Shown here: positions 1 through 64,000 of the stretch, piece after piece
Position numbering within the stretch: the first letter of the stretch is position 1
Layout of the letters: the number at the start of each line of letters is the position of its first letter
Made by a program: the position numbers and the translations under genes
Notes under the pieces: generated by a model
What the model saw: the letters and a program-made list of their open reading frames with translations, nothing else
Told to the model about the DNA's origin: nothing
Databases searched by the model: none
Assembly (NCBI GenBank): GCA_030428355.1
Contig: JAUIBL010000020.1
Coordinates: 1-64,000 of the forward strand
Length of the DNA stretch: 64,000 nt
Source: Alphaproteobacteria bacterium
GTDB lineage: Bacteria; Pseudomonadota; Alphaproteobacteria; Rhodobacterales; Rhodobacteraceae
Direction of reading: 5' to 3'

Positions 1-49
1 AGGCGCGCCTGGCGCTGCGATATATACGGTCTCCGTGCCAGACGCGCCT
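1..49. repeat. Inverted repeat at the end of the DUF4411 ORF
   Basis: AGGCGCGCCTGGC (1-13) and GCCAGACGCGCCT (37-49) are inverted copies matching at 12 of 13 positions, with a 23-nt loop. The right arm touches the stop codon of the shortened DUF4411 reading frame. It could be a terminator stem without a U-tract or the scar of a rearrangement. What lies to the left is outside the window. Confidence 0.5.
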
Positions 50-345
50 CAGGTCCCGACTACAACATCTGGCATACCTGCGGACGCGTCGCTCACCATC
101 AACCCACACAGATCGCGAAGGGACCCAAATTTCAGGGCGGTCTCAGTTTCTACTTGTTTTGCCCAAGCGGCTAGCGCGTCTGACCCCGCCTTGAGTTCGT
201 CATAGATCTCCACCGGTATCTTGATGCGACCCTGTTGTCCAAAATGGACCAACCACTCCCAGTATTCGTCGACTTGGCCAATGCCATAGTAGTCTCGATT
301 GGCATCAATCAACGTGTTCGCATCGAGGAGATAAAGGACTGCCAC
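49..345 (-). CDS. DUF4411 family PIN-like protein, C-terminally shortened
   Basis: The product is 98 residues, starting MAVLYLLDANTLIDANRDYY. This matches the N-terminal core of DUF4411 proteins, PIN-like putative RNases usually encoded beside an ImmA/IrrE-type regulator. The first acidic residue of a PIN fold (D in LLDAN) is present. Family members are usually about 150-165 residues, so the C-terminal third with the remaining acidic positions is missing. None of the three frames downstream restores the usual ending. The start is GTG, 5 bases after the stop of the upstream regulator, so it is probably translationally coupled. It is likely the toxin half of a toxin-antitoxin pair and may be inactive in this truncated form; a naturally short variant is possible. 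Confidence 0.7.
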   Translation of the reverse strand: MAVLYLLDANTLIDANRDYYGIGQVDEYWEWLVHFGQQGRIKIPVEIYDELKAGSDALAAWAKQVETETALKFGSLRDLCGLMVSDASAGMPDVVVGT

Positions 346-350
346 TCGGA

Positions 351-1553
351 TTATGCCGAAAATCTCGGGCCAGTGGCCTGCAAAACGCTCTGAACATTCT
401 TGGCACTTACACCCAGAACTTTCCCAGCCTTGCTCGTGGTCAACGCACCTGCACCGAGCATTCGATCAACCAGTTGAACGAGGGCTGGACCGGCTCGATG
501 TCGGCGAATAATCGGATACGTTGGACCAGATTCTGCTTGTCGCGCGAGTTCGCGATCCCGTCCACGCTGGCTGAGAAAGGTCTGACGGAAAGTCCCTGCT
601 ATGGCTTGGTAAAACGCGAAGTTGAATGCACCACTCCTGTGCAGCTTGTACGCGACCATGGTGCTGCTGATGTTGCGGGCATGTGCAAATGCGCCAATTA
701 AATGCACGGCCTCTTCAATTCCGTTTGCCTCACTGATTTCCAGTTGCTGTAGTTCCACGCTTGGGAGAAGAAATTCCCCGGCGACATCATTGCAGAATTT
801 CTCAATTTCACGCTCACCATCGCGTCCACTAACACCTGTGAGACCCAGCCACAGATGGGTCAATTCATGGATCATGGTGAAGGACTGCGCACCTTTGGAG
901 TCGTTTGCGTTAACCGCGATGAACGGAGCAACGTCATCTGCCAAAGCAAACCCGCGGAACAGATCGACCGGTATCTCGGTATGGTGGCTGCCAAGGTTGT
1001 CCACAAAGAGGACGAATATCCCAGCGGCTTCAATCTGGGATCGCAGGTAGGCGACCGCATCACCGATAGTCCTGCAGCGTCTGTAAGCACCGAGGTCGAA
1101 TTTGATTATTTCAGCGATTCGGTACGCCAAAACGCTCGGCTGCTCGGTTGTGCGTGCAGATCCGATGAAAGCCAGTTTTTCTGCTTCATCCTCTTCTTCA
1201 AGGGTCGCGCGCACGAGGGATTGTCTGGCGCGGATATCACGGACGACGGCATCGACCAGAGCGTTATCAGTAATTGCAATAGCCGCCGGTAGCGTCCTAA
1301 AGTCCTGTCCCCTGTCGCCCTGACGAGGAGGCGTGGAGAGATAGAAAGACAGCAAAGATCGCCGATACTGCTTAGACATTTTGACAAGCATCGGGCGCGT
1401 CGGAGCCACCTCACCCGCCTCCATTTGTTCCAGCCGGTCCGCCGGATCGACGCCTCGTGCCGTGCTTATCCCAACCTTTTGGGCTGCCTCTTCGAGAGAC
1501 AGCCCGGCAGTTTCACGTGCCCATCTAAGGATATCCGGATTTACATTCGGCAT
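351..1553 (-). CDS. XRE/ImmA-IrrE family regulator with zinc metallopeptidase domain
   Basis: The product has 400 residues. The N-terminal region (about 1-70) looks like an XRE-type helix-turn-helix. The ImmA/IrrE domain follows, with the zinc-peptidase motif HELTH near residue 228 and downstream acidic residues. The C-terminal 60 residues form a separate short helical tail. ImmA/IrrE proteins cleave repressors or act as the antitoxin/regulator of a linked toxin. Here it lies directly upstream of a DUF4411 gene, the usual pairing for this family. ATG start; no strong Shine-Dalgarno is visible. The intergenic space to pyc is about 200 bases. The role as antitoxin is inferred from the gene pair. 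Confidence 0.8.
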   Translation of the reverse strand: MPNVNPDILRWARETAGLSLEEAAQKVGISTARGVDPADRLEQMEAGEVAPTRPMLVKMSKQYRRSLLSFYLSTPPRQGDRGQDFRTLPAAIAITDNALVDAVVRDIRARQSLVRATLEEEDEAEKLAFIGSARTTEQPSVLAYRIAEIIKFDLGAYRRCRTIGDAVAYLRSQIEAAGIFVLFVDNLGSHHTEIPVDLFRGFALADDVAPFIAVNANDSKGAQSFTMIHELTHLWLGLTGVSGRDGEREIEKFCNDVAGEFLLPSVELQQLEISEANGIEEAVHLIGAFAHARNISSTMVAYKLHRSGAFNFAFYQAIAGTFRQTFLSQRGRDRELARQAESGPTYPIIRRHRAGPALVQLVDRMLGAGALTTSKAGKVLGVSAKNVQSVLQATGPRFSA

Positions 1554-1721
1554 AACGCAGTTCTACCAGTCTTTCGCGCAAGTCACAGGACAAAGTTTAT
1601 GTGTCGTGACTGCAGAAGCTGTGTGATCTGAATGACCGGTTCGGTGAAGCTGCTCTGCGGCGAAGGCGAACCCGGTGAAAGGCAGTCTCGAGCCGAACTA
1701 GGCTGATTTCCGCCAATAGCA

Positions 1722-1743
1722 GGGCAGGCCCAAAGGCCCGCCC
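1722..1743 (-). terminator. Possible terminator hairpin after pyc
   Basis: GGGCAGGCC and GGCCCGCCC form a stem with one A-C mismatch around a 4-nt loop, just past the pyc stop codon. No U-tract follows on the minus strand, so intrinsic termination is uncertain. Confidence 0.35.
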
Positions 1744-1755
1744 CGCAACCCCACC

Positions 1756-4700
1756 TCACTCCAACTCGATCAACAGGTCCTTCGCGTCGATCTGTGCCGC
1801 AGCCGATACATGCACCGCCTTGACCACCGCATCGCGTTCGGCGTGTAGACCCGTCTCCATCTTCATCGCTTCGATGGTCAGCAGGAGGTCGCCCTCCTTG
1901 ATCTTCTGACCCGCCGACACCGCGATGGAGGCGACGACGCCGGGCATCGGTGCGCCGATGTGGTTCGGGTTGCCGACCTCCGCCTTGGGCCGGGCCGCCG
2001 TGGTGGCCTTGGCCTTGCGGTCGGGCACCCGGATCGTGCGCGGCTGGCCGTTGAGTTCGAAGAACACCCGCACCTCGCCATCGTCCTGCGTCTCGCCCAC
2101 CGCGATCAGGCGGATTTCGAGCGTCTTGCCAGGGTCGATCTCGGCGCTGATTTCCTCGCCCTGTTCCATGCCATAGAAGAATGTCCGCGTCGGCAGCACC
2201 CGCACCGGGCCATATGTCCGGTGGCGGCCCATGTAATCGAGGAAGACCTTCGGATACATCAGGTAGCCGTTCAGATCCTCGTCATCGACGGGCTTGCCTT
2301 CAAGCTCCTTGATCACCTTGGCGCGGGTTTCCTCGATGTCCACCGGGGCCGCGTGCAGGCCGGGGCGGTCGGTGAACGGTGTCTCGCCCTTGAGGATCTT
2401 CTTCTGGATCGCCGCAGGCCACCCGCCCGGAGGCTGCCCCAGCGAGCCGCGCATCATGTCCACAACCGAGTCGGGGAAGGACACGTCGGTGTCCGGGTTC
2501 TCCACATCCGCGCGGGTCAGGCCCTGCGACACCATCATCAGCGCCATGTCGCCCACCACCTTGGAGGACGGCGTGACCTTCACGATGTCGCCGAACATCT
2601 GGTTCACATCCGCATAGGTCTGGGCCACCTCGTGCCAGCGTTCCTCAAGCCCAAGGCTGCGCGCCTGCGCCTTGAGGTTGGTGAACTGCCCGCCGGGCAT
2701 TTCGTGCAGATAAACCTCGGAGGCGGGGGCCTGTTGGCCCGTCTCGAACGCTGCATACTGCCCGCGCACCGCTTCCCAGTAGTTGGAGATCTCGCGGATC
2801 GCGCTGATGTCCAGCCCGGTTTCCCGTTCGGTATGCCGCAGCGCCTCGACCACCGATCCCAGCGTCGGCTGCGAGGTGTTCCCCGACAGCGCATCCATCG
2901 CCGCATCGACCGCGTCCACACCCGCAGCGGCGGCGGCCATGATCGTGGCAATGCCCGCGCCCGAGGTGTCATGCGTGTGGAAATGGACGGGCAGGCCCAC
3001 CTCTTCCTTCAGCGCCTTCACGAGCGGGCCAGCGGCCGCCGGTTTCAACAGCCCCGCCATGTCCTTGAGGCCGAGGATATGCGCCCCCGCCGCCTTCAGC
3101 TCTTTGCCCATGGCGACATAGTACTTGAGGTCATATTTCGACCGCGCCGGATCGTTCAGATCGCCGGTGTAGCAGATCGTGCCTTCCAGAATGCGGTTGG
3201 TCTCGAGCACCGCATCCATTGCGACGCGCATGTTCTCGACCCAGTTGAGGCTGTCGAACACGCGGAACACGTCGACCCCGGTCTCGGCCGCCTGTTTGAC
3301 GAAGAACTGCACCACGTTGTCGGGGTAGTTGGTGTAGCCCACGCCATTCGCTCCACGCAGCAGCATCTGGGTCATGATGTTCGGCATGGCCGCCCGCAGA
3401 TCGCGCAGGCGCTGCCACGGGCATTCCTGCAGGAAGCGATAGGCCACGTCAAAGGTCGCACCGCCCCAGCATTCGACACTGAAGAGCTGCGGCAGGTTGG
3501 CGGCATAGGCGGGCGCCACCTTGATCATGTCGATCGACCGCATCCGCGTGGCCAGCAAGGACTGGTGCCCGTCGCGCATCGTGGTGTCGGTGATCAGCAC
3601 CTGCTTTTGCGCGGCCAGCCAGTCGGCGACGGCCTGCGGGCCTTTTTCATCGAGCAGCGTCTTGGTTCCGGCGGGCGGGGTTTCCACCCGGAGCTTGGGG
3701 GCACGGGCGGGTTTCAGATCGGGATGCGGCGTTGCGCGGCCCGCGACCTCGGGATGCCCGTTCACGGTGATGTCCGCGATATAGGTGAGAACCTTGGTGC
3801 CCCGGTCGCGGCGCTTGCGGAACTGGAACAGCTCCGGCGTCTCGTCGATGAACTTGGTGGTATACTGGTTGTTGAGGAAGGTCGGGTGCTTGAGCAGGTT
3901 TTCCACAAACGCGATGTTGGTAGAGACACCGCGCACCCGGAATTCGCGCAACGCGCGGTCCATCCGCGCGATGGCTTTCTCCGGTGTCGGTGCCCAGGCC
4001 GTGACCTTGGTCAGCAGCGAGTCGTAATAACGCGTGATCACGCCGCCCGCATAGGCGGTGCCACCATCGAGACGGATGCCCATACCAGTGGCCGAGCGGT
4101 AGGCGGTGATGCGGCCATAATCGGGGATGAAGTTGTTCTGTGGGTCCTCGGTCGTGACGCGGGTCTGCAGCGCATGGCCGTTCAGCCGGATGTCGTATTG
4201 GCTGGCTTTGCCGGTGGCCTCGGCCAGCGACTTGCCCTCGGCGATCATGATCTGCGCCTGCACGATGTCGATGCCGGTCACTTCCTCGGTGACGGTATGT
4301 TCCACCTGCACGCGGGGGTTCACTTCGATGAAGTAGAACTTGCCGTCATCCATATCCATCAGGAATTCGACGGTGCCCGCGCATTCGTAATTCACATGGG
4401 CGCAGATCTTGCGGCCCAGCTCGCACAGCTCTTCACGCTGCGCCTCGGACAGATACGGGGCAGGGGCGCGTTCCACGACCTTCTGGTTGCGGCGCTGGAC
4501 GGAACAGTCGCGCTCATACAGGTGGTAGATGTTGCCCTGTTTGTCGCCAAGGATCTGCACCTCGACATGGCGGGCGCGGGTGATCATCTTTTCCAGATAG
4601 CCTTCGCCATTGCCAAAGGCGGCTTCCGCCTCGCGGCGGCCTTCCAGAACCTTTTCCTTGAGCTCTTTCGGGCCAGTGATCGGGCGCATCCCGCGCCCAC

Positions 4701-5199
4701 CGCCGCCCCAGGACGCCTTGAGCATCAGCGGATAGCCGATTTCCTCGGCTTCTTTCGCGATCGCGTCGAAATCGTCGCCCAGAACCTCGGTCGCGGGGAT
4801 CACGGGAACACCCGCCTCGACCGCCACGCGCCGTGCGCTGGCCTTGTCGCCAAGGGCGCGCATGGTTTCGGCGCGGGGGCCGATGAAGGTGATGCCGTTG
4901 GCCACGCAGGCATCCACAAGGTTCGGGTTCTCGGACAAGAGACCATAGCCCGGATGGATCGCATCCGCGCCCGATTCCCTGGCGACGCGAATGATCTCTT
5001 CGATGCTCAGATAGGCGGCCACCGGCCCCATGCCTTCACCGATGCGATAGGCTTCGTCTGCCTTGAACCGGTGCAGGCCCAGCTTGTCCTCTTCGGCATA
5101 GACGGCGACCGTTGCCTTGCCCATCTCGTTGGCGGCCCGCATGATGCGGATGGCGATTTCGCCGCGATTGGCGACGAGGATTTTCTTGAAATCTGGCAT
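1756..5199 (-). CDS. pyc: Pyruvate carboxylase
   Basis: A full-length, single-chain pyruvate carboxylase of 1147 residues. It makes oxaloacetate from pyruvate, bicarbonate and ATP (anaplerosis) in the cytoplasm. Domain order is visible. The biotin carboxylase/ATP-grasp part (about 1-450) has the glycine loop GGGGRGM near 168 and EVNPRVQVEH near 293. The carboxyltransferase barrel starts around TDTTMRDGHQS near 536 and runs to about 830. An allosteric/tetramerisation linker follows. The C-terminal biotinyl domain has EAMKMET, with biotinyl-Lys at about 1113. The ATG start follows a leader that contains a strong inverted repeat at 5211-5259. The gene appears monocistronic. Confidence 0.97.
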   Translation of the reverse strand: MPDFKKILVANRGEIAIRIMRAANEMGKATVAVYAEEDKLGLHRFKADEAYRIGEGMGPVAAYLSIEEIIRVARESGADAIHPGYGLLSENPNLVDACVANGITFIGPRAETMRALGDKASARRVAVEAGVPVIPATEVLGDDFDAIAKEAEEIGYPLMLKASWGGGGRGMRPITGPKELKEKVLEGRREAEAAFGNGEGYLEKMITRARHVEVQILGDKQGNIYHLYERDCSVQRRNQKVVERAPAPYLSEAQREELCELGRKICAHVNYECAGTVEFLMDMDDGKFYFIEVNPRVQVEHTVTEEVTGIDIVQAQIMIAEGKSLAEATGKASQYDIRLNGHALQTRVTTEDPQNNFIPDYGRITAYRSATGMGIRLDGGTAYAGGVITRYYDSLLTKVTAWAPTPEKAIARMDRALREFRVRGVSTNIAFVENLLKHPTFLNNQYTTKFIDETPELFQFRKRRDRGTKVLTYIADITVNGHPEVAGRATPHPDLKPARAPKLRVETPPAGTKTLLDEKGPQAVADWLAAQKQVLITDTTMRDGHQSLLATRMRSIDMIKVAPAYAANLPQLFSVECWGGATFDVAYRFLQECPWQRLRDLRAAMPNIMTQMLLRGANGVGYTNYPDNVVQFFVKQAAETGVDVFRVFDSLNWVENMRVAMDAVLETNRILEGTICYTGDLNDPARSKYDLKYYVAMGKELKAAGAHILGLKDMAGLLKPAAAGPLVKALKEEVGLPVHFHTHDTSGAGIATIMAAAAAGVDAVDAAMDALSGNTSQPTLGSVVEALRHTERETGLDISAIREISNYWEAVRGQYAAFETGQQAPASEVYLHEMPGGQFTNLKAQARSLGLEERWHEVAQTYADVNQMFGDIVKVTPSSKVVGDMALMMVSQGLTRADVENPDTDVSFPDSVVDMMRGSLGQPPGGWPAAIQKKILKGETPFTDRPGLHAAPVDIEETRAKVIKELEGKPVDDEDLNGYLMYPKVFLDYMGRHRTYGPVRVLPTRTFFYGMEQGEEISAEIDPGKTLEIRLIAVGETQDDGEVRVFFELNGQPRTIRVPDRKAKATTAARPKAEVGNPNHIGAPMPGVVASIAVSAGQKIKEGDLLLTIEAMKMETGLHAERDAVVKAVHVSAAAQIDAKDLLIELE

Positions 5200-5210
5200 G
5201 GCAGCAGTCC

Positions 5211-5259
5211 TGAGAATGTGACGTTGCGGGAGGCTTAGTAAGAATTCGTTACATTCTCA
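5211..5259. promoter_or_regulatory. Long inverted repeat in the pyc leader/promoter
   Basis: TGAGAATGTGAC (5211-5222) and GTTACATTCTCA (5248-5259) are inverted with 11 of 12 positions matching, and their starts are 37 bp apart. The distal arm is 49 bp from the pyc start codon. Two inverted half-sites at this spacing suit a dimeric or tetrameric regulator binding over the promoter. The regulator is not identifiable from sequence. Confidence 0.5.
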
Positions 5260-5279
5260 ACAGCTAGAAATGGCGCACC

Positions 5280-6428
5280 TTACCGCGCATCCCCGTCAAA
5301 CCACGCCTTGCCCCGCAGATCGGTCGGTTTGACGACGCCAAGCTGGCCCATATTGGCGGCCATGTCCTTTTGCAGGATCTCGACCAGATGCGCCGGCCCG
5401 TCCGTGTCCAGCGCACCAAGCGCATAGTGCCAGGCGCGGCCCAGCATGACGAAATCCGCCCCCAGCGCGATGGCCCGCAGCACGTCAAGCCCACCTTCGA
5501 CGCCGCTGTCGAAAATGAGCGGCAGATCGGTGGCTGCCCGGAATTCGGGCAGAACCTCGATCGGCGCAGGGGAGGCGTCGAACTGCCGTCCGGCATGGTT
5601 GGAGAGCCAGATCGCATCCACACCCGCCTGTTCCAGCGTCGGCGCATCGGCAGGGTTAAGAACACCCTTGACAAAGAACGCCCCATCCCACGCATCGCGC
5701 AGCCACCGCACATAGTCCCAGTCGGGCGAGGTGCGCAGCAGGTAGCCCGCATGCTGGGTCGAACTGAGCCCCGTCACCTTGCCCGCGTAATCATCAATCA
5801 GCCGCATGCGCGGCATGCCAAGCTGTGCGGTGGCCATGGCCCAGGTCGGGCACAGGGCAATCTGCGCCAGCAGGCGCGGCGTCAGTTTCGGCGGCGTCGT
5901 CAGGCCCGACCGCACCTGCCGTTCCCGGCGCGAGGGCACGGGCACGTCCACGGTCAGGATAAGCGTCGTGAACCCCGCATCCTTGGCGCGTTTGAGCATG
6001 TCCGTGCGGATGCCCTCGTCACGGGGCGGATACATCTGGAACCAGCCATTGCCATCCAGCCGGGGCGCCACCTCTTCGGGGGTGCGGGTCGCCACGGTCG
6101 AGATGCTGTAGGGGATGCCCGCCTTGGTCGCCGCCCGCGCCAGTTTGCGCTCCGCATCGGGCCAGATCAGGCCCGACATGCCGACCGGGCTGATGCCCAC
6201 GGGGAGCGTATAGGTCCGACCGCAGAGCGTCGTGCTCAGGTCGACGGACAATTCGCCATGCAGGATGGAGGGCAGGAACAGCACCCGGTCCAATGCCGTG
6301 CGGTTGCGGCGCAAGGTGGCCTCCGTCCCGGTGGCGGAATCGAGGTATTCCCAGACAAATTTCGGGATGCGCCGACGCGCACGCGCCTTGAGGTCCGAGA
6401 TGGCGGGGTATGTTGCGTGATGATCCAT
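5280..6428 (-). CDS. lldD: FMN-dependent alpha-hydroxy-acid dehydrogenase (L-lactate dehydrogenase family)
   Basis: 382 residues, the usual length for the LldD/glycolate oxidase family. These FMN TIM-barrel enzymes oxidise L-lactate or a related 2-hydroxy acid to the 2-oxo acid. The active-site segment reads SNHAGRQFD near residue 280, where most members have SNHGGRQ; the catalytic His and substrate-binding Arg are kept. The phosphate-binding end (GVEGGLDVLRAIALGADFVM) is also clear. The gene is transcribed in the same direction as pyc, 80 bases upstream of it, and diverges from uvrD. Lactate to pyruvate followed by carboxylation would fit with pyc. The substrate is not certain. Confidence 0.85.
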   Translation of the reverse strand: MDHHATYPAISDLKARARRRIPKFVWEYLDSATGTEATLRRNRTALDRVLFLPSILHGELSVDLSTTLCGRTYTLPVGISPVGMSGLIWPDAERKLARAATKAGIPYSISTVATRTPEEVAPRLDGNGWFQMYPPRDEGIRTDMLKRAKDAGFTTLILTVDVPVPSRRERQVRSGLTTPPKLTPRLLAQIALCPTWAMATAQLGMPRMRLIDDYAGKVTGLSSTQHAGYLLRTSPDWDYVRWLRDAWDGAFFVKGVLNPADAPTLEQAGVDAIWLSNHAGRQFDASPAPIEVLPEFRAATDLPLIFDSGVEGGLDVLRAIALGADFVMLGRAWHYALGALDTDGPAHLVEILQKDMAANMGQLGVVKPTDLRGKAWFDGDAR

Positions 6429-6469
6429 AGAGGCGCATTTGTGAGAACTTCCCGGGAATTGTCCAGCGC

Positions 6470-6511
6470 CGGATTTTTCGAAAAATCCGACGGTTTCCTT
6501 CGAAGGAAATC
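6470..6511. repeat. Pair of TTCGAA-centred palindromes (locus 1 of 6)
   Basis: Two loopless palindromes lie side by side: 6470-6489 (perfect, half-site CGGATTTTTC) and 6492-6511 (half-site GGTTTCCTTC, one G-T pair). Their centres are 22 bp apart. They sit between divergent genes, so a terminator role is unlikely here. Similar pairs occur at 8952, 15210, 16855, 19975 and 22015. Confidence 0.8.
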
Positions 6512-6526
6512 CGCCCGTGGGGATGT

Positions 6527-6541
6527 GAACATTATCAGAAC
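6527..6541. promoter_or_regulatory. LexA (SOS) box upstream of uvrD
   Basis: GAAC-ATTATCA-GAAC is an exact GAAC-N7-GAAC direct repeat, the reverse reading of the GTTC-N7-GTTC LexA operator of alphaproteobacteria. It is about 40 bp before the uvrD start codon, within reach of the promoter. uvrD is SOS-regulated in other bacteria. Confidence 0.75.
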
Positions 6542-6580
6542 ATCTTTATCTCTGGTGTCAGCGGCGCTATCTTGGCGCGC

Positions 6581-8944
6581 ATGAGCAGTTTCGATGAAAT
6601 GGAGGCGTTCGAAAACGCCTCTCTCTCCGCCCGCGCGATGGCCGCGCGTCCGCAGCCCTATCTGGACGATCTCAACCCGGCACAGCGCCAGGCGGTCGAG
6701 ACGCTGGATGGTCCGGTTCTGATGCTTGCCGGGGCAGGCACCGGCAAGACCAAGGCGCTGACCACCCGGATTGTGCATCTTCTGAACACCGGCCGCGCCC
6801 GTCCGAACGAGATCCTCGCCGTGACCTTCACCAACAAGGCCGCGCGCGAAATGAAAGAGCGGGTGGGGCGTCTGCTTGGTCAGACGGTCGAGGGCATGCC
6901 GTGGCTCGGCACCTTCCATTCGATCTGCGTGAAACTGCTGCGCCGCCATGCCGAACTGGTGGGCCTGAAATCGAACTTCACGATTCTCGACACCGACGAC
7001 CAGTTGCGGCTGCTCAAACAACTCGTGTCCGCCGCAGGGATCGACGACAAACGCTGGCCCGCCCGGCAATTGGCCGGAATCATCGACGGCTGGAAGAACC
7101 GCGCGATCACGCCCGACAAGGTGCCGACCGCCGATGCAGGCGCGTACAACCATCAGGGACCCAAGCTCTACGCGCTCTATCAGGCACGGCTCAAGGAACT
7201 GAACGCCGTCGATTTCGGTGACCTGCTGTTGCATGTCGTGACCATCTTTCAGGCGCATCCGGATGTGCTCGACCAGTATCAACGCTGGTTCCGCTACATC
7301 CTTGTGGACGAGTATCAGGATACCAACGTCGCGCAGTATCTCTGGCTGCGCCTGCTGGCGTCAGGGCACAAGAACATCTGCTGCGTCGGCGACGACGATC
7401 AGTCGATCTATGGCTGGCGCGGCGCCGAGGTGGGCAACATCCTGCGTTTTGAGAAAGATTTCGAAGGCGCGCACGTGGTGCGGCTCGAACAGAATTACCG
7501 CTCCACCCCGCATATCCTTGCCGCCGCCTCGGGCGTGATCGCAGGCAATCAGGGGCGGCTGGGCAAGACGCTCTGGACCGACGCGCAGGAGGGCGAGAAG
7601 GTCCGCCTGATCGGCCATTGGGATGGCGAGGAAGAGGCGCGCTGGATCGGGGAAGAGATCGAGGCGATGCAGGGCGGCACCCGGGGCATGCGCGGGATGA
7701 GCCTTGACGAGATGGCCATCCTTGTCCGGGCCTCGCACCAGATGCGTGCCTTCGAGGACCGGTTCCTGACCATCGGTCTGCCCTACCGCGTCATCGGCGG
7801 CCCGCGCTTCTACGAGCGGATGGAGATCAGGGACGCGATGGCCTATTTCCGGCTGGTCGTGTCGCCCGACGACGATCTGGCGTTCGAGCGGATCGTCAAT
7901 ACCCCCAAGCGGGGCTTGGGCGACAAGGCACAGCAGACCATCCAGACCGTCGCCCGCGCCAATGGCGTGTCGCTGGTCGAAGGCGCACGGCTGGCGGTCG
8001 AGCAGGGCCTGATCAAGGGCAAGGGCGGGTCCGAACTGGGCCAGTTGCTGCGCGATCTGGACCGCTGGGGCCACATGGCCGAGGATACCGATCACGCTGA
8101 ACTGGCGGGCATCGTGCTCGACGAGAGCGGCTACACCACCATGTGGCAGAACGACAAGACGCCCGAAGCGCCGGGGCGGCTCGAAAACCTCAAGGAACTG
8201 GTCAAGGCCTTGGAGGAATTCGACAATCTGCAAGGCTTCCTCGAACATGTCAGCCTGATCATGGACAACGACAAGGGCGGCGATGGCGAAAAAGTCTCGA
8301 TCATGACGTTGCACGCCGCCAAGGGGCTGGAGTTTCCCGCCGTCTTCCTGCCCGGCTGGGAAGACGGGCTGTTCCCGTCGCAACGCTCTATGGACGAAAG
8401 CGGTCTCAAAGGCCTCGAAGAGGAACGCCGCCTTGCCTACGTGGGCATCACCCGCGCCGAGGAGGTCTGCACGATCTCTTTTGCCGCCAACCGCCGGGTG
8501 TTCGGCCAATGGCAATCGGCGCTGCCCTCGCGCTTCATCGACGAACTTCCCGAGGATCATGTCGAGGTCCTGACCCCGCCCGGTCTTTACGGCGGCGGAT
8601 ACGGGGCGGCAGGGATGGCCTCGCCCGCGACGCAGATGATGGCGGGGTCCGACCTGCACCAGAAAGCGGCGGACGCAAACGTATACAACTCGCCGGGTTG
8701 GCGGCGCTTGCAGGCCCGCGCGCAGCAGCGCCCGGTCAGCCAGCCGACCGAGGCCCGCAACACGGTGATCGACGCTACCGCAATCAGCTCTTACGCGCTG
8801 GGCGAACGGGTGTTTCACCAGAAATTCGGCTATGGCGCGGTGATGGGAATCGAGGGCGACAAGCTCGAGATCGACTTCGAAAAGGCGGGCACCAAGAAGG
8901 TCGTCGCGCGCTTCATCTGTGCGGCGGATGACGTGCCGTTCTAG
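6581..8944 (+). CDS. uvrD: ATP-dependent DNA helicase UvrD/PcrA
   Basis: A superfamily 1A 3'-5' DNA helicase of 787 residues used in nucleotide-excision and mismatch repair. Walker A (GAGTGKT) is at about residue 53 and the Walker B region (LVDEYQDTN) near 242. QSIYGWRGA (motif III), QNYRSTPHI (IV) and the VSIMTLHAAKGLEFP segment (motif V) follow in order. The C-terminal Tudor-like tail (VFHQKFGYGAVMGIEGDKLEIDF, split here for description) binds RNA polymerase in PcrA/UvrD. I chose the ATG at 6581; a TTG three codons upstream is in frame. A LexA box precedes the gene and a palindrome pair follows it. Confidence 0.95.
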   Translation: MSSFDEMEAFENASLSARAMAARPQPYLDDLNPAQRQAVETLDGPVLMLAGAGTGKTKALTTRIVHLLNTGRARPNEILAVTFTNKAAREMKERVGRLLGQTVEGMPWLGTFHSICVKLLRRHAELVGLKSNFTILDTDDQLRLLKQLVSAAGIDDKRWPARQLAGIIDGWKNRAITPDKVPTADAGAYNHQGPKLYALYQARLKELNAVDFGDLLLHVVTIFQAHPDVLDQYQRWFRYILVDEYQDTNVAQYLWLRLLASGHKNICCVGDDDQSIYGWRGAEVGNILRFEKDFEGAHVVRLEQNYRSTPHILAAASGVIAGNQGRLGKTLWTDAQEGEKVRLIGHWDGEEEARWIGEEIEAMQGGTRGMRGMSLDEMAILVRASHQMRAFEDRFLTIGLPYRVIGGPRFYERMEIRDAMAYFRLVVSPDDDLAFERIVNTPKRGLGDKAQQTIQTVARANGVSLVEGARLAVEQGLIKGKGGSELGQLLRDLDRWGHMAEDTDHAELAGIVLDESGYTTMWQNDKTPEAPGRLENLKELVKALEEFDNLQGFLEHVSLIMDNDKGGDGEKVSIMTLHAAKGLEFPAVFLPGWEDGLFPSQRSMDESGLKGLEEERRLAYVGITRAEEVCTISFAANRRVFGQWQSALPSRFIDELPEDHVEVLTPPGLYGGGYGAAGMASPATQMMAGSDLHQKAADANVYNSPGWRRLQARAQQRPVSQPTEARNTVIDATAISSYALGERVFHQKFGYGAVMGIEGDKLEIDFEKAGTKKVVARFICAADDVPF

Positions 8945-8951
8945 GCGGAGG

Positions 8952-8996
8952 CCGGACGCGTCGACGCGTCCGGGATGTTCAGTCGACTGAACATCC
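8952..8996. repeat. Pair of GTCGAC-centred perfect palindromes (locus 2 of 6)
   Basis: Palindrome 8952-8973 (22 bp, half-site CCGGACGCGTC) shares one base with 8973-8996 (24 bp, half-site GGATGTTCAGTC). Both are perfect, have no loop, and their centres are 22 bp apart. They begin 8 bases after the uvrD stop and precede the metZ leader, so here they could form 3'-end hairpins. Confidence 0.85.
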
Positions 8997-9022
8997 GCCT
9001 GTATCCCTGCCGCATGCGGATA

Positions 9023-9051
9023 TTGACCGGCGAACCGTGAAGGCTTAAAGC
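9023..9051 (+). promoter_or_regulatory. Putative metZ promoter
   Basis: TTGACC (9023-9028) is followed after 17 bases by TAAAGC (9046-9051). The -35 is good and the -10 is weak. Its position would start transcription at the 5' end of the SAM-II aptamer, which supports the call. Confidence 0.4.
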
Positions 9052-9057
9052 ACCGAT

Positions 9058-9108
9058 GTGGCGATTTGTTACCGGATTGCGGGCCACGTTAAACATGCCG
9101 CTAAAAGG
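9058..9108 (+). promoter_or_regulatory. SAM-II riboswitch (metA motif) controlling metZ
   Basis: The segment begins GTGGCGATTTG, pairs GTGGC with GCCAC (9083-9087), and continues GTTAAACATGCCGCTAAAAGG. The paired ends, the TTAAA stretch and the terminal GCTAAAAGG are the conserved parts of the SAM-II H-type pseudoknot. SAM-II is known from alphaproteobacterial methionine genes and turns expression off when S-adenosylmethionine is abundant. The next gene is metZ, which fits. Confidence 0.9.
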
Positions 9109-9115
9109 TCAGCCG

Positions 9116-9151
9116 AAAGCCCCTTTCGCTTGGCCGGAACGGGGCTTTTTT
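9116..9151 (+). terminator. Terminator in the metZ leader
   Basis: AAAGCCCC (9116-9123) pairs with GGGGCTTT (9141-9148), followed by three more T residues. It is a convincing intrinsic terminator right after the SAM-II aptamer and before the metZ start. Control by transcription attenuation is therefore likely. Confidence 0.75.
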
Positions 9152-9180
9152 GATGGGCCGAGGCCCACACAGGTGAAGAC

Positions 9181-10359
9181 ATGAAAGACAAGAAACCACG
9201 CACCCGATTGGTCCATGGCGGCACGAAACGCAGCCAGTGGAACGAAGTCAGCGAAGCGATTTTCCTCACTCAGGGCTTTGTCTACGACAGTGCCGAACAG
9301 GCCGAACAGCGTTTCATCAAGTCCGGCCCGGACGAATACATCTACGCCCGCTACGGCAACCCCACGGTGGCAATGTTCGAAGAACGCATCGCGATGCTCG
9401 AAGGGGCCGAGGATGCCTTTGCCACAGCCAGCGGCATGGCGGCGGTCAACGGCGCGCTGATGTCGATGCTCAAGGCGGGCGATCACCTTGTCTCGGCGCG
9501 GGCGCTCTTCGGGTCCTGTCTTTATATCGTCGAGGACATCCTCCCGCGTTTCGGGGTCGAGGTCACATTGGTGGACGGTGCCGACCTTGACCAGTGGCGC
9601 GCGGCGGTGCGGCCTGACACCAAGGCGGTGTTCTTTGAATCCATGTCGAACCCCACGCTGGAACTGGTCGACATTCGGGCGGTGTCCGAGATTGCCCATG
9701 CCCAAGGCGCGCTGGTGGTGGTGGACAACGTCTTCTCAACCCCGATCTTCTCGAATGCGCTCGATCAGGGCGCGGATGTGATCATCTATTCCTCGACCAA
9801 ACATATCGACGGGCAGGGGCGCACATTGGGTGGCGTGATCCTTGGCACGCGCGATCATATCCGCAAGGTGGTCGAACCCTATATGAAGCACACCGGCGGC
9901 TCCATGTCGCCATTCACCGCATGGGTGCAGCTCAAGGGGCTTGAAACGCTTGATCTGCGCGTCCGTGCACAGGCGCAATCGGCGCAGGCCATTGCCGAGG
10001 CGCTGGAGGGGCATGCGAAGCTGAAACAGGTGATCTACCCCGGACTGCCCTCGCACAAGCAGGCGGCGCTTGCACAGCGACAGTTGGGATCGGGCGGCAC
10101 CATGCTGGCCATCGAACTCGCGGGCGGCAAGGCGGCGGCCTTTGCTTTCCTGAACGCGCTTGACGTGATTGTGATCTCGAACAATCTCGGGGATGCGAAA
10201 AGCATCGTCACCCATCCGGCGACCACCACACATCAGCGCCTGAGTGCTGAACAGCGCGCGACTCTGGGGATTACCGACGGTTTGGTGCGTCTTTCGGTCG
10301 GAATCGAGGATACGGACGATCTGATTGACGATATTCTGTCGGCACTCGACGCCGTATGA
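9181..10359 (+). CDS. metZ: O-succinylhomoserine sulfhydrylase
   Basis: 392 residues of the Cys/Met-metabolism PLP-dependent family. MetZ makes homocysteine from O-succinylhomoserine and sulfide, the direct sulfhydrylation route to methionine. The PLP lysine is K207 in the segment SSTKHIDGQGR, and the family segments YGNPT near the N-terminus and SNPTLE in the middle are present. Length and sequence fit MetZ better than cystathionine gamma-synthase, but the paralogues are close. The SAM-II riboswitch and terminator directly upstream support a biosynthetic methionine role. Confidence 0.9.
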   Translation: MKDKKPRTRLVHGGTKRSQWNEVSEAIFLTQGFVYDSAEQAEQRFIKSGPDEYIYARYGNPTVAMFEERIAMLEGAEDAFATASGMAAVNGALMSMLKAGDHLVSARALFGSCLYIVEDILPRFGVEVTLVDGADLDQWRAAVRPDTKAVFFESMSNPTLELVDIRAVSEIAHAQGALVVVDNVFSTPIFSNALDQGADVIIYSSTKHIDGQGRTLGGVILGTRDHIRKVVEPYMKHTGGSMSPFTAWVQLKGLETLDLRVRAQAQSAQAIAEALEGHAKLKQVIYPGLPSHKQAALAQRQLGSGGTMLAIELAGGKAAAFAFLNALDVIVISNNLGDAKSIVTHPATTTHQRLSAEQRATLGITDGLVRLSVGIEDTDDLIDDILSALDAV

Positions 10360-10490
10360 CAGCGAAATGACACAGAAAATTCCCCCCATCTTTGGTCCGA
10401 AACTGGGCTTGGGCCGTATACAAGGTTAGTGGAAATAAACGGACGAATGCCTATCTCTAGGGCATGTCCAACAGGCTAGGGGGCCTGCGC

Positions 10491-11588
<1,098 letters not shown>

Positions 11589-11616
11589 CGTCGGCCAAAC
11601 GCAGAGATGATAAATC

Positions 11617-11642
11617 AAACAGCGGCGTCAGCCGCCGTTTTT
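11617..11642 (+). terminator. Terminator after folE2
   Basis: AAAC-A-GCGGC (11617-11626) pairs with GCCGC-C-GTTT (11631-11640) around GTCA, and the arm runs into five T residues. A second hairpin (TTGGCGGA/TCCGCCAA, 11646-11664) lies just downstream. Confidence 0.7.
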
Positions 11643-11840
11643 CGTTTGGCGGACCTTCCGCCAATTGCTCCTGCCGCTGATGAATTCCTGACCGTTCCGC
11701 CTTTTGAACGGGCAGGCACCCCGATCTGGTGTCGTTGCAAACCCACACAGCCCCGGATGTAACCTGCGCGGACCCGCATCTTCACAAAAAAGCAGTGCGG
11801 ATGCGGTACTCTGGCCCTTGGGAGGAAACCACTCGAACCG

Positions 11841-12110
11841 ATGAGGTTTCCAATGTCGATTGAACCACTGAACGTGACTTTCATTCACCCCGGATTGCGC
11901 CACCGGATCGACCTTTTCTTTGCCGCTCAGGGGCAGGGGTTCAACGCGGCGAGCTACGTGCGGGCGCGCCTGCCCAGCATTCTCCGGCTGGATGCCATGA
12001 CCGATGCAGAGCTTGCCGCCTGCGGGCTGACCCGTGCCGATATTCTGCCCTTCGTCTTCGAGGATTGTTTTCCCGAAGCCGAGCCGCCAAAGCACTGGCC
12101 AATGGCTTGA
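11841..12110 (+). CDS. Small conserved-looking protein of unknown function
   Basis: 89 residues (85 if the ATG at 11853 is used). A GGGAGGAAA ribosome-binding site stands before 11841 and favours the longer form. The second half reads DAMTDAELAACGLTRADILPFVF, split by no gap. It resembles the short helical 'D-x-E-L-x-x-x-G-(L/I)-x-R-x-D-I' end of DUF1127-type proteins, though the N-terminal half does not. No membrane segment or signal is visible. It is 33 bases upstream of trkH and could be cotranscribed. Function unknown. Confidence 0.55.
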   Translation: MRFPMSIEPLNVTFIHPGLRHRIDLFFAAQGQGFNAASYVRARLPSILRLDAMTDAELAACGLTRADILPFVFEDCFPEAEPPKHWPMA

Positions 12111-12143
12111 CACCTTCGCGCTCTGCGTCCAACGCTTTGCGCC

Positions 12144-13592
12144 ATGTTCGACATCCGTCCCGTAGCCTATGTGATCGGCCTTCTGGTCGCTGTTCTCGGG
12201 GCGACAATGCTTCTGCCGATGCTGGTCGATCTGGCCGAAGGGCGGGGCGAATGGCATGTGTTCCTGCAAAGCTCGGTTCTGACCATGTTCTGTGGCGGGC
12301 TGGTCGCGCTGGCCTCGGCCAATGGCGTGAAAGAGGGGCTGTCGATCCAGCAGACCTTCCTGCTCACCACCGGGGTCTGGGTGGCGCTGCCGATCTTCGG
12401 GGCCATCCCCTTTGTCCTTGGCGCCACCGAAGCGCGGTTTGTGGATGCGTTTTTCGAAGCGATGTCGGGGTTGACGACAACCGGCTCGACCGTGTTTTCG
12501 GGGCTGGATGACCTGCCCAAGGGCATTCTGCTTTGGCGCGGCCTTCTGCAATGGCTGGGCGGGATCGGGATCATCGTGGTCGCGATGGTGTTCCTGCCCG
12601 AACTGCGGGTCGGCGGTATGCAGATCTTCCGCTCCGAAGCCTTTGACACGATGGGCAAAATCCTGCCCCGCGCGACCGAGATCTCGGCTTCGATCTCGAC
12701 CATCTACATCGCCATCACCATCGCTTGTGCCACAAGTTACTACATCGTCGGCATGAACTTCTTTGATGCCACGGTGCACGCGCTGACCACGGTGTCGACG
12801 GGCGGCTTTTCGAACTACGACGCGTCTTTCGGCACGTTCCAGGGCCCGGCCGAATACGTGGCCTCGATCTTCATGATCGCCGCCGCTCTTCCCTTCGTGC
12901 GATTTGTCCAGATGACCAAGGGCAACTATCAGGTCTTCTGGAAGGACAGTCAGATCCGCGCTTTTCTGGCCACTATTGCTGTGCTCGTGGTGATCACCGC
13001 CTTCACCCTGACGCAAATCTTTCCGCATCACCCCGAACAGGCGTTCCGCGAGGCGCTTTTCAACATCGTCTCGATCATGACGGGCACCGGCTATGCCAGC
13101 GTCGACTACATGGGCTGGGGACCGTTCCTGATTTCGGTCTTCTTCTTCATCGGCCTGATCGGCGGCTGCGCGGGCTCGACCTCGTGTTCGATCAAGATCT
13201 TCCGCTACCAACTGCTGTTTGCGTCGATCAAGGTGCAGTTGCGCAAGATCCGCTCGCCCCACGGCGTGTTCATGCCGCGCTATGCGGGCCGCCCGGTGGG
13301 GGATGACGTTCTGAACTCGGTGATCTCGTTCTTCGTCTTTTTCGTGATTTCGATGGGGGTGCTGTCGGTGGCGCTTGGCATGACCGGGCTCGACCTCATC
13401 ACCTCCGTATCGGGCGCGGCCACCGCACTGGCCAATATCGGGCCGGGTCTGGGACCCGAGATCGGACCGGCGGGCAATTTCGCGGGCCTGAATGACACCG
13501 CGAAATGGATGCTGGCCATCGGGATGCTGCTGGGCCGTCTCGAACTGCTGGCGGTCTACGCCATCTTCACCGTCAATTTCTGGAGAACATGA
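12144..13592 (+). CDS. trkH: Potassium uptake protein, TrkH family
   Basis: 482 residues, an integral inner-membrane protein with many hydrophobic segments and four repeated pore-loop units. The pore loops are recognisable by glycine-rich stretches such as TTTGSTVF, TVSTGGFSN, MTGTGYAS and ANIGPGLG. TrkH is the K+-translocating subunit that works with cytoplasmic TrkA, which is not in the window. The stop codon overlaps the start of the next gene (ATGA), so the two are probably translated together although their functions look unrelated. Confidence 0.93.
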   Translation: MFDIRPVAYVIGLLVAVLGATMLLPMLVDLAEGRGEWHVFLQSSVLTMFCGGLVALASANGVKEGLSIQQTFLLTTGVWVALPIFGAIPFVLGATEARFVDAFFEAMSGLTTTGSTVFSGLDDLPKGILLWRGLLQWLGGIGIIVVAMVFLPELRVGGMQIFRSEAFDTMGKILPRATEISASISTIYIAITIACATSYYIVGMNFFDATVHALTTVSTGGFSNYDASFGTFQGPAEYVASIFMIAAALPFVRFVQMTKGNYQVFWKDSQIRAFLATIAVLVVITAFTLTQIFPHHPEQAFREALFNIVSIMTGTGYASVDYMGWGPFLISVFFFIGLIGGCAGSTSCSIKIFRYQLLFASIKVQLRKIRSPHGVFMPRYAGRPVGDDVLNSVISFFVFFVISMGVLSVALGMTGLDLITSVSGAATALANIGPGLGPEIGPAGNFAGLNDTAKWMLAIGMLLGRLELLAVYAIFTVNFWRT

Positions 13593-15184
13593 TGCCGAAA
13601 CAGCCGCTTGGGGCGCAAATCTCGCAGATGCTGAAAGAGCGGGGCGTCGACACGATCTTCGGCATCCCCGGCGTGCACAATGTGGAGCTCTATCGCGGCA
13701 TCGAGCAGGCCGGGATCACCCATGTGCTGGCCCGCCACGAACAGGGCGCGGGCTTCATGGCCGATGGCTATGCCCGCGCGACCGGCAAGCCGGGGGTGGC
13801 CTATGTCATCACAGGGCCGGGGCTGACCAACATCCTGACGCCGCTGGGGCAGGCCTATTCGGATTCCGTGCCGGTTCTGGCGATCTCCTCCTGTCTCGAC
13901 GAAACCTCCGCCCGCCGGGGCCAGCTTCACCAGATGCGCGACCAGCGCATGGCAGCCGAAACCGTCTGCGCCTGGTCCGAAGAGGCCCGCAGTGCCGAGG
14001 CCGCCTATGCCCTGATCGACCGCGCCTTCGACCAGTTCGCCAGCGCCCGCAAGCGCCCCTGCCATCTGCAGGTGCCTATCGCCACGCTGGGCGCGCTGGC
14101 CGAACCCGCGCCGTTGCCTGCGCCGCGCCCCGGCCTGCCCACTGCGTCGCATGCGGATGTCTACGATGTCGTCGCCGCTGTTTTGGCCGCCGAAAGACCG
14201 CTTTTTGTGTTCGGCGGTGGGGCCGTCGCCGGGGCCGCCGCGATCCCTGATCTGCTGCGCCAAACCGGTGCGTCGTCTATCGTCACCTATGCCGCGCGGG
14301 GTGTCGTGCCCGGCGATCAGCCGCTCTATTTCGGCAGCTTTCTTGCCCGTCCCGACAGTGCCGAGATTGCCGCTCAGGCCGATCTGGTGATCGCCATCGG
14401 CACCACGCTGTCCGAGGTCGATCTCTGGCGGCCCACGCTGGGCCACACCGCGCCGATGATCCGGGTGGACATCGACCCCGAGGTCTTCACCGGCATGGGG
14501 CCAGAGGACCGCGCGATCCTTGCCGATGCGGGCGCGTTCCTGAAGGCCATGACCATCGCCATTCCCGCCCGCACCGCCGATCAGCCGCCGAAATGGGACG
14601 CCGCTGCCATTGCCCGCAAACGCGCCGCGTGGCGGGCCGAGGTGGATACCGAACGCCCCGGCATCGGGCGGGTCTGCGACGCGCTGCGCGCGGTGCTGCC
14701 GGACGACACGATGATCTATTCCGACATGACCCAATTCGCCTATGCCGCGAAAGAGATTTGGGACATGCCGCGCCCCGGTCACTGGCACCACCCTTACGGA
14801 TTTGGCACGCTGGGGTATGCTTTGCCCGCAGCCATCGGCGGGGCCGTGGCCCGACCGGGTCTGCCGACGCTGGCCATTGCCGGCGATTACGGGCTGCAAT
14901 ACACCATTCAAGAACTGGGCACGTCGGTGGAACTAGGTCTACCCCTGCCCATTCTGGTCTGGGACAACGGCAAGCTGGGCGAGATCGAGGACAGCATGGT
15001 GCGCAGCCAGATTGCGCCCAATGCCGTTGTGGCCCGGAACCCGGATTTCCTTGCACTCGCAAAGGCCTATGGCGCGGAGGCGGTGCAGCCCGACAGTCTG
15101 GAGGCAGTGCAACAGGCAATACTCGCGGCTTTCGAGGCAGACGGCCCAACCGTGATCCGCGTCACACCTGACACCGCAGGCTGA
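13589..15184 (+). CDS. Thiamine-diphosphate-dependent enzyme, AruI/acetolactate-synthase-like
   Basis: 531 residues from the first of two adjacent ATGs; it overlaps trkH by 4 bases and has GGAGA upstream. The three-domain ThDP decarboxylase fold is clear. The Glu that activates ThDP is in RHEQGAGF near residue 51, and the ThDP/Mg motif starts at GDYGLQ and continues to DNGKLGE near 430-460. Sequence near the N-terminus (GIPGVHNVELYRG) resembles 5-guanidino-2-oxopentanoate decarboxylase AruI of the arginine transaminase pathway. Other enzymes of that pathway are not nearby, so the substrate stays open: a 2-oxo acid decarboxylase or an acetolactate-synthase-like enzyme. Confidence 0.8.
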   Translation: MMPKQPLGAQISQMLKERGVDTIFGIPGVHNVELYRGIEQAGITHVLARHEQGAGFMADGYARATGKPGVAYVITGPGLTNILTPLGQAYSDSVPVLAISSCLDETSARRGQLHQMRDQRMAAETVCAWSEEARSAEAAYALIDRAFDQFASARKRPCHLQVPIATLGALAEPAPLPAPRPGLPTASHADVYDVVAAVLAAERPLFVFGGGAVAGAAAIPDLLRQTGASSIVTYAARGVVPGDQPLYFGSFLARPDSAEIAAQADLVIAIGTTLSEVDLWRPTLGHTAPMIRVDIDPEVFTGMGPEDRAILADAGAFLKAMTIAIPARTADQPPKWDAAAIARKRAAWRAEVDTERPGIGRVCDALRAVLPDDTMIYSDMTQFAYAAKEIWDMPRPGHWHHPYGFGTLGYALPAAIGGAVARPGLPTLAIAGDYGLQYTIQELGTSVELGLPLPILVWDNGKLGEIEDSMVRSQIAPNAVVARNPDFLALAKAYGAEAVQPDSLEAVQQAILAAFEADGPTVIRVTPDTAG

Positions 15185-15209
15185 AGAACCCCGTTCGAAC
15201 CGGCTTCAC

Positions 15210-15251
15210 ACGCGGTTTCGAAACCGCGTCACGGGCTTTCGAAAGCCCGTG
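15210..15251. repeat. Pair of TTCGAA-centred perfect palindromes (locus 3 of 6)
   Basis: 15210-15229 (20 bp, half-site ACGCGGTTTC) abuts 15230-15251 (22 bp, half-site CACGGGCTTTC). Centres are 21 bp apart. The second is nearly the same as the middle palindrome at 19998-20019, which differs by one base per half-site. Confidence 0.85.
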
Positions 15252-15658
15252 CGCGCGCAACATTTTCCTTCTGTTCACCCTCAGCCGCCAAAACCTCCCG
15301 CACGATGCGCATCGAGCGGAGAGGGTCACTCCCACACCGCGACACCATGCTGACGATTGCTTTCATGCCCCGACAGGGGACACCCGTGAAAGACCGGTCA
15401 TGAGGGCCTTTGGCAGGGCCACAGGGTTCGGGCGACGCCCGAAAGCGAAAAGCAGATGTCAGGCCTTCGGGGCGGCGCCGCTTCTTTTCCAGACCACAGT
15501 GTTCAGCCCGGCGGGACCAACCCCGACCCGGGCCAAACGCCTGTGCGCAACATCTCGCGCAGGCGGTGAGAAAAGTTCATTAGGCGAATTCGCAATCGCA
15601 TTTTAAGCTTCCCCCGCGTCACGCACACAACGTGCGGGCGCACAAAGGGAGGATTATC
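15252..15658. other. Intergenic stretch without a convincing gene
   Basis: About 400 bases between the palindrome pair and the LLM oxidoreductase. The short frames here lack family resemblance and good start sites. GGGTTCGGGCGACGCCCG forms a small hairpin near 15425. The part next to the gene must hold its promoter, but I see no clear -35/-10. A strong Shine-Dalgarno (AAGGGAGG) is at 15645-15652. Confidence 0.5.
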
Positions 15659-16846
15659 ATGAACAACCGTATGCGTTTCGGCATATTTCTCGCCCCGTTC
15701 CACAAGCCGGGGATCAATCCGACACTGGCGCTCGAGCAGGACCTTGAACTGGTCCAATGGCTGGACCTTTGCGACTATGACGAGGTCTGGTTCGGCGAAC
15801 ATCATTCGGCGGGGTCCGAGATCTCGGCCAGTCCCGAGATCATGATCGCCACCGCCGCCGAACGCACGAAGCACATCAAGCTTGGCACCGGCGTGGTGTC
15901 GGTCAGCTACCACAACCCGCTCTGGGTCGCCGAACGCATGGTGCAGCTTGACCACCTCACACGGGGGCGGGTGATGCTGGGCCTCGGGCCGGGATCGCTG
16001 CCCACCGACGCCACGATGATCGGGCTGAGCCAGAAGGACACGCGCGGTCTCTTGGCGGATGGGCTCGACATCATCACGCGTCTGTTGCGGTCCGATGAGC
16101 CGGTGAATTTCGAGAACGACCGCTGGACGCTCAAGGATGCACGTCTGCACCTGCGGCCCTATTCCAATTTCGATCTGGCCACTGCCGCCGTCGCCTCGCC
16201 CACGGGGCCGAAACTGGCGGGCAAGTATGGCACCGGGCTGATCTCCATCGGTGCGACCACGGCGGCGGGCTTTGACGCGCTTGCCCTGCATTGGGACGTG
16301 ATCGAGGAAGAGGCCAAACACTACGGCCACACGCCCGACCGGTCCAAGTGGCGGCTTGTCGGCCTCTGCCACATCGCGGAGACCACCGAACAGGCGCGGC
16401 GCGACGTGGAATACGGGATCGAGCACTGGTTCAACTATTTCCAGGAAATCGCGGCCTTCCCGCAGATGTCGATGCCGGGGCAGAACGCGAAGGAAATGAT
16501 CGATTTCATCAACGACAGCGGCTTCGGGGCCATCGGCACGCCCGAGATGTGCCGTGCCCAGATCGACCGGCTGTGGAAACAGTCGAATGGCGGGTTCGGG
16601 GCTTACCTGATGCTGGCGCACAACTGGGCCAATTTCGAAGCGACCAAGCGCAGCTACGACCTGATCGCACGCGAGGTCTTCCCGCATTTCCAGGGCCAGC
16701 ACATGTCGACGATGAACGCCGCCGTCCGCGCCCAGAAGATGCGGCCGGAACTGGCGGAGATCCACGCCAAGGCGGTCGAGACGGCGCAAGCCAATTACGC
16801 GGCCGAGAAAGAAGGCCGGGGACACGTCTCCGAACCGGCCGAGTAA
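15659..16846 (+). CDS. LLM-class flavin-dependent oxidoreductase (limonene-monooxygenase-like)
   Basis: 395 residues of the bacterial luciferase-like TIM-barrel family. It starts MNNRMRFGIFLAPFH and contains the family's YDEVWFGEHHS segment near 40-50 and a flavin-binding region around GLGPGSLPTDA. Closest in style are LimB-like monooxygenases, which use FMNH2 supplied by a separate reductase to hydroxylate, epoxidise or cleave small hydrophobic molecules. The substrate cannot be told from sequence. The ATG at 15659 has AAGGGAGG six bases upstream; an in-frame GTG at 15632 is less likely. The gene ends in a palindrome pair facing convergent valS. Confidence 0.85.
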   Translation: MNNRMRFGIFLAPFHKPGINPTLALEQDLELVQWLDLCDYDEVWFGEHHSAGSEISASPEIMIATAAERTKHIKLGTGVVSVSYHNPLWVAERMVQLDHLTRGRVMLGLGPGSLPTDATMIGLSQKDTRGLLADGLDIITRLLRSDEPVNFENDRWTLKDARLHLRPYSNFDLATAAVASPTGPKLAGKYGTGLISIGATTAAGFDALALHWDVIEEEAKHYGHTPDRSKWRLVGLCHIAETTEQARRDVEYGIEHWFNYFQEIAAFPQMSMPGQNAKEMIDFINDSGFGAIGTPEMCRAQIDRLWKQSNGGFGAYLMLAHNWANFEATKRSYDLIAREVFPHFQGQHMSTMNAAVRAQKMRPELAEIHAKAVETAQANYAAEKEGRGHVSEPAE

Positions 16847-16854
16847 GCAGAGCG

Positions 16855-16899
16855 CCACGCTGCGTCGACGCAGCGTGGTCTTTCCATCGATGGAAAGAC
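16855..16899. repeat. Palindrome pair between convergent genes (locus 4 of 6)
   Basis: 16855-16878 (24 bp, half-site CCACGCTGCGTC, GTCGAC core) shares one base with 16878-16899 (22 bp, half-site GTCTTTCCATC, ATCGAT core). Both are perfect, centres 22 bp apart. They fill the 57-base gap between the 3' ends of the LLM gene and valS, so a bidirectional transcription stop is possible, although there is no U-tract. Confidence 0.85.
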
Positions 16900-16903
16900 G
16901 CGC

Positions 16904-19876
16904 CTAGCCCAGTTCGGCCAGCCGGTCCACCGCCTCTTGCAACTGCGCCGCCTCGTCTTCGCGCGCGGCCAGGTTGGCGCGGGTTTCCTCGACCACCTCT
17001 TCGGGGGCGCTCTCGACGAATTTCGGGTTGCCCAGACGCCCCTTCATCCCGCCTATTTCCTTGGCGAGTTTCTGGAGCGACTTCTCAAGCCGCGCCTTTT
17101 CCTCGGCCACGTCGATGATGTCCGCAAGCGGCAGGCCAAAGGTTGCGCCTTCCATCGGCACGGTCGCGCAGCCTTTCGGGAAGGCATCGACAATGGTCAG
17201 CTCGTCGATCCGCGCCAGACGCTTGATCAGCACCTCGTTGCGGTCCCACGCGGCACGGGCGGCATCGCCCATATCCTTGACCACCAGCGGCAGGTAGAGC
17301 CCCACCGGCACATGCATCTGTTGACGCGCGGACCGGATGCCCTCGATCAGACCGATCACCCAGTTCATCTCGCGGTCGGCCTCGGCGTCGATCAGATCGT
17401 CGCCATAGGTCGGCCAATCGGCATGCACGAGCATCTTCGACCGGTCGCCTGTCACCGCCCAAAGCTCTTCGGTGATGAAGGGCATGATCGGGTGCAGCAG
17501 GATCAGACACTGGTCGATGACCCACGCCATGGTCGCCTTGGTTTCCGCCGTCTGCGGGCCGTCATCCAGCAGCAGCGGTTTGGAGAATTCCACGTACCAG
17601 TCGCAGACCTTACCCCAGACAAAGCGATAAAGCGCCGCCGCCGCGTCATCGAAGCGGTAGGCGGCGAGGGCTGCGTCCACTTCGCCGCGCACGCGGGCGG
17701 TCTCGCCAATGATCCATTGGTTCACCGTCGCGGTGGCCTTGGGGATGTCGGCGCTGGGAGTCCGGTTTTCGAACACGCCGTTCATCTCGGCAAAGCGCGT
17801 CGCGTTCCAGAGCTTCGTGCCGAAGTTCCGGTAGCCCGCAATCCGCTGCATGTCGAGCTTCAGAACCCCGCCAAGCGAGGCCATCGCCGCGTTGGTGAAG
17901 CGCAGCGCGTCCGCACCGTATTCGTCAATGATCTCAAGCGGATCGACCACGTTGCCCAAGCTTTTGGACATCTTCTTGCCCTTGGCGTCGCGGACGAGGC
18001 CATGCAGGTAGACATCCTTGAACGGGATCTGATCGACCACCGCCAATTGCATCATCATCATCCGGGCGACCCAGAAGAACAGGATGTCCTGCCCGGTCAC
18101 AAGAACGGATGTCGGGAAGTATTTCTTCAACTCCGGCGTCTGTTCCGGCCAGCCCAGCGTCCCGATGGGCCAGAGACCGGACGAGAACCACGTGTCGAGG
18201 ACGTCGGGGTCGCGGGTCAGTTCAACACCGTCACCCGCCATTGCCTGTGCTTCGGCCTCGGTCGGCGCGCAGTACTGATTGCCGTCAGCATCGAACCAAA
18301 CCGGTATCTGATGCCCCCACCACAACTGGCGCGAGATGCACCATGGTTCGATGTTTTCGAGCCAGTGGTAATAGGTCCGCTCGCCCGATTCCGGCACGAT
18401 CTTGACCTCGCCCGAGCGCACGGCCTCCAGCGCGGGGCCGACGATCCTTTCGGCATCCACGAACCATTGGTCGGTCAGCATCGGTTCGATGACCACCTTG
18501 GAACGGTCGCCGAAGGGCTGCATGATCGGCTTTGCTTCGACCAGCGGAACAAGGTCTGAGCCGTCATCCTCGGGCGCGACCCGAGGATCTCCGTCCGTTG
18601 AGGTTGCCGGGTCCAGCCCGGCAATGACGGCCTTCTTCGGGGCCGCACCCAACCGCGGATCGTCCGCGCGGGTCATCACCGCCAGACCCTCGGCCGTGAT
18701 CTCCTCCACAACCCGCTTGCGCGCTTCGAACCGGTCCAGCCCGCGCAGGTGATCGGGGACAAGGTTCAGCGCGTCGGTCTCGGCCTCGGTCAGCGTGCGT
18801 TCGCCGCGCGCAACGGCACCGGCGATGATCGCAGCCTCTTCGTAAGGCGCGCCGTCGTCGCGCATGTGGGCCTTGGTGTCCATCAGGCGGTAGCACGGAA
18901 TGTTGCCACGCTTGGCGACACCGTAGTCGTTGAAGTCATGCGCGCCGGTGATCTTCACTGCACCCGAGCCGAAGGTGGGATCGGGGTATGCATCGGTGAT
19001 GATCGGGATCAGGCGGCGGTGTTCTTTCGGTCCAACCGGAATCTCGCAGAGTTTGCCGACGATTGGCGCGTAACGCTCATCCGACGGGTGAACGGCAACC
19101 GCGCCATCGCCCAGCATGGTTTCCGGGCGCGTGGTGGCGATGGAGATGTAGTCGCGCTCTTCTTCGAGCACGACGTTCCCATCCTCGTCCTTTTCGATAT
19201 AGGTATAGGTGCCCCCCCCCGCGAGCGGGTATTTGAAGTGCCACATATGGCCGGGGTTTTCGATATTCTCGACCTCGAGATCGGAAATCGCGGTCTCGAA
19301 ATGCGGGTCCCAGTTGACCAGCCGCTTGCCGCGATAGATCAGGCCCTTGTTGTACATGTCGACAAAGACCTTGATCACCGCGTCATGGAAGTTCGGCCCG
19401 TTGCCCTTGTCCGGGTCGCCCGCAGCACCGCCCATGGTGAACGCCTCACGCGACCAGTCGGCGGACGCGCCAAGGCGCTTGAGCTGCCCGATGATCGTGC
19501 CGCGCGACTTGACCTTCTGCTGCCAGACGCGGTCCAGAAACGCCTCGCGCCCCATCTCGCGGCGCGACGGCTCGCCATTGGCGGCCATTTCACGTTCGGT
19601 GACCATCTGCGTGGCGATACCCGCGTGGTCGGTGCCCGGCTGCCAGAGCGTGTCAAAGCCGCGCATTCGGTGCCAGCGGACCAGAATGTCCTGCAACGTG
19701 TTGTTGAACGCGTGGCCCATGTGCAGCGAGCCGGTCACGTTGGGCGGCGGGATCATCACGCAGAATGTGTCCTCGCGCGAGGCATTGGCGCCTGCCTTGA
19801 AGGCCCCGCTCTCTTCCCACGCCTTGTAAAGCCGCGCCTCGGCCTCGCTTGCGTCGAATGTCTTTTCCATCGCCAT
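16904..19876 (-). CDS. valS: Valyl-tRNA synthetase
   Basis: Class I aminoacyl-tRNA synthetase of 990 residues that charges tRNA-Val. [13 protein letters not shown] near 45-55 is the HIGH-type motif, and KKMSKSLGN near 637 is KMSKS. The editing domain lies between, and the anticodon-binding and coiled-coil C-terminus ([20 protein letters not shown]) closes the protein. About 23 residues near 416-439, reading [23 protein letters not shown] and split here only for comment, come from an in-frame palindromic repeat (18561-18630). I chose ATG 19876 (MAMEKTF); the frame is open upstream to 19915, but that extension is not family-like. Confidence 0.95.
18561..18630. repeat. Palindromic intergenic-type repeat inserted in frame in valS
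   Basis: The 70-bp element begins CCGTCAT and ends ATGACGG (inverted termini). It contains two hairpins: TCCTCGGG/CCCGAGGA and TTGCCGGG/CCCGGCAA. This 'GTCATCCTCGGGC...GACCCGAGGATC' type of repeat is common between genes in alphaproteobacteria. Here it is read through without a stop, encoding [10 protein letters not shown]-like peptide in a surface connection before the [13 protein letters not shown] segment of ValS. Confidence 0.8.
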
Positions 19877-19974
19877 GGGGTGTGTTCCCGCTGCAAGTGT
19901 CTTGTTGCGCCTCATCTAGCGAAAGGGCGGGGAAAGGAAAACCCAAGGCAGGTGGGAAAATGGTGGGGCCGGGA

Positions 19975-20041
19975 AAGGTCCTTCGAAGGACCTTGCGCAC
20001 GGGATTTCGAAATCCCGTGTCACCGCGTTTCGAAACGCGGT
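19975..20041. repeat. Triplet of TTCGAA-centred perfect palindromes (locus 5 of 6)
   Basis: Three perfect loopless palindromes follow each other: 19975-19994 (half-site AAGGTCCTTC), 19998-20019 (CACGGGATTTC) and 20022-20041 (ACCGCGTTTC). Centres are 24 and 23 bp apart. They lie upstream of valS and downstream of the CcsR array terminator, both on the minus strand. Confidence 0.85.
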
Positions 20042-20053
20042 CCCCCGGACAAG

Positions 20054-20130
20054 AAAAAACGGTGGTGCCAAGGGAGGAGAGGCACCACCGTTTCGAGTTT
20101 ACGGCATCCAGGGAGGAGGAGAGGACGCCG
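20054..20130 (-). ncRNA. CcsR-type (cuckoo) RNA, unit 4, with terminator
   Basis: Two stem-loops on the minus strand. 20102-20130 has an 8-bp stem with one mismatch and loop UCUCCUCCUCCCU. 20057-20093 has a 13-bp stem with the shorter loop UCUCCUCCCUU and runs into a T6 tract (complement of 20054-20059), so it doubles as the intrinsic terminator of the whole locus. The CCUCCUCCC loop motif defines the CcsR/cuckoo family. In Rhodobacter sphaeroides CcsR RNAs are stress-induced and affect C1 and glutathione metabolism. Confidence 0.85.
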
Positions 20131-20160
20131 ATCCAGTGTGGGCCTGGGCCCAAAATCTGT

Positions 20161-20233
20161 GACGGTGACACCAGGGAGGAGGAGAGGTGCCACCGTCGAG
20201 TTCACGGCGCTCAGGGAGGAGGAGAGAACGCCG
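20161..20233 (-). ncRNA. CcsR-type (cuckoo) RNA, unit 3
   Basis: Two stem-loops on the minus strand: 20205-20233 (stem CGGCG/CGCCG plus one pair) and 20161-20197 (GACGGTG/CACCGTC, a mismatch, then CACC/GGTG). Both loops read UCUCCUCCUCCCU. A small linker hairpin (GGGC CTGG GCCC on the plus strand) separates it from unit 4 and may be where the primary transcript is cut. Confidence 0.85.
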
Positions 20234-20263
20234 AGACCGTGTGGGCCTAAGCCCGAAACCTGT

Positions 20264-20336
20264 GACGGTGGCACCAGGGAGGAGGAGAGGTACCACCGTC
20301 GAGTTCACGGCATCCAGGGAGGAGGAGAGGATGCCG
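20264..20336 (-). ncRNA. CcsR-type (cuckoo) RNA, unit 2
   Basis: Two stem-loops on the minus strand: 20308-20336 (perfect stem CGGCATCC/GGATGCCG) and 20264-20300 (GACGGTGG/CCACCGTC, mismatch, ACC/GGT). Both loops read UCUCCUCCUCCCU. The stems vary between units by paired changes while the loops do not, which is strong evidence for RNA function. Confidence 0.87.
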
Positions 20337-20368
20337 AGACCGTGTGGGCCGGTTGGCCCGAATTCTGC

Positions 20369-20442
20369 GACGGTGACGCCAGGGAGGAGGAGAGGCGTCA
20401 CCGTCAAGTCCGGAACATCCAGGGAGGAGGAGAGGATGTCCG
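20369..20442 (-). ncRNA. CcsR-type (cuckoo) RNA, unit 1
   Basis: First unit after the ccaF1 coding region on the minus strand. 20411-20442 pairs CGG/CCG and ACATCC/GGATGT with one bulged base. 20369-20405 has a perfect 12-bp stem (GACGGTGACGCC/GGCGTCACCGTC). Both loops read UCUCCUCCUCCCU. It starts about 50 bases past the ccaF1 stop, so it is probably cut from the ccaF1 transcript. Confidence 0.87.
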
Positions 20443-20491
20443 AGCCGGTGTGGCGAGGGGCCCCGCGGGGCGCATGCTCACCAAATGTCGA

Positions 20492-20710
20492 TCAGCTTTC
20501 GTAAGCTGCCTGATAGGCAACGCGCTTGATCTCGGATTGGTTCAATCCCAGATCGCACAATTCGCGGTGCGAGAGCGCGCTGAGTTCGCGCAGGGTGTCG
20601 CGGTAGATCTTGCGGCGTGCCGCTTTGGCGCGGTAGTTCGCGATCAGGGTGTTGACCCGATCCACGAGGCCGGTGCCGGCTCCGCCCAGTGTGTTTGTTT
20701 CGTAAGCCAT
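20492..20710 (-). CDS. ccaF1: DUF1127 protein, CcaF1 homologue (RNA-binding factor of CcsR RNAs)
   Basis: 72 residues, MAYETNTLGGAGTG then a basic, helical C-terminal DUF1127 region (about 30-68) ending in LCDLGLNQSEIKRVAYQ. In Rhodobacter sphaeroides the gene in this position (RSP_6037, CcaF1) encodes a small RNA-binding protein that helps mature CcsR RNAs and affects RNA turnover. The order DUF1127 gene then four CCUCCUCCC RNA units is the same here, which makes the assignment firm. An ATG start is used; the Shine-Dalgarno is weak. In Rhodobacter the promoter is RpoH-dependent. I see no clear RpoH promoter here, but two PhaR-like sites lie upstream. Confidence 0.88.
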   Translation of the reverse strand: MAYETNTLGGAGTGLVDRVNTLIANYRAKAARRKIYRDTLRELSALSHRELCDLGLNQSEIKRVAYQAAYES

Positions 20711-20769
20711 CTGTCTGCTCTGTTCGAATTTGCGTGTTTCCGTTCGCTTGAGACAAAGATAGGCGAATG

Positions 20770-20812
20770 CTGCAGTTGCACAATAGAGATTTGTTTCAAC
20801 GCTGCTATGCAG
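20770..20812. promoter_or_regulatory. Two PhaR-like sites between ccaF1 and mrp
   Basis: GCTGC-TAT-GCAGC (20801-20813, core CTGC-N3-GCAG at 20802-20812) matches the PhaR operator of Paracoccus/Rhodobacter exactly. A second, weaker site CTGC-AGTT-GCAC is at 20770-20781. They are 60-100 bp before ccaF1 and 125-165 bp before mrp. The same motif occurs in the phaP, phaZ/phaC and phaR promoters of this window. Confidence 0.55.
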
Positions 20813-20936
20813 CAATTGCATAGGCGAAGTGGTTCAAATTTGTGCGTTTTGCGCTAACGGGCCTAATTCCGATGCAGGCGGTTGAAGCCTAACGGCAGGC
20901 CTGCCATTTCTTTTACAGAAAGAGGAAAGGTTGGGC

Positions 20937-22004
20937 ATGTCCGTAACGTCCGAGCAGATTCGCGCCGCCCTGTCCCGCGTGGCGATTCCCGATGGCGAAA
21001 CCCTCATTTCGGCCGATCTGGTGCGGGCGATTCAGATCGACGGCTCTGTTGTGCGGTTTGTCATCGAAGCGCCCTCGCCCGAGATCGCCCGTCTGATGGA
21101 ACCTGTGCGCAAGGCCGCCGAGGCGGTTGTGGCGGACTTGCCCGGTGTGTCGCAGGTCACAGTCGCTCTGACAGCGCATGGCCCGGCCGCTGCCCCGCCC
21201 AAGGGGCTGAAGATCGGCGGACATATGAAACCGCAGGCGGGATCGCTGAAACCCTCGGGTGTGGCGCGCATTCTGGCGATTGGCTCCGGCAAGGGCGGGG
21301 TGGGCAAATCGACCGTGTCCTCGAACCTTGCAGTGGCGCTGGCGCGGGCGGGGCGTCGTGTGGGGTTGCTGGATGCCGACATCTACGGGCCCAGCCAACC
21401 CCGCATGATGGGGGTTTCCGAAAAACCACAGAGCCCGGATGGCACCACGATCATCCCGCTCCGAGCGCATGGCGTGACGGTCATGTCCATCGGTCTGATG
21501 CTGCCCGAGGACAAGGCTGTCGTCTGGCGCGGGCCGATGCTCATGGGGGCGTTGCAGCAGATGCTCAGTCAGGTGGCCTGGGGCACCTTGGACGTGTTGC
21601 TGGTCGATCTGCCCCCCGGCACCGGCGATGTGGCGATGACGCTCTGCCAGAAAGCGCAGGTGACCGGGGCCATCGTGGTCTCGACGCCACAGGATGTGGC
21701 GCTGCTGGACGCGCGCAAGGCCTTGGACATGTTCGAGACGTTGAAAACGCCGGTGCTGGGGTTGATCGAGAACATGGCCGTCTACACCTGTCCGCATTGC
21801 GGCGGGCAAAGCCATATCTTCGGATCGGGCGGTACCGTGGCCGAGGCGTCGGCCCGTGGTGTGCCGCTCTTGGCGCAACTGCCGCTGGATCTGGACACGC
21901 GGCTGGCGGGCGATGGCGGAGTGCCGGTGGCGGCAGGCGACGGGCCGATGGCCGAGGCCTATGCCAAGCTGGCCGACGGGTTGATCAAGGGCGGTATGGC
22001 CTGA
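20937..22004 (+). CDS. mrp: Fe-S cluster carrier/assembly ATPase Mrp (ApbC)
   Basis: 355 residues. An N-terminal MIP18/DUF59-like domain (about 1-85) precedes a Mrp/NBP35 P-loop ATPase. The deviant Walker A GKGGVGKS is at about residue 118 and the cluster-binding CPHCG pair near 285. It binds and transfers 4Fe-4S clusters in the cytoplasm. ATG 20937 has GAGGAAAGG upstream and fits better than the in-frame TTG at 20931. The gene diverges from ccaF1 and ends beside a palindrome pair. Confidence 0.93.
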
Positions 22005-22014
22005 GGCGGGCGAA

Positions 22015-22055
22015 CGATGCGTCGACGCATCGCGACGCTCCGTCGACGGAGCGTC
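22015..22055. repeat. Pair of GTCGAC-centred perfect palindromes (locus 6 of 6)
   Basis: 22015-22032 (18 bp, half-site CGATGCGTC) and 22034-22055 (22 bp, half-site GACGCTCCGTC), centres 21 bp apart. They lie in the short gap between convergent mrp and tonB; the second one includes the last bases of the tonB stop codon. Confidence 0.85.
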
Positions 22056-23046
22056 ACCGCGCGACGGTCAGACGTTGGCTGAAGCGATAGCTGGAGCGCG
22101 TCAGACCTTCCGGCGCAAGGGGGAACCGCGCGCGTTTGACCGCCGCGAGGGCGGCCTGATCCAGACGGCTGTTGCCCGATGATCCGGCCAGCGACACACC
22201 CGTGACACGCCCCGATGGCGCGATAGAGATAACCAGCCGCACCGTGCCCTCTGCCCCTCTCGGGGGGCGGTGCGCGCGGCGCAGCGCGGTGGTGATCTGT
22301 GCGCCCCATTGCTGCTCCAGACGCGCAAGCTGTGCCTTGGAGGGGCCGCTTGGCGCGGGGGCTGTGCGCGCGGGGGCTGCAGATGTGACAGGCTTTCCAC
22401 CGCTGCCTTTGGCTGTCTGAGCCGGACGCGCAGCGGTGCTGGCTTGCTTGGCTGTCGGATTGGCTTTTGCCACCGGCCGGTTCGGTCGCGGTTCGGGGCG
22501 CAGGGACGCGACAGGCGCGGTGCGTAGGGCGGCAGGGCTGGCATCGACCGCCGGGAGCGCGGCAGCGAGAGGGGCTGCATCCCCGAGTTGCGGTGCGGTT
22601 GAGCGCGGCGTGTGCTGAATGGCGGCGACAGGTGCAGGCATCCGGTCCGGCAGGGACGGGGCGGACAGGGGTGCGGCATCGGTCTGGGCCAGAGGCACAA
22701 GAGGCGCGGGCAGGCGTGTGTCGGCCTTTGGTCGGTCGGGCACTGCATGGGGCGCGGCAAGCGCAGTGGTCTCGGCGCGGGGGGCAAAAGGCTGGTCCTG
22801 CGTCGGGCGGTCCGGCGCTGCGGTGGTGTCCGGTGTCGCAAGGGCAGGTGCGTCACTGACCTCGGGCGGGCGGTCCCAGTCGCGCACCATCGCGGCCAGC
22901 GTCGGGGTTGCCGCCTGCAACGTGACCTCGGCTGCGCCGCCCTCGCCGCCGCTGCTGCCGCCGCCGGGCAGGGGTGCAACGACCAGCGTCGCGGCGTGCA
23001 GCGCGCCGGACAGCAGGATGAAACCGGTGAATTCAACGATCCGCAT
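22054..23046 (-). CDS. tonB: TonB-family energy transducer
   Basis: 330 residues. An N-terminal hydrophobic anchor (about 6-27) is followed by a long Ala/Pro-rich periplasmic spacer. The C-terminal TonB domain (about 245-330) is recognisable from the SPSGRVTGV-like beta strand and RLDQAALAAVKRARFP. It would couple the proton-motive force, through the ExbB/ExbD proteins encoded just upstream, to an outer-membrane receptor. The start codon overlaps the stop of exbD (ATGA). As the last gene of a cobalamin-riboswitch operon it probably serves vitamin B12 uptake. Confidence 0.85.
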   Translation of the reverse strand: MRIVEFTGFILLSGALHAATLVVAPLPGGGSSGGEGGAAEVTLQAATPTLAAMVRDWDRPPEVSDAPALATPDTTAAPDRPTQDQPFAPRAETTALAAPHAVPDRPKADTRLPAPLVPLAQTDAAPLSAPSLPDRMPAPVAAIQHTPRSTAPQLGDAAPLAAALPAVDASPAALRTAPVASLRPEPRPNRPVAKANPTAKQASTAARPAQTAKGSGGKPVTSAAPARTAPAPSGPSKAQLARLEQQWGAQITTALRRAHRPPRGAEGTVRLVISIAPSGRVTGVSLAGSSGNSRLDQAALAAVKRARFPLAPEGLTRSSYRFSQRLTVAR

Positions 23047-23435
23047 CAGCCGCCCTCCGTCACGATCTCGACCTGTGTTGCGCCGAGCGCGGCAAGTCTG
23101 GTGAGCACCTGCGCCAGCGTCGCGGCGGGCAGGGTGGCGTCGGCATAAAGGCGCAGCGGCGTGCCCTCGGGCAAGGCTGCGGCTTGCGTCAAGGCCGCAT
23201 CGCCGCGGGCGGTCTCGAAGACGATGTCGCCGTTTGCATTTATGTAGAGCGCCATTTGCCCCGCATCCTCGTCGCCTTCGGCGGTCGGAAGGGTCATGTC
23301 GAACGGCGCCGGGGGCACGATCTGTGCGGTCATCAGGAAGAAGATCAGAAGCAGGAACACCACGTTGATCATCGGCACAACCGGCTCGCGCGAGGCGCGT
23401 CTTGGGCGCAGGGGAATAAGCGGGGTGCGCCTCAT
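23046..23435 (-). CDS. exbD: ExbD/TolR-family protein (second copy)
   Basis: 129 residues: a short basic N-terminus, one membrane helix (about 18-40, containing MINVVFLLLIFFLM), and a periplasmic domain. The proton-carrying Asp of the usual PMIDV motif is replaced by Asn here (PMINV). The neighbouring copy has PMIDV, so the two may act as a mixed pair. It overlaps exbD1 and tonB by 4 and 1 bases respectively. Role: energising TonB for cobalamin uptake (from context). Confidence 0.85.
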   Translation of the reverse strand: MRRTPLIPLRPRRASREPVVPMINVVFLLLIFFLMTAQIVPPAPFDMTLPTAEGDEDAGQMALYINANGDIVFETARGDAALTQAAALPEGTPLRLYADATLPAATLAQVLTRLAALGATQVEIVTEGG

Positions 23436-23806
23436 TCCAGCACCACAAGATTGGTCCAGCCCGCCGCGCGAAGGGTGCCCATCACGTCCAGCAAATGCTG
23501 GACCGAGGCCCCGTCGCGGGCGCGCAGAAGGATGATGTCGGTCTTGCTGCCCATTAGCGGGGTCAGGCTGGCGACCGGATCAGCGGTGTCGATGCCGTTC
23601 ACACGCAGCGCGCCCGGCAGGACGGTGATCAGGCGCGGCGGGCCGTCATAGGGTTGCGCGGAACCGCCTGACAGAGTGACGGGGATCGCATCGGTGACGC
23701 CAAAGCGGGCGGCGAGCATGAAGAAGACGAGCAGCAGGAACACGACGTCGATCATCGGGGTGAGCCCGATGCGGCGGCGGCGTCTCTGATACGCGAGGTT
23801 CAGCAT
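23432..23806 (-). CDS. exbD: ExbD/TolR-family protein (first copy)
   Basis: 124 residues with the sequence PMIDVVFLLLVFF near 17-29, which includes the functional membrane Asp, followed by a periplasmic domain. It lies one base after the exbB stop region and overlaps the next exbD by 4 bases. It forms the ExbB-ExbD motor for TonB in the inner membrane. Confidence 0.88.
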   Translation of the reverse strand: MLNLAYQRRRRRIGLTPMIDVVFLLLVFFMLAARFGVTDAIPVTLSGGSAQPYDGPPRLITVLPGALRVNGIDTADPVASLTPLMGSKTDIILLRARDGASVQHLLDVMGTLRAAGWTNLVVLE

Positions 23807-23807
23807 G

Positions 23808-24428
23808 TCAGCCCTGTTTGCCTTTGGTCAGAACGCGGGTGGCCAGATCGTCGAAATCATGGGCGAGGCGGTCATTGATGCTGTCGAACCAGCTCAGCGC
23901 CATCGACGCGGGGATCGCGACTGCCATACCGGCGGCAGTGGTCAGAAGCGCTTCCCAGATGCCGCCTGCAAGGGCCGAGGGATCGGCGCGGGCACCGCTG
24001 TCCTGCAGGGCCTGGAAAGCCTCGATCATGCCAAGGACTGTGCCCAGCAGGCCCACAAGGGGCGCGATGGTGGCGATCAGGTCAAGCGCGCGCAACCCGC
24101 TGCCTGCGTCCATCAGCGCGCCACGGGCGACGCGGGTGGTCTCGTCTCGTGCGTCCTCGGGGGGGAGGGTCCGGCTGGCCTGCATCGCCGCTTTCACGAC
24201 ACGGGCGCGCAGGCCGGTGCGATTGTGCAAACTGGCAAGGGCGCTGTCATTTTGGCCAGCCTGCCATTGTGCCACGGCCGCCTCGGTCGCTTCGCGCCGC
24301 CATGCGCCCATGAGCGACAGACGCCAGAGTTTCCACAGGATCAGACCCAGCGTGATCACGCTCAGCCCCGCGATCACCCAAAGCGCCGGGCCGCCGATGT
24401 TCAGGAAGTCGGTGATCTGGGTCAGCAT
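23808..24428 (-). CDS. exbB: ExbB/MotA/TolQ-family proton channel protein
   Basis: 206 residues with three membrane helices: near the N-terminus (GPALWVIAGLSVITLGLIL), around 100-125 (LIATIAPLVGLLGTVLGM) and around 145-170. The second and third carry the family's small-residue and Thr/Gly-rich pattern. It partners the two ExbD proteins encoded next. Its start overlaps the end of the btuF-like gene by 7 bases, so it belongs to the cobalamin operon. Confidence 0.88.
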   Translation of the reverse strand: MLTQITDFLNIGGPALWVIAGLSVITLGLILWKLWRLSLMGAWRREATEAAVAQWQAGQNDSALASLHNRTGLRARVVKAAMQASRTLPPEDARDETTRVARGALMDAGSGLRALDLIATIAPLVGLLGTVLGMIEAFQALQDSGARADPSALAGGIWEALLTTAAGMAVAIPASMALSWFDSINDRLAHDFDDLATRVLTKGKQG

Positions 24429-25210
24429 GCGGGCACGTCCTTGGGGCAGAGGGCGGCGATCAGGGCGTCAAGCCCGTCGCTCAGCGCGGCTGGTCCCGGT
24501 TGCAGGATCAGCGGCGATTTGATTTCGATGATGCGGCTCTGCGCGACCGCCGGGATCACATCCCAGCCGGGCCGCGCGGCGATCTTTTCCGGTCTCACCT
24601 TCTTGCCACACCATGAGGCGACAATGATGTCGGGCGCGGCGGTGATCACGTCCTGAGGCGTCACAATGCGGTTCTTTGCCGACTGTTCGTGGCGCAGATG
24701 GGCAAAACAATCGGTGCCGCCCGCGATGTCGATCAGGTCGGAGACCCAACCGATGCCGGTGATCATCGGGTCGTCCCATTCTTCGAAATAGACGCGGGGG
24801 CGGTGTGTCGGGGCTTGGGCGCGGAGGGTGGCGATGCGGGTCTCGTAGCTTTGGGCCAGTGCCTCGGCTTTGGCGGTGCAGTCGGTGAGGCGACCCAGCG
24901 TGCGGATCATGCGCAGGATGCCCGCGACATCGCGCTGATTGAAGGCCATCACCTCGACGCCCGCGCGGATCAGCTCGGCGGCGATGTCGGCCTGCAGGTC
25001 GGAGAAGGTGAGCACCAGATCGGGACGCAAAGCGAGGATCTTGGGAATGTCGGCAGAGGTGAACGCGCCGACGCGGGGTTTTTCCTGACGCACACGTTTG
25101 GGGCGCACGGCATAGCCGGTGACGCCGACGATGCGGTCCTCCTGACCCAGCAGGTAGAGCGTTTCGACCGTTTCCTCGGTCAGGCAGACAATGCGGCTGG
25201 GGGCGGTCAT
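24422..25210 (-). CDS. BtuF-like cobalamin-binding protein without a visible signal peptide
   Basis: 262 residues of the helical-backbone (BtuF/FecB type) substrate-binding family: MTAPSRIVCLTEETVETLYLL opens the first lobe, RPDLVLTF and PDIIVASW mark the second strand of each lobe. The ATG at 25210 overlaps the stop of the ATPase gene. No hydrophobic signal sequence or lipobox precedes the domain, unlike normal periplasmic BtuF. Either export uses another route or the protein acts differently. The riboswitch-led operon supports cobalamin/cobinamide as ligand. Confidence 0.8.
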   Translation of the reverse strand: MTAPSRIVCLTEETVETLYLLGQEDRIVGVTGYAVRPKRVRQEKPRVGAFTSADIPKILALRPDLVLTFSDLQADIAAELIRAGVEVMAFNQRDVAGILRMIRTLGRLTDCTAKAEALAQSYETRIATLRAQAPTHRPRVYFEEWDDPMITGIGWVSDLIDIAGGTDCFAHLRHEQSAKNRIVTPQDVITAAPDIIVASWCGKKVRPEKIAARPGWDVIPAVAQSRIIEIKSPLILQPGPAALSDGLDALIAALCPKDVPAC

Positions 25211-25965
25211 TGGATCACCCCCAAGGGCTGTACCAGCGGGCCGTGCGCTGTGGGCACGATGTTGGCCTGCAGGTGGAACACCTCTTCCAGACGCGCGGCG
25301 GTCAGGATCTGATCCGGCGGGCCGTCGGCAATGATGCGGCCTGCGCCCATGAGGATCAGCCGGGTGCAATAGCGCCCCGCCAGCGACAGGTCGTGCAGAG
25401 AGGTGAGCACGGCGCGGCCTTCCTTGGCGAGGGCTTCGAACACCTGAAGCGTTGCGATCTGGGCGGCGGGGTCCAGTCCGGCGATGGGCTCATCCGCCAT
25501 CAGGAGTGGCGTGTCCTGCGCTAGGGTGCGGGCGATCAGAACGCGGGCCTGTTCGCCGCCCGACAGCGCGGTGGCGAGGCGGGTGCGGTAGTTTTGCAGG
25601 CCCATACGGGTCAAGGCGGCGTCGACGGCGCTTTGGTCTGTGGGGCTAAGGCGCGCGCCACGGGCGAGGTAGGGCAGGCGGCCAAGGGCAACGATCCGCT
25701 CCACGCTCATCGGCCACGCGATTTCGCGGGTTTGTGGCAGCCATGCCGCTTGCGCTGCGCGCTTGCGGGGCGGTAGGGCGGCGAGGGTGCTGGTGCCTTC
25801 GAACGGCAAAAGGCCCAAGGCCCCGCGCAGGAGCGACGTTTTCCCCGCGCCGTTGGGGCCGATCAGGCCGACACATTCGCCGGGTCCGATGGTGAATGAT
25901 GCGCCGTCGACCACTGGGCATTCGCCGCGTTTCACCGTCAGGTTCTGTACGGTCAGGAGGGTCAT
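25207..25965 (-). CDS. btuD: Cobalamin ABC transporter ATP-binding protein
   Basis: 252 residues with Walker A GPNGAGKTS near 39, Q-loop LPQTRE near 88, signature ALSGGEQARV near 141 and Walker B LLMADEP near 162, the standard order of a FecE/BtuD ATPase. Start ATG 25965 overlaps the permease stop by 4 bases. It powers the inner-membrane step of B12 import with the BtuC-type permease. Confidence 0.9.
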   Translation of the reverse strand: MTLLTVQNLTVKRGECPVVDGASFTIGPGECVGLIGPNGAGKTSLLRGALGLLPFEGTSTLAALPPRKRAAQAAWLPQTREIAWPMSVERIVALGRLPYLARGARLSPTDQSAVDAALTRMGLQNYRTRLATALSGGEQARVLIARTLAQDTPLLMADEPIAGLDPAAQIATLQVFEALAKEGRAVLTSLHDLSLAGRYCTRLILMGAGRIIADGPPDQILTAARLEEVFHLQANIVPTAHGPLVQPLGVIQ

Positions 25966-26942
25966 GCGAATTCCCTCCGGGTCTTGTAGATCAGGTGCAG
26001 GAAGAGCGGTGCGCCGATCAGGGCCATGACGACGCCCAGCTTCAGATCGCGGTCGGGCAGGACAAGGCGCGTCACGAGGTCTGCCGCCAGCACCATCGCC
26101 GCCCCGCCAAGGGCCGAGGCCCAGAGCAGGGTGGAGGGGCGACCATGGGCAAAGCGGCGCAGGATGTGGGGCACGACAAGGCCGACAAAACCCACGGCCC
26201 CGGCCACGGCGGTGGCGGCTCCTACGGCGGCGGCTGTGCCCAGCAGGAGTTGCAGACGCAGGCGCGACAGCGAGATGCCAAGGGCTTCGGCGGCGTCTTC
26301 GCCCAGGGTCAGCGCATCGAGGCCCCGGCCCAGACCCGCCAGCGCGGCCCAGCCGAGGGCCATGATCGGCAACGCCAGCCAGACATGGCTCATGGCGCGG
26401 TTGGCGACCGAGCCCATCATCCAGAACATGATCTCGGACGCGGCATAGGGGTTGGGTGACAGGTTCAGGGTCAGTGAGGTGAGTGCGGCGGCAAAGGCCG
26501 ACACCGCGATGCCCGCGAGAATCAGGGTGAGCGACGAGCCGCGCGGACCGGCGAGCAGCAGGATCAGCCCGACCGACAGCGCGGCAAAGGTCAGCGCGGC
26601 GATGGGCAAGGCCAGCAGGAACGCAGCCGCAAGGCCGGTTTGCAGCGCGATCACCGCGCCCAGTGCGGCAGAGCCGGACACGCCGATCAGGCCGGGTTCG
26701 GCCAGCGGATTGCGCAGAAACCCCTGCATCGCGGCACCGGCAAGGCCCAGAGATGCGCCGACCATCGCCGCAAGAAGCACGCGGGGCAGGCGGATCTCCT
26801 GCATCACGGTAACAAAGAGCGGGTTGCCGCGCCCCATGAGCGCCGCCAGTCCTTCGGGAATCGGGATCGCCGCATAGCCGACAAAGAGCGATGCCAAAAA
26901 CATCACACCCGTCAGACCCATCAGCGCACCAAAGAGCTTCAT
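25962..26942 (-). CDS. btuC: Cobalamin ABC transporter permease (FecCD/BtuC family)
   Basis: 326 residues and about ten membrane helices. The segment IRLPRVLLAAMVGASLGLAG, which follows the first helix, is typical of FecCD permeases and includes the coupling region. It is the first gene of the operon and lies about 120 bases after a cobalamin riboswitch. No BtuB outer-membrane receptor gene is next to it; one must be elsewhere if the system imports across the outer membrane. Confidence 0.9.
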   Translation of the reverse strand: MKLFGALMGLTGVMFLASLFVGYAAIPIPEGLAALMGRGNPLFVTVMQEIRLPRVLLAAMVGASLGLAGAAMQGFLRNPLAEPGLIGVSGSAALGAVIALQTGLAAAFLLALPIAALTFAALSVGLILLLAGPRGSSLTLILAGIAVSAFAAALTSLTLNLSPNPYAASEIMFWMMGSVANRAMSHVWLALPIMALGWAALAGLGRGLDALTLGEDAAEALGISLSRLRLQLLLGTAAAVGAATAVAGAVGFVGLVVPHILRRFAHGRPSTLLWASALGGAAMVLAADLVTRLVLPDRDLKLGVVMALIGAPLFLHLIYKTRREFA

Positions 26943-26975
26943 CGCTCTGTCTCCCGCGCATCGAACATATCAAGC

Positions 26976-27048
26976 CTTCGGGGCGCGCCCGAAGACGGTG
27001 ACTGTCACCACACCGGAGGTCCGTCACATCCCGCGCGCCCCGCGCGGG
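26976..27048 (-). promoter_or_regulatory. Two hairpins between the B12 aptamer and btuC
   Basis: CTTCGGG/CCCGAAG (26976-26994) and CCCGCGCG/CGCGCGGG (27030-27048) are strong stems. Neither is followed by a clear U-tract on the minus strand. They may be the expression platform of the riboswitch, working by anti-termination or by masking the ribosome-binding site. Confidence 0.45.
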
Positions 27049-27062
27049 TGTAGGGTGATCCG

Positions 27063-27232
27063 TCGCGGCAGGTCTCCTGACTTGCGGGTCGTTGCGTGTG
27101 TCGGGCCTTCCCGGTTTCCCAGTGGCATGTGCCGAACACGCTCGCCGCTTACAGTTGCGGGGGCAGTCGTGGGTTTGCACCACGTTCCCTTTTCACCGGG
27201 GGTTGCCCGGACCGTGACAGGTTCGGCGTACA
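27063..27232 (-). promoter_or_regulatory. Cobalamin riboswitch
   Basis: On the minus strand the order of conserved parts is clear: GGGAACGTGGTGCAAACCC, ACTGCCCCCGCAACTGTAAG, GCCACTGGGAAACCGGGAAG and finally AAGTCAGGAGACCTGCC (the B12 box region). This is a full aptamer with its usual segments. It represses the btuC-to-tonB operon when adenosylcobalamin or another cobalamin is plentiful. Confidence 0.96.
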
Positions 27233-27277
27233 TCCGGGTTCGGCATATTGCAAGGAATGCAGTGTCGCGGCGCGGGA

Positions 27278-27325
27278 TGGGAAAGCATGGGACGCGACGT
27301 GGGAAATCACGGGACGGGTGTGGGC
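27278..27325 (+). promoter_or_regulatory. MraZ-type TGGGN box array A
   Basis: TGGGA (27278), TGGGA (27288), TGGGA (27300), CGGGA (27310) and TGGGC (27321) follow one another at 10-12 bp, one helical turn each. In Escherichia coli MraZ binds TGGGN repeats spaced by 5 bases upstream of its own operon. This array is about 580 bp before mraZ. Confidence 0.45.
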
Positions 27326-27446
27326 CGCAGCCCGCGACAGATCGAATCAAACGGCTGATTCGGGTGGAATCCGGCTGATTTCCGGGGGAAATACGGGTTT
27401 CGAAAGGTGTGAAATTTCGATGTTCTTGGTTTGTTTGTTTCGCATG

Positions 27447-27461
27447 TGGGAAAATATGGGC
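27447..27461 (+). promoter_or_regulatory. MraZ-type TGGGN box pair B
   Basis: TGGGA-N5-TGGGC, exactly the repeat unit and spacing described for MraZ operators, about 445 bp before the mraZ start codon. Confidence 0.45.
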
Positions 27462-27596
27462 AATTAAGTTGCGAGACGGGCGACCCTATATCTTGTGGTT
27501 GTGTTTAAGGCGTCTGCAGGATTTTGCCGATTTGAGATCGAAATCCCACAAGATCCAGTTTCGCAACCAGGTCGGAAACAACATCTGGCGACAATT

Positions 27597-27641
27597 TCCC
27601 ATAAAAAACTGTTGCGACCCATGTTTTCCCATGTCATCCCT
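27597..27641 (-). promoter_or_regulatory. MraZ-type TGGGN box array C (opposite orientation)
   Basis: On the minus strand AGGGA (27637-27641), TGGGA (27627-27631), TGGGT (27617-27621) and TGGGA (27597-27601) stand 10, 10 and 20 bp apart, keeping one helical face. This is the array closest to mraZ (about 265-310 bp upstream). Confidence 0.45.
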
Positions 27642-27905
27642 AATGCACGAGATGAAAGCAGGAACAGCAAACGGGGCACAGACCTCGACGCGGTATCCAA
27701 ACAAAAACAATAGCAGGTTTCATACAGGCACCCGCTTTCATCGAACACAGAGATCCGGCGCGCGGGCGAGCAGACATCCCCCCAGGTGGCGCGCGCAGTC
27801 GGACTTCCCGGAAACGGGACACGGTCGGCGGGTTGATCAGTGGCAGCAGATCAACCCGCCGTTTCCGTTTCCAGGGACCAGAGGCGTGAAAGGACCGGTA
27901 GGGCA

Positions 27906-28415
27906 GTGACCCGCAGGCTGAGGTTCAGAGGTGAAAGCCATCACAAGATTGATGGCAAGGGCAGGGTTTCGATCCCGGCCTCGTTTCGCCGTGTCCTCGA
28001 AGCGGGTGATCCGGGGTTCACCGATGGTCTGAATCCCGAGCTTGTCATTGTCTATGGCGACACGCGCCGCAAATACCTTGAGTGTTACACGATCGAAGCC
28101 ATTGAAGAGGTGGATGCCAAGATCGAGGCGCTGCCGCGCGGATCGGTTCAGCGCAAGATGCTGCAGCGTCTGTTCAACGGCCAATCCCATCCGACCAGCG
28201 TGGACGAGACCGGGCGGCTGGTGCTGCCGGCCAAGCTGCGCGAGAAGATCGGGCTGAGTTCCGAGGCGTTCTTTATCGGGGCGGGGGATACGTTCCAGAT
28301 CTGGGATCCCGAGACCTTCGAGGCCGAGGAACAGGCCGCAACCGATGAATGGCTGGAAGACCTGCCCGACGATGTCGATCCGCTTATCTTCCTGGATCAG
28401 CAACCGGGGGGCTGA
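27906..28415 (+). CDS. mraZ: Transcriptional regulator MraZ
   Basis: 169 residues from a GTG start, with two MraZ/AbrB-like half-domains. The first carries the HHKIDGKGRVSIPASFR segment and the second SVDETGRLVLPAKLREKIG, each with the DxxGR motif. MraZ binds DNA as a ring and tunes the dcw operon that starts with it. The frame is open further upstream, but homology begins at the chosen start. Six bases separate it from rsmH. Confidence 0.93.
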   Translation: MTRRLRFRGESHHKIDGKGRVSIPASFRRVLEAGDPGFTDGLNPELVIVYGDTRRKYLECYTIEAIEEVDAKIEALPRGSVQRKMLQRLFNGQSHPTSVDETGRLVLPAKLREKIGLSSEAFFIGAGDTFQIWDPETFEAEEQAATDEWLEDLPDDVDPLIFLDQQPGG

Positions 28416-28421
28416 TCCGAG

Positions 28422-29414
28422 ATGTCTGCTGCCGCTGCCACCCCTTCGACCGACCCGCACATTCCCGTCCTTCTTGCTCCGCTCCTGCGGGCGGTGGCGC
28501 CGGTGGCGGGTGTCTGGATTGACGGCACCTTCGGGGCAGGCGGCTATGCACGCGGGCTGATCGAGGCGGGGGCGAAGAAGGTGATCGGCATTGATCGCGA
28601 TCCGCTGGCGCATGAGATGGCGGCGGCGTGGTTGCCCGAATTCGGCGGGCGCATCGAACTGCACCGCGCCAATTTCGCCGAGATGGATCAGATTGCATCG
28701 GGCGTGGATGGGGTTGTGTTGGATCTGGGTGTATCGTCGATGCAGCTTGACCTCGCGGAGCGGGGGTTTTCCTTCATGAAGGATGGCCCGCTGGACATGC
28801 GGATGGGGCAGGATGGCCTGTCGGCGGCGGACATCGTCAACACGGCGGACGAATTCGATATTGCCGACATCCTTTATACCTACGGCGAAGAACGGGCTTC
28901 GCGCCGGATTGCCAAGGCGATTGTGGCGGCGCGCAAGATCAGCCCGATCACGCGGACGCTTGAGCTGGCGGGCATCGTCGAATCCTGCCTTCCACGTCCC
29001 AAGCCGGGGCAATCGCACCCGGCCACGCGTAGTTTTCAGGCGCTGCGTATCGCGGTGAACGACGAATACGGTGCCTTGATGCGGGGTTTGATGGCGGCGG
29101 AGCGGGTGCTCAGACCCGGCAGTCTGTTGGCTGTGGTGAGCTTTCATTCGGTCGAGGACCGGATGGTCAAGCGGTTCCTGCAGGCGCGGGGCGGGCAGGC
29201 CGGGCGGGCCAACCGCTATGCGCCCGAGATCGAAGCCGAAACCCCTGCGTTCGAGATCGTGACCCGCAAGGCGGTGGGTCCGGATGATGATGAACTGGCG
29301 GTCAATCCCCGGTCACGGTCGGCCAAGCTGCGGGTCGCGCGGCGCACGGATGCGCCTGCGGGCGAGATCGATGCCGGGCAGATTGCCCTGCCTTTGTTGA
29401 AGGAGGATCGGTGA
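28422..29414 (+). CDS. rsmH: 16S rRNA (cytosine1402-N4)-methyltransferase
   Basis: 330 residues. The SAM-binding start of the Rossmann fold is [14 protein letters not shown] near 31-44, and [14 protein letters not shown] is near 95-108. The C-terminal [11 protein letters not shown] motif of the MraW/RsmH family is present. It methylates N4 of C1402 in the ribosomal P site. It is the second gene of the dcw cluster and its stop overlaps the ftsL start. Confidence 0.96.
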
Positions 29415-29767
29415 TGCGATCTCTGCTTTATGTACTGACGTTTCTGACGGTGATCGGGGCGGCGTTCTGGGCCTATCACGAGAATTACAAGACGCAGGCG
29501 GCTTTGGGTGAGGCGCAGGCGGTGCGGTCGGACATTGCCGATGCGCGCGCGCGCCTTTCGGTGTTGCGGGCGGAATGGGCCTATCTCAACCGTCCGGACC
29601 GGTTGCGCGATCTGGCGGAGTTGAATTTTGAACGGCTGGGCCTGATGCCCTTTGAGCCGGATCAGTTCGGCCGCGTGGATCAGATCGCCTATCCGCAGCC
29701 CCCCGAGCTGGAGATCACTGACACGATCGAGATTTCGAGTGCAGGCGCACAGGAGCAAGAGCCATGA
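29414..29767 (+). CDS. ftsL: Cell division protein FtsL
   Basis: 117 residues: a single membrane helix near the N-terminus (LLYVLTFLTVIGAAFWAY) followed by a periplasmic coiled-coil-like part and the conserved end motif ...RDLAELNFERLGLMP. FtsL links FtsQ/FtsB and FtsI/FtsW in the divisome. The start is ATG 29414 with AGGAGG seven bases upstream; position between rsmH and ftsI is canonical. Confidence 0.9.
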   Translation: MRSLLYVLTFLTVIGAAFWAYHENYKTQAALGEAQAVRSDIADARARLSVLRAEWAYLNRPDRLRDLAELNFERLGLMPFEPDQFGRVDQIAYPQPPELEITDTIEISSAGAQEQEP

Positions 29768-31551
29768 TCCGCACGCCGCTTCGGCCTCTGGCGCGCATTC
29801 TGGATGCGCGGCGCAAGGGCGAAAACCCAGATGCCATCGAACGCGAGAACCTGCGCATCCGCCACGAGCAGATGCGGGACACCGCGCGGTCGCGGGCCGA
29901 GGGGCGTTTGTTGGTCATGGCGGTGATGTTCTTTTGCGCCTTCGGCGTGATCGGGGCGCGGATGGGCACGCTGGCCGCGTCCGAGCCGGAAGAGCCGCGC
30001 GCGCAGGCGACCGGCGCGTCGATCATTGCCAGCCGGGCCGACATCGTGGATCGTCAGGGGCGCATTCTGGCGACCAATATGGAGACCTTTTCGCTTTATG
30101 CGCATCCGCAGCAGATGGTCGATCCGATCCGGACCGCAGCAGAATTGGTCAAGATATTTCCAGAGCTTAATGAAGAACGTTTGCGCAAAGATTTCACTGG
30201 ACCCCGTAAGTTCATGTGGGTGCGTAGAAAACTGAGCCCCGAGCAAAAACAGAAAGTCCATGACATCGGCGAGCCGGGCTTGCTGTTCGGGCCGCGCGAG
30301 ATGCGGCTTTACCCCAATGGCGCACTGGCTGCACATATCCTTGGTGGCGCGAGCTTTGGCCGTGAAGGTGTTCATTCTGCTGAGGTTATCGGAACCGCAG
30401 GTGTCGAGAAATTCTTTGATGACACCCTGCGCGACCCGGCGCGCGAAGGGGCTCCTCTGGAGCTTTCGCTGGACCTGACCATCCAGGCGGCGACGGAACG
30501 GGTGTTGCAGGGCGGGATGAGCCTGATGAACGCCAAGGGTGCGGCCAGTGTGCTCATGGACATCTACACCGGCGAAGTGATCGCGATTGCGTCGCTGCCG
30601 GATTTCGACCCCAACGACAGGCCGCGTCCGTTGACGCAGGGCGAGGCGGCGGACAGCCCGCTGTTCAACCGCGCGGTGCAGGGGGTCTACGAGCTGGGAT
30701 CGACCTTCAAGATCTTCGCCTCGGCACAGGCGCTCGAGCTTGGGCTGGTGAACCCGGAGACTGTCATCGACACGTCGGGGCCGATGCGGGTCGGCGGGTT
30801 CAGGATCGGCGAGTTCGACAACAAGAATTACGGGCCATTGTCGGTGTCGGACATCATCGTCAAAAGTTCGAACCGGGGGACCGGACGTCTGGCGCTGGCC
30901 ATCGGGGCAGAGCGGCAGCAGGCGTTTCTGAAAAGTCTCGGCTTTTTCGAACCGACACCTTTGGAAATTGTCGAAGCGGCGGGCGGCAAACCGTTGTTGC
31001 CGCAGCGTTGGACCGATCTGTCAAGCGTGACGATCTCGTACGGGCACGGGTTGTCTTCGAGCCCGTTGCATCTGGCGGCGGGCTATGCGGCGATTGCCAA
31101 TGGTGGTTTCAAGGTCGAGCCTACGCTTCTCAAACAGGATGCACCCAAGCTGGGACCGCGGATCATGTCAGAGCGGACCGCACGCCAATCGCTTGATATG
31201 TTGCGGAAAGTGGTCACGAAGGGCACCGCCAGCTTTGGCGAGGTGCCGGGGTATTCGGTGGGCGGCAAGACCGGCACGGCGGACAAGCCCAAGGCGCGGG
31301 GCGGCGGGTATTACGACGACAAGGTGATCAACACCTTCGCGTCGGTGTTTCCGACCAATGATCCGAAATACGTGCTGATCGTGACGCTGGACGAACCGGT
31401 GGAAACCAGCGGAACCAAGCCGCGCCGCACCGCAGGCTGGACGGCTGTTCCGGTGGCTGCCGAGATGATCCGCCGCGTCGCGCCTCTTCTGGGCTTGCGT
31501 CCGGAGGTCGAAACGCGGCAATTGACAGGCATCATCAACACGTCGAACTGA
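29764..31551 (+). CDS. ftsI: Septal peptidoglycan transpeptidase FtsI (PBP3)
   Basis: 595 residues. A cytoplasmic basic N-terminus, one membrane helix (about 48-68), a dimerisation domain and a transpeptidase domain. The active-site motifs are in order: S of GSTFKIF near 315, SSN in VKSSNRGTGRLA near 370, and KTG in VGGKTGTAD near 502. It cross-links septal peptidoglycan in the periplasm with FtsW. Overlaps ftsL by 4 bases. Confidence 0.95.
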   Translation: MIRTPLRPLARILDARRKGENPDAIERENLRIRHEQMRDTARSRAEGRLLVMAVMFFCAFGVIGARMGTLAASEPEEPRAQATGASIIASRADIVDRQGRILATNMETFSLYAHPQQMVDPIRTAAELVKIFPELNEERLRKDFTGPRKFMWVRRKLSPEQKQKVHDIGEPGLLFGPREMRLYPNGALAAHILGGASFGREGVHSAEVIGTAGVEKFFDDTLRDPAREGAPLELSLDLTIQAATERVLQGGMSLMNAKGAASVLMDIYTGEVIAIASLPDFDPNDRPRPLTQGEAADSPLFNRAVQGVYELGSTFKIFASAQALELGLVNPETVIDTSGPMRVGGFRIGEFDNKNYGPLSVSDIIVKSSNRGTGRLALAIGAERQQAFLKSLGFFEPTPLEIVEAAGGKPLLPQRWTDLSSVTISYGHGLSSSPLHLAAGYAAIANGGFKVEPTLLKQDAPKLGPRIMSERTARQSLDMLRKVVTKGTASFGEVPGYSVGGKTGTADKPKARGGGYYDDKVINTFASVFPTNDPKYVLIVTLDEPVETSGTKPRRTAGWTAVPVAAEMIRRVAPLLGLRPEVETRQLTGIINTSN

Positions 31552-31595
31552 GGGCGCGTGCCCCGGTTGCGGGCAGGGAACACGAGGGGGTCGTC

Positions 31596-33080
31596 ATGGC
31601 AGCAGGGGGCAAAAGCCTGAGCGCGCTGGGTCTGACGGCGCGCGGCGGCGCGGATGCGATTGTCACCGGGCTTGCGGTGGACAGCCGGGATGTCAAACAG
31701 GGCTACCTGTTTGCGGCGCTGCCCGGCACCAAGGTGCATGGCGGGGAGTTCATCCAAGACGCGCTGCGCATGGGGGCGGCGGCCATCCTGACGGATGTGG
31801 AAGGTGCCGAGATCGCCAAAGACGAGTTGGCCGGGTCGACGGCGGCGGTGGTGATCGCGGCGGATCCGCGTCAGACCTTGGCCTTCTGCGCGGCGCTCTG
31901 GTTTGAACAGCAGCCCGATACGGTTGTCGCGGTCACGGGCACCAACGGCAAGACCAGCGTGGCCAGCTTTGTGCGGCGGATTTGGCAGTTGCTGGGCATA
32001 CCTGCGGTCAACCTTGGGACCACGGGGGTCGAAGGCGACTGGCAGGCCCCCCTGATGCACACCACGCCCGAGCCGATCACGTTGCACCGCGCTCTGGCCG
32101 GTGCGGCGGATGCCGGGATCAACCATGCGGCGATGGAGGCGTCCTCGCACGGGTTGGCGCAGCGGCGGCTCGATGGTGTGAATCTGCGCGCGGCGGGGTT
32201 CACCAATTTCACGCAGGATCACCTAGACTACCACGAAAGTTTTGAGGCGTATTTTGACGCCAAGGCGGGGCTCTTTGCCCGTGTGCTGCCCGAGGACGGG
32301 ATCGCTGTCATCAACATCGACGATGCGCGCGGTGTGGATATGCTGGCTATCGCACGCGCCCGTGGGCAGGAGACCATGACCGTCGGGCGCGACACGGGTG
32401 CCGATATGGTGCTGCTGGGTCAGCGCTTTGATGCAACCGGGCAGGATGTGCGGATCAAGTTTGGTGGCGAGACCTTTCAGACCCGGCTGAACCTTGTCGG
32501 TGGGTTTCAGGCAGAGAACGTGATGGTTGCCGCCGGTCTGGTTATCGCCAGCGGTGTGACGCCGGATCGGGTGTTCTCGGTCCTGCCCGAGCTGGAAACG
32601 GTGCGGGGGCGGATGCAGCTTGCCGCAACGCGGAGCAACGGCGCGGCGGTCTATGTGGATTACGCGCACACGCCCGATGCGGTGGCGACCGCCTGTCAGG
32701 CGATCCGTCCGCACGTGATGGGCCGTCTGGTGGCGATCATCGGCGCAGGCGGCGACCGCGACCCCGGCAAGCGGCCCCTGATGGGGGCGGCTGCGGCGGA
32801 GTTTGCGGATCAGGTGATCGTGACGGATGACAACCCGCGCAGCGAAGACCCGGCTTCGATCCGCGCGGCGGTGCTGGAGGGCGCGCCCGAGGCGACCGAG
32901 GTGGGCGACCGGGCCGAGGCGATCCTGCGCGGTGTCGATGCGGTGGGGCCGGGCGATGCCCTGCTCATCTGCGGCAAAGGGCATGAGACCGGGCAGATCG
33001 TGGGCGACACGGTCTATCCCTTTGACGATGTGGAACAGGCAAGCGTCGCTGTGGCGGCTTTGGACGGGAAACTGGCATGA
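31596..33080 (+). CDS. murE: UDP-MurNAc-tripeptide synthetase
   Basis: 494 residues of the Mur ligase family. The P-loop is VTGTNGKTS near 113, and the DNPRSEDP segment near 410 is the motif of meso-diaminopimelate-adding MurE enzymes. It adds the third amino acid of the peptidoglycan stem peptide in the cytoplasm. Overlaps murF by 4 bases. Confidence 0.95.
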   Translation: MAAGGKSLSALGLTARGGADAIVTGLAVDSRDVKQGYLFAALPGTKVHGGEFIQDALRMGAAAILTDVEGAEIAKDELAGSTAAVVIAADPRQTLAFCAALWFEQQPDTVVAVTGTNGKTSVASFVRRIWQLLGIPAVNLGTTGVEGDWQAPLMHTTPEPITLHRALAGAADAGINHAAMEASSHGLAQRRLDGVNLRAAGFTNFTQDHLDYHESFEAYFDAKAGLFARVLPEDGIAVINIDDARGVDMLAIARARGQETMTVGRDTGADMVLLGQRFDATGQDVRIKFGGETFQTRLNLVGGFQAENVMVAAGLVIASGVTPDRVFSVLPELETVRGRMQLAATRSNGAAVYVDYAHTPDAVATACQAIRPHVMGRLVAIIGAGGDRDPGKRPLMGAAAAEFADQVIVTDDNPRSEDPASIRAAVLEGAPEATEVGDRAEAILRGVDAVGPGDALLICGKGHETGQIVGDTVYPFDDVEQASVAVAALDGKLA

Positions 33081-34519
33081 CCCTTTGGACAAGCGCAGAG
33101 GCGGCAGAGGCGACAGGCGGTCGCGTGACCGGAGAGTGGGCGGCGACGGGCGTGTCCATCGACACGCGCACGATCCAGCCGGGGGATTTGTTCGTCGCGT
33201 TGACGGCGGCGCGGGACGGGCACGACTTTGTCGCGCAGGCGCTGGAGAAGGGCGCTGCGGCGGCCTTGGTGGCCCGCGTGCCCGAAGGTGTGGCCGAAGA
33301 TGCGCCGCTTCTGGTTGTTGACGATGTGCAGACTGGACTTGAGGCTTTGGGTCGGGCGTCGCGGGCGCGGACAAAGGCCAAGGTGGTGGGCGTGACCGGA
33401 TCGGTCGGCAAGACCTCGACCAAGGAGATGCTGCGCACTGTTCTGGGCGCGCATGGCCGGGTGCATGCGGCCGAGGCGAGTTACAACAACCATTGGGGTG
33501 TGCCTCTGACGCTGGCACGGATGCCGCGCGATGCGGAGTTCGCGGTGATCGAGATCGGGATGAACCATCCCGGCGAGATCGCGCCCTTGAGCCGGATGGC
33601 GCGGCTGCATGTGGCCATCGTCACCATCGTGGCCCCGGCGCATCTGGAGGCGTTCGAGAGCATCGAAGGGATCGCGCATGAGAAAGCGTCGATCTTCGAC
33701 GGATTGGAGCCGGGTGGCGTGGCGATCTGGAACGGTGATCTGCCGACCAGCGGTATTCTGCAGGCCCGGGCCGAAGAGATGGGCGACCTCAGCCTGTCTT
33801 TCGGGGAAAGCGACGGCTGCGACATGCGTGTGACCTCGGTCCGGGCGCAGGATGCGTGCAGCGTGGCGCAGGCGGCGTTTTCCGGCGGTGAGTTGCTCTA
33901 CAAGATCGACGCGCCGGGGCGGCATTTCGCCATCAACGGCGCTGCGGTTCTTGCGGTGGCCGAGGTGCTGGGGCTGGACCGGGCGCTGTCGCTGGCGGCG
34001 ATGGGGCGCTGGCATCCCGGTGCGGGGCGCGGGGCGCATGTGACGATCCATCTGGATTCCACCGATCCGAAGGCGACACTGGCGCTGTTCGATGATGCCT
34101 ATAACGCCAACCCGGCCTCGGTGGCGGCGGCTTTGGCGGTGCTGGCGGCAGCGCCAGTTCAGCATGATGTGGGTCGGGTCAGCAAGGGACGCCGGATCGC
34201 GGTTCTGGGCGACATGAAAGAGCTGGGGCCGACCGGGCCGGACCTGCACGCGGCGCTGGCCGAACTGGACGCGACCAAAGCCTTGGACAAAGTGCATTGC
34301 GTCGGACCCTTGATGAGGCACCTGCACGAGGCGCTGCCCGACACGCAGAGGGGCTTGTGGTTCGAAGCCTCCGACGACATGGCGGCGCGGCTTCCCCGTC
34401 AGCTTGACGCCGGAGACGTTGTGATGGTGAAGGGGTCGCTGTCCATGCGGCTGGCACGTGTGGTTGACGCCATACGGAATATGGGCCAAGGCAACGCCCG
34501 CGACGAGGCGGAAGGATAA
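33077..34519 (+). CDS. murF: UDP-MurNAc-tripeptide D-alanyl-D-alanine ligase
   Basis: 480 residues. P-loop VTGSVGKTSTKEM near 106-118, then SYNNHWGVP and EIGMNHPGEI, typical of MurF, and DAYNANPAS near 340. It adds D-Ala-D-Ala to complete UDP-MurNAc-pentapeptide. Six bases separate it from mraY. Confidence 0.95.
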   Translation: MTLWTSAEAAEATGGRVTGEWAATGVSIDTRTIQPGDLFVALTAARDGHDFVAQALEKGAAAALVARVPEGVAEDAPLLVVDDVQTGLEALGRASRARTKAKVVGVTGSVGKTSTKEMLRTVLGAHGRVHAAEASYNNHWGVPLTLARMPRDAEFAVIEIGMNHPGEIAPLSRMARLHVAIVTIVAPAHLEAFESIEGIAHEKASIFDGLEPGGVAIWNGDLPTSGILQARAEEMGDLSLSFGESDGCDMRVTSVRAQDACSVAQAAFSGGELLYKIDAPGRHFAINGAAVLAVAEVLGLDRALSLAAMGRWHPGAGRGAHVTIHLDSTDPKATLALFDDAYNANPASVAAALAVLAAAPVQHDVGRVSKGRRIAVLGDMKELGPTGPDLHAALAELDATKALDKVHCVGPLMRHLHEALPDTQRGLWFEASDDMAARLPRQLDAGDVVMVKGSLSMRLARVVDAIRNMGQGNARDEAEG

Positions 34520-34525
34520 GGGTTC

Positions 34526-35608
34526 ATGTTGTTTTGGTTGACCGCACTGTCGGACGGGGGGGATTTCTTCAACCTCTTTCGCTATATCACGTTCCGCGCC
34601 GGGGGCGCATTTCTGACGGCGCTGATCTTTGGGTTCCTGTTCGGTAAGCCGCTGATCAACGTGCTGCGCAAGCGGCAGGGCAAGGGGCAGCCGATCCGTA
34701 CGGATGGGCCTGAGGGGCATTTCACCAAGGCGGGCACGCCGACGATGGGTGGTTTGCTGATCGTGGGGGCGCTGCTGACCTCGACGCTGCTTTGGGCGCG
34801 GCTGGACAACCCGTTTATCTGGATGGTGCTCTTCGTCACGATGAGTTTCGCGCTGATCGGGTTTGCCGACGATTATGCCAAGGTGAAAAAGCAGAACACC
34901 GCAGGCGTGTCCGGTAAGGTGCGTTTGCTGCTGGGTTTTCTGATTGCGGCCATCGCGGGTTACTGGGCGGCGCAATATCACCCCGAAGAACTGACCAACC
35001 AACTGGCCTTTCCGGTGTTCAAGGATGCGCTGCTGAACCTTGGGTATTTCTTTGTGCCCTTCGCGGTGATCGTCATCGTCGGCGCGGCCAATGCGGTGAA
35101 CCTGACGGACGGGCTTGACGGGCTGGCGATCATGCCGGTGATGATCGCGGCAGGCACGTTGGGGGTGATCGCCTATGCTGTGGGTCGGGTCGACTTCACC
35201 GATTATCTGGACGTGCATTATGTGCCGGGCACCGGGGAGATCCTGATCTTTACCGCCGGGCTGTTCGGCGGGGGCCTTGGCTTTCTGTGGTACAACGCGC
35301 CGCCGGCGGCGGTGTTCATGGGGGATACCGGGTCTTTGGCCTTGGGCGGTGCCCTGGGGGCCATCGCGGTGGCGACAAAGCACGAGATCGTTCTGGCCAT
35401 TGTGGGCGGCCTCTTCGTGGTTGAGGCGCTTTCGGTGATCATCCAGGTGCTCTACTTCAAGCGGACGGGTAAGCGCGTGTTCCTGATGGCACCTATTCAT
35501 CACCACTACGAGAAAAAGGGCTGGGCCGAGCCGCAGATCGTGATCCGGTTCTGGATCATTTCGCTCATTCTGGCGCTGATTGGCCTTGCGACATTGAAGG
35601 TGCGCTGA
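34526..35608 (+). CDS. mraY: Phospho-MurNAc-pentapeptide transferase
   Basis: 360 residues and about ten membrane helices. Motifs of the family are clear: GTPTMGGLL near 71, the Asp pair GFADDYAK near 112-119, [13 protein letters not shown] near 190 and the [11 protein letters not shown] segment near 327. It makes lipid I at the inner membrane. It is the last cell-wall gene in the cluster here; murD, ftsW and murG do not follow within the window. Confidence 0.96.
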
Positions 35609-35676
35609 CGCGCTAAGGCTTTCTTGGCTTTGCACATTCGGAAAAAGAACACGCTTGGACTCGCTTTTCGCGAAAC

Positions 35677-35694
35677 TGTCAACTAAAGTTGACA
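35677..35694. promoter_or_regulatory. PpsR/CrtJ-type operator (TGT-N12-ACA)
   Basis: TGTCAACT-AA-AGTTGACA is an 8+8 bp inverted repeat and fits exactly the TGT-N12-ACA operator of the photosynthesis repressor PpsR/CrtJ. It ends 23 bases before the start codon of a BciB-type gene, consistent with control of that gene. Confidence 0.6.
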
Positions 35695-35717
35695 TATCGC
35701 GGTAAGGAGAGTCGGAC

Positions 35718-36938
35718 ATGGATGGTGGTCGCATTGGGCTGACGGTGCCGGAGATCGGCGGCGCTCCGCGGGCGGGGCTGTGTACTGATTGCGGCGTGTC
35801 GCGCATGGGTGATGGCCGTGGATGCGGCAAGGCCTGCCAGTTCATTCAGCCCGATTACGAGACACTTGAGCGGTCCGTGCATGGACGGGTTGCCGGGGAG
35901 GGAGATGAGGCGTTCTTCGGTGTGGCGCAGGCCATGTACCGGGCGCGGCTGGAGCCTGCCGCCGAGGGGGCGCAATGGACCGGCCTGACCACCGGGTTGG
36001 CGGCCGAGTTGCTGCGGGCCGGGGCGGTGGATGCGGTGTTGGCCACCGCGCCGGACCCGTTGGACCGCTGGAAGCCGCTGCCTGTCATCGTGACCGAGGC
36101 CGACCAGATGGCCCAGTGCCGGGGAATGCGGATGGGGTATGGGCCTCTGCTGGCCTTGCTGGAGCCAGCGCGCGCCGCAGGGCATCGACGCATCGCTGTC
36201 GTCGGCGTGCCCTGTCAGGTCTACGCGCTGCGGGCGCTGGAGGCGGAGCTGGGCTTCGACGAGATCACGGTGATCGGCACGCCCTGTTCCGACAACACGA
36301 CAACCGAGAATTTCCACGCCTTCCTCGCGCGGCTGGACGACAGGCCGGAGACCGTGTCCTATCTTGAGTTCCGCGCGGATTACCGGGTGGAGTTGCGGTT
36401 CGATGACGGACGCAAGCCGCGCTTCGTGCCATTCCTGAAACTGCCGCTGTCCGACCTGCCGGCGGATTTCTTTCCGATGACCTGCAAGACCTGCGTCGAT
36501 TACACCAACCGGCTGGCGGACATCACCGTGGGCTATATGGGCGGTGACGGCGATCAGTGGCTCATCGTGCGCAATGCGCGCGGGGCTGCGGTGCTCGACC
36601 GGCTTGGCGACCGCGTGGTGCGGCGCGACCTGACCGACAAGGGCAAGCGCGAGGCGGCGGTCAAGGGTTTTATGGTGAACACCGAGCGCGCCGCCGGGGG
36701 CTTGCCGCTGCGGCGGATGCCTGACTGGGTGCGGCCCATCGTGGCGTGGTTGCAGCCGCGCACCGGGCCGCGCGGGCTGGAATTCGCCCGCGCGCGGGTC
36801 GAAATGAAGGCGATCGAGACCATTCTGCATCTCAGGCGGGCACATCCGGCGCGGATCAAGAACATGGTGCCACGCCATGTTTGGCGAGTCGCGGCCCGCT
36901 ATGGTCTGATGCCGACACAGGACGAAACGCGCGATTGA
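35718..36938 (+). CDS. bciB: BciB-type 8-vinyl reductase homologue (F420-hydrogenase beta-subunit family)
   Basis: 406 residues of the FrhB/FdhB (coenzyme F420 hydrogenase beta) family. The layout follows BciB, the ferredoxin-dependent 3,8-divinyl (proto)chlorophyllide 8-vinyl reductase: a Cys-rich N-terminus (GLCTDCG...CGKAC), AQWTGLTTGLAAELL near 90, VVGVPCQVYALRALE near 165, GTPCSDN near 190 and MTCKTCVDYTNRLADI near 255, with the Cys residues that bind Fe-S clusters. AAGGAG precedes the ATG by 8 bases and a PpsR-type operator lies just upstream. Other F420-family reductases are possible, but operator and layout favour bacteriochlorophyll synthesis. Confidence 0.7.
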   Translation: MDGGRIGLTVPEIGGAPRAGLCTDCGVSRMGDGRGCGKACQFIQPDYETLERSVHGRVAGEGDEAFFGVAQAMYRARLEPAAEGAQWTGLTTGLAAELLRAGAVDAVLATAPDPLDRWKPLPVIVTEADQMAQCRGMRMGYGPLLALLEPARAAGHRRIAVVGVPCQVYALRALEAELGFDEITVIGTPCSDNTTTENFHAFLARLDDRPETVSYLEFRADYRVELRFDDGRKPRFVPFLKLPLSDLPADFFPMTCKTCVDYTNRLADITVGYMGGDGDQWLIVRNARGAAVLDRLGDRVVRRDLTDKGKREAAVKGFMVNTERAAGGLPLRRMPDWVRPIVAWLQPRTGPRGLEFARARVEMKAIETILHLRRAHPARIKNMVPRHVWRVAARYGLMPTQDETRD

Positions 36939-37006
36939 GCCAAAGGGCGCAATTGCGCGACCCCGAAACGCGCGTTAGGGAGGGCGCAGATCAAGGAAGA
37001 CCGCCC

Positions 37007-37486
37007 ATGACACGCATTGCCCATATCGAACTGGACGACGGCAATCTGCCCCCGCCCACCCCCGAGATCGAACAGGAACGCCGCGTGGCGATGTTCGACC
37101 TGATGGAGCATAACACGTTCGAACTGCCCGACCGGGACGGACGGCCTGTTCCTCCGGGGCCGTATAATGTGGGTCTGTCGATCCGGGACAAACGGCTGGT
37201 CTTCGATGTAACCACCGAAACCCACGAGAAGGCGGCGGAGTTTCATCTGTCGCTGTCGCCCTTCCGGCAGGTGGTGAAGGACTATTTCCAGATCTGCAAA
37301 TCCTATTTCGATGCGGTGAAAACTCTGCCGCCGAGCCAGATCGAGACCATCGACATGGCGCGGCGCGGGATTCACAACGAAGGCGCGCGCATTCTGCAGG
37401 AACGGCTCGACGGCAAGGTGAAGGTGGATGACGACACCGCGCGGCGCCTGTTCACGCTGGTTTGCGTGTTGCATTTCGGGGGCTGA
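37007..37486 (+). CDS. UPF0262 family protein
   Basis: 159 residues. MTRIAHIELDDGNLPPPTPE through to the C-terminal RRLFTLVCVLHFGG matches the UPF0262 family, conserved in alphaproteobacteria and of unknown function. AAGGAAGA precedes ATG 37007. It starts a run of overlapping or closely spaced genes (phosphatase-like, SnoaL-like, GNAT, nitrilase-like), so it is probably cotranscribed with them. Confidence 0.85.
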   Translation: MTRIAHIELDDGNLPPPTPEIEQERRVAMFDLMEHNTFELPDRDGRPVPPGPYNVGLSIRDKRLVFDVTTETHEKAAEFHLSLSPFRQVVKDYFQICKSYFDAVKTLPPSQIETIDMARRGIHNEGARILQERLDGKVKVDDDTARRLFTLVCVLHFGG

Positions 37487-37490
37487 CATT

Positions 37491-37940
37491 TTGGGAGCCT
37501 TGCCCCAGTCCGTGCTGTTCTGCTGCGATCACAATGCCGTCCGGTCCCCGATGGCCGAAGGGATCATGAAAAAGCTTTATGGCTTCGAGACCTATGTGCA
37601 GTCGGTGGGCGTCGTGAATGACCTTGAAATCGACGGGTTCGCGATTGCTGCCTGCGGAGAGATCGGGGTAGCCCTGAACCGGCACAAGTCGCGGTCGTTC
37701 GATGAGCTGGAAGAGAACGGTGAGGCGCTGTCGGGGTTCGATCTGATCGTGGCGCTGTCGCCAGCCTCGCAGCGGCGGGCGCTGGATCTGACGCGGTTCT
37801 ATCACCTGACGGTGGAATACTGGCCGATCATGGATCCGACCGGGCTGGGCGAGACACGAGAGCAGAAACTGAACGCCTATCGGCAGACGCGCGATCAATT
37901 GGTGGATCAGTTGAAACGGAAATGGGGAGGGCAGTTATGA
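37491..37940 (+). CDS. Low-molecular-weight phosphatase family protein
   Basis: 149 residues from a TTG start. The segment SVLFCCDHNAVRSPMAEGI near 7-25 resembles the phosphate-binding loop of LMW protein-tyrosine phosphatase and arsenate reductase (C-x5-R-S), with DP near 115 (MDPTG) as the general acid site. It could be a phosphatase or an ArsC-like enzyme. It begins 4 bases after the UPF0262 stop, which is the usual neighbour in this group, and overlaps the next gene. Confidence 0.75.
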   Translation: MGALPQSVLFCCDHNAVRSPMAEGIMKKLYGFETYVQSVGVVNDLEIDGFAIAACGEIGVALNRHKSRSFDELEENGEALSGFDLIVALSPASQRRALDLTRFYHLTVEYWPIMDPTGLGETREQKLNAYRQTRDQLVDQLKRKWGGQL

Positions 37941-38332
37941 GCCGGGCAACACTCGAGCGGTATTTCGATGCGTTCAACCGCAAGGACATTGCAGGGATGC
38001 TTGATTGTCTGACCGAGGATGTGGCGCATCACGTCAACGAGGGCAATGTGCGCATCGGGCGAGATGCGTTCGAGGAATTCTGCCAGCACATGGCGCGGTG
38101 CTATGACGAAACGCTGACCGAGATGGTGGTGTTTGTGGCCGAAGATGGCGCGCGTGGGGCGGCGGAGTACATGGTGAACGGCACCTATCTGGCCACGGAT
38201 GCGGGGCTGCCCGAGGCCAAGGGGCAGGGCTATCGCCTGCCTGCGGGGTCGTTCTTTTCGCTGCACGAGGGCAAGATCAGCCGCGTCGTGACCTATTACA
38301 ACCTGAGTGATTGGATCAAACAGGTCTCGTGA
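37937..38332 (+). CDS. SnoaL-like/ketosteroid-isomerase-related protein
   Basis: 131 residues of the NTF2-like fold: LERYFDAFNRKDIAGMLDCL opens the first helix and the YRLPAGSFFSLHEGKISRV strand closes it. Members are small-molecule isomerases, hydrolases or binding proteins; the substrate is unknown. GGGGAGGG precedes ATG 37937, and the ATG overlaps the phosphatase stop. It overlaps the following GNAT gene by one base. Confidence 0.75.
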   Translation: MSRATLERYFDAFNRKDIAGMLDCLTEDVAHHVNEGNVRIGRDAFEEFCQHMARCYDETLTEMVVFVAEDGARGAAEYMVNGTYLATDAGLPEAKGQGYRLPAGSFFSLHEGKISRVVTYYNLSDWIKQVS

Positions 38333-38928
38333 TGCGGATCGAGGCGCTGACCGGAGAGGCGCTGGACGCGGCTCTGGACGATGTGGCGGGGTTGCGCATT
38401 CGGGTGTTCCAGGACTGGCCGTATCTGTATGACGGCGATCTGGAGTATGAGCGCGGGTATCTGGAGACTTATCGGTCCTCGGATGCGGCGATCCTTGTGG
38501 GCGCGTTTGACGGGACGCGGCTTGTTGGGGCGGCGACCGGCACGCCGATGGCGGATCACGCGGATGATTTTGCGGCGGCGTTTGAAGGAAGCGGGCTTGC
38601 GCTGAAGGACATCTTCTACTGTGCCGAGTCGGTTCTTTTGCCCGAGTATCGCGGACGCGGTGTCGGGCACCGATTCTTTGACCTGCGCGAGGCGCACGGG
38701 CGTGAATTGGGGGCCACGATGTCTGCCTTTTGCGGGGTGGTTCGGCCCGCCGACCATCCGTTGCGGCCCGAGGGGTATCGGCCTTTGGACGGGTTCTGGC
38801 GCAAGCGGGGCTATGCGCCGCTTGAGGGGGCTGTGGCGTGGTTTTCGTGGAAGGATGTCGATCAGACAGAGGCGACGCGCAAGCCGTTGCAGGTCTGGAC
38901 ACGGGCGTTGACGGAGGGTGAGACATGA
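38332..38928 (+). CDS. GNAT family N-acetyltransferase
   Basis: 198 residues. The acetyl-CoA pyrophosphate-binding loop (Q/R-x-x-G-x-G/A) is seen as PEYRGRGVGHRF near 107-118. An N-terminal segment FQDWPYLYDGDLEYER is typical of a Rhodobacteraceae GNAT group of unknown substrate. It overlaps the SnoaL-like gene by one base and the nitrilase-like gene by 4 bases. Confidence 0.78.
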   Translation: MRIEALTGEALDAALDDVAGLRIRVFQDWPYLYDGDLEYERGYLETYRSSDAAILVGAFDGTRLVGAATGTPMADHADDFAAAFEGSGLALKDIFYCAESVLLPEYRGRGVGHRFFDLREAHGRELGATMSAFCGVVRPADHPLRPEGYRPLDGFWRKRGYAPLEGAVAWFSWKDVDQTEATRKPLQVWTRALTEGET

Positions 38929-39809
38929 AAGTTGCAGCGGCAGCCTATCCGATGGATTTCCTCGATTCCTGGAAGGCTTACGAAGAAAAGCTGACGCGAT
39001 GGGTGAAAGAGGCGGCGGGCGCTGGAGCAGACCTTTTGGTGTTCCCGGAATATGGCGCGATGGAGCTGGCGACGCTTGCCGGGCGGGATGTCGCGCTTGA
39101 TCTGGAGGCGTCGCTCAGGGCGGTGTCGGACCGGGTGCCGGAAGCGGATGCGCTGCATGCCAAACTGGCGCAGGCATTCGGGGTTCATATCCTTGCAGCT
39201 TCTGCCCCGGTGTTCGATCCCGATCTGGGCGACCGTCCGGTGAACCGCGCGCGATTCTTCGCGCCGGATGGCAGTATGGGTCATCAGGACAAACAGATCA
39301 TGACCCGATTCGAGCGCGAAGAGTGGGGCGTCGTGGCCGGTGGGCCGTTGCAGATGTTCGACACGGGCCTTGGCCGGATCGGTATCCTGATCTGCTATGA
39401 CAGCGAGTTCCCTCTGCTGGGCCGCGCGATGGCCGAGGCGGATCTGATCCTTGTGCCAAGCTGCACCGAGGCGCTTACCGGCTATTCACGGGTGCGGATC
39501 GGATCGATGGCGCGGGCGTTGGAAAATCAGTGTGTTACGATCATGTCCTCAACTGTTGGCGCCTGTGATTGGTCCGAGGCGGTGGACATGAATACCGGCA
39601 TGGGGGGCGTTTTCGGCCCACCTGACACCGGATTTCCGGCAACTGGCGTGATCGCGGAGGGCGTGTTGAACCAGCCCGCCTGGACCTATGCCGAGATCGA
39701 TCTGGACCGGATTGCGCATGTTCGGGCGGATGGCGTTGTGCTCAACCGGCGGCACTGGACGGACCAGACGGGACGTGACGTGATTGCCGCAGCGCGGAAA
39801 CTCGGTTGA
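38925..39809 (+). CDS. Carbon-nitrogen hydrolase (nitrilase superfamily)
   Basis: 294 residues. The Glu-Lys-Cys catalytic triad positions are visible: E in LLVFPEYGAME near 44, K in HQDKQIMTRFE near 122 and C in IGILICYDSEFPL near 158. Such enzymes hydrolyse nitriles or amides; this subgroup resembles omega-amidase/amidohydrolases. The gene closes the run that begins at UPF0262. The tight overlap with a GNAT gene is repeated in other Rhodobacteraceae, hinting at a joint acyl/amide pathway (inference). Confidence 0.82.
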   Translation: MKVAAAAYPMDFLDSWKAYEEKLTRWVKEAAGAGADLLVFPEYGAMELATLAGRDVALDLEASLRAVSDRVPEADALHAKLAQAFGVHILAASAPVFDPDLGDRPVNRARFFAPDGSMGHQDKQIMTRFEREEWGVVAGGPLQMFDTGLGRIGILICYDSEFPLLGRAMAEADLILVPSCTEALTGYSRVRIGSMARALENQCVTIMSSTVGACDWSEAVDMNTGMGGVFGPPDTGFPATGVIAEGVLNQPAWTYAEIDLDRIAHVRADGVVLNRRHWTDQTGRDVIAAARKLG

Positions 39810-39891
39810 ATAGGCCTTGATAAATTGGCCGTTTGGCCCCATTTAGTAGCGCGCCTCGCACTATGGTGGGGCACGCAGTTAAGGAGAGACC

Positions 39892-40110
39892 ATGGCCAAG
39901 GAAGACACGCTCGAATTCCCCGGTGTCGTCAAGGAACTCCTGCCTAACGCGACATTTCGGGTCGAGCTTGAAAACGGCCATGAGATCATCGCGCACACGG
40001 CGGGCAAGATGCGCAAGAACCGCATTCGCGTTCTTGCAGGCGACAAGGTGCAAGTCGAAATGACGCCCTACGATCTGACCAAGGGTCGGATCAACTACCG
40101 CTTCAAGTAA
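39892..40110 (+). CDS. infA: Translation initiation factor IF-1
   Basis: 72 residues, a single OB-fold S1-type domain: [31 protein letters not shown] and [13 protein letters not shown] are the standard IF-1 segments. It binds the ribosomal A site during initiation. AAGGAGAG precedes the ATG. maf follows after 7 bases. Confidence 0.98.
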
Positions 40111-40117
40111 GCGTTTC

Positions 40118-40696
40118 ATGAAGCTGATCCTCGGCTCCGGCAGCCCCCGGCGGCGGGAGCTTTTGGCTCAGATCGGGGTAGAGGCGGATGACATCCGCCC
40201 GCCCGACATCGACGAAGACCCACGACCCGGTGAATTGCCGCGCCCGTATTGCGTGCGTCTTGCGCGCGAAAAGGCTTTTGCGATTCCGGCGAGCGACGAT
40301 GAGATCGTGCTGTCCGCAGATACAACGGTCGCGCTGGGGCGGCGCATCCTGGGCAAGCCTGCGGAAGCAGCCGAAGCGGCGGAATTCCTCTATGCGCTGT
40401 CTGGGCGCAGGCACCGGGTTGTGACGGCGGTGGCTGTGCGGCGCGGTTCGCAGATCTGGGAACGCGATGTGGTCACGCAGGTCAAGATGAAGCGTCTGAG
40501 CGATGCCGAAGTGAACGCCTACCTGGCCAGCGAGGACTGGCGCGGCAAGGCGGGGGGCTATGCCATTCAGGGTCCGGCAGGAGCCTTTGTGCCATGGATC
40601 AGCGGCAGCTTCAGCGCGGTTGTGGGCCTGCCTTTGGCCGAAACCGCCAACCTGCTGGTTGCGGCGGGCTATCCGCTTTACGGAGTGTCGGAATGA
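40118..40696 (+). CDS. maf: Maf family nucleoside triphosphate pyrophosphatase
   Basis: 192 residues. [18 protein letters not shown] at the start and LSADTTVAL near 66 are the Maf signature segments. The enzyme hydrolyses canonical or modified NTPs (dTTP/UTP, m7GTP or pseudo-UTP by subfamily) and is linked to house-cleaning and septation control. It lies between infA and the RNase E/G gene and overlaps the latter by 4 bases. Confidence 0.9.
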
Positions 40697-41718
40697 AGGG
40701 TCGGTTGATCGCACTGGATCATGTCGGTGACCGCGAGGCGGCGGCGCTGATGGTGGATGGGCAGGTCGAGGACCTGTTCTTCGAGACCGACCAACCTGCA
40801 CCGGGCACGATCTACCGCGCCATCGTGGAACGTCCGATGAAGGGGCAGGGCGGGATGTTCCTGCGCACGCCCGATGGGTCGGCTTTCGTGCGTCAGGTTA
40901 AGGGGTTGGCCCCCGGCCAGACCCTGCTGGTGCAGGTTACGGGCTATGCCGAGCCGGGCAAGGCAATTCCGGTGACGCACAAGGTGCTCTTCAAGAGCCG
41001 CTATGCCATCGTCACGCCCGAGGCTCCGGGGATCAACGTGTCGCGTCGGATCAAGGACGAGGATGCGCGCGAAGAGCTTTTGGCCGTTGCGCATGAGATC
41101 ATGGATGCGGGTGACGGGTTCGGCCTGATCCTGCGGTCTTCATGCGAAGGCGCTGATACGGACGAGATTGCCGATGACATTGCGGCGATGGCCGATCTGG
41201 CGGCCAAGGTGATGGCGGATGCGCAAGGTGATGCCGAAACGCTGGTCGAAGGTGATGGGCCGCATCTTCTGGCGTGGCGCGAATGGACGGACAAGGCCGA
41301 GATCGACAGCGCCGATGGCAGCTTTGAGCGGCATGGTATTCTGGACGTTCTCGACGGTTTGACAGCCCATGATGTTCCGCTGGGTGATCAGGCGTCGATG
41401 GCGATCGAACCCACGCGCGCTTTGGTGGCGGTCGATGTGAACACCGGGGGCAACACCAGCCCTGCGGCGGGGCTCAAGGCCAATCTGGCGGCGGTCAAGG
41501 ACCTGCCGCGCCAGTTGCGGCTTCGGGGGCTGGGCGGGCAGATCGTGATTGATCCGGCCCCGACAGCCAAGAAAGACCGCCGCCAGATCGAAAGCGCGCT
41601 GCGCAGCGCGTTGAAGCGGGACAGTGTGGAAACCGTGTTCGTGGGGTGGACTCTGCTGGGGCATATCGAGTTACAACGCAAACGTGACCGACTGTCCTTA
41701 AGCGAGGTGCTGACATGA
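40693..41718 (+). CDS. Ribonuclease E/G family protein (short form)
   Basis: 341 residues, shorter than typical RNase G (about 490) and much shorter than RNase E. An S1-like N-terminus is followed by the RNase E/G catalytic core, with the metal-binding segment [14 protein letters not shown] near 246 (usual form VDVN(S/T)G). The zinc-link and large C-terminal scaffold are absent. In Rhodobacteraceae this short form sits next to maf and yacG. It may cleave RNA like RNase G or have a reduced role. Confidence 0.83.
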
Positions 41719-41906
41719 GCTGCCCCATCTGCGGCAAGGAAACCAACCAAGAGGTCCGTCCGTTCTGTTCCAAACGCTGCGCCGATGTGGACCTGGCGCG
41801 CTGGCTGAACGGTAATTACGCGGTGCCGTCGGAAGACCCCGAAGACATCGAAGCCGCGATCGAGGCCGCAGAGCACGCGGCGGCGTCCTCGGACAAGCTG
41901 CACTAG
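41715..41906 (+). CDS. yacG: DNA gyrase inhibitor YacG (zinc protein)
   Basis: 63 residues with the four-Cys zinc site CPICGKE...PFCSKRCADVDL and a conserved LARWLNG segment. YacG binds zinc and inhibits gyrase by contacting GyrB. It overlaps the RNase E/G gene by 4 bases and ends the infA-maf-RNase-yacG unit. Confidence 0.92.
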   Translation: MSCPICGKETNQEVRPFCSKRCADVDLARWLNGNYAVPSEDPEDIEAAIEAAEHAAASSDKLH

Positions 41907-41944
41907 CGGCTTGTCTCGCCCGGCCTGCATGGTAGGGCTTGGGT

Positions 41945-42691
41945 ATGACCGCTGAACCGCCCCATTTTTTCAGTCCCGTGATCCGCCCGGCGGGTTTGAC
42001 CGGTGTTCTGGTCAGCTTTGGCGATATCTTGTCAGAGCCGGCAAATCGGGCGGCTTTGGCGTTTTCGGCGGCAGTGGCGCGGGCGGGCATCGACGGGGTC
42101 GAGGAATGTGCGCCATCCCTCGTATCGGTATTTGTTCAATTCGACCCGCTGCATCTGGACCTTGAGGTTCTGGTCGCGCGCCTGACCGCTTTGCTGGAAG
42201 ATCAGGACTGGTACGCCGCGCCGATGCCCGAGGGGCGGCGCTTCATTCGGGTGCCCACGGTGTATGGCACCGATCTAGCGCCCCAGTTGGCCGAAGCGGC
42301 GGCGGCGGCAGGGCTTAGCGTCGACGCAGCGATTGCACAGCTTTCGGACGCGCGTGTTCGGGTGCAGACCATCGGGTTTGCGCCGGGTCAGCCCTATCTT
42401 GGTCTTTTGCCCGAAGCATGGGACATCCCCCGCCAGACCGCGTTGACCAAGGCGGTTCCGGAAGGGGCGCTGGTGGTTGCGATCCGGCAATTGGTGCTGT
42501 TCTCGGTGGCCAATCCGACGGGCTGGCGCCATGTCGGCCAGACGGCGCTGAGGCTGTTCCGCCCAGACAGTGACACGCCGTTTTTCCTGCGCCCGGGTGA
42601 CGAGGTCCAGTTTGTGCAGGCCAGCCCCGATGTGCTGACGCAACATGCGGATGATCCGGACGGCGGCGCGGTGATCGAGGCAATCCGGTGA
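41945..42691 (+). CDS. pxpB: 5-oxoprolinase subunit PxpB
   Basis: 248 residues of the KipI/PxpB family: GFAPGQPYLGLLPE near 143 and RHVGQTALRLF near 198 (family forms GF.PGF.YLG and GW.LIG.T). With PxpC and PxpA it forms the ATP-dependent 5-oxoprolinase that opens 5-oxoproline to glutamate. ATG 41945 is used; a TTG two codons upstream is possible. Its stop overlaps the pxpC start. Confidence 0.87.
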   Translation: MTAEPPHFFSPVIRPAGLTGVLVSFGDILSEPANRAALAFSAAVARAGIDGVEECAPSLVSVFVQFDPLHLDLEVLVARLTALLEDQDWYAAPMPEGRRFIRVPTVYGTDLAPQLAEAAAAAGLSVDAAIAQLSDARVRVQTIGFAPGQPYLGLLPEAWDIPRQTALTKAVPEGALVVAIRQLVLFSVANPTGWRHVGQTALRLFRPDSDTPFFLRPGDEVQFVQASPDVLTQHADDPDGGAVIEAIR

Positions 42692-43710
42692 TGCGGGCGC
42701 TGGTTGTGCATCGCATCGCACCGGGAGCGACGGTGCAGGATCGCGGGCGGGCGGGATACCGCGCGTTTGGCGTGTCGCAGGGAGGCGCAGCCGATCCGCT
42801 TGCTCTGGCCGAGGGGGCGGCGTTGCTGGGGCAGTCGCCGGACCTGGCGGTGCTGGAACTGCCGGGCTCCGGCGGGGTGTTCGAGGCCACGGCCCCCCTG
42901 CGGATTGCGCTGACCGGCGCCCCGATGCGGGCCACGCTGGATGGGGCGGTGCTGGTCTGGAATGCGTCTCATGCCGTTCCCGAAGGCGCGCGGATCGACA
43001 TCGGCGGCGCGGTGACGGGCAGTTACGGGTATCTGCATGTCGGCGGGGGGATCGACACCGACCGCAGGCTTGGGTCGCGGTCGGCGCATCTTGCGGCGGG
43101 GATTGCTGCTGCGGTGCCGGCCGGTGCCGTCCTGCCGGTTGGTGCGGATACGGGCGGTGCGGTAGGATTGTGCCTGCCGCAGGACAACCGTTTTGACGGC
43201 GGCATCCTGCGTCTGGTCGAGAGCTTTCAGACTGGCCTCTTCGATCGCGAAACGCGGGATCGGTTCATTGCAACATCCTTCAGCCGTGATGCGCGGGCCA
43301 ACAGAATGGGGATGCGGCTTAATTCCGAGGGTGGGGGTTTTGCTGCTCGCGGGGGGCTGAACATCCTGTCGGAATCGATTCTGCCGGGGGATATTCAGAT
43401 CACCGGCGACGGCACGCCCTATCTGCTTTTGCGCGAAAGCCAGACGACCGGGGGCTATCCGAGGATCGCCACAGTGATTCCCGCCGATCTGCCACGGGCG
43501 GTGCAGACCCCCTCGGGTGGTCGGGTGCAGTTCCGGTTTGTTGCGCGGCAAGAGGCACTTGAGGCCGAGATGCGTCTGCGTGCGCATCTGAAGGTATTGC
43601 CGAAACTCTGCACGCCGCTGGTGCGGGACCCGATGCAGATGCGGGATCTGTTGGGCTATCAATTGATCAGTGGCGTCACGGCGGGTGGTGCCTTTGAGGA
43701 GGGGGAGTGA
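42691..43710 (+). CDS. pxpC: 5-oxoprolinase subunit PxpC
   Basis: 339 residues of the KipA/PxpC (biotin-dependent-carboxyltransferase-like) family: TVQDRGRAGYRAFGVSQGG near 15-33, YGYLHVGGGID near 112 and RANRMGMRLN near 205. It pairs with PxpB. ATG 42691 overlaps the pxpB stop; a GTG one codon upstream is also in frame. pxpA follows after 3 bases. Confidence 0.9.
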   Translation: MRALVVHRIAPGATVQDRGRAGYRAFGVSQGGAADPLALAEGAALLGQSPDLAVLELPGSGGVFEATAPLRIALTGAPMRATLDGAVLVWNASHAVPEGARIDIGGAVTGSYGYLHVGGGIDTDRRLGSRSAHLAAGIAAAVPAGAVLPVGADTGGAVGLCLPQDNRFDGGILRLVESFQTGLFDRETRDRFIATSFSRDARANRMGMRLNSEGGGFAARGGLNILSESILPGDIQITGDGTPYLLLRESQTTGGYPRIATVIPADLPRAVQTPSGGRVQFRFVARQEALEAEMRLRAHLKVLPKLCTPLVRDPMQMRDLLGYQLISGVTAGGAFEEGE

Positions 43711-43713
43711 GCG

Positions 43714-44496
43714 ATGTATGTCGATCTGAATGCCGATATGGGAGAAAGCTTTGGGCCGTGGCCGATGGGATCGGATGCGGACCTGCTCGAGGTGATCACC
43801 TCGGCCAATATCGCCTGCGGCTTTCATGCCGGTGACTGGGATGTGATGGCGCAGACCATGGGCCTTGCGGTGAAACACGGCGTCGGGATCGGGGCGCATC
43901 CGGGCTTTCCGGACCTGCAGGGCTTCGGGCGGCGGCGCATGCATCTGAGCCACGAGTCCTTGCGAAATCTCGTGCGGTATCAATTGGGTGCGGCGCAGGC
44001 GATGGCGCGGTCGGTGGGCGGTGTGGTGCGGCATCTCAAGCTGCATGGTGCCTTGGCCAACATGGCGTCCGAGGATACGGCGATGGCCACGGCCTGTTAC
44101 GAAGGCGCGCTGTCGGTGGACCCGGACATCATCATCATGGTGCTGGCAGCCACCCGGCAGCAAGAGGCGGTTGAGGCACTTGGCTGCCGCTGGGCGGGCG
44201 AGATTTTCGCGGATCGGGCCTATAACGACGATGCGACGCTGGTGGACCGCAGCCTGCCGGGCGCGGTCATCCATGACGCGAATGTGGCGGGGCAGCGCAT
44301 GGTCGAGATGGTCAAGGCGGGCGCCATCATCACCGAAAGCGGCAGGCATATTCCGGCGGCGGTGGATACGATCTGTCTGCACGGGGATGGGGCGACTGCG
44401 GTTCAGATCGCCCGAACGGTGCGCAGCGCGCTGGCCGAGGCCGGGGTCACGCTGCGCCAGTTCGAGGGGCGTCAGGGCGCGATCAGCAGGACCTGA
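43714..44496 (+). CDS. pxpA: 5-oxoprolinase subunit PxpA (LamB/YcsF family)
   Basis: 260 residues. DLNADMGESFGPW near 4-16, IACGFHAGDW near 35 and HGVGIGAHPGFPD near 57 are the diagnostic YcsF/LamB segments of the metal-dependent hydrolase-like fold. It completes the pxpBCA unit, which converts 5-oxoproline to glutamate. The last 25 bases overlap the convergent glycerate kinase gene. Confidence 0.93.
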   Translation: MYVDLNADMGESFGPWPMGSDADLLEVITSANIACGFHAGDWDVMAQTMGLAVKHGVGIGAHPGFPDLQGFGRRRMHLSHESLRNLVRYQLGAAQAMARSVGGVVRHLKLHGALANMASEDTAMATACYEGALSVDPDIIIMVLAATRQQEAVEALGCRWAGEIFADRAYNDDATLVDRSLPGAVIHDANVAGQRMVEMVKAGAIITESGRHIPAAVDTICLHGDGATAVQIARTVRSALAEAGVTLRQFEGRQGAISRT

Positions 44497-45737
44497 ACAT
44501 CCGCCACATTGGTGCCGGTGGCGCGCGTCATCAGCAGATCGCCCGCCGCCGCCAGCGCCGCATAGCTGTCGTTGTTGGCAAGAAGGGCAGCCGCGTCGTG
44601 ACCGGCAGCCGCGATCCGCGCGAGAGTGCCTGCATCGACCAATCCACCCGCCGCATCCGTGGGTCCGTCACGGCCATCTGTGCCACCTGACAGAAACGCC
44701 CAGTTTCCCATGATTTCAGGTGCTTGCGCGGCGATCCTCAGGGCAAGTTCCTGATTGCGCCCGCCGCGCCCGGTGCCGGTCAGCCTGACGGTGGTTTCAC
44801 CACCAAAAAGCAGAGCCGTGGGTTCGGGGCGGGCGATCAGTTCCGAAAGCACCTTTTCTGCGGCCTCCTGCACATCGCCGGTCAGGGCATCGCTGACGAT
44901 CCGTGCGGTCAGGCCCATCTGCTGTGCCGCGTCGCGCATTGCCTCGAGCGACAAGCGGTTCGAGCCGACAAGGGTGTTTGTGACCTGGGGCAGAGGCGGC
45001 TGTGTCTCGTGCTGCGCTTTTTCGAGATGGGCGCGAATCGATGCCGGTGTCGCATCCCAGATCCCGGCTGTTCTGAGCGTCCTGATCGCGTCAGCGGCAG
45101 TGCCGATGGGGCTGACGGTGGGGCCTGATGCGATGGCGCGCAGGTCGTCTCCGATGACGTCGGACAGGAGAAAGGCGTGAACCTGCGCAGGTGCGGCGAG
45201 CCGCGCGAAGCCACCGCCCTTGAGCAGGCTAACCTGTTGACGCACAAGGTTCATTTGGAAGATGTCCAGCCCCGCAGACAAAAGCAGCGTGTTGAGCTGG
45301 GCCTTGTCTGACAGGCTGATGCCGGGTGGTGGTGCAGGCAGAAGGGCCGACCCCCCGCCCGAGATCAGGGCGATTACGCGGTCCGTTGCGGTGGCTTCGG
45401 ACAAAAGCTCCATGACGCGCCGGGCCGCCCGTGCGCCTGCCTCATCCGGGACAGGGTGTCCCGCGCGCAGAAGTTCGACGCCGTCCAGCGTCGCGTCGTT
45501 TTCGTGATGAGTGACCGCAAGGGCCGCGTGTGCATCGGGCAGTCCTGCCATCGCTTCGCCCAGCATGGCCGGGGCGGCTTTGCCGATGGCGATCAGGAAT
45601 GTGCGCCCATCCGGGGCCTGTGGAGGCAGGTCCGCAAGCGCCAATCCGCGCCGTACGGCCTGTGCGGGATCGGCGGCTGACACGGCAGCGTCGAACAGAT
45701 GTCGGGCATATGTGCGGAGCGTGTCGATCTCGGTCAT
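44472..45737 (-). CDS. Glycerate kinase, class II (GckA/TtuD/MOFRL family)
   Basis: 421 residues. ISGGGSALLPAPPPGISL near 118-135 and the C-terminal MOFRL region with GGRNQELAL near 330 and SGGTDGRDGPTDAAGG near 360 are family marks. It phosphorylates D-glycerate to 2-phosphoglycerate, used in serine-cycle, glyoxylate or tartrate-derived carbon flow. ATG 45737 is used. It converges on and overlaps pxpA by 25 bases and lies just downstream of tRNA-Tyr. Confidence 0.9.
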   Translation of the reverse strand: MTEIDTLRTYARHLFDAAVSAADPAQAVRRGLALADLPPQAPDGRTFLIAIGKAAPAMLGEAMAGLPDAHAALAVTHHENDATLDGVELLRAGHPVPDEAGARAARRVMELLSEATATDRVIALISGGGSALLPAPPPGISLSDKAQLNTLLLSAGLDIFQMNLVRQQVSLLKGGGFARLAAPAQVHAFLLSDVIGDDLRAIASGPTVSPIGTAADAIRTLRTAGIWDATPASIRAHLEKAQHETQPPLPQVTNTLVGSNRLSLEAMRDAAQQMGLTARIVSDALTGDVQEAAEKVLSELIARPEPTALLFGGETTVRLTGTGRGGRNQELALRIAAQAPEIMGNWAFLSGGTDGRDGPTDAAGGLVDAGTLARIAAAGHDAAALLANNDSYAALAAAGDLLMTRATGTNVADVQVLLIAP

Positions 45738-45825
45738 GCCCAAATCTGGCCCGCAATTTCATGGAAAGTCAAACCCTTGTGGGTCAAGGTTGACGTATCA
45801 CGTGAGCAGCGATGGGATGGTAAAG

Positions 45826-45909
45826 TGGTGGGCGACCCTGGAATCGAACCAGGCGTGCGTCTCCGCGAGGGAGTTACAGTCCCCTGCCACACCTTGCGGC
45901 CTGTCGCCC
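45826..45909 (-). tRNA. tRNA-Tyr (GUA)
   Basis: On the minus strand acceptor GGGCGAC pairs fully with GTCGCCC. The anticodon stem-loop is GGGGA-CTGTAAC-TCCCT, giving anticodon GTA. It has a long class II variable arm and a T arm CCTGG-TTCGATT-CCAGG. Discriminator A is followed by an encoded CCA. 84 nt in all. Confidence 0.96.
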
Positions 45910-46029
45910 ACTTTACCAAAGGCCTGGCCCTTGGCGTGAGCGGGTGATTACAATTGCCCCCTTGCGGCGTCAACAGGAAAATCCCATCAAGCGGGATGCA
46001 GATTTTGCCGACAGAACAAGGGGGCTGAT

Positions 46030-46809
46030 ATGGCCAAGAAACCGAAATGGGTGGTGGCCAAGGAACAGTCCAGAAAGGCGGCCGCGGCAGAGACCGTGTG
46101 GCTTTTTGGCTTGCATGCGGTTCGTGATGCCCTGGTCAATCCCAAGCGCGAAAGGCTGCGGTTGGTGGTGACGCGCAACGCCATGGACAAGCTGGCCGAT
46201 GCCATCGAAGTTGCTGGAATTGAACCGGAAATCAGCGATCCACGGAAGTTCGAAGCGCCGCTTGATCCGCAATCCGTGCATCAGGGCGCGGCTTTGGAAG
46301 TGAAGCCGCTCAACTGGGGGCGGCTGGAAGATGTAGCCCTTGGCGGCCCTGATGGGCCGCCGCGTGTTGTCCTGCTCGACCGGGTGACGGATCCGCATAA
46401 TGTGGGGGCGATTCTGCGCTCTGCCGAAGTGTTCGGGGCCTCTGCCGTTGTGGGGACGTTGCACCATTCGGCACCGGAAACCGGGGCTTTGGCGAAGACC
46501 GCGTCTGGGGCTTTGGAACGGCAGCCCTATCTGCGCGAGCGCAATCTGGCGGACGCGATGGAGCGTTTGAGATCAATGGGTTACGTGATCTTTGGTCTGG
46601 ACGGAGAGGCCGATCAGGCCATCGACGACGCGCTGGCCCCGGTGCGGGACAGGCCGATTGCGCTGGTGCTGGGTGCGGAGGGGCCGGGGTTGCGGCCGAA
46701 GACGAAAGAGACTTGCGACGCGCTTGTGAAGATCCCCTTTGCGCGGGCGTTCGGGTCTCTCAACCTGTCGAACGCGGCGGCTGTGGCGCTTTACGCCGCA
46801 CGGGTCTGA
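46030..46809 (+). CDS. rlmB: TrmH/RlmB family 23S rRNA 2'-O-methyltransferase
   Basis: 259 residues. An N-terminal substrate-binding part starts at VWLFGLHAVRDAL. The C-terminal SPOUT knot has the three motifs: LDRVTDPHNVGAILRSA near 118, LVLGAEGPGL near 220 and SLNLSNAAAVALY near 245. It most resembles RlmB, which methylates G2251 of 23S rRNA. It diverges from tRNA-Tyr and may be cotranscribed with the small zinc-ribbon gene. Confidence 0.9.
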   Translation: MAKKPKWVVAKEQSRKAAAAETVWLFGLHAVRDALVNPKRERLRLVVTRNAMDKLADAIEVAGIEPEISDPRKFEAPLDPQSVHQGAALEVKPLNWGRLEDVALGGPDGPPRVVLLDRVTDPHNVGAILRSAEVFGASAVVGTLHHSAPETGALAKTASGALERQPYLRERNLADAMERLRSMGYVIFGLDGEADQAIDDALAPVRDRPIALVLGAEGPGLRPKTKETCDALVKIPFARAFGSLNLSNAAAVALYAARV

Positions 46810-46858
46810 ACTTGCGATCGGGGGGTATGGCCCCAATATTCCCGACAAAGGAGAGCCC

Positions 46859-47185
46859 ATGCCACACGGAACGAAAATCGCCACCTGCTGTTACTGTGGA
46901 ACGCGTGCGGCCCTTGTTTTAAAAGGGGAATCCCGGCACGAGCTGAGTTGTTCGGCCTGTGGCGCACCGTTGCACGAGATGAAGATGCTGCATGCGAAAC
47001 CGACGGGAAAACCGGCTGCGACCCAGCATCGGCATGTGAGCCAGCCCAAGACGGCACCCGCCCCGTTTCCGGCATGGGATCGCGAAACAACCTGGTCGAA
47101 AAAGAAAAAGCCCAAGAAGCGCAAGACGCTGGCGCGGCGGTTCTTCGAAGAGGCGTTTGACGTGATCGAGGACATTTTCGACTGA
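46859..47185 (+). CDS. Small zinc-ribbon-like protein of unknown function
   Basis: 108 residues. The N-terminal CCYCGT...LSCSACGAPL pairs of Cys would bind zinc. A basic Pro/Lys-rich linker (KKKKPKKRK near 80) follows, then an acidic amphipathic end RRFFEEAFDVIEDIFD. AAAGGAGA precedes the ATG by 5 bases. It looks like a nucleic-acid- or ribosome-associated protein, but I know no described family. Convincing as a gene because of its RBS and base composition. Confidence 0.65.
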   Translation: MPHGTKIATCCYCGTRAALVLKGESRHELSCSACGAPLHEMKMLHAKPTGKPAATQHRHVSQPKTAPAPFPAWDRETTWSKKKKPKKRKTLARRFFEEAFDVIEDIFD

Positions 47186-47313
47186 TCCGTACGGATGAGC
47201 CGGCCCTATTGTACGGCTCAGACCCCGAAAACTGCGGTTTTGATGGTCATTCCGTCGATTTGGGCGCAGTTGGCGGCGCACCGTACGGATAGCCCTGTCG
47301 AAGCGTACGGTTC
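47185..47313. repeat. Cluster of CCGTACGG palindromes before ribB
   Basis: ATCCGTACGGAT (47185-47196), CCGTACGG (47281-47288), GCGTACGG (47293-47300) and CCGTACGG (47306-47313) lie within 130 bp. Between them TGAGCCG/CGGCTCA forms a 7-bp hairpin (47196-47220), which could be the terminator of the zinc-ribbon gene. No FMN riboswitch is present, although ribB and ribH follow. Confidence 0.5.
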
Positions 47314-47387
47314 ATCCGTACGGGACGTTCCACTGGTCAATCGGAGCGACGTGTTCTAATGGCTCAGGGACAATGACGGAGGTCCGC

Positions 47388-48515
47388 GTGACGACATATG
47401 AAACCCCCGGTCCGGTCGAAGAGAACTGGAAGGATGCAATCTCTTCTGTGGAAGAGATCATCGAGGATGCGCGCAATGGCAGGATGTTCATTCTTGTCGA
47501 TCACGAGGATCGCGAGAATGAGGGTGACCTGGTGATTCCCGCGCAATGGGCGACGCCGGATGTGATCAACTTCATGGCGACGCACGGGCGCGGTCTGATC
47601 TGTCTTGCGATGACCTCGAAGCGGATCGAGGAGCTGGGGCTGCAGCTCATGTCGACGAACAATTCGTCCCGGCATGAGACCGCCTTCACCGTGTCGATCG
47701 AGGCGCGGGAAGGGGTGACGACGGGGATCTCGGCGGCGGATCGGGCGCGGACGATTTCTGTTGCGATCGACGGCACCAAGGGCGCACAGGACATCGCGAC
47801 GCCGGGCCATGTGTTCCCGCTGCGCGCCAAGGATGGGGGCGTGCTGGTGCGCGCGGGACATACCGAAGCGGCGGTGGATGTGAGCCGTCTGGCGGGGTTG
47901 AACGCGGCGGGTGTGATCTGCGAGATCATGAACGAGGACGGCACCATGGCGCGGCTGCCGGAACTGGTGGCTTTTGCGCAGCGGCATAACCTCAAGATCG
48001 GGACGATCAGCGACCTGATCGCCTATCGCCGCCGCAACGACAACCTTGTGCGGGTGCGCAAGGAAGAGACCATCACGTCGGAGTTCGGCGGTGACTGGCA
48101 GATGCGGATCTACACCGACGAAACCCATGGCGACGAGCATATCGTGCTGAGCAAGGGCGATCTGTCGGGCGACGACCCGGTGCTGGTGCGGATGCATGCG
48201 CTGGACCCGATGCTGGATGTCGTGGGCACCGGGCCGAAAGGGCGGGCGGATGAGTTTCAGCACGCCATGCAGGCGGTGGCCAGCGAAGGGCGGGGCGTTG
48301 TCGTGCTTCTGCGCGACACGTCGATGAAGCTGGATGTGGGCGATGAAGTATCGCCCAAGACGCTGCGGCAATACGGGCTCGGGGCGCAGATACTGTCGTC
48401 GCTGGGTTTGTCGAAGCTGACCTTGCTGACGAATTCACCGACGCCCAAAGTGGTCGGTCTGGATGCCTATGGTCTTGAAATCGTTGGAACACGCAAAATT
48501 TCGGAGTTGGGGTGA
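47388..48515 (+). CDS. ribB: 3,4-dihydroxy-2-butanone 4-phosphate synthase with degenerate RibA domain
   Basis: 375 residues from GTG 47388, which has GGAGG six bases upstream; ATG 47373 is an alternative start five codons earlier. The RibB domain (about 15-210) has DHEDRENEGDL, SRHETAF and GHVFPLRAKDGGVL, all active-site segments. The C-terminal part resembles GTP cyclohydrolase II, but the three zinc-binding Cys and the catalytic segment are missing, so only RibB activity is expected. It makes the four-carbon precursor of riboflavin. Its stop overlaps the ribH start. Confidence 0.92.
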   Translation: MTTYETPGPVEENWKDAISSVEEIIEDARNGRMFILVDHEDRENEGDLVIPAQWATPDVINFMATHGRGLICLAMTSKRIEELGLQLMSTNNSSRHETAFTVSIEAREGVTTGISAADRARTISVAIDGTKGAQDIATPGHVFPLRAKDGGVLVRAGHTEAAVDVSRLAGLNAAGVICEIMNEDGTMARLPELVAFAQRHNLKIGTISDLIAYRRRNDNLVRVRKEETITSEFGGDWQMRIYTDETHGDEHIVLSKGDLSGDDPVLVRMHALDPMLDVVGTGPKGRADEFQHAMQAVASEGRGVVVLLRDTSMKLDVGDEVSPKTLRQYGLGAQILSSLGLSKLTLLTNSPTPKVVGLDAYGLEIVGTRKISELG

Positions 48516-49066
48516 TGGCGGCATCTGTTGAACATTACACGCTGGCGCGGCCCACATTCGACGCGCCTGTTAAGCTTTTGATAGTGGTTGCGCCTTATTA
48601 CAAGGACATCGCGGATCAACTGATCGCCGGGGCGCGGGCCGAGATCGAGGCATGTGGCGGCACCCATGACCTGGTCGAAGTTCCCGGCGCGTTGGAGGTT
48701 CCGACGGCCATCGGCATTGCAGAACGCATGTCGAATTTCGATGGATACGTGGCGCTTGGGTGTATCATCCGGGGCGAGACCACGCATTACGACACGGTCT
48801 GCAATGACAGCTCGCGTGGGCTCACGCTGCTTGGGTTGCAGGGGCTGTGCATCGGCAATGGCATTCTGACGGTCGAAAACATGGCGCAGGCCGAAGTGCG
48901 GGCGCAGGTGGACGGGCAGAATAAAGGCGGCGGCGCGGCTGCTGCTGCCTTGCACCTGATCGCGCTCAGCCGTAAGTGGGGCTCTGCCCGCAAAGGCGTG
49001 GGGTTTGTGCCCATGAAAGACGAATACCAGATCGCTGGTGAAACCAAGGACCCGAACATCGCATGA
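48515..49066 (+). CDS. ribH: 6,7-dimethyl-8-ribityllumazine synthase
   Basis: 183 residues. LIVVAPYYKDIADQLIAGA, VEVPGALEVPTAI near 54, GYVALGCIIRGETTHYD near 78-94 and GILTVENMAQAEVRA near 117 follow the lumazine-synthase pattern. It condenses the RibB product with the ribityl-aminouracil. ATG 48515 overlaps the ribB stop; nusB starts 4 bases before its end. Confidence 0.95.
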   Translation: MAASVEHYTLARPTFDAPVKLLIVVAPYYKDIADQLIAGARAEIEACGGTHDLVEVPGALEVPTAIGIAERMSNFDGYVALGCIIRGETTHYDTVCNDSSRGLTLLGLQGLCIGNGILTVENMAQAEVRAQVDGQNKGGGAAAAALHLIALSRKWGSARKGVGFVPMKDEYQIAGETKDPNIA

Positions 49067-49551
49067 GCCCTGCTGCCAAGACGCCGAAAAAGGTGGATGA
49101 AAAACGCCAGAAACGGTCTGCCTCGCGTCTTTACGCGGTGCAGGCGCTGTTCCAGATGGAGCAGTCCGGCCAGTCGGTCGACACGGTGGCGGCGGAATTC
49201 CTCGACCATCGGTTCGGGCTGGCGCAGGAGGACGATCAGGAACTGGTCGAAGGCGATGTGGATCTTTTCCGCCGGATCACCGAAGAGGCGGTGAACTGGC
49301 AGGCAAAGATCGACCAGATGACGGACCGGGCGTTGGTGGCGAAATGGCCGATTGCTCGGATCGACCCGACGCTGCGGGCGCTGTTTCGTGCGGCGGGCGC
49401 CGAACTGGTGGCGACGGAAACACCGCCCAAGGTCATCATCAACGAATATGTGGACGTGGCACGCGCGTTCTTCCCCGAAGGCAAAGAGGCGCAATTCGTC
49501 AACGCCGTGCTGGATCACATGGCGCGCGAGGCCCGGCCCGAGGCGTTTTGA
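49063..49551 (+). CDS. nusB: Transcription antitermination factor NusB
   Basis: 162 residues, all helical. RSASRLYAVQALFQMEQSG near 12-30, ALVAKWPIARIDPTLRALFRAA near 90 and the C-terminal VFVNAVLDH-like segment (QFVNAVLDHMA) are typical. With NusE it promotes rRNA antitermination. The order ribH-nusB is widely conserved. Confidence 0.95.
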   Translation: MSPAAKTPKKVDEKRQKRSASRLYAVQALFQMEQSGQSVDTVAAEFLDHRFGLAQEDDQELVEGDVDLFRRITEEAVNWQAKIDQMTDRALVAKWPIARIDPTLRALFRAAGAELVATETPPKVIINEYVDVARAFFPEGKEAQFVNAVLDHMAREARPEAF

Positions 49552-49637
49552 CGCCGATCCGAAGATTTCCGAAATTTTTTTAACTTTGCCGTGCGTCCGG
49601 CCGTTTTCCGGTTTGAAAAGACCGGGGCACGCCAATC

Positions 49638-49829
49638 ATGCTGCATTCGTTGCGCGACTTCCTGCGGGAAATCAAAGAAGACTTCGTTTATTTTCTGAGG
49701 TTTGTGACCAAGGGAGATCCGGCAGAGCGGGCGCGCAGACACATGCGTGTCAGCAAGCGTGACATTCGTGAGCTGCTGAAAGAGGAGCTGTCGCGGGACA
49801 AAAAAGCGCCTCCGGGAGACGGTGAATGA
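49638..49829 (+). CDS. Small protein of unknown function
   Basis: 63 residues, highly charged and mostly helical: MLHSLRDFLREIKEDFVYFL then basic and acidic stretches ending in RELLKEELSRDKK. No membrane segment, although the N-terminus could form an amphipathic helix. No strong Shine-Dalgarno is visible. I do not recognise a family. Good codon usage and lack of overlap support it moderately. Confidence 0.45.
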   Translation: MLHSLRDFLREIKEDFVYFLRFVTKGDPAERARRHMRVSKRDIRELLKEELSRDKKAPPGDGE

Positions 49830-49916
49830 CGGTGTTCCGGGGGGCGTCGTCTAGGTGACGCTTTGAAATCCGCAAACCTGCGGCTAGGTCCTTGGGGAAC
49901 AGAAGAGAGTCGCATC

Positions 49917-50249
49917 ATGCCGGACCTGATCAAACATTACATCCGACACAGCGTCATAGGGTTCGCGCTTGCGGCGGTGTTCGTATCGCTGTTGCTCTAT
50001 TTCAACGTGGCGAACCTTTGGCATCTGGTGACGCATACGGATGTGGGGATCCTCGCGGTTTTCCTGTTGTGGCTGTTCAACGGGATCGTCTTTGCAGGGG
50101 TGCAGTTCGGCATTTCGATCATGTCGATGCGCTATGACGACGAGGACGATGATGATGACGATCCGCGTGGCATGATGATCCGCACCGTGCAGATCCCGGT
50201 CGACCGGCCCGAGACCAAACGGCAAAGCCGCCAGATTTTCAGGAAATAA
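49917..50249 (+). CDS. Two-helix membrane protein of unknown function
   Basis: 110 residues. Two membrane helices are clear, about 12-32 (VIGFALAAVFVSLLLYF) and 42-62 (VGILAVFLLWLFNGIVFAGV). An acidic stretch (DDEDDDDDDP) and a basic C-terminal tail follow. GAAGAGAG lies before ATG 49917. Similar small proteins are common in Rhodobacteraceae, with no known role. Confidence 0.7.
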   Translation: MPDLIKHYIRHSVIGFALAAVFVSLLLYFNVANLWHLVTHTDVGILAVFLLWLFNGIVFAGVQFGISIMSMRYDDEDDDDDDPRGMMIRTVQIPVDRPETKRQSRQIFRK

Positions 50250-50257
50250 GCGGCGGG

Positions 50258-50440
50258 AACCACGGCAACCGTGCGGTTCTCTCATTCCCGAGGACCTGTA
50301 TATACAGGTGGGTGTCAGGTAACCGGACCAGGGCCCGGACAGAGCCAACTCCCTCGGAATTGCTTAAGGCCACCGGAATGCAACCTGTCACGCGTAGCGC
50401 AGAAACCCGCCTGACCCCGAGGTAGGCGCGACAGGGCCGT
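50258..50440. ncRNA. Candidate structured RNA (6S-like?) between a membrane protein and mmcB
   Basis: The stretch is non-coding but rich in complementary parts. GGTGGGT (50307-50313) can pair with ACCCGCC (50405-50411), and GTGTCAGGT (50312-50320) with ACCTGTCAC (50383-50391), giving a rod with internal loops. ACCTGTAT/ATACAGGT (50294-50309) is a perfect palindrome, and CACGG/CCGTG forms a 5' hairpin. A rod with loops would suit 6S RNA, but I cannot fix the strand or family from sequence alone. Confidence 0.35.
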
Positions 50441-50487
50441 CTGACAAGAGGGTATTTTCGGTCAGGCGCGCGGATGGCTTGATTTTT

Positions 50488-50502
50488 GTTCACACTTTGT
50501 TC
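50488..50502 (+). promoter_or_regulatory. LexA (SOS) box upstream of mmcB
   Basis: GTTC-ACACTTT-GTTC is an exact match to the alphaproteobacterial LexA operator GTTC-N7-GTTC. It ends 13 bases before the mmcB start codon, so bound LexA would block transcription initiation. mmcB is SOS-induced in Caulobacter. Confidence 0.85.
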
Positions 50503-50515
50503 ATCTCTGTGGGGT

Positions 50516-51001
50516 ATGACAGTCTTACCTGATCAGCGTATCGGCGCAGGGGCCGATCTGCAGCCCGGACAAATCCTGGCGCGCGGTGTGTGCCGCCACC
50601 TTGCCAGCCATGGGTTTTCGGTGATCGAGGAATTCGTGCCGGATCGCGGCCTGCGGGTTGACGTGATGGCGTTGGGGCCGAAAGGCGAGATATGGATCGT
50701 CGAATGCAAATCCTCACGGGCGGATTTTCAGTCGGATCACAAATGGGAAGGGTATCTGGACTGGTGTGACCGGTATTTCTGGGCGGTCGATCTGGAATTT
50801 CCGTCCGAGCTTTTGCCGGTGGAAACCGGGCTGATCATCGCGGATGGCTATGACGCCGAAATTGTGCGGATGGCCCCGGAGGACAAGCTTGCGGGCGCGC
50901 GGCGAAACGTGTTGATCCGCAAATTCGCGACCCACGCAGCACGCCGTCTGCAGGCGCTGCGCGATCCGGAGGCGGCGCTGAGCGCGTGGGCTTCAGCGTA
51001 G
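50516..51001 (+). CDS. mmcB: MmcB family DNA repair protein
   Basis: 161 residues with a PD-(D/E)xK nuclease-like core: VDVMALGPKGEIWIVECKSSRADF near 44-67, where D, E and K are the usual metal/catalytic positions. In Caulobacter MmcB acts against mitomycin C damage and is LexA-regulated. The start codon is ATG 50516, directly after a LexA box and GTGGGGT. Upstream extension of the frame is not supported. Confidence 0.88.
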   Translation: MTVLPDQRIGAGADLQPGQILARGVCRHLASHGFSVIEEFVPDRGLRVDVMALGPKGEIWIVECKSSRADFQSDHKWEGYLDWCDRYFWAVDLEFPSELLPVETGLIIADGYDAEIVRMAPEDKLAGARRNVLIRKFATHAARRLQALRDPEAALSAWASA

Positions 51002-51163
51002 GTGCTTGGCGTTGTCTGCAGCGTCAGTGCACAGATTGGCGTCTGACAGTCCGTAACGGGCGTCGCAGGGTCAGTCGGGATGTGCCAAAGCGGATCTAGG
51101 CGCCCGGCATTGGGTCGCGCTAGCTGTCATGCCGGCTTGTGAACGGAGCACGGGACTGCGGGG

Positions 51164-51367
51164 TTACTTGCGCTTGGATTTCGGTTTGACCTTGCGGGCG
51201 GCGGTGGCGGCGAGGCGGATTTCCTCGGCGATCTCGTCGGCCTCTTCCGGAGAGAAGTCCATCGGGATCTCGATGCCGTCGGCCAGAACGAACAGACGCA
51301 CCATGCCCAGATCGGTCGGGCCGATCTGAAGGTTGGCTTCGATGTCGCGTTCGGTGTTGATGCCCAT
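51164..51367 (-). CDS. DUF6324 family small protein
   Basis: 67 residues: MGINTERDIEANLQIGPTDL, then a hydrophobic strand (VRLFVLADGIEIPMDF), an acidic helix (SPEEADEIAEEIR) and a Lys-rich tail. This type is frequent in Rhodobacteraceae and annotated as DUF6324. Function unknown. CCGGAGAC precedes the ATG. It diverges from the GNAT gene. Confidence 0.7.
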   Translation of the reverse strand: MGINTERDIEANLQIGPTDLGMVRLFVLADGIEIPMDFSPEEADEIAEEIRLAATAARKVKPKSKRK

Positions 51368-51441
51368 GACAGGTCTCCGGCGGGTTGCAGGTCAGGTGCG
51401 ACGCCATAGCGCCGGGGGGCTTGTTTTGCAAGCGCGTGACG

Positions 51442-51954
51442 ATGCAGACTGCGCGCATGGCCGACCCCATGTCCGATGATGTCACCCTGCGCGCCTATGG
51501 TCCTGGCGATTTCGACTGGCTGGTCGACCTGCATGGCCGTCATTATGCCGAAGCCGAAGGGTTCGATGCCACTTTTGCCCCGCTGGTGGCGTCGATTCTG
51601 CGGGATTTCGAAGCGCAGCATGACCCGACCTGCGAGCAGGGCTGGATCGCGGTGCGGAACGGGGCGCGGTTGGGCAGCATCTTTTGCGTCAGGCTGGATG
51701 ACACCACAGCCAAGCTGCGGCTGTTCATCCTGTCGCCCGAGGCGCGGGGGCTTGGGCTGGGCAGGCGGATGCTGGCGACCTGCATGGGATTTGCCCGCGA
51801 CAGGGGCTATGCGCGGATGCAGCTTTGGACGCATGAAAGCCACGCGGCGGCCTGCGCGCTTTACCGAAAGGCGGGGTGGCGCTGTACCTCGTCCAAGCCG
51901 GTGCACAGCTTTGGGGTCGATCTTGTGGAACAGGCGTGGGAAGTCACGTTCTAG
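51442..51954 (+). CDS. GNAT family N-acetyltransferase
   Basis: 170 residues if ATG 51442 is used; ATGs at 51457 and 51469 are also in frame and no Shine-Dalgarno decides. The acetyl-CoA loop is ARGLGLGRRML near 110, and SHAAACALYRKAGW near 135 is the C-terminal GNAT signature. It resembles acetyltransferases linked to MarR regulators, though without one here. Substrate unknown. Confidence 0.8.
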   Translation: MQTARMADPMSDDVTLRAYGPGDFDWLVDLHGRHYAEAEGFDATFAPLVASILRDFEAQHDPTCEQGWIAVRNGARLGSIFCVRLDDTTAKLRLFILSPEARGLGLGRRMLATCMGFARDRGYARMQLWTHESHAAACALYRKAGWRCTSSKPVHSFGVDLVEQAWEVTF

Positions 51955-52006
51955 CGGCAGATGGGGCTTGCATTGCCCGAACCGTCCCGTTATCTCGCCC
52001 CTCAGT

Positions 52007-52083
52007 GCCGACATAGCTCAGTTGGTTAGAGCGCTTGATTGTGGATCAAGAGGTCCCCCGTTCGAGCCGGGGTGTCGGTACCA
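52007..52083 (+). tRNA. tRNA-His (GUG), alphaproteobacterial type without G-1
   Basis: Acceptor GCCGACA/TGTCGGT (first pair G-U), T8 A9, D arm GCTC/GAGC, anticodon stem-loop CTTGA-TTGTGGA-TCAAG with anticodon GTG, T arm CCCCG-TTCGAGC-CGGGG. Discriminator is A73 and CCA is encoded. Most bacteria need an extra G-1 opposite C73; many alphaproteobacteria lack it, as here. 77 nt. Confidence 0.96.
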
Positions 52084-52086
52084 TCC

Positions 52087-52392
52087 TTACTTGGCTTCGA
52101 TCTGAATCGTCTGTAGCAGCCGTCCGCTGTCTCGGGCGAAGATGAGGATTTGGTCGTCCTCGGTCACGACGGCGTACCAGTTGCGCGCCTGGGTGAAGGC
52201 GGTGGCGGTGGTGCCGCCGGGCAGGGTGATGACATCGGGCAGAGGTGTGCTGGACTGATTGTAGCGGATGACAATCAGCGCCACGATGAGTATGACCCCG
52301 CCGATCATCGTTGCGGTCAGGACTGTCACCAGCCGCCGCAGGAATCGCAAATTGGCCGGTTCGGGGGCCTGATCTTCGGGGGCGTTGTCCAT
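52087..52392 (-). CDS. DUF6476-like small membrane protein
   Basis: 101 residues: a short acidic N-terminus, one membrane helix (about 22-46, LVTVLTATMIGGVILIVALIV), and a periplasmic part with DDQILIFARDSGRLLQTI, which looks like a single beta-propeller blade. It is a conserved Rhodobacteraceae type annotated as DUF6476. Its 3' end stops four bases from tRNA-His. It diverges from the RluA-family gene and their start codons overlap. Confidence 0.7.
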   Translation of the reverse strand: MDNAPEDQAPEPANLRFLRRLVTVLTATMIGGVILIVALIVIRYNQSSTPLPDVITLPGGTTATAFTQARNWYAVVTEDDQILIFARDSGRLLQTIQIEAK

Positions 52393-53416
52393 GTCTGACT
52401 CCATTATGCGCGTGACCATCGGGGCCGAACCGCCGCCGCGCCTTGATAAGGCCTTGGCGCGGGACGTGCCAGAGGAGGCGGCGCTGTCGCGCACGCGGCT
52501 TGCCAAGCTGATCGACGAAGGGGCCGTCTGCCGGGCCGGGGAGGTGCTGAGCAATCCCACGGCGCAGGTGGCCGAGGGCGACGTGATCGAGATCGCGCTG
52601 CCCGAAGTGGCGGAAAGCCATATCGGCGCGGAAGAGCTGCCGCTGGACGTGCGGTACGAAGATGATGACCTGATCGTGGTGATGAAACCGGCGGGCATGG
52701 TGGTGCATCCGGCCCCCGGAACGCCGGGTGGTACTCTGGTCAATGCGCTGCTGCATCATTTCGGTGGCAAGCTGTCGGGTGTCGGAGGTGTGGGGCGGCC
52801 GGGGATCGTGCACCGGATCGACAAGGACACAAGCGGGCTTCTGGTGATCGCCAAGTCGGATCGCGCGCATCACGGGCTGGCCGAGCAGTTTGCGGCGCAC
52901 AGCGTGGAGCGGCTCTATCTGGCGCTGGTGCATGGGCATCCGGATCCGGCCGATCCGCGGTTGCGCGGGGTGCGGGGTGTGTCGATCGAACCGGGCGCAG
53001 TGATCAAGGTCACAAGCGATCTGGCGCGGCACAAGACCGACCGGCAGAAACAGGCGGTGTTCTTTGGCCATGGCAAACACGCGATCACGCGGGCGCGGGT
53101 GCTGGAGGTGTTCGGCTCGCCGCCGCAGGTGTCGCTGGTGGAGTGTCGGCTGGAAACCGGGCGCACGCATCAGATCCGGGTGCATATGGCGCATGCGGGG
53201 CATGGGCTGATCGGTGATCCGGTCTACGGCGGACGCCGCAAGGTGGCGAAGGGGGCATTGCCGGATGCGGCAATGGCGCGGCTTGCGGCGTTTGACCGAC
53301 AGGCGTTGCATGCGGCGGTGTTGGGGTTCGAGCATCCGGTGAGCGGCGAAACCATCCGGTTCGAGGCCGCGTTGCCCCAAGACATGGATGATCTGATCAC
53401 GAGTTTGCGTGGCTGA
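52391..53416 (+). CDS. rluD: RluA/RluD family 23S rRNA pseudouridine synthase
   Basis: 341 residues from ATG 52391; ATG 52406 is an alternative. An S4-like N-terminus (about 15-80) precedes the catalytic domain. The active-site Asp is in RPGIVHRIDKDTSGLLV near 137-153, and ETGRTHQIRVHMAHAGH near 255 is typical of RluD. It isomerises uridines in helix 69 of 23S rRNA (RluD) or related positions. It is upstream of rpoH. Confidence 0.9.
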   Translation: MSDSIMRVTIGAEPPPRLDKALARDVPEEAALSRTRLAKLIDEGAVCRAGEVLSNPTAQVAEGDVIEIALPEVAESHIGAEELPLDVRYEDDDLIVVMKPAGMVVHPAPGTPGGTLVNALLHHFGGKLSGVGGVGRPGIVHRIDKDTSGLLVIAKSDRAHHGLAEQFAAHSVERLYLALVHGHPDPADPRLRGVRGVSIEPGAVIKVTSDLARHKTDRQKQAVFFGHGKHAITRARVLEVFGSPPQVSLVECRLETGRTHQIRVHMAHAGHGLIGDPVYGGRRKVAKGALPDAAMARLAAFDRQALHAAVLGFEHPVSGETIRFEAALPQDMDDLITSLRG

Positions 53417-53504
53417 AACAATCGTCCCATGTGCGTGAGCGCACTGACATGCCGCTTACAACCGCGTCGGTGTGCGTTAAATTGGATTTAACGAAACGCA
53501 GATA

Positions 53505-53532
53505 CTTGAAATCGTCGGGCCGCTTCCCAAAT
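53505..53532 (+). promoter_or_regulatory. RpoH-type promoter upstream of rpoH
   Basis: CTTGAAA (53505-53511), 14 bases, then CCCAAAT (53526-53532) is close to the heat-shock sigma consensus CTTGAAA-N14-CCCCATNT. It is 38 bp before the rpoH start codon. GGAGGG precedes the start. Confidence 0.5.
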
Positions 53533-53569
53533 TGGATGTTAAGCCCGTAAACATTGGAGGGACAAGGGT

Positions 53570-54466
53570 ATGGCCAATTATGCGAATCTCCCGGCCCCGT
53601 CACCGGAAGCTGGACTGAGCCGCTACTTGCAGGAAATCCGGAAGTTCCCGCTTCTGGAGCCTGAAGAAGAGTACATGCTCGCCAAACGTTGGGTCGAGCA
53701 GGAAGACACCGAAGCCGCACACAGGATGGTCACAAGCCACCTGCGCCTCGCCGCGAAGATCGCGATGGGCTATCGTGGCTATGGTCTGCCGCAGGCCGAG
53801 GTGATCTCGGAGGCGAATGTCGGGCTTATGCAGGCGGTCAAACGGTTCGATCCCGAAAAGGGCTTCCGTCTGGCGACCTATGCCATGTGGTGGATCCGTG
53901 CGTCGATCCAGGAATATATTCTGCGGTCCTGGTCGCTGGTGAAGCTGGGCACGACCAGCGCCCAGAAAAAGCTGTTCTTCAACCTGCGCAAGGCGAAGTC
54001 GCGGATCGGTGCGCTGGAAGATGGCGATCTGCATCCGGATCACGTTCTCAAGATCGCAACCGATCTGGGTGTGACAGAGGACGAGGTGATTTCGATGAAC
54101 CGGCGTCTTTCGGGCGGGGATGCGTCGTTGAATGCGACGGTCGGATCCGAAGGCGAGGGCACGATGCAGTGGCAGGACTGGCTGGAGGATGAATCCGCCG
54201 ACCAGGCTGGCGACTATGAAGAACGCGATGAGCTTGAAGCGCGGCGGGCGATGCTGGTGCAGGCGATGGATGTGCTGAACGACCGTGAGAAAGACATCCT
54301 GACCCAGCGCCGTCTGGCGGACAAGCCGGTGACGCTCGAGGACCTGTCGGCGCAATATGATGTCAGCCGCGAGCGTATTCGCCAGATCGAGGTGCGCGCG
54401 TTCGAGAAACTGCAGAAGCGGATGCGCGATCTTGCCCGCGAGCAGGGATTGCTTTCGGTCAACTGA
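53570..54466 (+). CDS. rpoH: Heat-shock sigma factor RpoH
   Basis: 298 residues. Region 1.2/2.1 begins LSRYLQEIRKFPLLEPEEEY; region 2.4 shows ATYAMWWIRASIQEYILRSWSLVK near 105-128. The 'RpoH box' equivalent is around QKKLFFNLRKAKSRI near 131-146. Region 4.2 ends with SRERIRQIEVRAFEKLQKRM. It directs RNA polymerase to heat- and oxidative-stress promoters; in Rhodobacter RpoH proteins control the ccaF1-CcsR locus. An RpoH-like promoter lies upstream and a strong terminator follows. Confidence 0.96.
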   Translation: MANYANLPAPSPEAGLSRYLQEIRKFPLLEPEEEYMLAKRWVEQEDTEAAHRMVTSHLRLAAKIAMGYRGYGLPQAEVISEANVGLMQAVKRFDPEKGFRLATYAMWWIRASIQEYILRSWSLVKLGTTSAQKKLFFNLRKAKSRIGALEDGDLHPDHVLKIATDLGVTEDEVISMNRRLSGGDASLNATVGSEGEGTMQWQDWLEDESADQAGDYEERDELEARRAMLVQAMDVLNDREKDILTQRRLADKPVTLEDLSAQYDVSRERIRQIEVRAFEKLQKRMRDLAREQGLLSVN

Positions 54467-54490
54467 TCGGTGCCTTGACCTGATTTCAAG

Positions 54491-54516
54491 AACGCCGGGC
54501 CTGTGCCCGGCGTTTT
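54491..54516 (+). terminator. Terminator after rpoH
   Basis: AACGCCGGGC (54491-54500) pairs with GCCCGGCGTT (54505-54514) around CTGT and runs into TTC. A classic intrinsic terminator, 25 bases past the stop. Confidence 0.88.
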
Positions 54517-54555
54517 CTCGTGTTAGATCGGGGTCGTTAGACAGGAGGGGTGTGC

Positions 54556-55524
54556 ATGACAGAGCTGCGGTGGGGACTTCTTGGGGCGGCGAAATTCGCG
54601 CGCGAGCAGATGGCCCCGGCCATTCATGCCGCAACGCGGTCGAAACTTGTCATGTTGGCGACCTCGCATCCGGCGAAGGCCGCGCCGTTTCAGGCGATGG
54701 ATGGCGCATTACGGGTGGTGGACAGCTATGAGGCGGTGCTGGCCGATCCGGATGTGGATGCGGTCTATATCCCGCTGCCCAATTCGCTGCATGTGGAGTG
54801 GACGCGCAAGGCGCTTGAGGCGGGCAAGCATGTGCTGTGCGAAAAGCCGATTGCGATGAAGGCGGACGAGATCGACGGGCTGATTGCACTGCGGGATCGC
54901 ACCGGGTTGGTGGCAGCAGAGGCTTATATGATCGTGCATCACCCACAATGGCAGCAGGTGCGCGACTGGGTGCAGAGCGGGGCGATTGGCGATCTGCGGC
55001 GGGTCAACGCGACCTTCACCTATGACAATTCGGGTGATCCGGGGAACATCCGCAACGCGGTTGAGACGGGTGGCGGCAGTCTGCCGGATATTGGGGTCTA
55101 TACGCTGGGCTGCACGCGCTACGTGACGGGGCAGGAGCCCGAGGCGGTGCTGTTTGCCGACATCCGGCGGGAGACCGGTGTCGAGGTGCGGGCCGAGGCC
55201 ATTGTGCAGTTCGACGGGTTCACGCTTACGTCGCTCACGTCGATGCGGATGCTGCGCTATCAGTCGGTGACGTTTCAGGGCACGGAGGGCGTGATCGAGG
55301 TTCCGGTGCCGTTCAACCCGCTGGGTTATGGCGATGCCGAGGTGCGGCTGATGCGCAAGTCCGGGCCGGTCGAGGTTTGCCGCTATCCGGGTGTCAACCA
55401 GTATGTGCGGCAGGTCGAGGCGTTTGGCGCTGCGGTGCGCGGGGAAGCAGCTTATCCCTGTCCGCTGGAATTCAGCCAGGGCACGCAACGGCTGATCGAC
55501 ATGATCTGGGCGGCGGAGCTGTAA
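54556..55524 (+). CDS. Gfo/Idh/MocA family oxidoreductase
   Basis: 322 residues. The N-terminal Rossmann fold starts at RWGLLGAAKFA, where the usual G-x-G-x-x-G/A is GLLGAA. The EKP motif is KHVLCEKPIAMKADE near 93-107. The C-terminal alpha/beta domain with GGSLPDIGVYTLG near 171-183 matches the family's dimer domain. It is an NAD(P)-dependent sugar or polyol dehydrogenase of unknown substrate. GGAGGGG precedes ATG 54556. Confidence 0.88.
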   Translation: MTELRWGLLGAAKFAREQMAPAIHAATRSKLVMLATSHPAKAAPFQAMDGALRVVDSYEAVLADPDVDAVYIPLPNSLHVEWTRKALEAGKHVLCEKPIAMKADEIDGLIALRDRTGLVAAEAYMIVHHPQWQQVRDWVQSGAIGDLRRVNATFTYDNSGDPGNIRNAVETGGGSLPDIGVYTLGCTRYVTGQEPEAVLFADIRRETGVEVRAEAIVQFDGFTLTSLTSMRMLRYQSVTFQGTEGVIEVPVPFNPLGYGDAEVRLMRKSGPVEVCRYPGVNQYVRQVEAFGAAVRGEAAYPCPLEFSQGTQRLIDMIWAAEL

Positions 55525-55538
55525 GGGTCTGGGATGAA

Positions 55539-55568
55539 AAAAGGGCTGATCCGAGGATCAGCCCTTTT
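55539..55568. terminator. Bidirectional terminator between convergent genes
   Basis: AAAA, GGGCTGATC (55543-55551), loop CGAG, GATCAGCCC (55556-55564), TTTT. The A-run and the T-run on the two sides let it stop transcription from both the Gfo/Idh gene and phaZ. Confidence 0.85.
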
Positions 55569-55571
55569 GAT

Positions 55572-56852
55572 TTACGCCGCGTTGGTGTTTGCGGGTTTGA
55601 CCTTTTTGGCCGAGTCGCGGTTGCCCGCGTTGCTGTCGATGAAATCGAGCACGAGTGGTCGGATGTTGTTGCGCCAGCTTTTACCAGCGAAGATGCCGTA
55701 ATGGCCGGCACCGGGTTCGACATGGCTGGCTTTCATGCTGTTGGGCAGGCCGGTGCAGAGGTTGAGCGCGGCAAGGCACTGGCCGGGGGCCGAGATGTCG
55801 TCTTTCTCGCCTTCGACGGTCTTGACGGCGACCTTGGTGATGGCGCCGAAATCGACCTTGTGACCGGAGACGACAAATTCGTTCTTCGCGATCTCGCGCT
55901 TCTTGAAGATGCGGTCGACGGTGGAGAGATAGAACTCGGCGGGCATATCCATGACGGCAAGATATTCGTCATAGAAGCGGTTGTGTGGATCGTGGTCGGA
56001 CGCTTCGCCGCGCATCACGTTCTGGATCTGGTTCGAGAAGGCGGTTGCGTGGCGGTCACCGTTCATCGAGATGAAGGAGGCCAATTGCAGGAGGCCCGGA
56101 TAGACCATGCGGCCCACGCCTTTGTACTTGAAGCCGACGCGCTGGATCATGGTTTCCTCGAGCTGGCCCATGGTCACGCGGCGGCCAAAGTCGGTCACGT
56201 CGGTTGGGGTGGCATCGGGATCGACCGGGCCGCCGATCAGGGTCAGGGTGCGCGGCTGTGCGTCGGGGTCCAACTCTGCCAGATAGGCGGTTGCAGCGAG
56301 CGTCAGGGGCACGGGCTGGCAGACGGCGACGACATTGGTTTCCGGGCCGAGTTCGCGCATGAACTCCATCAGGTAGAGGGTGTAATCCTCGACATCGAAC
56401 TTGCCGGCGCTGACGGGGATGTCGCGGGCGTTGTTCCAGTCTGTCACGTAAACTTCGCAATTCACGAGTAGGGATTTGACGGTGGAGCGGAGGAGCGTCG
56501 CGTAGTGCCCGGACATCGGTGCCACAAGAAGGATCTTGCGGGGCTGTTCTTCGCGTCCGGTGACGTTGAAATGGATCAGATTGCCGAAAGGACGTTCGAC
56601 TATGGTCTTAACCTCGACGAGGTGATCCTTGCCGTCTTCGCAGGTGAATGTTCGAATCCCCCAGTCAGGTTTGACCACCATCCGTTCGAACGTGCGCTCG
56701 GTGACTTCGCCCCATGCGGCCATCCACTGCATGGCAGGATTGGGCATCATGGCCCAGGCCGGGTAGGAGGCCATGGTGCGTGCTGTTGCGCCAAGCCATT
56801 GATTTGTATTGCGAAGTGTCTCCATGAGATCGTAGGTCATCATGTAGCGCAT
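55572..56852 (-). CDS. phaZ: Intracellular polyhydroxybutyrate depolymerase
   Basis: 426 residues. The start MRYMMTYDLMETLRNTNQWL and the lipase-like VAPMSGHYATLLR segment (nucleophile S114) match intracellular PhaZ of Rhodobacter/Paracoccus. ASHVEPGAGHYGIFAG near 380-395 holds the His. It degrades stored PHB to 3-hydroxybutyrate oligomers in the cytoplasm. AGGAG precedes ATG 56852. It diverges from phaC, with a PhaR-type site in the shared promoter region. Confidence 0.94.
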   Translation of the reverse strand: MRYMMTYDLMETLRNTNQWLGATARTMASYPAWAMMPNPAMQWMAAWGEVTERTFERMVVKPDWGIRTFTCEDGKDHLVEVKTIVERPFGNLIHFNVTGREEQPRKILLVAPMSGHYATLLRSTVKSLLVNCEVYVTDWNNARDIPVSAGKFDVEDYTLYLMEFMRELGPETNVVAVCQPVPLTLAATAYLAELDPDAQPRTLTLIGGPVDPDATPTDVTDFGRRVTMGQLEETMIQRVGFKYKGVGRMVYPGLLQLASFISMNGDRHATAFSNQIQNVMRGEASDHDPHNRFYDEYLAVMDMPAEFYLSTVDRIFKKREIAKNEFVVSGHKVDFGAITKVAVKTVEGEKDDISAPGQCLAALNLCTGLPNSMKASHVEPGAGHYGIFAGKSWRNNIRPLVLDFIDSNAGNRDSAKKVKPANTNAA

Positions 56853-56928
56853 AGAGGCGTCTCCTTCAGCGTTTGCCCAAAAATCGGGCCAATTCGTCGC
56901 TTTGCCTCCCACCGCAGGCGACTGTATT

Positions 56929-56939
56929 CTGCATGGCAG
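56929..56939. promoter_or_regulatory. PhaR-type operator between phaZ and phaC
   Basis: CTGC-ATG-GCAG is an exact CTGC-N3-GCAG palindrome. It is 25 bp before the phaC start codon and 77 bp before that of phaZ, so PhaR could act on both. The same motif is found before phaP and phaR. Confidence 0.7.
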
Positions 56940-56963
56940 CATGAATAGGGGGGAATATTGGCC

Positions 56964-58757
56964 ATGACAACCAACGACGTTGCCGCACCGGAAATGAGCG
57001 CGGAACTTGAGGCCAATTTGCAAAAGATCGAAACGCTGTCGCAGCGGCTCGTGTCTGCCCTATCGCACAAGAAGCAGGTCAATCCCGCGCTGAGCGGTCC
57101 TGATGCGATGCTTTATGGCAAGGCGATGCAGGCCTATTGGCAGGAATGGATGCAGAACCCGGCCAAGATCCTCGAGCATCAGATCGAGTATTGGGGCAAG
57201 TCCGTCACGCACTATGTTGAAGCGCAGCAAGCGTTGGCCAAGGGCAAGCTGCAGGCTCCCTCTGATCCCGGCCCCAAGGACCGGCGGTTCAAGAACCCGC
57301 TTTGGGACGAGCATCCGTATTTCAACTTCATCAAGCAGCAGTACCTGATCAACGCCGAGGCGATCCGCACCGCGGTGGAAGATGTCGAGGACATGGACGC
57401 GACCGAGAAAAAGCGGTTGCGGTACTTTGCGCAGCAGATCGTCGACATGTTCGCGCCGACGAATTTCTTTGCCACCAATCCCGATGCTTTGCAGAAGGCG
57501 CTTGAGACCGAAGGCGAAAGCCTTGTGAAAGGTCTGGAGAACCTTGTCAAAGACCTCGAGGCCAACAATGGCGAGCTGGTGGTCCGGCTGGTGGACGAGG
57601 GCGCCTTTGAAGTTGGCGGCAATATCGCCACGGCCGAAGGCGAGGTGATCTATCGCAATCACATGATGGAGGTGATCCAGTACGCGCCGACCACCGAGAA
57701 GGTGCGCGAAACCCCCATCGTGCTGTTCCCGCCCTGGATCAACAAGTTCTACATCCTGGACCTGAAGCCGGAAAATTCGTTCATCCGCTGGGTGGTGGAT
57801 CAGGGCTACACGCTGTTTGTGATAAGCTGGATCAACCCCGACGAGTCCTACAAGGATGTCGGGCTCGATACCTATATCGAAGACGGCTACCTGCGGGCGA
57901 TCGAAGAGGTGAAGTCGATCTGCAAGGTCGATAAGGTCAACGCCATCGGCTATTGCATCGCGGGCACCACGCTGAGCCTGACGCTGTCGCTACTGAAACA
58001 GAAGGGTGACAGTTCGATCAAGTCGGCGACCTTCTTTACCACGCTGACCGATTTTTCGGATCAAGGGGAGTTCACGCCCTTCCTGCAGAACGATTTCATC
58101 GACGGGATCGAAGAGGAAATCGGGGATACCGGTCTTCTCAAGTCGTTCATCATGGCGCGGACCTTCAGCTTTCTGCGGTCGAACGATCTGATCTACGGGC
58201 CGGCCATCAAGAGCTACATGATGGGCGAGACGCCGCCGGCGTTCGATCTGCTGTATTGGAACGGCGACGGTGCGAACCTGCCCGGCAAGATGGCAATCCA
58301 GTATCTGCGGGGGCTGTGCCAGTCGAACAAGTTTGCCGAAGGCGGGTTCGAACTGATGGGCCACACCCTTTCGCTGCGCGATGTGGACGTGCCCCTGTGT
58401 TCCATCGCCTGCGAGACCGATCACATCGCGGCATGGAAGGATTGCTATCGCGGCATGCAGACAATGGGGTCGAAGTCCAAGCAGTTCATTCTGTCGGAAT
58501 CGGGCCATATCGCGGGAATCGTCAATCCGCCCAGCAAGAACAAGTACGGCCATTACACGAATGATGACCTGTCTCTTGCGCCGGACGACTGGAAATCCGG
58601 TGCCTCTTATACCGAGGGGTCCTGGTGGCCGGTCTGGGAAAAATGGCTCGCGAAACGTGCCGGGAAATGGATCAAGGCACGGGAAGTAGGGGATAAATCC
58701 CATCCGCCGCTGGCCCCCGCACCGGGTACCTATGTGCGCATCAAGGCACGCGTCTGA
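56964..58757 (+). CDS. phaC: Poly(3-hydroxybutyrate) polymerase, class I PhaC
   Basis: 597 residues from ATG 56964. An in-frame TTG at 56958 has a closer GGGGGG upstream and may be the true start. The alpha/beta-hydrolase catalytic triad is C331 in GYCIAGTTLS (lipase-like GxCxG), D486 in CETDHIAAW and H515 in SESGHIAGI. It polymerises (R)-3-hydroxybutyryl-CoA at the granule surface. phaP follows after about 140 bases with its own promoter. Confidence 0.95.
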   Translation: MTTNDVAAPEMSAELEANLQKIETLSQRLVSALSHKKQVNPALSGPDAMLYGKAMQAYWQEWMQNPAKILEHQIEYWGKSVTHYVEAQQALAKGKLQAPSDPGPKDRRFKNPLWDEHPYFNFIKQQYLINAEAIRTAVEDVEDMDATEKKRLRYFAQQIVDMFAPTNFFATNPDALQKALETEGESLVKGLENLVKDLEANNGELVVRLVDEGAFEVGGNIATAEGEVIYRNHMMEVIQYAPTTEKVRETPIVLFPPWINKFYILDLKPENSFIRWVVDQGYTLFVISWINPDESYKDVGLDTYIEDGYLRAIEEVKSICKVDKVNAIGYCIAGTTLSLTLSLLKQKGDSSIKSATFFTTLTDFSDQGEFTPFLQNDFIDGIEEEIGDTGLLKSFIMARTFSFLRSNDLIYGPAIKSYMMGETPPAFDLLYWNGDGANLPGKMAIQYLRGLCQSNKFAEGGFELMGHTLSLRDVDVPLCSIACETDHIAAWKDCYRGMQTMGSKSKQFILSESGHIAGIVNPPSKNKYGHYTNDDLSLAPDDWKSGASYTEGSWWPVWEKWLAKRAGKWIKAREVGDKSHPPLAPAPGTYVRIKARV

Positions 58758-58788
58758 CCCTGCTCTGACCTTACGTAAAAGTTTTTTG

Positions 58789-58836
58789 CTGCAGTGCAGA
58801 AAAAGACTTGAATTGCTGCAGTGCAGCATGTATATC
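58789..58836 (+). promoter_or_regulatory. Phasin promoter with two PhaR operators
   Basis: TTGAAT (58808-58813), a 17-bp spacer, TATATC (58831-58836): a good sigma-70-type promoter. A PhaR site TGCTGC-AGT-GCAGCA (58814-58828) covers the spacer, and a second (CTGC-AGT-GCAG, 58789-58799) lies 27 bp upstream. PhaR bound here would block transcription until PHB granules draw it away. Confidence 0.85.
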
Positions 58837-58894
58837 TTCTGCATCTGCACAAGACAGCGGGGTGGGCCCGCCGAGCAGGAAAAGGATTTGAGCA

Positions 58895-59344
58895 ATGGCT
58901 AAGACAACCGACATGACCGCGACACTGAAAGAAATGATGGGTGCATTCCCGGTCGACACGAAAGCAATGGAAGACGCTTTCAAAACCACCGCAACTCTGA
59001 ACGAGAAGCTGTCGCACGTGGCTCTGGAAGCCGCTGAGAAATCGTCCGAGATTTCCGCGAAGTGGACGAAAGAGACTCTGGCAAAGCTGGGCGAAATGTC
59101 CAAAGCAAAGGCCGAGCCGGCCGATTATGCAAAAGCGATGACCGATTTCGCATCGGCTCAGGCTGAAGTTGCTGCCGAGAACATGGCTGCCTTCGCCGAG
59201 ATCGCGAAGAAAGTCCAGATGGACACAGTCGAGCTGATGATGGCTGCTGGCAAGGACCTGTCGGAAGACGCGACTGCCGCTGTCAAGAAAGCAACTGCTG
59301 ACGCGACTGCTGCTGCCAAGAAGGCAACTGCTGCTGCGAAGTAA
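58895..59344 (+). CDS. phaP: Phasin (granule-associated protein)
   Basis: 149 residues, helical and Ala/Lys/Glu-rich, without signal peptide. The central part follows the phasin_2 pattern (EISAKWTKETLAKLGEMSK, AMTDFASAQAEVAAENM), and the C-terminal (A/T-K-K) repeats resemble histone-like Ala-Lys tails. It coats PHB granules and limits their size. Codons are strongly biased, as expected of an abundant protein. GGATTT..., not a classic Shine-Dalgarno, lies before the start; AAAAGG at 58880 is nearest. Confidence 0.93.
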   Translation: MAKTTDMTATLKEMMGAFPVDTKAMEDAFKTTATLNEKLSHVALEAAEKSSEISAKWTKETLAKLGEMSKAKAEPADYAKAMTDFASAQAEVAAENMAAFAEIAKKVQMDTVELMMAAGKDLSEDATAAVKKATADATAAAKKATAAAK

Positions 59345-59355
59345 GCTTCAGGGAT

Positions 59356-59386
59356 TAGCGTTCTCTCCTCCCAAATCGGAACGCTA
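59356..59386 (+). ncRNA. Hairpin with CcsR-like CUCCUCCC loop in the phaP 3' region
   Basis: TAGCGTTC (59356-59363) pairs with GAACGCTA (59379-59386); the 15-nt loop starts TCTCCTCCC. This is the same loop as the terminator hairpin of the CcsR array (20057-20093). It is located 12 bases past the phaP stop and just before the phaP terminator. It may be a lone cuckoo-type element or the source of a 3'-UTR-derived small RNA. Confidence 0.5.
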
Positions 59387-59392
59387 TCTTCT

Positions 59393-59423
59393 GGCCGGGT
59401 CCCTTGTGGATCCGGCCTTTTTT
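59393..59423 (+). terminator. Terminator after phaP
   Basis: GGCCGGGTCC (59393-59402) pairs with GGATCCGGCC (59408-59417), one G-U pair, loop CTTGT, followed by six T residues (59418-59423). Strong intrinsic terminator. Confidence 0.9.
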
Positions 59424-59474
59424 GTGTCCGGGGCCTGTCAGCAGTGCTTTCTTTTTGTGCGGCATGTGCTTAGG

Positions 59475-59485
59475 CTGCAATGCAG
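59475..59485. promoter_or_regulatory. PhaR-type operator before phaR (autoregulation)
   Basis: GCTGC-AAT-GCAGC (core 59475-59485) is an exact CTGC-N3-GCAG site, 25 bp before the phaR start codon. It implies that PhaR represses its own gene. Confidence 0.75.
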
Positions 59486-59509
59486 CGAAGATAACGGGGA
59501 GGGGACACC

Positions 59510-60085
59510 TTGGCCGAAGACCAAAATCCGCTTTTGATCAAGCGATATGCGAGCCGACGTCTCTACAATACCGAAACATCCGATTACGTGACGCTCGAGG
59601 ACATTGCGGGGTTCATCCGCGGTGGTCGCGAGGTCAAGATCGTCGATCTGAAATCCGGCGACGACCTGACACGTCAGTACCTTCTGCAGATCATCGCAGA
59701 ACACGAAAGCCGCGGCGAAAGCGTGCTGCCGACAAATGTCCTCAATGACCTCGTGCGCAGCTACACCACGCAGGCCACAAGCGCGGTGCCGCAATTTCTG
59801 GCGGCGAGCTTCGAGATGTTCCGAGACAGCCAGTCGAAATGGATGGAGAACATGAGCAAGGCCAACCCGATGTCGGGCATGCCGGGGTTCGAGGCCATTC
59901 AGGCGCAGCAGGAGGCGTTTCTCAAGGCGATGACCGGCGGCATGTCCGGCAACTGGAAGGCGCCGAACAAGGAAGACGCCTCGGGCGACACGTCCAAGGC
60001 ACCCAAATCCGACACAGAGGATCTGGACGCGATCAAGACGCAACTGGCCGAGCTTCAACGCAAATTGTCGAAGCTCGACAAGTGA
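59510..60085 (+). CDS. phaR: Polyhydroxyalkanoate synthesis repressor PhaR
   Basis: 191 residues from a TTG start with GGGGAGGGG upstream. The PHB/PHA accumulation regulator DNA-binding domain occupies about 8-70 (LLIKRYASRRLYNTETSDYV). A central PHB-binding region (QEAFLKAMTGGM) and a C-terminal coiled coil (IKTQLAELQRKLSKL) follow. PhaR senses PHB directly and represses phasin and its own gene. Exact operators in this window match that role. Its stop abuts the stop of the convergent next gene. Confidence 0.95.
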   Translation: MAEDQNPLLIKRYASRRLYNTETSDYVTLEDIAGFIRGGREVKIVDLKSGDDLTRQYLLQIIAEHESRGESVLPTNVLNDLVRSYTTQATSAVPQFLAASFEMFRDSQSKWMENMSKANPMSGMPGFEAIQAQQEAFLKAMTGGMSGNWKAPNKEDASGDTSKAPKSDTEDLDAIKTQLAELQRKLSKLDK

Positions 60086-61276
60086 TCAGGCGGTGGCCTG
60101 CATTCTGGGCCGCATGACGTGATCGACGGCGGACAGGATCACGTCCGCCACCGCATCGCAGTCTTCGATGGTCAGCCGCGCGGGCAGACGGCAATCACAG
60201 GCCCGGGCCAGCATCTTGCGCGTCTTGGGCAGATCCGGGGCCGGTCCAAGGAATTCCCAGTTCCAGAACGCGCGCGCATTGTCGGCGCTGCGGCCGAACA
60301 CCTGAATGGACACACCCATCTCTTTGGCGGTGTCGACAAAAGCGTCGACGGCGGCGTCTGTCATGTCGCAGAGGCTGAACTGGAGCGAATCCGGAGCGCG
60401 CTCTTCCTGCGGCAGGGACGGAGGCACGGTGATCCACGGGGATTGGTCGATCCGGGCGGCGACGTGATCGTGGTTGCGGCGGCCATCCCGGACGCGGCGC
60501 GCGAGTTCCGGCAATTGCGGACGGATCACGGCAGCCGAGAGGTTGGACATACGCAGATTGTAGAGCGGCAGCTTGTTCTGCCACTTGGCAAAGGCGTCGT
60601 GCAGGACGGGGTGTTTCTTCCAGTTGTGCTCATACGCGCCCGACAGGATCACCGCGCGGGCGATCAGGTCGGCATCGTCGGTCAGAAGGATGCCGCCTTC
60701 GCCGGCATTGAGCATCTTGTAGCTTTGGAAGCTGAAACAGCCGACATGGCCCAGCGTGCCGATCCTCCGACCGTTCCAGAGCGTGCCCAATGAGTGCGCG
60801 GCGTCTTCGATCACCGGAAGGCCACGGGCCTCGGCCAGTTGCAGGACCGCGTCCATGTCCGAGGTGTGGCCGCGCATGTGGCTGATCATCACCGCCTGAA
60901 CGTCGTCGATCCTTGCTTCGAAATCGGTCATGTCGATGCGGTAGCTGTCATCCACTTCGCAGAGCACAGGCACACAATCGGCATGGACGATGGAGGACGG
61001 CACGGCCGCAAAGGTGAAGGCCGGGATCAGCACCCTGGCACCACGCGGCAGGCCCAGTGCCTTGAGCGACAGGAACAGCGCGGCAGAGCAACTGCTGACC
61101 GCAAGCGCGTATTGCGCGCCCATCATCTTGGCGAATTCGGCTTCCAGAAGCGCCACCGGGGCCGCCTCGGGGGCGGTGTAGCGGAAAAGGTCCCCGGAGT
61201 GCAGCAGGCGGTCGATCTCGTGCCGCGCCGCTTCGGGGATGGGTTCTGCGTCGTGCATGTTCGGAAGGTCTGCCAT
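60086..61276 (-). CDS. DegT/DnrJ/EryC1/StrS family aminotransferase-like protein
   Basis: 396 residues from ATG 61276. An N-terminal strand/helix with AVSSCSAALFLSLKALG near 57-73 is followed by DAAHSLGTLWNGR near 155 (the PLP-ring Asp) and the SYKMLNAGEGG segment near 185, where K is the PLP lysine. DegT proteins transfer amino groups to keto-sugars or similar. There are no other sugar-modification genes nearby, so the substrate is unknown. It ends without any gap at the phaR stop. Confidence 0.83.
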   Translation of the reverse strand: MADLPNMHDAEPIPEAARHEIDRLLHSGDLFRYTAPEAAPVALLEAEFAKMMGAQYALAVSSCSAALFLSLKALGLPRGARVLIPAFTFAAVPSSIVHADCVPVLCEVDDSYRIDMTDFEARIDDVQAVMISHMRGHTSDMDAVLQLAEARGLPVIEDAAHSLGTLWNGRRIGTLGHVGCFSFQSYKMLNAGEGGILLTDDADLIARAVILSGAYEHNWKKHPVLHDAFAKWQNKLPLYNLRMSNLSAAVIRPQLPELARRVRDGRRNHDHVAARIDQSPWITVPPSLPQEERAPDSLQFSLCDMTDAAVDAFVDTAKEMGVSIQVFGRSADNARAFWNWEFLGPAPDLPKTRKMLARACDCRLPARLTIEDCDAVADVILSAVDHVMRPRMQATA

Positions 61277-61354
61277 CGCTGCGCCTTTTGTCTGTTCTCG
61301 GTTCACCATACGCGCTGTCACGTCCTTATGACAGAGGTATGACAGACCATGCGG

Positions 61355-62659
61355 TCAGATGCCAAGGCGGTCGCGCATGGCGTACCAGGACATGGCAAGT
61401 TTGAGGATCGGTGTCCGCAAGACGCCGCCGCCAGGGAAGGGGGTGTGCGGCACGGTGTTGAAGGCGGCAAAGCCCTCGGAGGGGCCGCGCGTCGCCTCGG
61501 CCAGAAGCTTGCCCGCCTGGATCGCGTTTCCGACGCCATGGCCGGAATAGCCCGAGGCGGACAGGATATTGGGCCGAACGCGGGCGAGATAGGGCATGCG
61601 TTTGATCGTGATCGCCAGCGTGCCGCCCCAGGCGTGGTCGATGCGCACGTTGCGCAGATGCGGAAAGATCACCGACATCGGCTTGCGCACCAAAGCGGCG
61701 ATGTCGGAAGGGAAGCGATAGCCATAAGTCTCGCCGCCGCCGAACAGCAGGCGCTTGTCGTGCGTCAGGCGGAAGTAGTTGACGACAAAGCGGGAATCCG
61801 CAACCGCCACGTCCCGTGTCAGCACTTTCGCGGCATCGCCGCCCAAAGGTTCTGTGGCAATGACGTAGTTGTTGATCGGCATCACCCGCGCGGTCACCTG
61901 CCGGTCCAGCCCCCCCAGATAGCCATTCCCGGCAAGGATCACCTGATCCGCGATCACGTGGCCTGCATCGGTGCGCAGTGTCACCCTGGACCCATGCCGG
62001 ATGTCATGCACATGGCTGCGCTCGTAAAGGCGCGCGCCCGCCTTGGCAGCAGCATCGGCCAGACCCAAGGCAAGGCGCAGCGGATGCAGATGGGCGGCCC
62101 CCATGTCGAGCGTGCCGCCCATGTAGTCGGGCGAGGGGCAGAGGGCATGGAACGCCTCGCGGTCCAATGCCTCGATCTGATTGTACCCGTAGCGCGTTTG
62201 CAGATGTTCGGCATAGTCGTGCAGGTCGGTCACATCCGCCGGGCGTGACGCGGCCCAGGCGATGCCGTCCCTGAGATAGCAGTCGATCCCATGTCGCGCG
62301 ATCAGCCCGCGCACGAGCGCCTTGGCGTCTTCGCCCAGATCCCAGAGCAGCCGCGCCGCGTCCGGGCCCACCATCTTTTCCAGCGTGATCTGGTCCTGTC
62401 GCTGCCCGGACCCCAACTGCCCGCCATTGCGCCCCGAGGCACCAAAGCCCACGCGATGCGCATCAAGTAGCACCACATCCGCGCCCATCTCGGCCAGATG
62501 CAACGCGGCGGACAGGCCGGTATACCCGCCGCCGACGATGCAGACATCGGCCCGCGTCTCGCCCTGCAACGGCGCAAACGGTGCCAGCGGTTCGGTCGTC
62601 GCGGCATACCAGCTTTGGGGATATGCCCCTCGGGTGTCATTGCTGAACAACAGGTTCAA
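61355..62659 (-). CDS. puuB: FAD-dependent oxidoreductase, PuuB/OrdL-like (gamma-glutamylputrescine oxidase)
   Basis: 434 residues from a TTG start. The dinucleotide-binding motif is VCIVGGGYTGLSAALHLAE near 39-57, then GFGASGRNGGQLGSGQ near 71-86, typical of the DAO family PuuB. It oxidises gamma-glutamylputrescine (or related gamma-glutamyl amines) in the putrescine pathway. A glutamine-synthetase-type gene (PuuA-like) is just upstream on the same strand, which supports the pathway. Confidence 0.85.
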   Translation of the reverse strand: MNLLFSNDTRGAYPQSWYAATTEPLAPFAPLQGETRADVCIVGGGYTGLSAALHLAEMGADVVLLDAHRVGFGASGRNGGQLGSGQRQDQITLEKMVGPDAARLLWDLGEDAKALVRGLIARHGIDCYLRDGIAWAASRPADVTDLHDYAEHLQTRYGYNQIEALDREAFHALCPSPDYMGGTLDMGAAHLHPLRLALGLADAAAKAGARLYERSHVHDIRHGSRVTLRTDAGHVIADQVILAGNGYLGGLDRQVTARVMPINNYVIATEPLGGDAAKVLTRDVAVADSRFVVNYFRLTHDKRLLFGGGETYGYRFPSDIAALVRKPMSVIFPHLRNVRIDHAWGGTLAITIKRMPYLARVRPNILSASGYSGHGVGNAIQAGKLLAEATRGPSEGFAAFNTVPHTPFPGGGVLRTPILKLAMSWYAMRDRLGI

Positions 62660-62706
62660 AAGGCGGTCCTGATCTTCTCTGGTTTACAAATACTTCAGGG
62701 GGGTTT

Positions 62707-62753
62707 GGGGGGACAGCGTCCCCCCATCCGGTCGGACCGGCGCAGTCGGTCCG
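62707..62753. repeat. GC-rich hairpins between puuA and puuB
   Basis: GGGGGGAC/GTCCCCCC (62707-62725, loop AGC) and CCGGTC-G-GACCGG (62728-62740), with CGGACCG/CGGTCCG (62733-62753) as an alternative pairing. They lie between two genes on the minus strand and could reduce read-through from puuA to puuB. This G-run type is common between Rhodobacteraceae genes. Confidence 0.5.
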
Positions 62754-62764
62754 AGACCCCGGTG

Positions 62765-64000
62765 TCAGACGTTGAGCAGCAGGTGCTCGCGCTCCCACGG
62801 GCTGATCACCTGCAGGAATTCCTCGTATTCGGCGCGTTTCACGATGGAATAGACCCGGCAGAACTCCTCGCCCAGAACCTCGTGCAGCGCCTCGGCCTCT
62901 TCGAAAAGCTGCAAGGCCTGTCCCAGGACCTGCGGGATGTCGGCCTCGCCCTCGTAGGCGTCCTTCTTGAGTGGCTTTGACGGCCAGACCTCGTTCATCA
63001 GGCCCAGATAGCCGCAGGCCAGAGAGGCGGCGATTCCGAGATAGGGGTTGCAGTCCATCCCCGCGAGCCGGTTCTCGACCCGGCGGCTTGCGGGACCGGA
63101 GAGCGGAATACGGATGCCGGTGGTGCGGTTGTCACGGCCCCAGGCCAGGTTGATGGGGGCTGCGTGTTCCTTGACGTAGCGGCGGTAGCTGTTCACGTAA
63201 GGGGCCAGCACGGCGATGGCCGACGGCGTATAGGTCTGCAAACCGCCGATGAAGTGGAAAAACGCGTCGGTTTCCCCGCCCTGCGGTCCGGAAAAGATGT
63301 TCCGCCCGGTTTCGATGTCCATGATCGAATGATGGATATGCATGGCACTTCCGGGTTCGTTTTCGATCGGTTTGGCCATGAATGTGGCAAAGCAGTCGTG
63401 ACGCAGAGCGGCCTCGCGGATCAGGCGTTTGAAATAGAACACCTCATCGGCCAGTTTGACCGGATCACCGTGGCGCAGGTTGATTTCCAACTGGCCTGCG
63501 CCGCCTTCCTGGGTGATGCCGTCGATCTCGAAACCCTGGGCTTCGGCGAAATCGTAGATGTCGTCGATCACCGGGCCGAATTCGTCGACGGCGGTCATCG
63601 AATAGGCCTGACGCGCCGCAGCGGGCCGGCCGGAGCGGCCCATCATCGGCTCGATCGGTTTGGCGGGATCAAGGTTGCGCGCGGTGAGGAAGAACTCCAT
63701 CTCGGGGGCCACGACCGGTTCCCAGCCCTGTTTGCGGTAGAGATCGACCACCCGCTTGAGCACGTTGCGCGGTGCGTAGGGCACCGGATTGCCCTTGCGG
63801 TCATAGGCGTCATGGATGACCTGCAGCGTCCAGTCGCCGGTCCATGGAGCGGCGGTGGCGGTGCTCATGTCGGGGCGCAGGATCATGTCGCGTTCGATGA
63901 ATCCGCCATCGTCTTCATCCGCGGCTTCGCCCCAATCGCCGGTGATGGTCTGAAAGAAGATCGAATCCGGCAGGTGGAAATATTCCTGACGGGCGAATTT
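62765..64000 (-). CDS. puuA: Glutamine-synthetase family protein, PuuA-like (5' end outside the window)
   Basis: At least 411 residues; the frame is open to the end of the window without a start being forced, so the N-terminus is missing (glutamine synthetases of this type are about 450). An ATG at 63886 is internal. VVAPEMEFFLT, EINLRHGD and HIHHSIMD carry the metal-binding Glu/His, and RIPLSGPASRRVENRL is the glutamate/ATP site. It most resembles gamma-glutamylputrescine synthetase. Pairing with the PuuB-like oxidase supports polyamine catabolism. Confidence 0.88.
   Translation of the reverse strand, partial: KFARQEYFHLPDSIFFQTITGDWGEAADEDDGGFIERDMILRPDMSTATAAPWTGDWTLQVIHDAYDRKGNPVPYAPRNVLKRVVDLYRKQGWEPVVAPEMEFFLTARNLDPAKPIEPMMGRSGRPAAARQAYSMTAVDEFGPVIDDIYDFAEAQGFEIDGITQEGGAGQLEINLRHGDPVKLADEVFYFKRLIREAALRHDCFATFMAKPIENEPGSAMHIHHSIMDIETGRNIFSGPQGGETDAFFHFIGGLQTYTPSAIAVLAPYVNSYRRYVKEHAAPINLAWGRDNRTTGIRIPLSGPASRRVENRLAGMDCNPYLGIAASLACGYLGLMNEVWPSKPLKKDAYEGEADIPQVLGQALQLFEEAEALHEVLGEEFCRVYSIVKRAEYEEFLQVISPWEREHLLLNV

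Follow-up and report, generated by a model that had tools for sequence, protein, structure and literature searches.

Loops that mimic an anti-Shine-Dalgarno (anti-SD) sequence raise two questions wherever they occur in series behind a small protein gene: what do they act on, and who switches on such operons outside Rhizobiales? We analysed one locus of this kind from a marine bacterium, on the minus strand of the window, meaning the whole 64-kb stretch of DNA under study, together with its counterparts in related genomes. The relatives give a testable answer to both questions, namely that the loops would target the starts of uptake genes, first among them that of a TRAP permease, and that the operon would be switched on by an LsrB/VtlR-type regulator.

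The ccaF1-like gene and its hairpin array

The locus begins with a ccaF1-like gene (20492-20710, minus), an ORF of 72 codons running from 20710 down to 20495 with its stop at 20494-20492. Its product matches the DUF1127 family of Pfam (PF06568, 37.2 bits at a cut-off of 23.3), which together with the ORF call bears out the 72-residue minus-strand DUF1127 gene of the original prediction, and a CcaF1-like protein is found at E ≤ 1e-3 in 129 of 149 genomes sampled across the family. The nearest named relatives of this protein are Marivita species, and the window is therefore assigned to Marivita or close kin; the proteins of L223-L233, some of which come from MAGs, are 79-90% identical to it. The divergent neighbour on the plus strand (20931-22004) is an Mrp/ApbC-type NTPase and the other neighbour is valS (16904-19915, minus), both named from their Pfam families.

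The first of eight stem-loops begins 50 nt past the ccaF1 stop. They form four pairs at a unit spacing of 103-105 nt; in each, a short hairpin A with an 8-bp stem precedes a longer hairpin B, whose stem has 12-13 bp. From the sequence, the fold and a motif search, hairpins A and B lie on the minus strand at 20413-20441 (loop 20421-20433) and 20368-20406 (loop 20381-20393) in unit 1, at 20308-20336 (loop 20316-20328) and 20264-20300 (loop 20276-20288) in unit 2, and at 20205-20233 (loop 20213-20225) and 20161-20197 (loop 20173-20185) in unit 3. Hairpin A of unit 4, placed in the same way, is at 20102-20130 (loop 20110-20122), and its hairpin B at 20054-20093, placed by sequence and fold, is the terminator with its U-tract. 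Seven loops are identical, with the 13 nt UCUCCUCCUCCCU (a motif also written TCTCCTCCTCCCT), while the eighth, on the U-tract hairpin, is an 11-nt form, UCUCCUCCCUU (also given as TCTCCTCCCTT; 20070-20080). In the own assembly, which comprises 3.56 Mb in 83 contigs and is 87% complete, CTCCTCCTCCCT has 7 matches, every one in the array, and its reversed control has none in the same 87% complete assembly. The stretch folds far better than shuffled sequence (z = -11.9; 0 of 100 shuffles as good), and the final stem passes into T6. The sequence, the folding and the motif search thus confirm the eight stem-loops in four pairs, the seven identical 13-nt loops plus one shortened form and the T6 on the last stem, all claimed beforehand. 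The linker hairpins that were claimed with them stand in part: three small GGGC..GCCC hairpins are readable in the sequence, of which the first alone remains a local structure in the minimum-energy fold.

Between the array terminator and valS lies one of six clusters scattered over the window, in each of which two or three perfect palindromes of 16-24 bp, with TTCGAA, GTCGAC or ATCGAT at the centre, stand next to each other (6470-6509, 8952-8996, 15210-15251, 16855-16899, 19975-20041 and 22015-22055, the fifth being the one beside the array). These clusters hold 13 of the 16 perfect palindromes of this size in the window, TTCGAA is over-represented in it (36 against 15.6 expected), and of 13 Marivita-type loci, four (L223, L226, L228, L234) have similar palindromes behind the array. 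Three other RNAs in the window exceed their Rfam thresholds, a cobalamin riboswitch (27050-27231, minus), a SAM_alpha riboswitch (9048-9124, plus) and 6S RNA (50253-50408, minus).

At the array itself, an Rfam scan at curated thresholds gives no match. With thresholds lifted, the CcsR1 model (RF02791) aligns from end to end with each of the four units, at 20365-20446 (43.4 bits, E 4.1e-9 in a 1-kb search), 20260-20340 (42.9 bits), 20157-20237 (41.1 bits) and 20054-20138 (29.5 bits), all on the minus strand. The Rfam comparison proposed in the original prediction therefore came out mixed, since each of the four units is matched at full length and none reaches the CcsR1 gathering score of 65.3 bits, the best staying at 43.4. 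The ar14 model (RF02344) likewise gives the array 47.1 bits, under its gathering score of 58.8. Among 18 related loci scanned, the CcsR1 gathering score was passed by two (L018 with 106.2 and L030 with 73.2 bits) and that of ar14 by two others (L014, L022). Such sub-threshold scores are unsurprising, since in this family it is the loops that are conserved and not the stems, and stem divergence is reported to weaken covariance models on RNAs of this sort (PMC3927594).

The locus is arranged with a short DUF1127 gene directly upstream on the same strand and paired hairpins that carry a fixed CCUCCUCCC loop, shortened in the eighth, on variable stems. The same order, to which the original prediction had drawn a parallel, is found in Rhodobacter sphaeroides, where the 71-aa DUF1127 gene ccaF1 (RSP_6037) is reported to be co-transcribed with four homologous RNAs, CcsR1-4, in its 3′ UTR, from an RpoHI/RpoHII stress promoter up to an end terminator and with processing by RNase E (PMC10253847, PMC8625941). 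The two loci differ in their stem and linker sequences as well as in the sub-gathering CcsR1 score of the window, and a LysR-type box, present in the window promoter, goes unmentioned in the accessible portions of the R. sphaeroides reports (PMC10253847, PMC8625941). The cuckoo RNAs, or CIN1 loci, share with the window the fixed CCUCCUCCC loop on divergent stems (PMC3927594, from the portion at hand) and often an adjoining short DUF1127 gene, as cited in PMC10253847. Copy number differs between them and the window, and no difference in kind was found. The cuckoo family and its CIN1 locus reportedly go back to Reinkensmeier and Giegerich in 2015. As for the rhizobial ar14/NfeR1 sRNA, it is described as having the identical loop motif in several hairpins and as silencing an mRNA at its start site, which is what we predict for the window array; unlike the latter it has three hairpins and its own sigma70 promoter (PMC10746234, as far as the available part of that paper goes), and the text of that paper does not contain the word DUF1127, whereas the window array follows a DUF1127 gene. 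The window locus is thus a previously undescribed case of the known CcaF1-CcsR/cuckoo kind, with no formal RF02791 match, and the array very probably belongs to the CcaF1-CcsR (cuckoo/CIN1) type together with its general anti-SD mode of action.

Variation of the array among relatives

Eight loops are not special, as array size varies. Among the best 30 CcaF1 loci, the own one included, 29 could be parsed (L017 could not), and 2-14 loop motifs follow the gene in 27 of them and none in 2. For the 12 parsed Marivita-type loci a script counted 3, 4, 4, 4, 5, 5, 6, 6, 8, 8, 8 and 8 hairpins, with 13 of the 41 named loci left unparsed; the odd counts look like units in which the script overlooked one hairpin. 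The largest array seen, in Pelagimonas varians (L238), has 16 hairpins. The shortened form is the last loop in 11 of the 12.

Compensating changes of the stems around fixed loops, another claim made in advance, are seen across the own locus and 13 Marivita-type loci, where pairing lies above that of shuffled stems at 7 of 8 stem positions (34 distinct stems of less than 10 bp). Positions 3, 4 and 8 are paired in 31, 32 and 30 of the 34 against 26.0, 24.7 and 19.3 expected, and each of these positions shows three or four types of pair; at position 7, pairing among these 34 short stems is no higher than expected. The loops are kept while the stems covary and the counts shift, and therefore it is the loop that selection holds, leaving the number and the stems free to move. 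The differences in hairpin number inside a single genus also amount to a natural experiment on loop dosage.

Promoter and candidate regulator

Two tandem copies of TGCA-N6-GCAT lie upstream of ccaF1 in the promoter alignment, at 20807-20820 and 20767-20780 (minus). This is the LysR-type box through which LsrB is reported to activate the rhizobial sRNA NfeR1, itself a carrier of the same CCUCCUCCC loops (PMC10746234, in the part available). Both copies are common to the aligned Marivita promoters. Over the family, the box occurs on either strand in 61 of 64 upstream 300-nt regions of CcaF1-type genes, where about 0.02 per 300 nt would be expected by chance, and 45 of the 64 carry it twice in forward orientation at a distance of 39 or 40 nt. 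L026, L028 and L037 are left out of these counts, of the promoter elements read in relatives and of the VtlR-box counts below; the counts run over loci related by descent and are not independent events. The whole window, both strands taken together, holds four boxes against 3.86 expected, and three of the four are in the ccaF1 promoter.

Promoters of the RpoHI/RpoHII type have a TTG at -35 and a CCATNT-like element at -10. By eye, the own promoter reads TTGTGC...CCTATCTT, with a -35-like TTG overlapped by the second box and the -10-like CCTATCTT next to it, and relatives often have CCCATNTT; the TTG under box 2 and CCTATCTT could be such an RpoH-type promoter.

A second LysR-type regulator comes into view through the Brucella box CAATGCAGCCATGCA of VtlR, which is described as the primary regulator for proteins of the DUF1127 kind and as activating the sRNA AbcR2 (PMC12595884, from the part at hand). 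The 15-mer TGCATAGCAGCGTTG at 20797-20811 (minus) has three mismatches to this box and lacks the Agrobacterium core GCAT-N3-TG-N3-T (boxes from PMC12595884, PMC7486931). Of 24 promoters, 22 contain the Brucella box in one orientation with no more than three mismatches; among 874 control windows, a few of which may clip the promoter itself, 12 do. The exact Agrobacterium core, on the other hand, is mostly not kept in CcaF1-type promoters, occurring in only 3 of the 64 upstream regions, none of them the own one. In the VtlR-DUF1127-AbcR circuit of Brucella and Agrobacterium, a LysR regulator likewise activates DUF1127 genes and an sRNA (PMC12595884, PMC7486931, both seen in excerpt); there the protein genes and the sRNA are separate units, whereas in the window they form one apparent operon.

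Read from the promoter sequences, the LsrB box is the firm part of the case for a regulator, and control of the ccaF1 promoter by a regulator of the LsrB/VtlR type seems to us somewhat probable. Among the literature matches listed, we found no report that links CcaF1/CcsR1 with LsrB/VtlR, and in the sole listed paper naming both sides, LsrB appears a single time, among the references.

Start sites of uptake genes as candidate targets

For transcription, processing, regulator, target and direction of effect we infer the following course. One stress-responsive promoter, whose activator is probably an LsrB/VtlR-type LysR regulator bound at the two tandem boxes, would give a single transcript that opens with the mRNA of the small DUF1127 protein, which is rich in arginine, and continues with four sRNA units of two hairpins each, the last of which ends in the terminator hairpin. 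RNase E, aided by CcaF1, would cut it into unit-sized sRNAs, a step carried over from R. sphaeroides. Each unit would offer two anti-Shine-Dalgarno-like loops, which may pair with GGGAGGAGG-type starts of uptake and metabolic genes and block their translation.

The own assembly has 15 copies of the 9-nt complement of the loop, GGGAGGAGG: seven are the antisense of the array and eight lie elsewhere. Four of these eight sites lie 4-6 nt before an ATG, and all four genes are parts of uptake systems: TctC (L040/L077), DctP (L041/L079), DctQ (L042/L081) and another DctQ (L050). No ORF of at least 30 aa starts behind the remaining four sites. For six own candidates the predicted duplexes of loop and SD reach -17.7 to -22.2 kcal/mol (loop strain and accessibility ignored), and a 16S tail gives -12.8 to -15.4 kcal/mol at the same six. 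The starts of valS and mrp give -6.8 and -7.6 kcal/mol with the CcsR loop, and the own ccaF1 start binds neither partner well (-4.7 with the loop, -4.8 with the tail). That the ccaF1 start avoids GGAG so as to spare itself was considered and rejected, as its absence in all but 1 of 26 loci is indistinguishable from the window background (GGAG at 3 of 34 first ATGs and at 9 of 34 when any start is counted).

The uptake-gene pattern was noticed post hoc, and we therefore examined the congeners. Across 17 Marivita genomes, GGGAGGAGG with an ATG 3-8 nt behind it was found 91 times, a figure that includes the array antisense, and the reversed control pattern 10 times. Of 45 passing ORFs of at least 60 aa, 44 entered the set A4 (from 72 loci, many of them orthologs and not independent), and these include 20 DctQ, 14 of them from one ortholog group and 6 from another, besides 3 TctC, 1 DctP and 1 ABC permease; L356 (array antisense), L325-L327 and the own dctQ, dctP and second dctQ sites are omitted from A4. 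Transporter enrichment behind GGGAGGAGG as a family-wide rule was rejected, given that transporters make up 4 of 18 ORFs of at least 100 aa behind it and 3 of 19 behind the control SD AAAGGAGGT (30 loci with each start, one per genome; calls from Pfam for ten ORFs and by eye for the others). In the own genome, 9 of 39 ORFs behind GGAGGAG are transporter parts; behind AAGGAG there are at least 10 among 80 ORFs, which is not a significant difference (p = 0.18). The former set had 40 ORFs of at least 60 aa, of which the spurious-looking L070 (72 aa) was omitted from the scan; the latter tally is nine confirmed parts plus a second Sulf_transp member, with 25 of 150 families listed.

The best predicted target of the array is the first dctQ gene, which stands between the end of a flavin reductase-like ORF and dctM (identities by eye). 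A homolog is present in all 17 Marivita genomes, 58% identical in G155 and 76-100% in the others, and its SD is GGGAGGAGG in 15 of the 17, the remaining two having GGGAGGAAG and GGAGGAGG, while the spacer letters behind the SD vary. In four genomes without an exact-motif array, the letters before the dctQ homolog range from no match to GGGAGGAGGA, with starts that are not resolved. No family-wide excess of transporters, p = 0.18 in the own set and varied dctQ letters where arrays are lacking together mean that the target claim rests on one genus.

The leader of this dctQ was aligned over the 74 nt up to and including the start (L411-L426, set A3, with L429 of the 58% identical G155 omitted); the own copy lies on G000:C65 near 36295-36368. 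It has a first hairpin with a long A-rich loop and a second with a purine loop. A hairpin CACCGGC-loop-GCCGGTG between the flavin reductase-like ORF and dctQ shows changes on both sides at 3 of its 7 pairs, and in a further hairpin upstream one pair is changed on both sides. The covariation score is 0.167 against 0.094 for shuffled alignments (0 of 500 as high); the number of both-side-changed pairs, 4 against 1.8, is matched by 20 of 500 shuffles, and the pair types by 92 of 500. A GGAG in a hairpin loop 13-15 nt above the SD is found in 14 of the 17 genomes under one script setting, and by eye L426 has GAGGAG in a larger loop. No Rfam family matched the own leader.

Could this conserved leader be unrelated to CcsR, with GGGAGGAGG being no more than a strong SD and the hairpin above it a commonplace stabilising structure between genes? 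SDs are conserved in any case, GGGAGG-type letters also stand in two of the four genomes without exact arrays, and the dctQ leaders fold no better than shuffles (z of -1.0, -1.5, +0.4 and +0.3). By script the hairpin is missing in three of the 17 Marivita genomes (L425, L426, L429), and no GGAG-loop hairpin is found at tctC (L331, L334, L342) or at the second dctQ (L347, L350), which have the same SD. A complementarity of 9-10 nt nevertheless exceeds what the 16S tail needs, the dctQ hairpin covaries, and among 92 control or mixed genes run under the same script settings only 1 has a hairpin with a GGAG loop in the 70 nt above its SD, this one being the own dctP, whose SD is also GGGAGGAGG. 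An unrelated leader is accordingly a serious contender that we would put slightly short of probable. Our preferred reading, that dctQ is a direct target of the CcsR loops and is silenced at its start site, is a prediction from one genus for which we would claim tentative and not yet even confidence.

A dctP gene of another TRAP cluster, with the same SD, shows a GGGGAG loop 31-33 nt upstream of it in 4 of 5 Marivita genomes, on stems that change and are unrelated to those of dctQ; the loop is absent in L326 and in the 62% identical L328. This gene is cited in a further reading, in which the array and a TRAP leader (a GGAG hairpin loop, then the SD (A)GGGAGGAGG) would work as lock and key, one loop of a two-loop unit docking by a kissing loop and the other closing the start, with the LsrB-type LysR box turning on this module in Rhodobacterales as it does an anti-SD sRNA in Rhizobiales. 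We regard this reading as speculative and rather unlikely.

A different role for the loops would be that of a protein sponge or scaffold, titrating CcaF1 or another RNA-binding protein, with start-site pairing incidental. Fixed loops on variable stems in shifting copy number would suit a titrated binding site, and the R. sphaeroides CcaF1 is reported, in the material available, to bind RNA and to affect CcsR maturation as well as many other RNAs. We consider it improbable as the main function, since half of the off-array GGGAGGAGG sites in the own genome sit just before an ATG and since mutation of the same loop motif in NfeR1 is reported to abolish target silencing (PMC10746234, part of the paper seen). 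The NfeR1 mutants and the conserved dctQ start together favour sequestered mRNA ribosome sites, the first of the two possibilities named in the original prediction. That the hairpins are only a structured 3′ UTR, which protects or ends the ccaF1 mRNA without a function in trans, would agree with a terminator-like last hairpin and an array directly after the ORF, yet it is most improbable, as a stability element needs no identical CUCCUCCUCCC loops on changing stems and characterised relatives are reported, in the excerpts at hand, to act in trans on flhR and ntrBC.

Two minor observations concern other genes with starts of this type. Both a PDH complex E2-like gene (L067, C39:94622) and an E3-like dihydrolipoyl dehydrogenase (L072, C49:64041) are among the 39 ORFs with GGAGGAG starts, which agrees, post hoc, with the reported effect of CcsR on pyruvate dehydrogenase in R. 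sphaeroides; start-site conservation of aceF orthologs was also tried and rejected, their SDs varying and the best loop match being 4-9 nt (25 of 30 loci listed), with nothing special about it. Finally, a Cys-containing protein of 38-49 aa (MCKNEGNPCPGC...) has GGGAGGAGG as its SD in four Marivita genomes (L360, L369, L380, L391).
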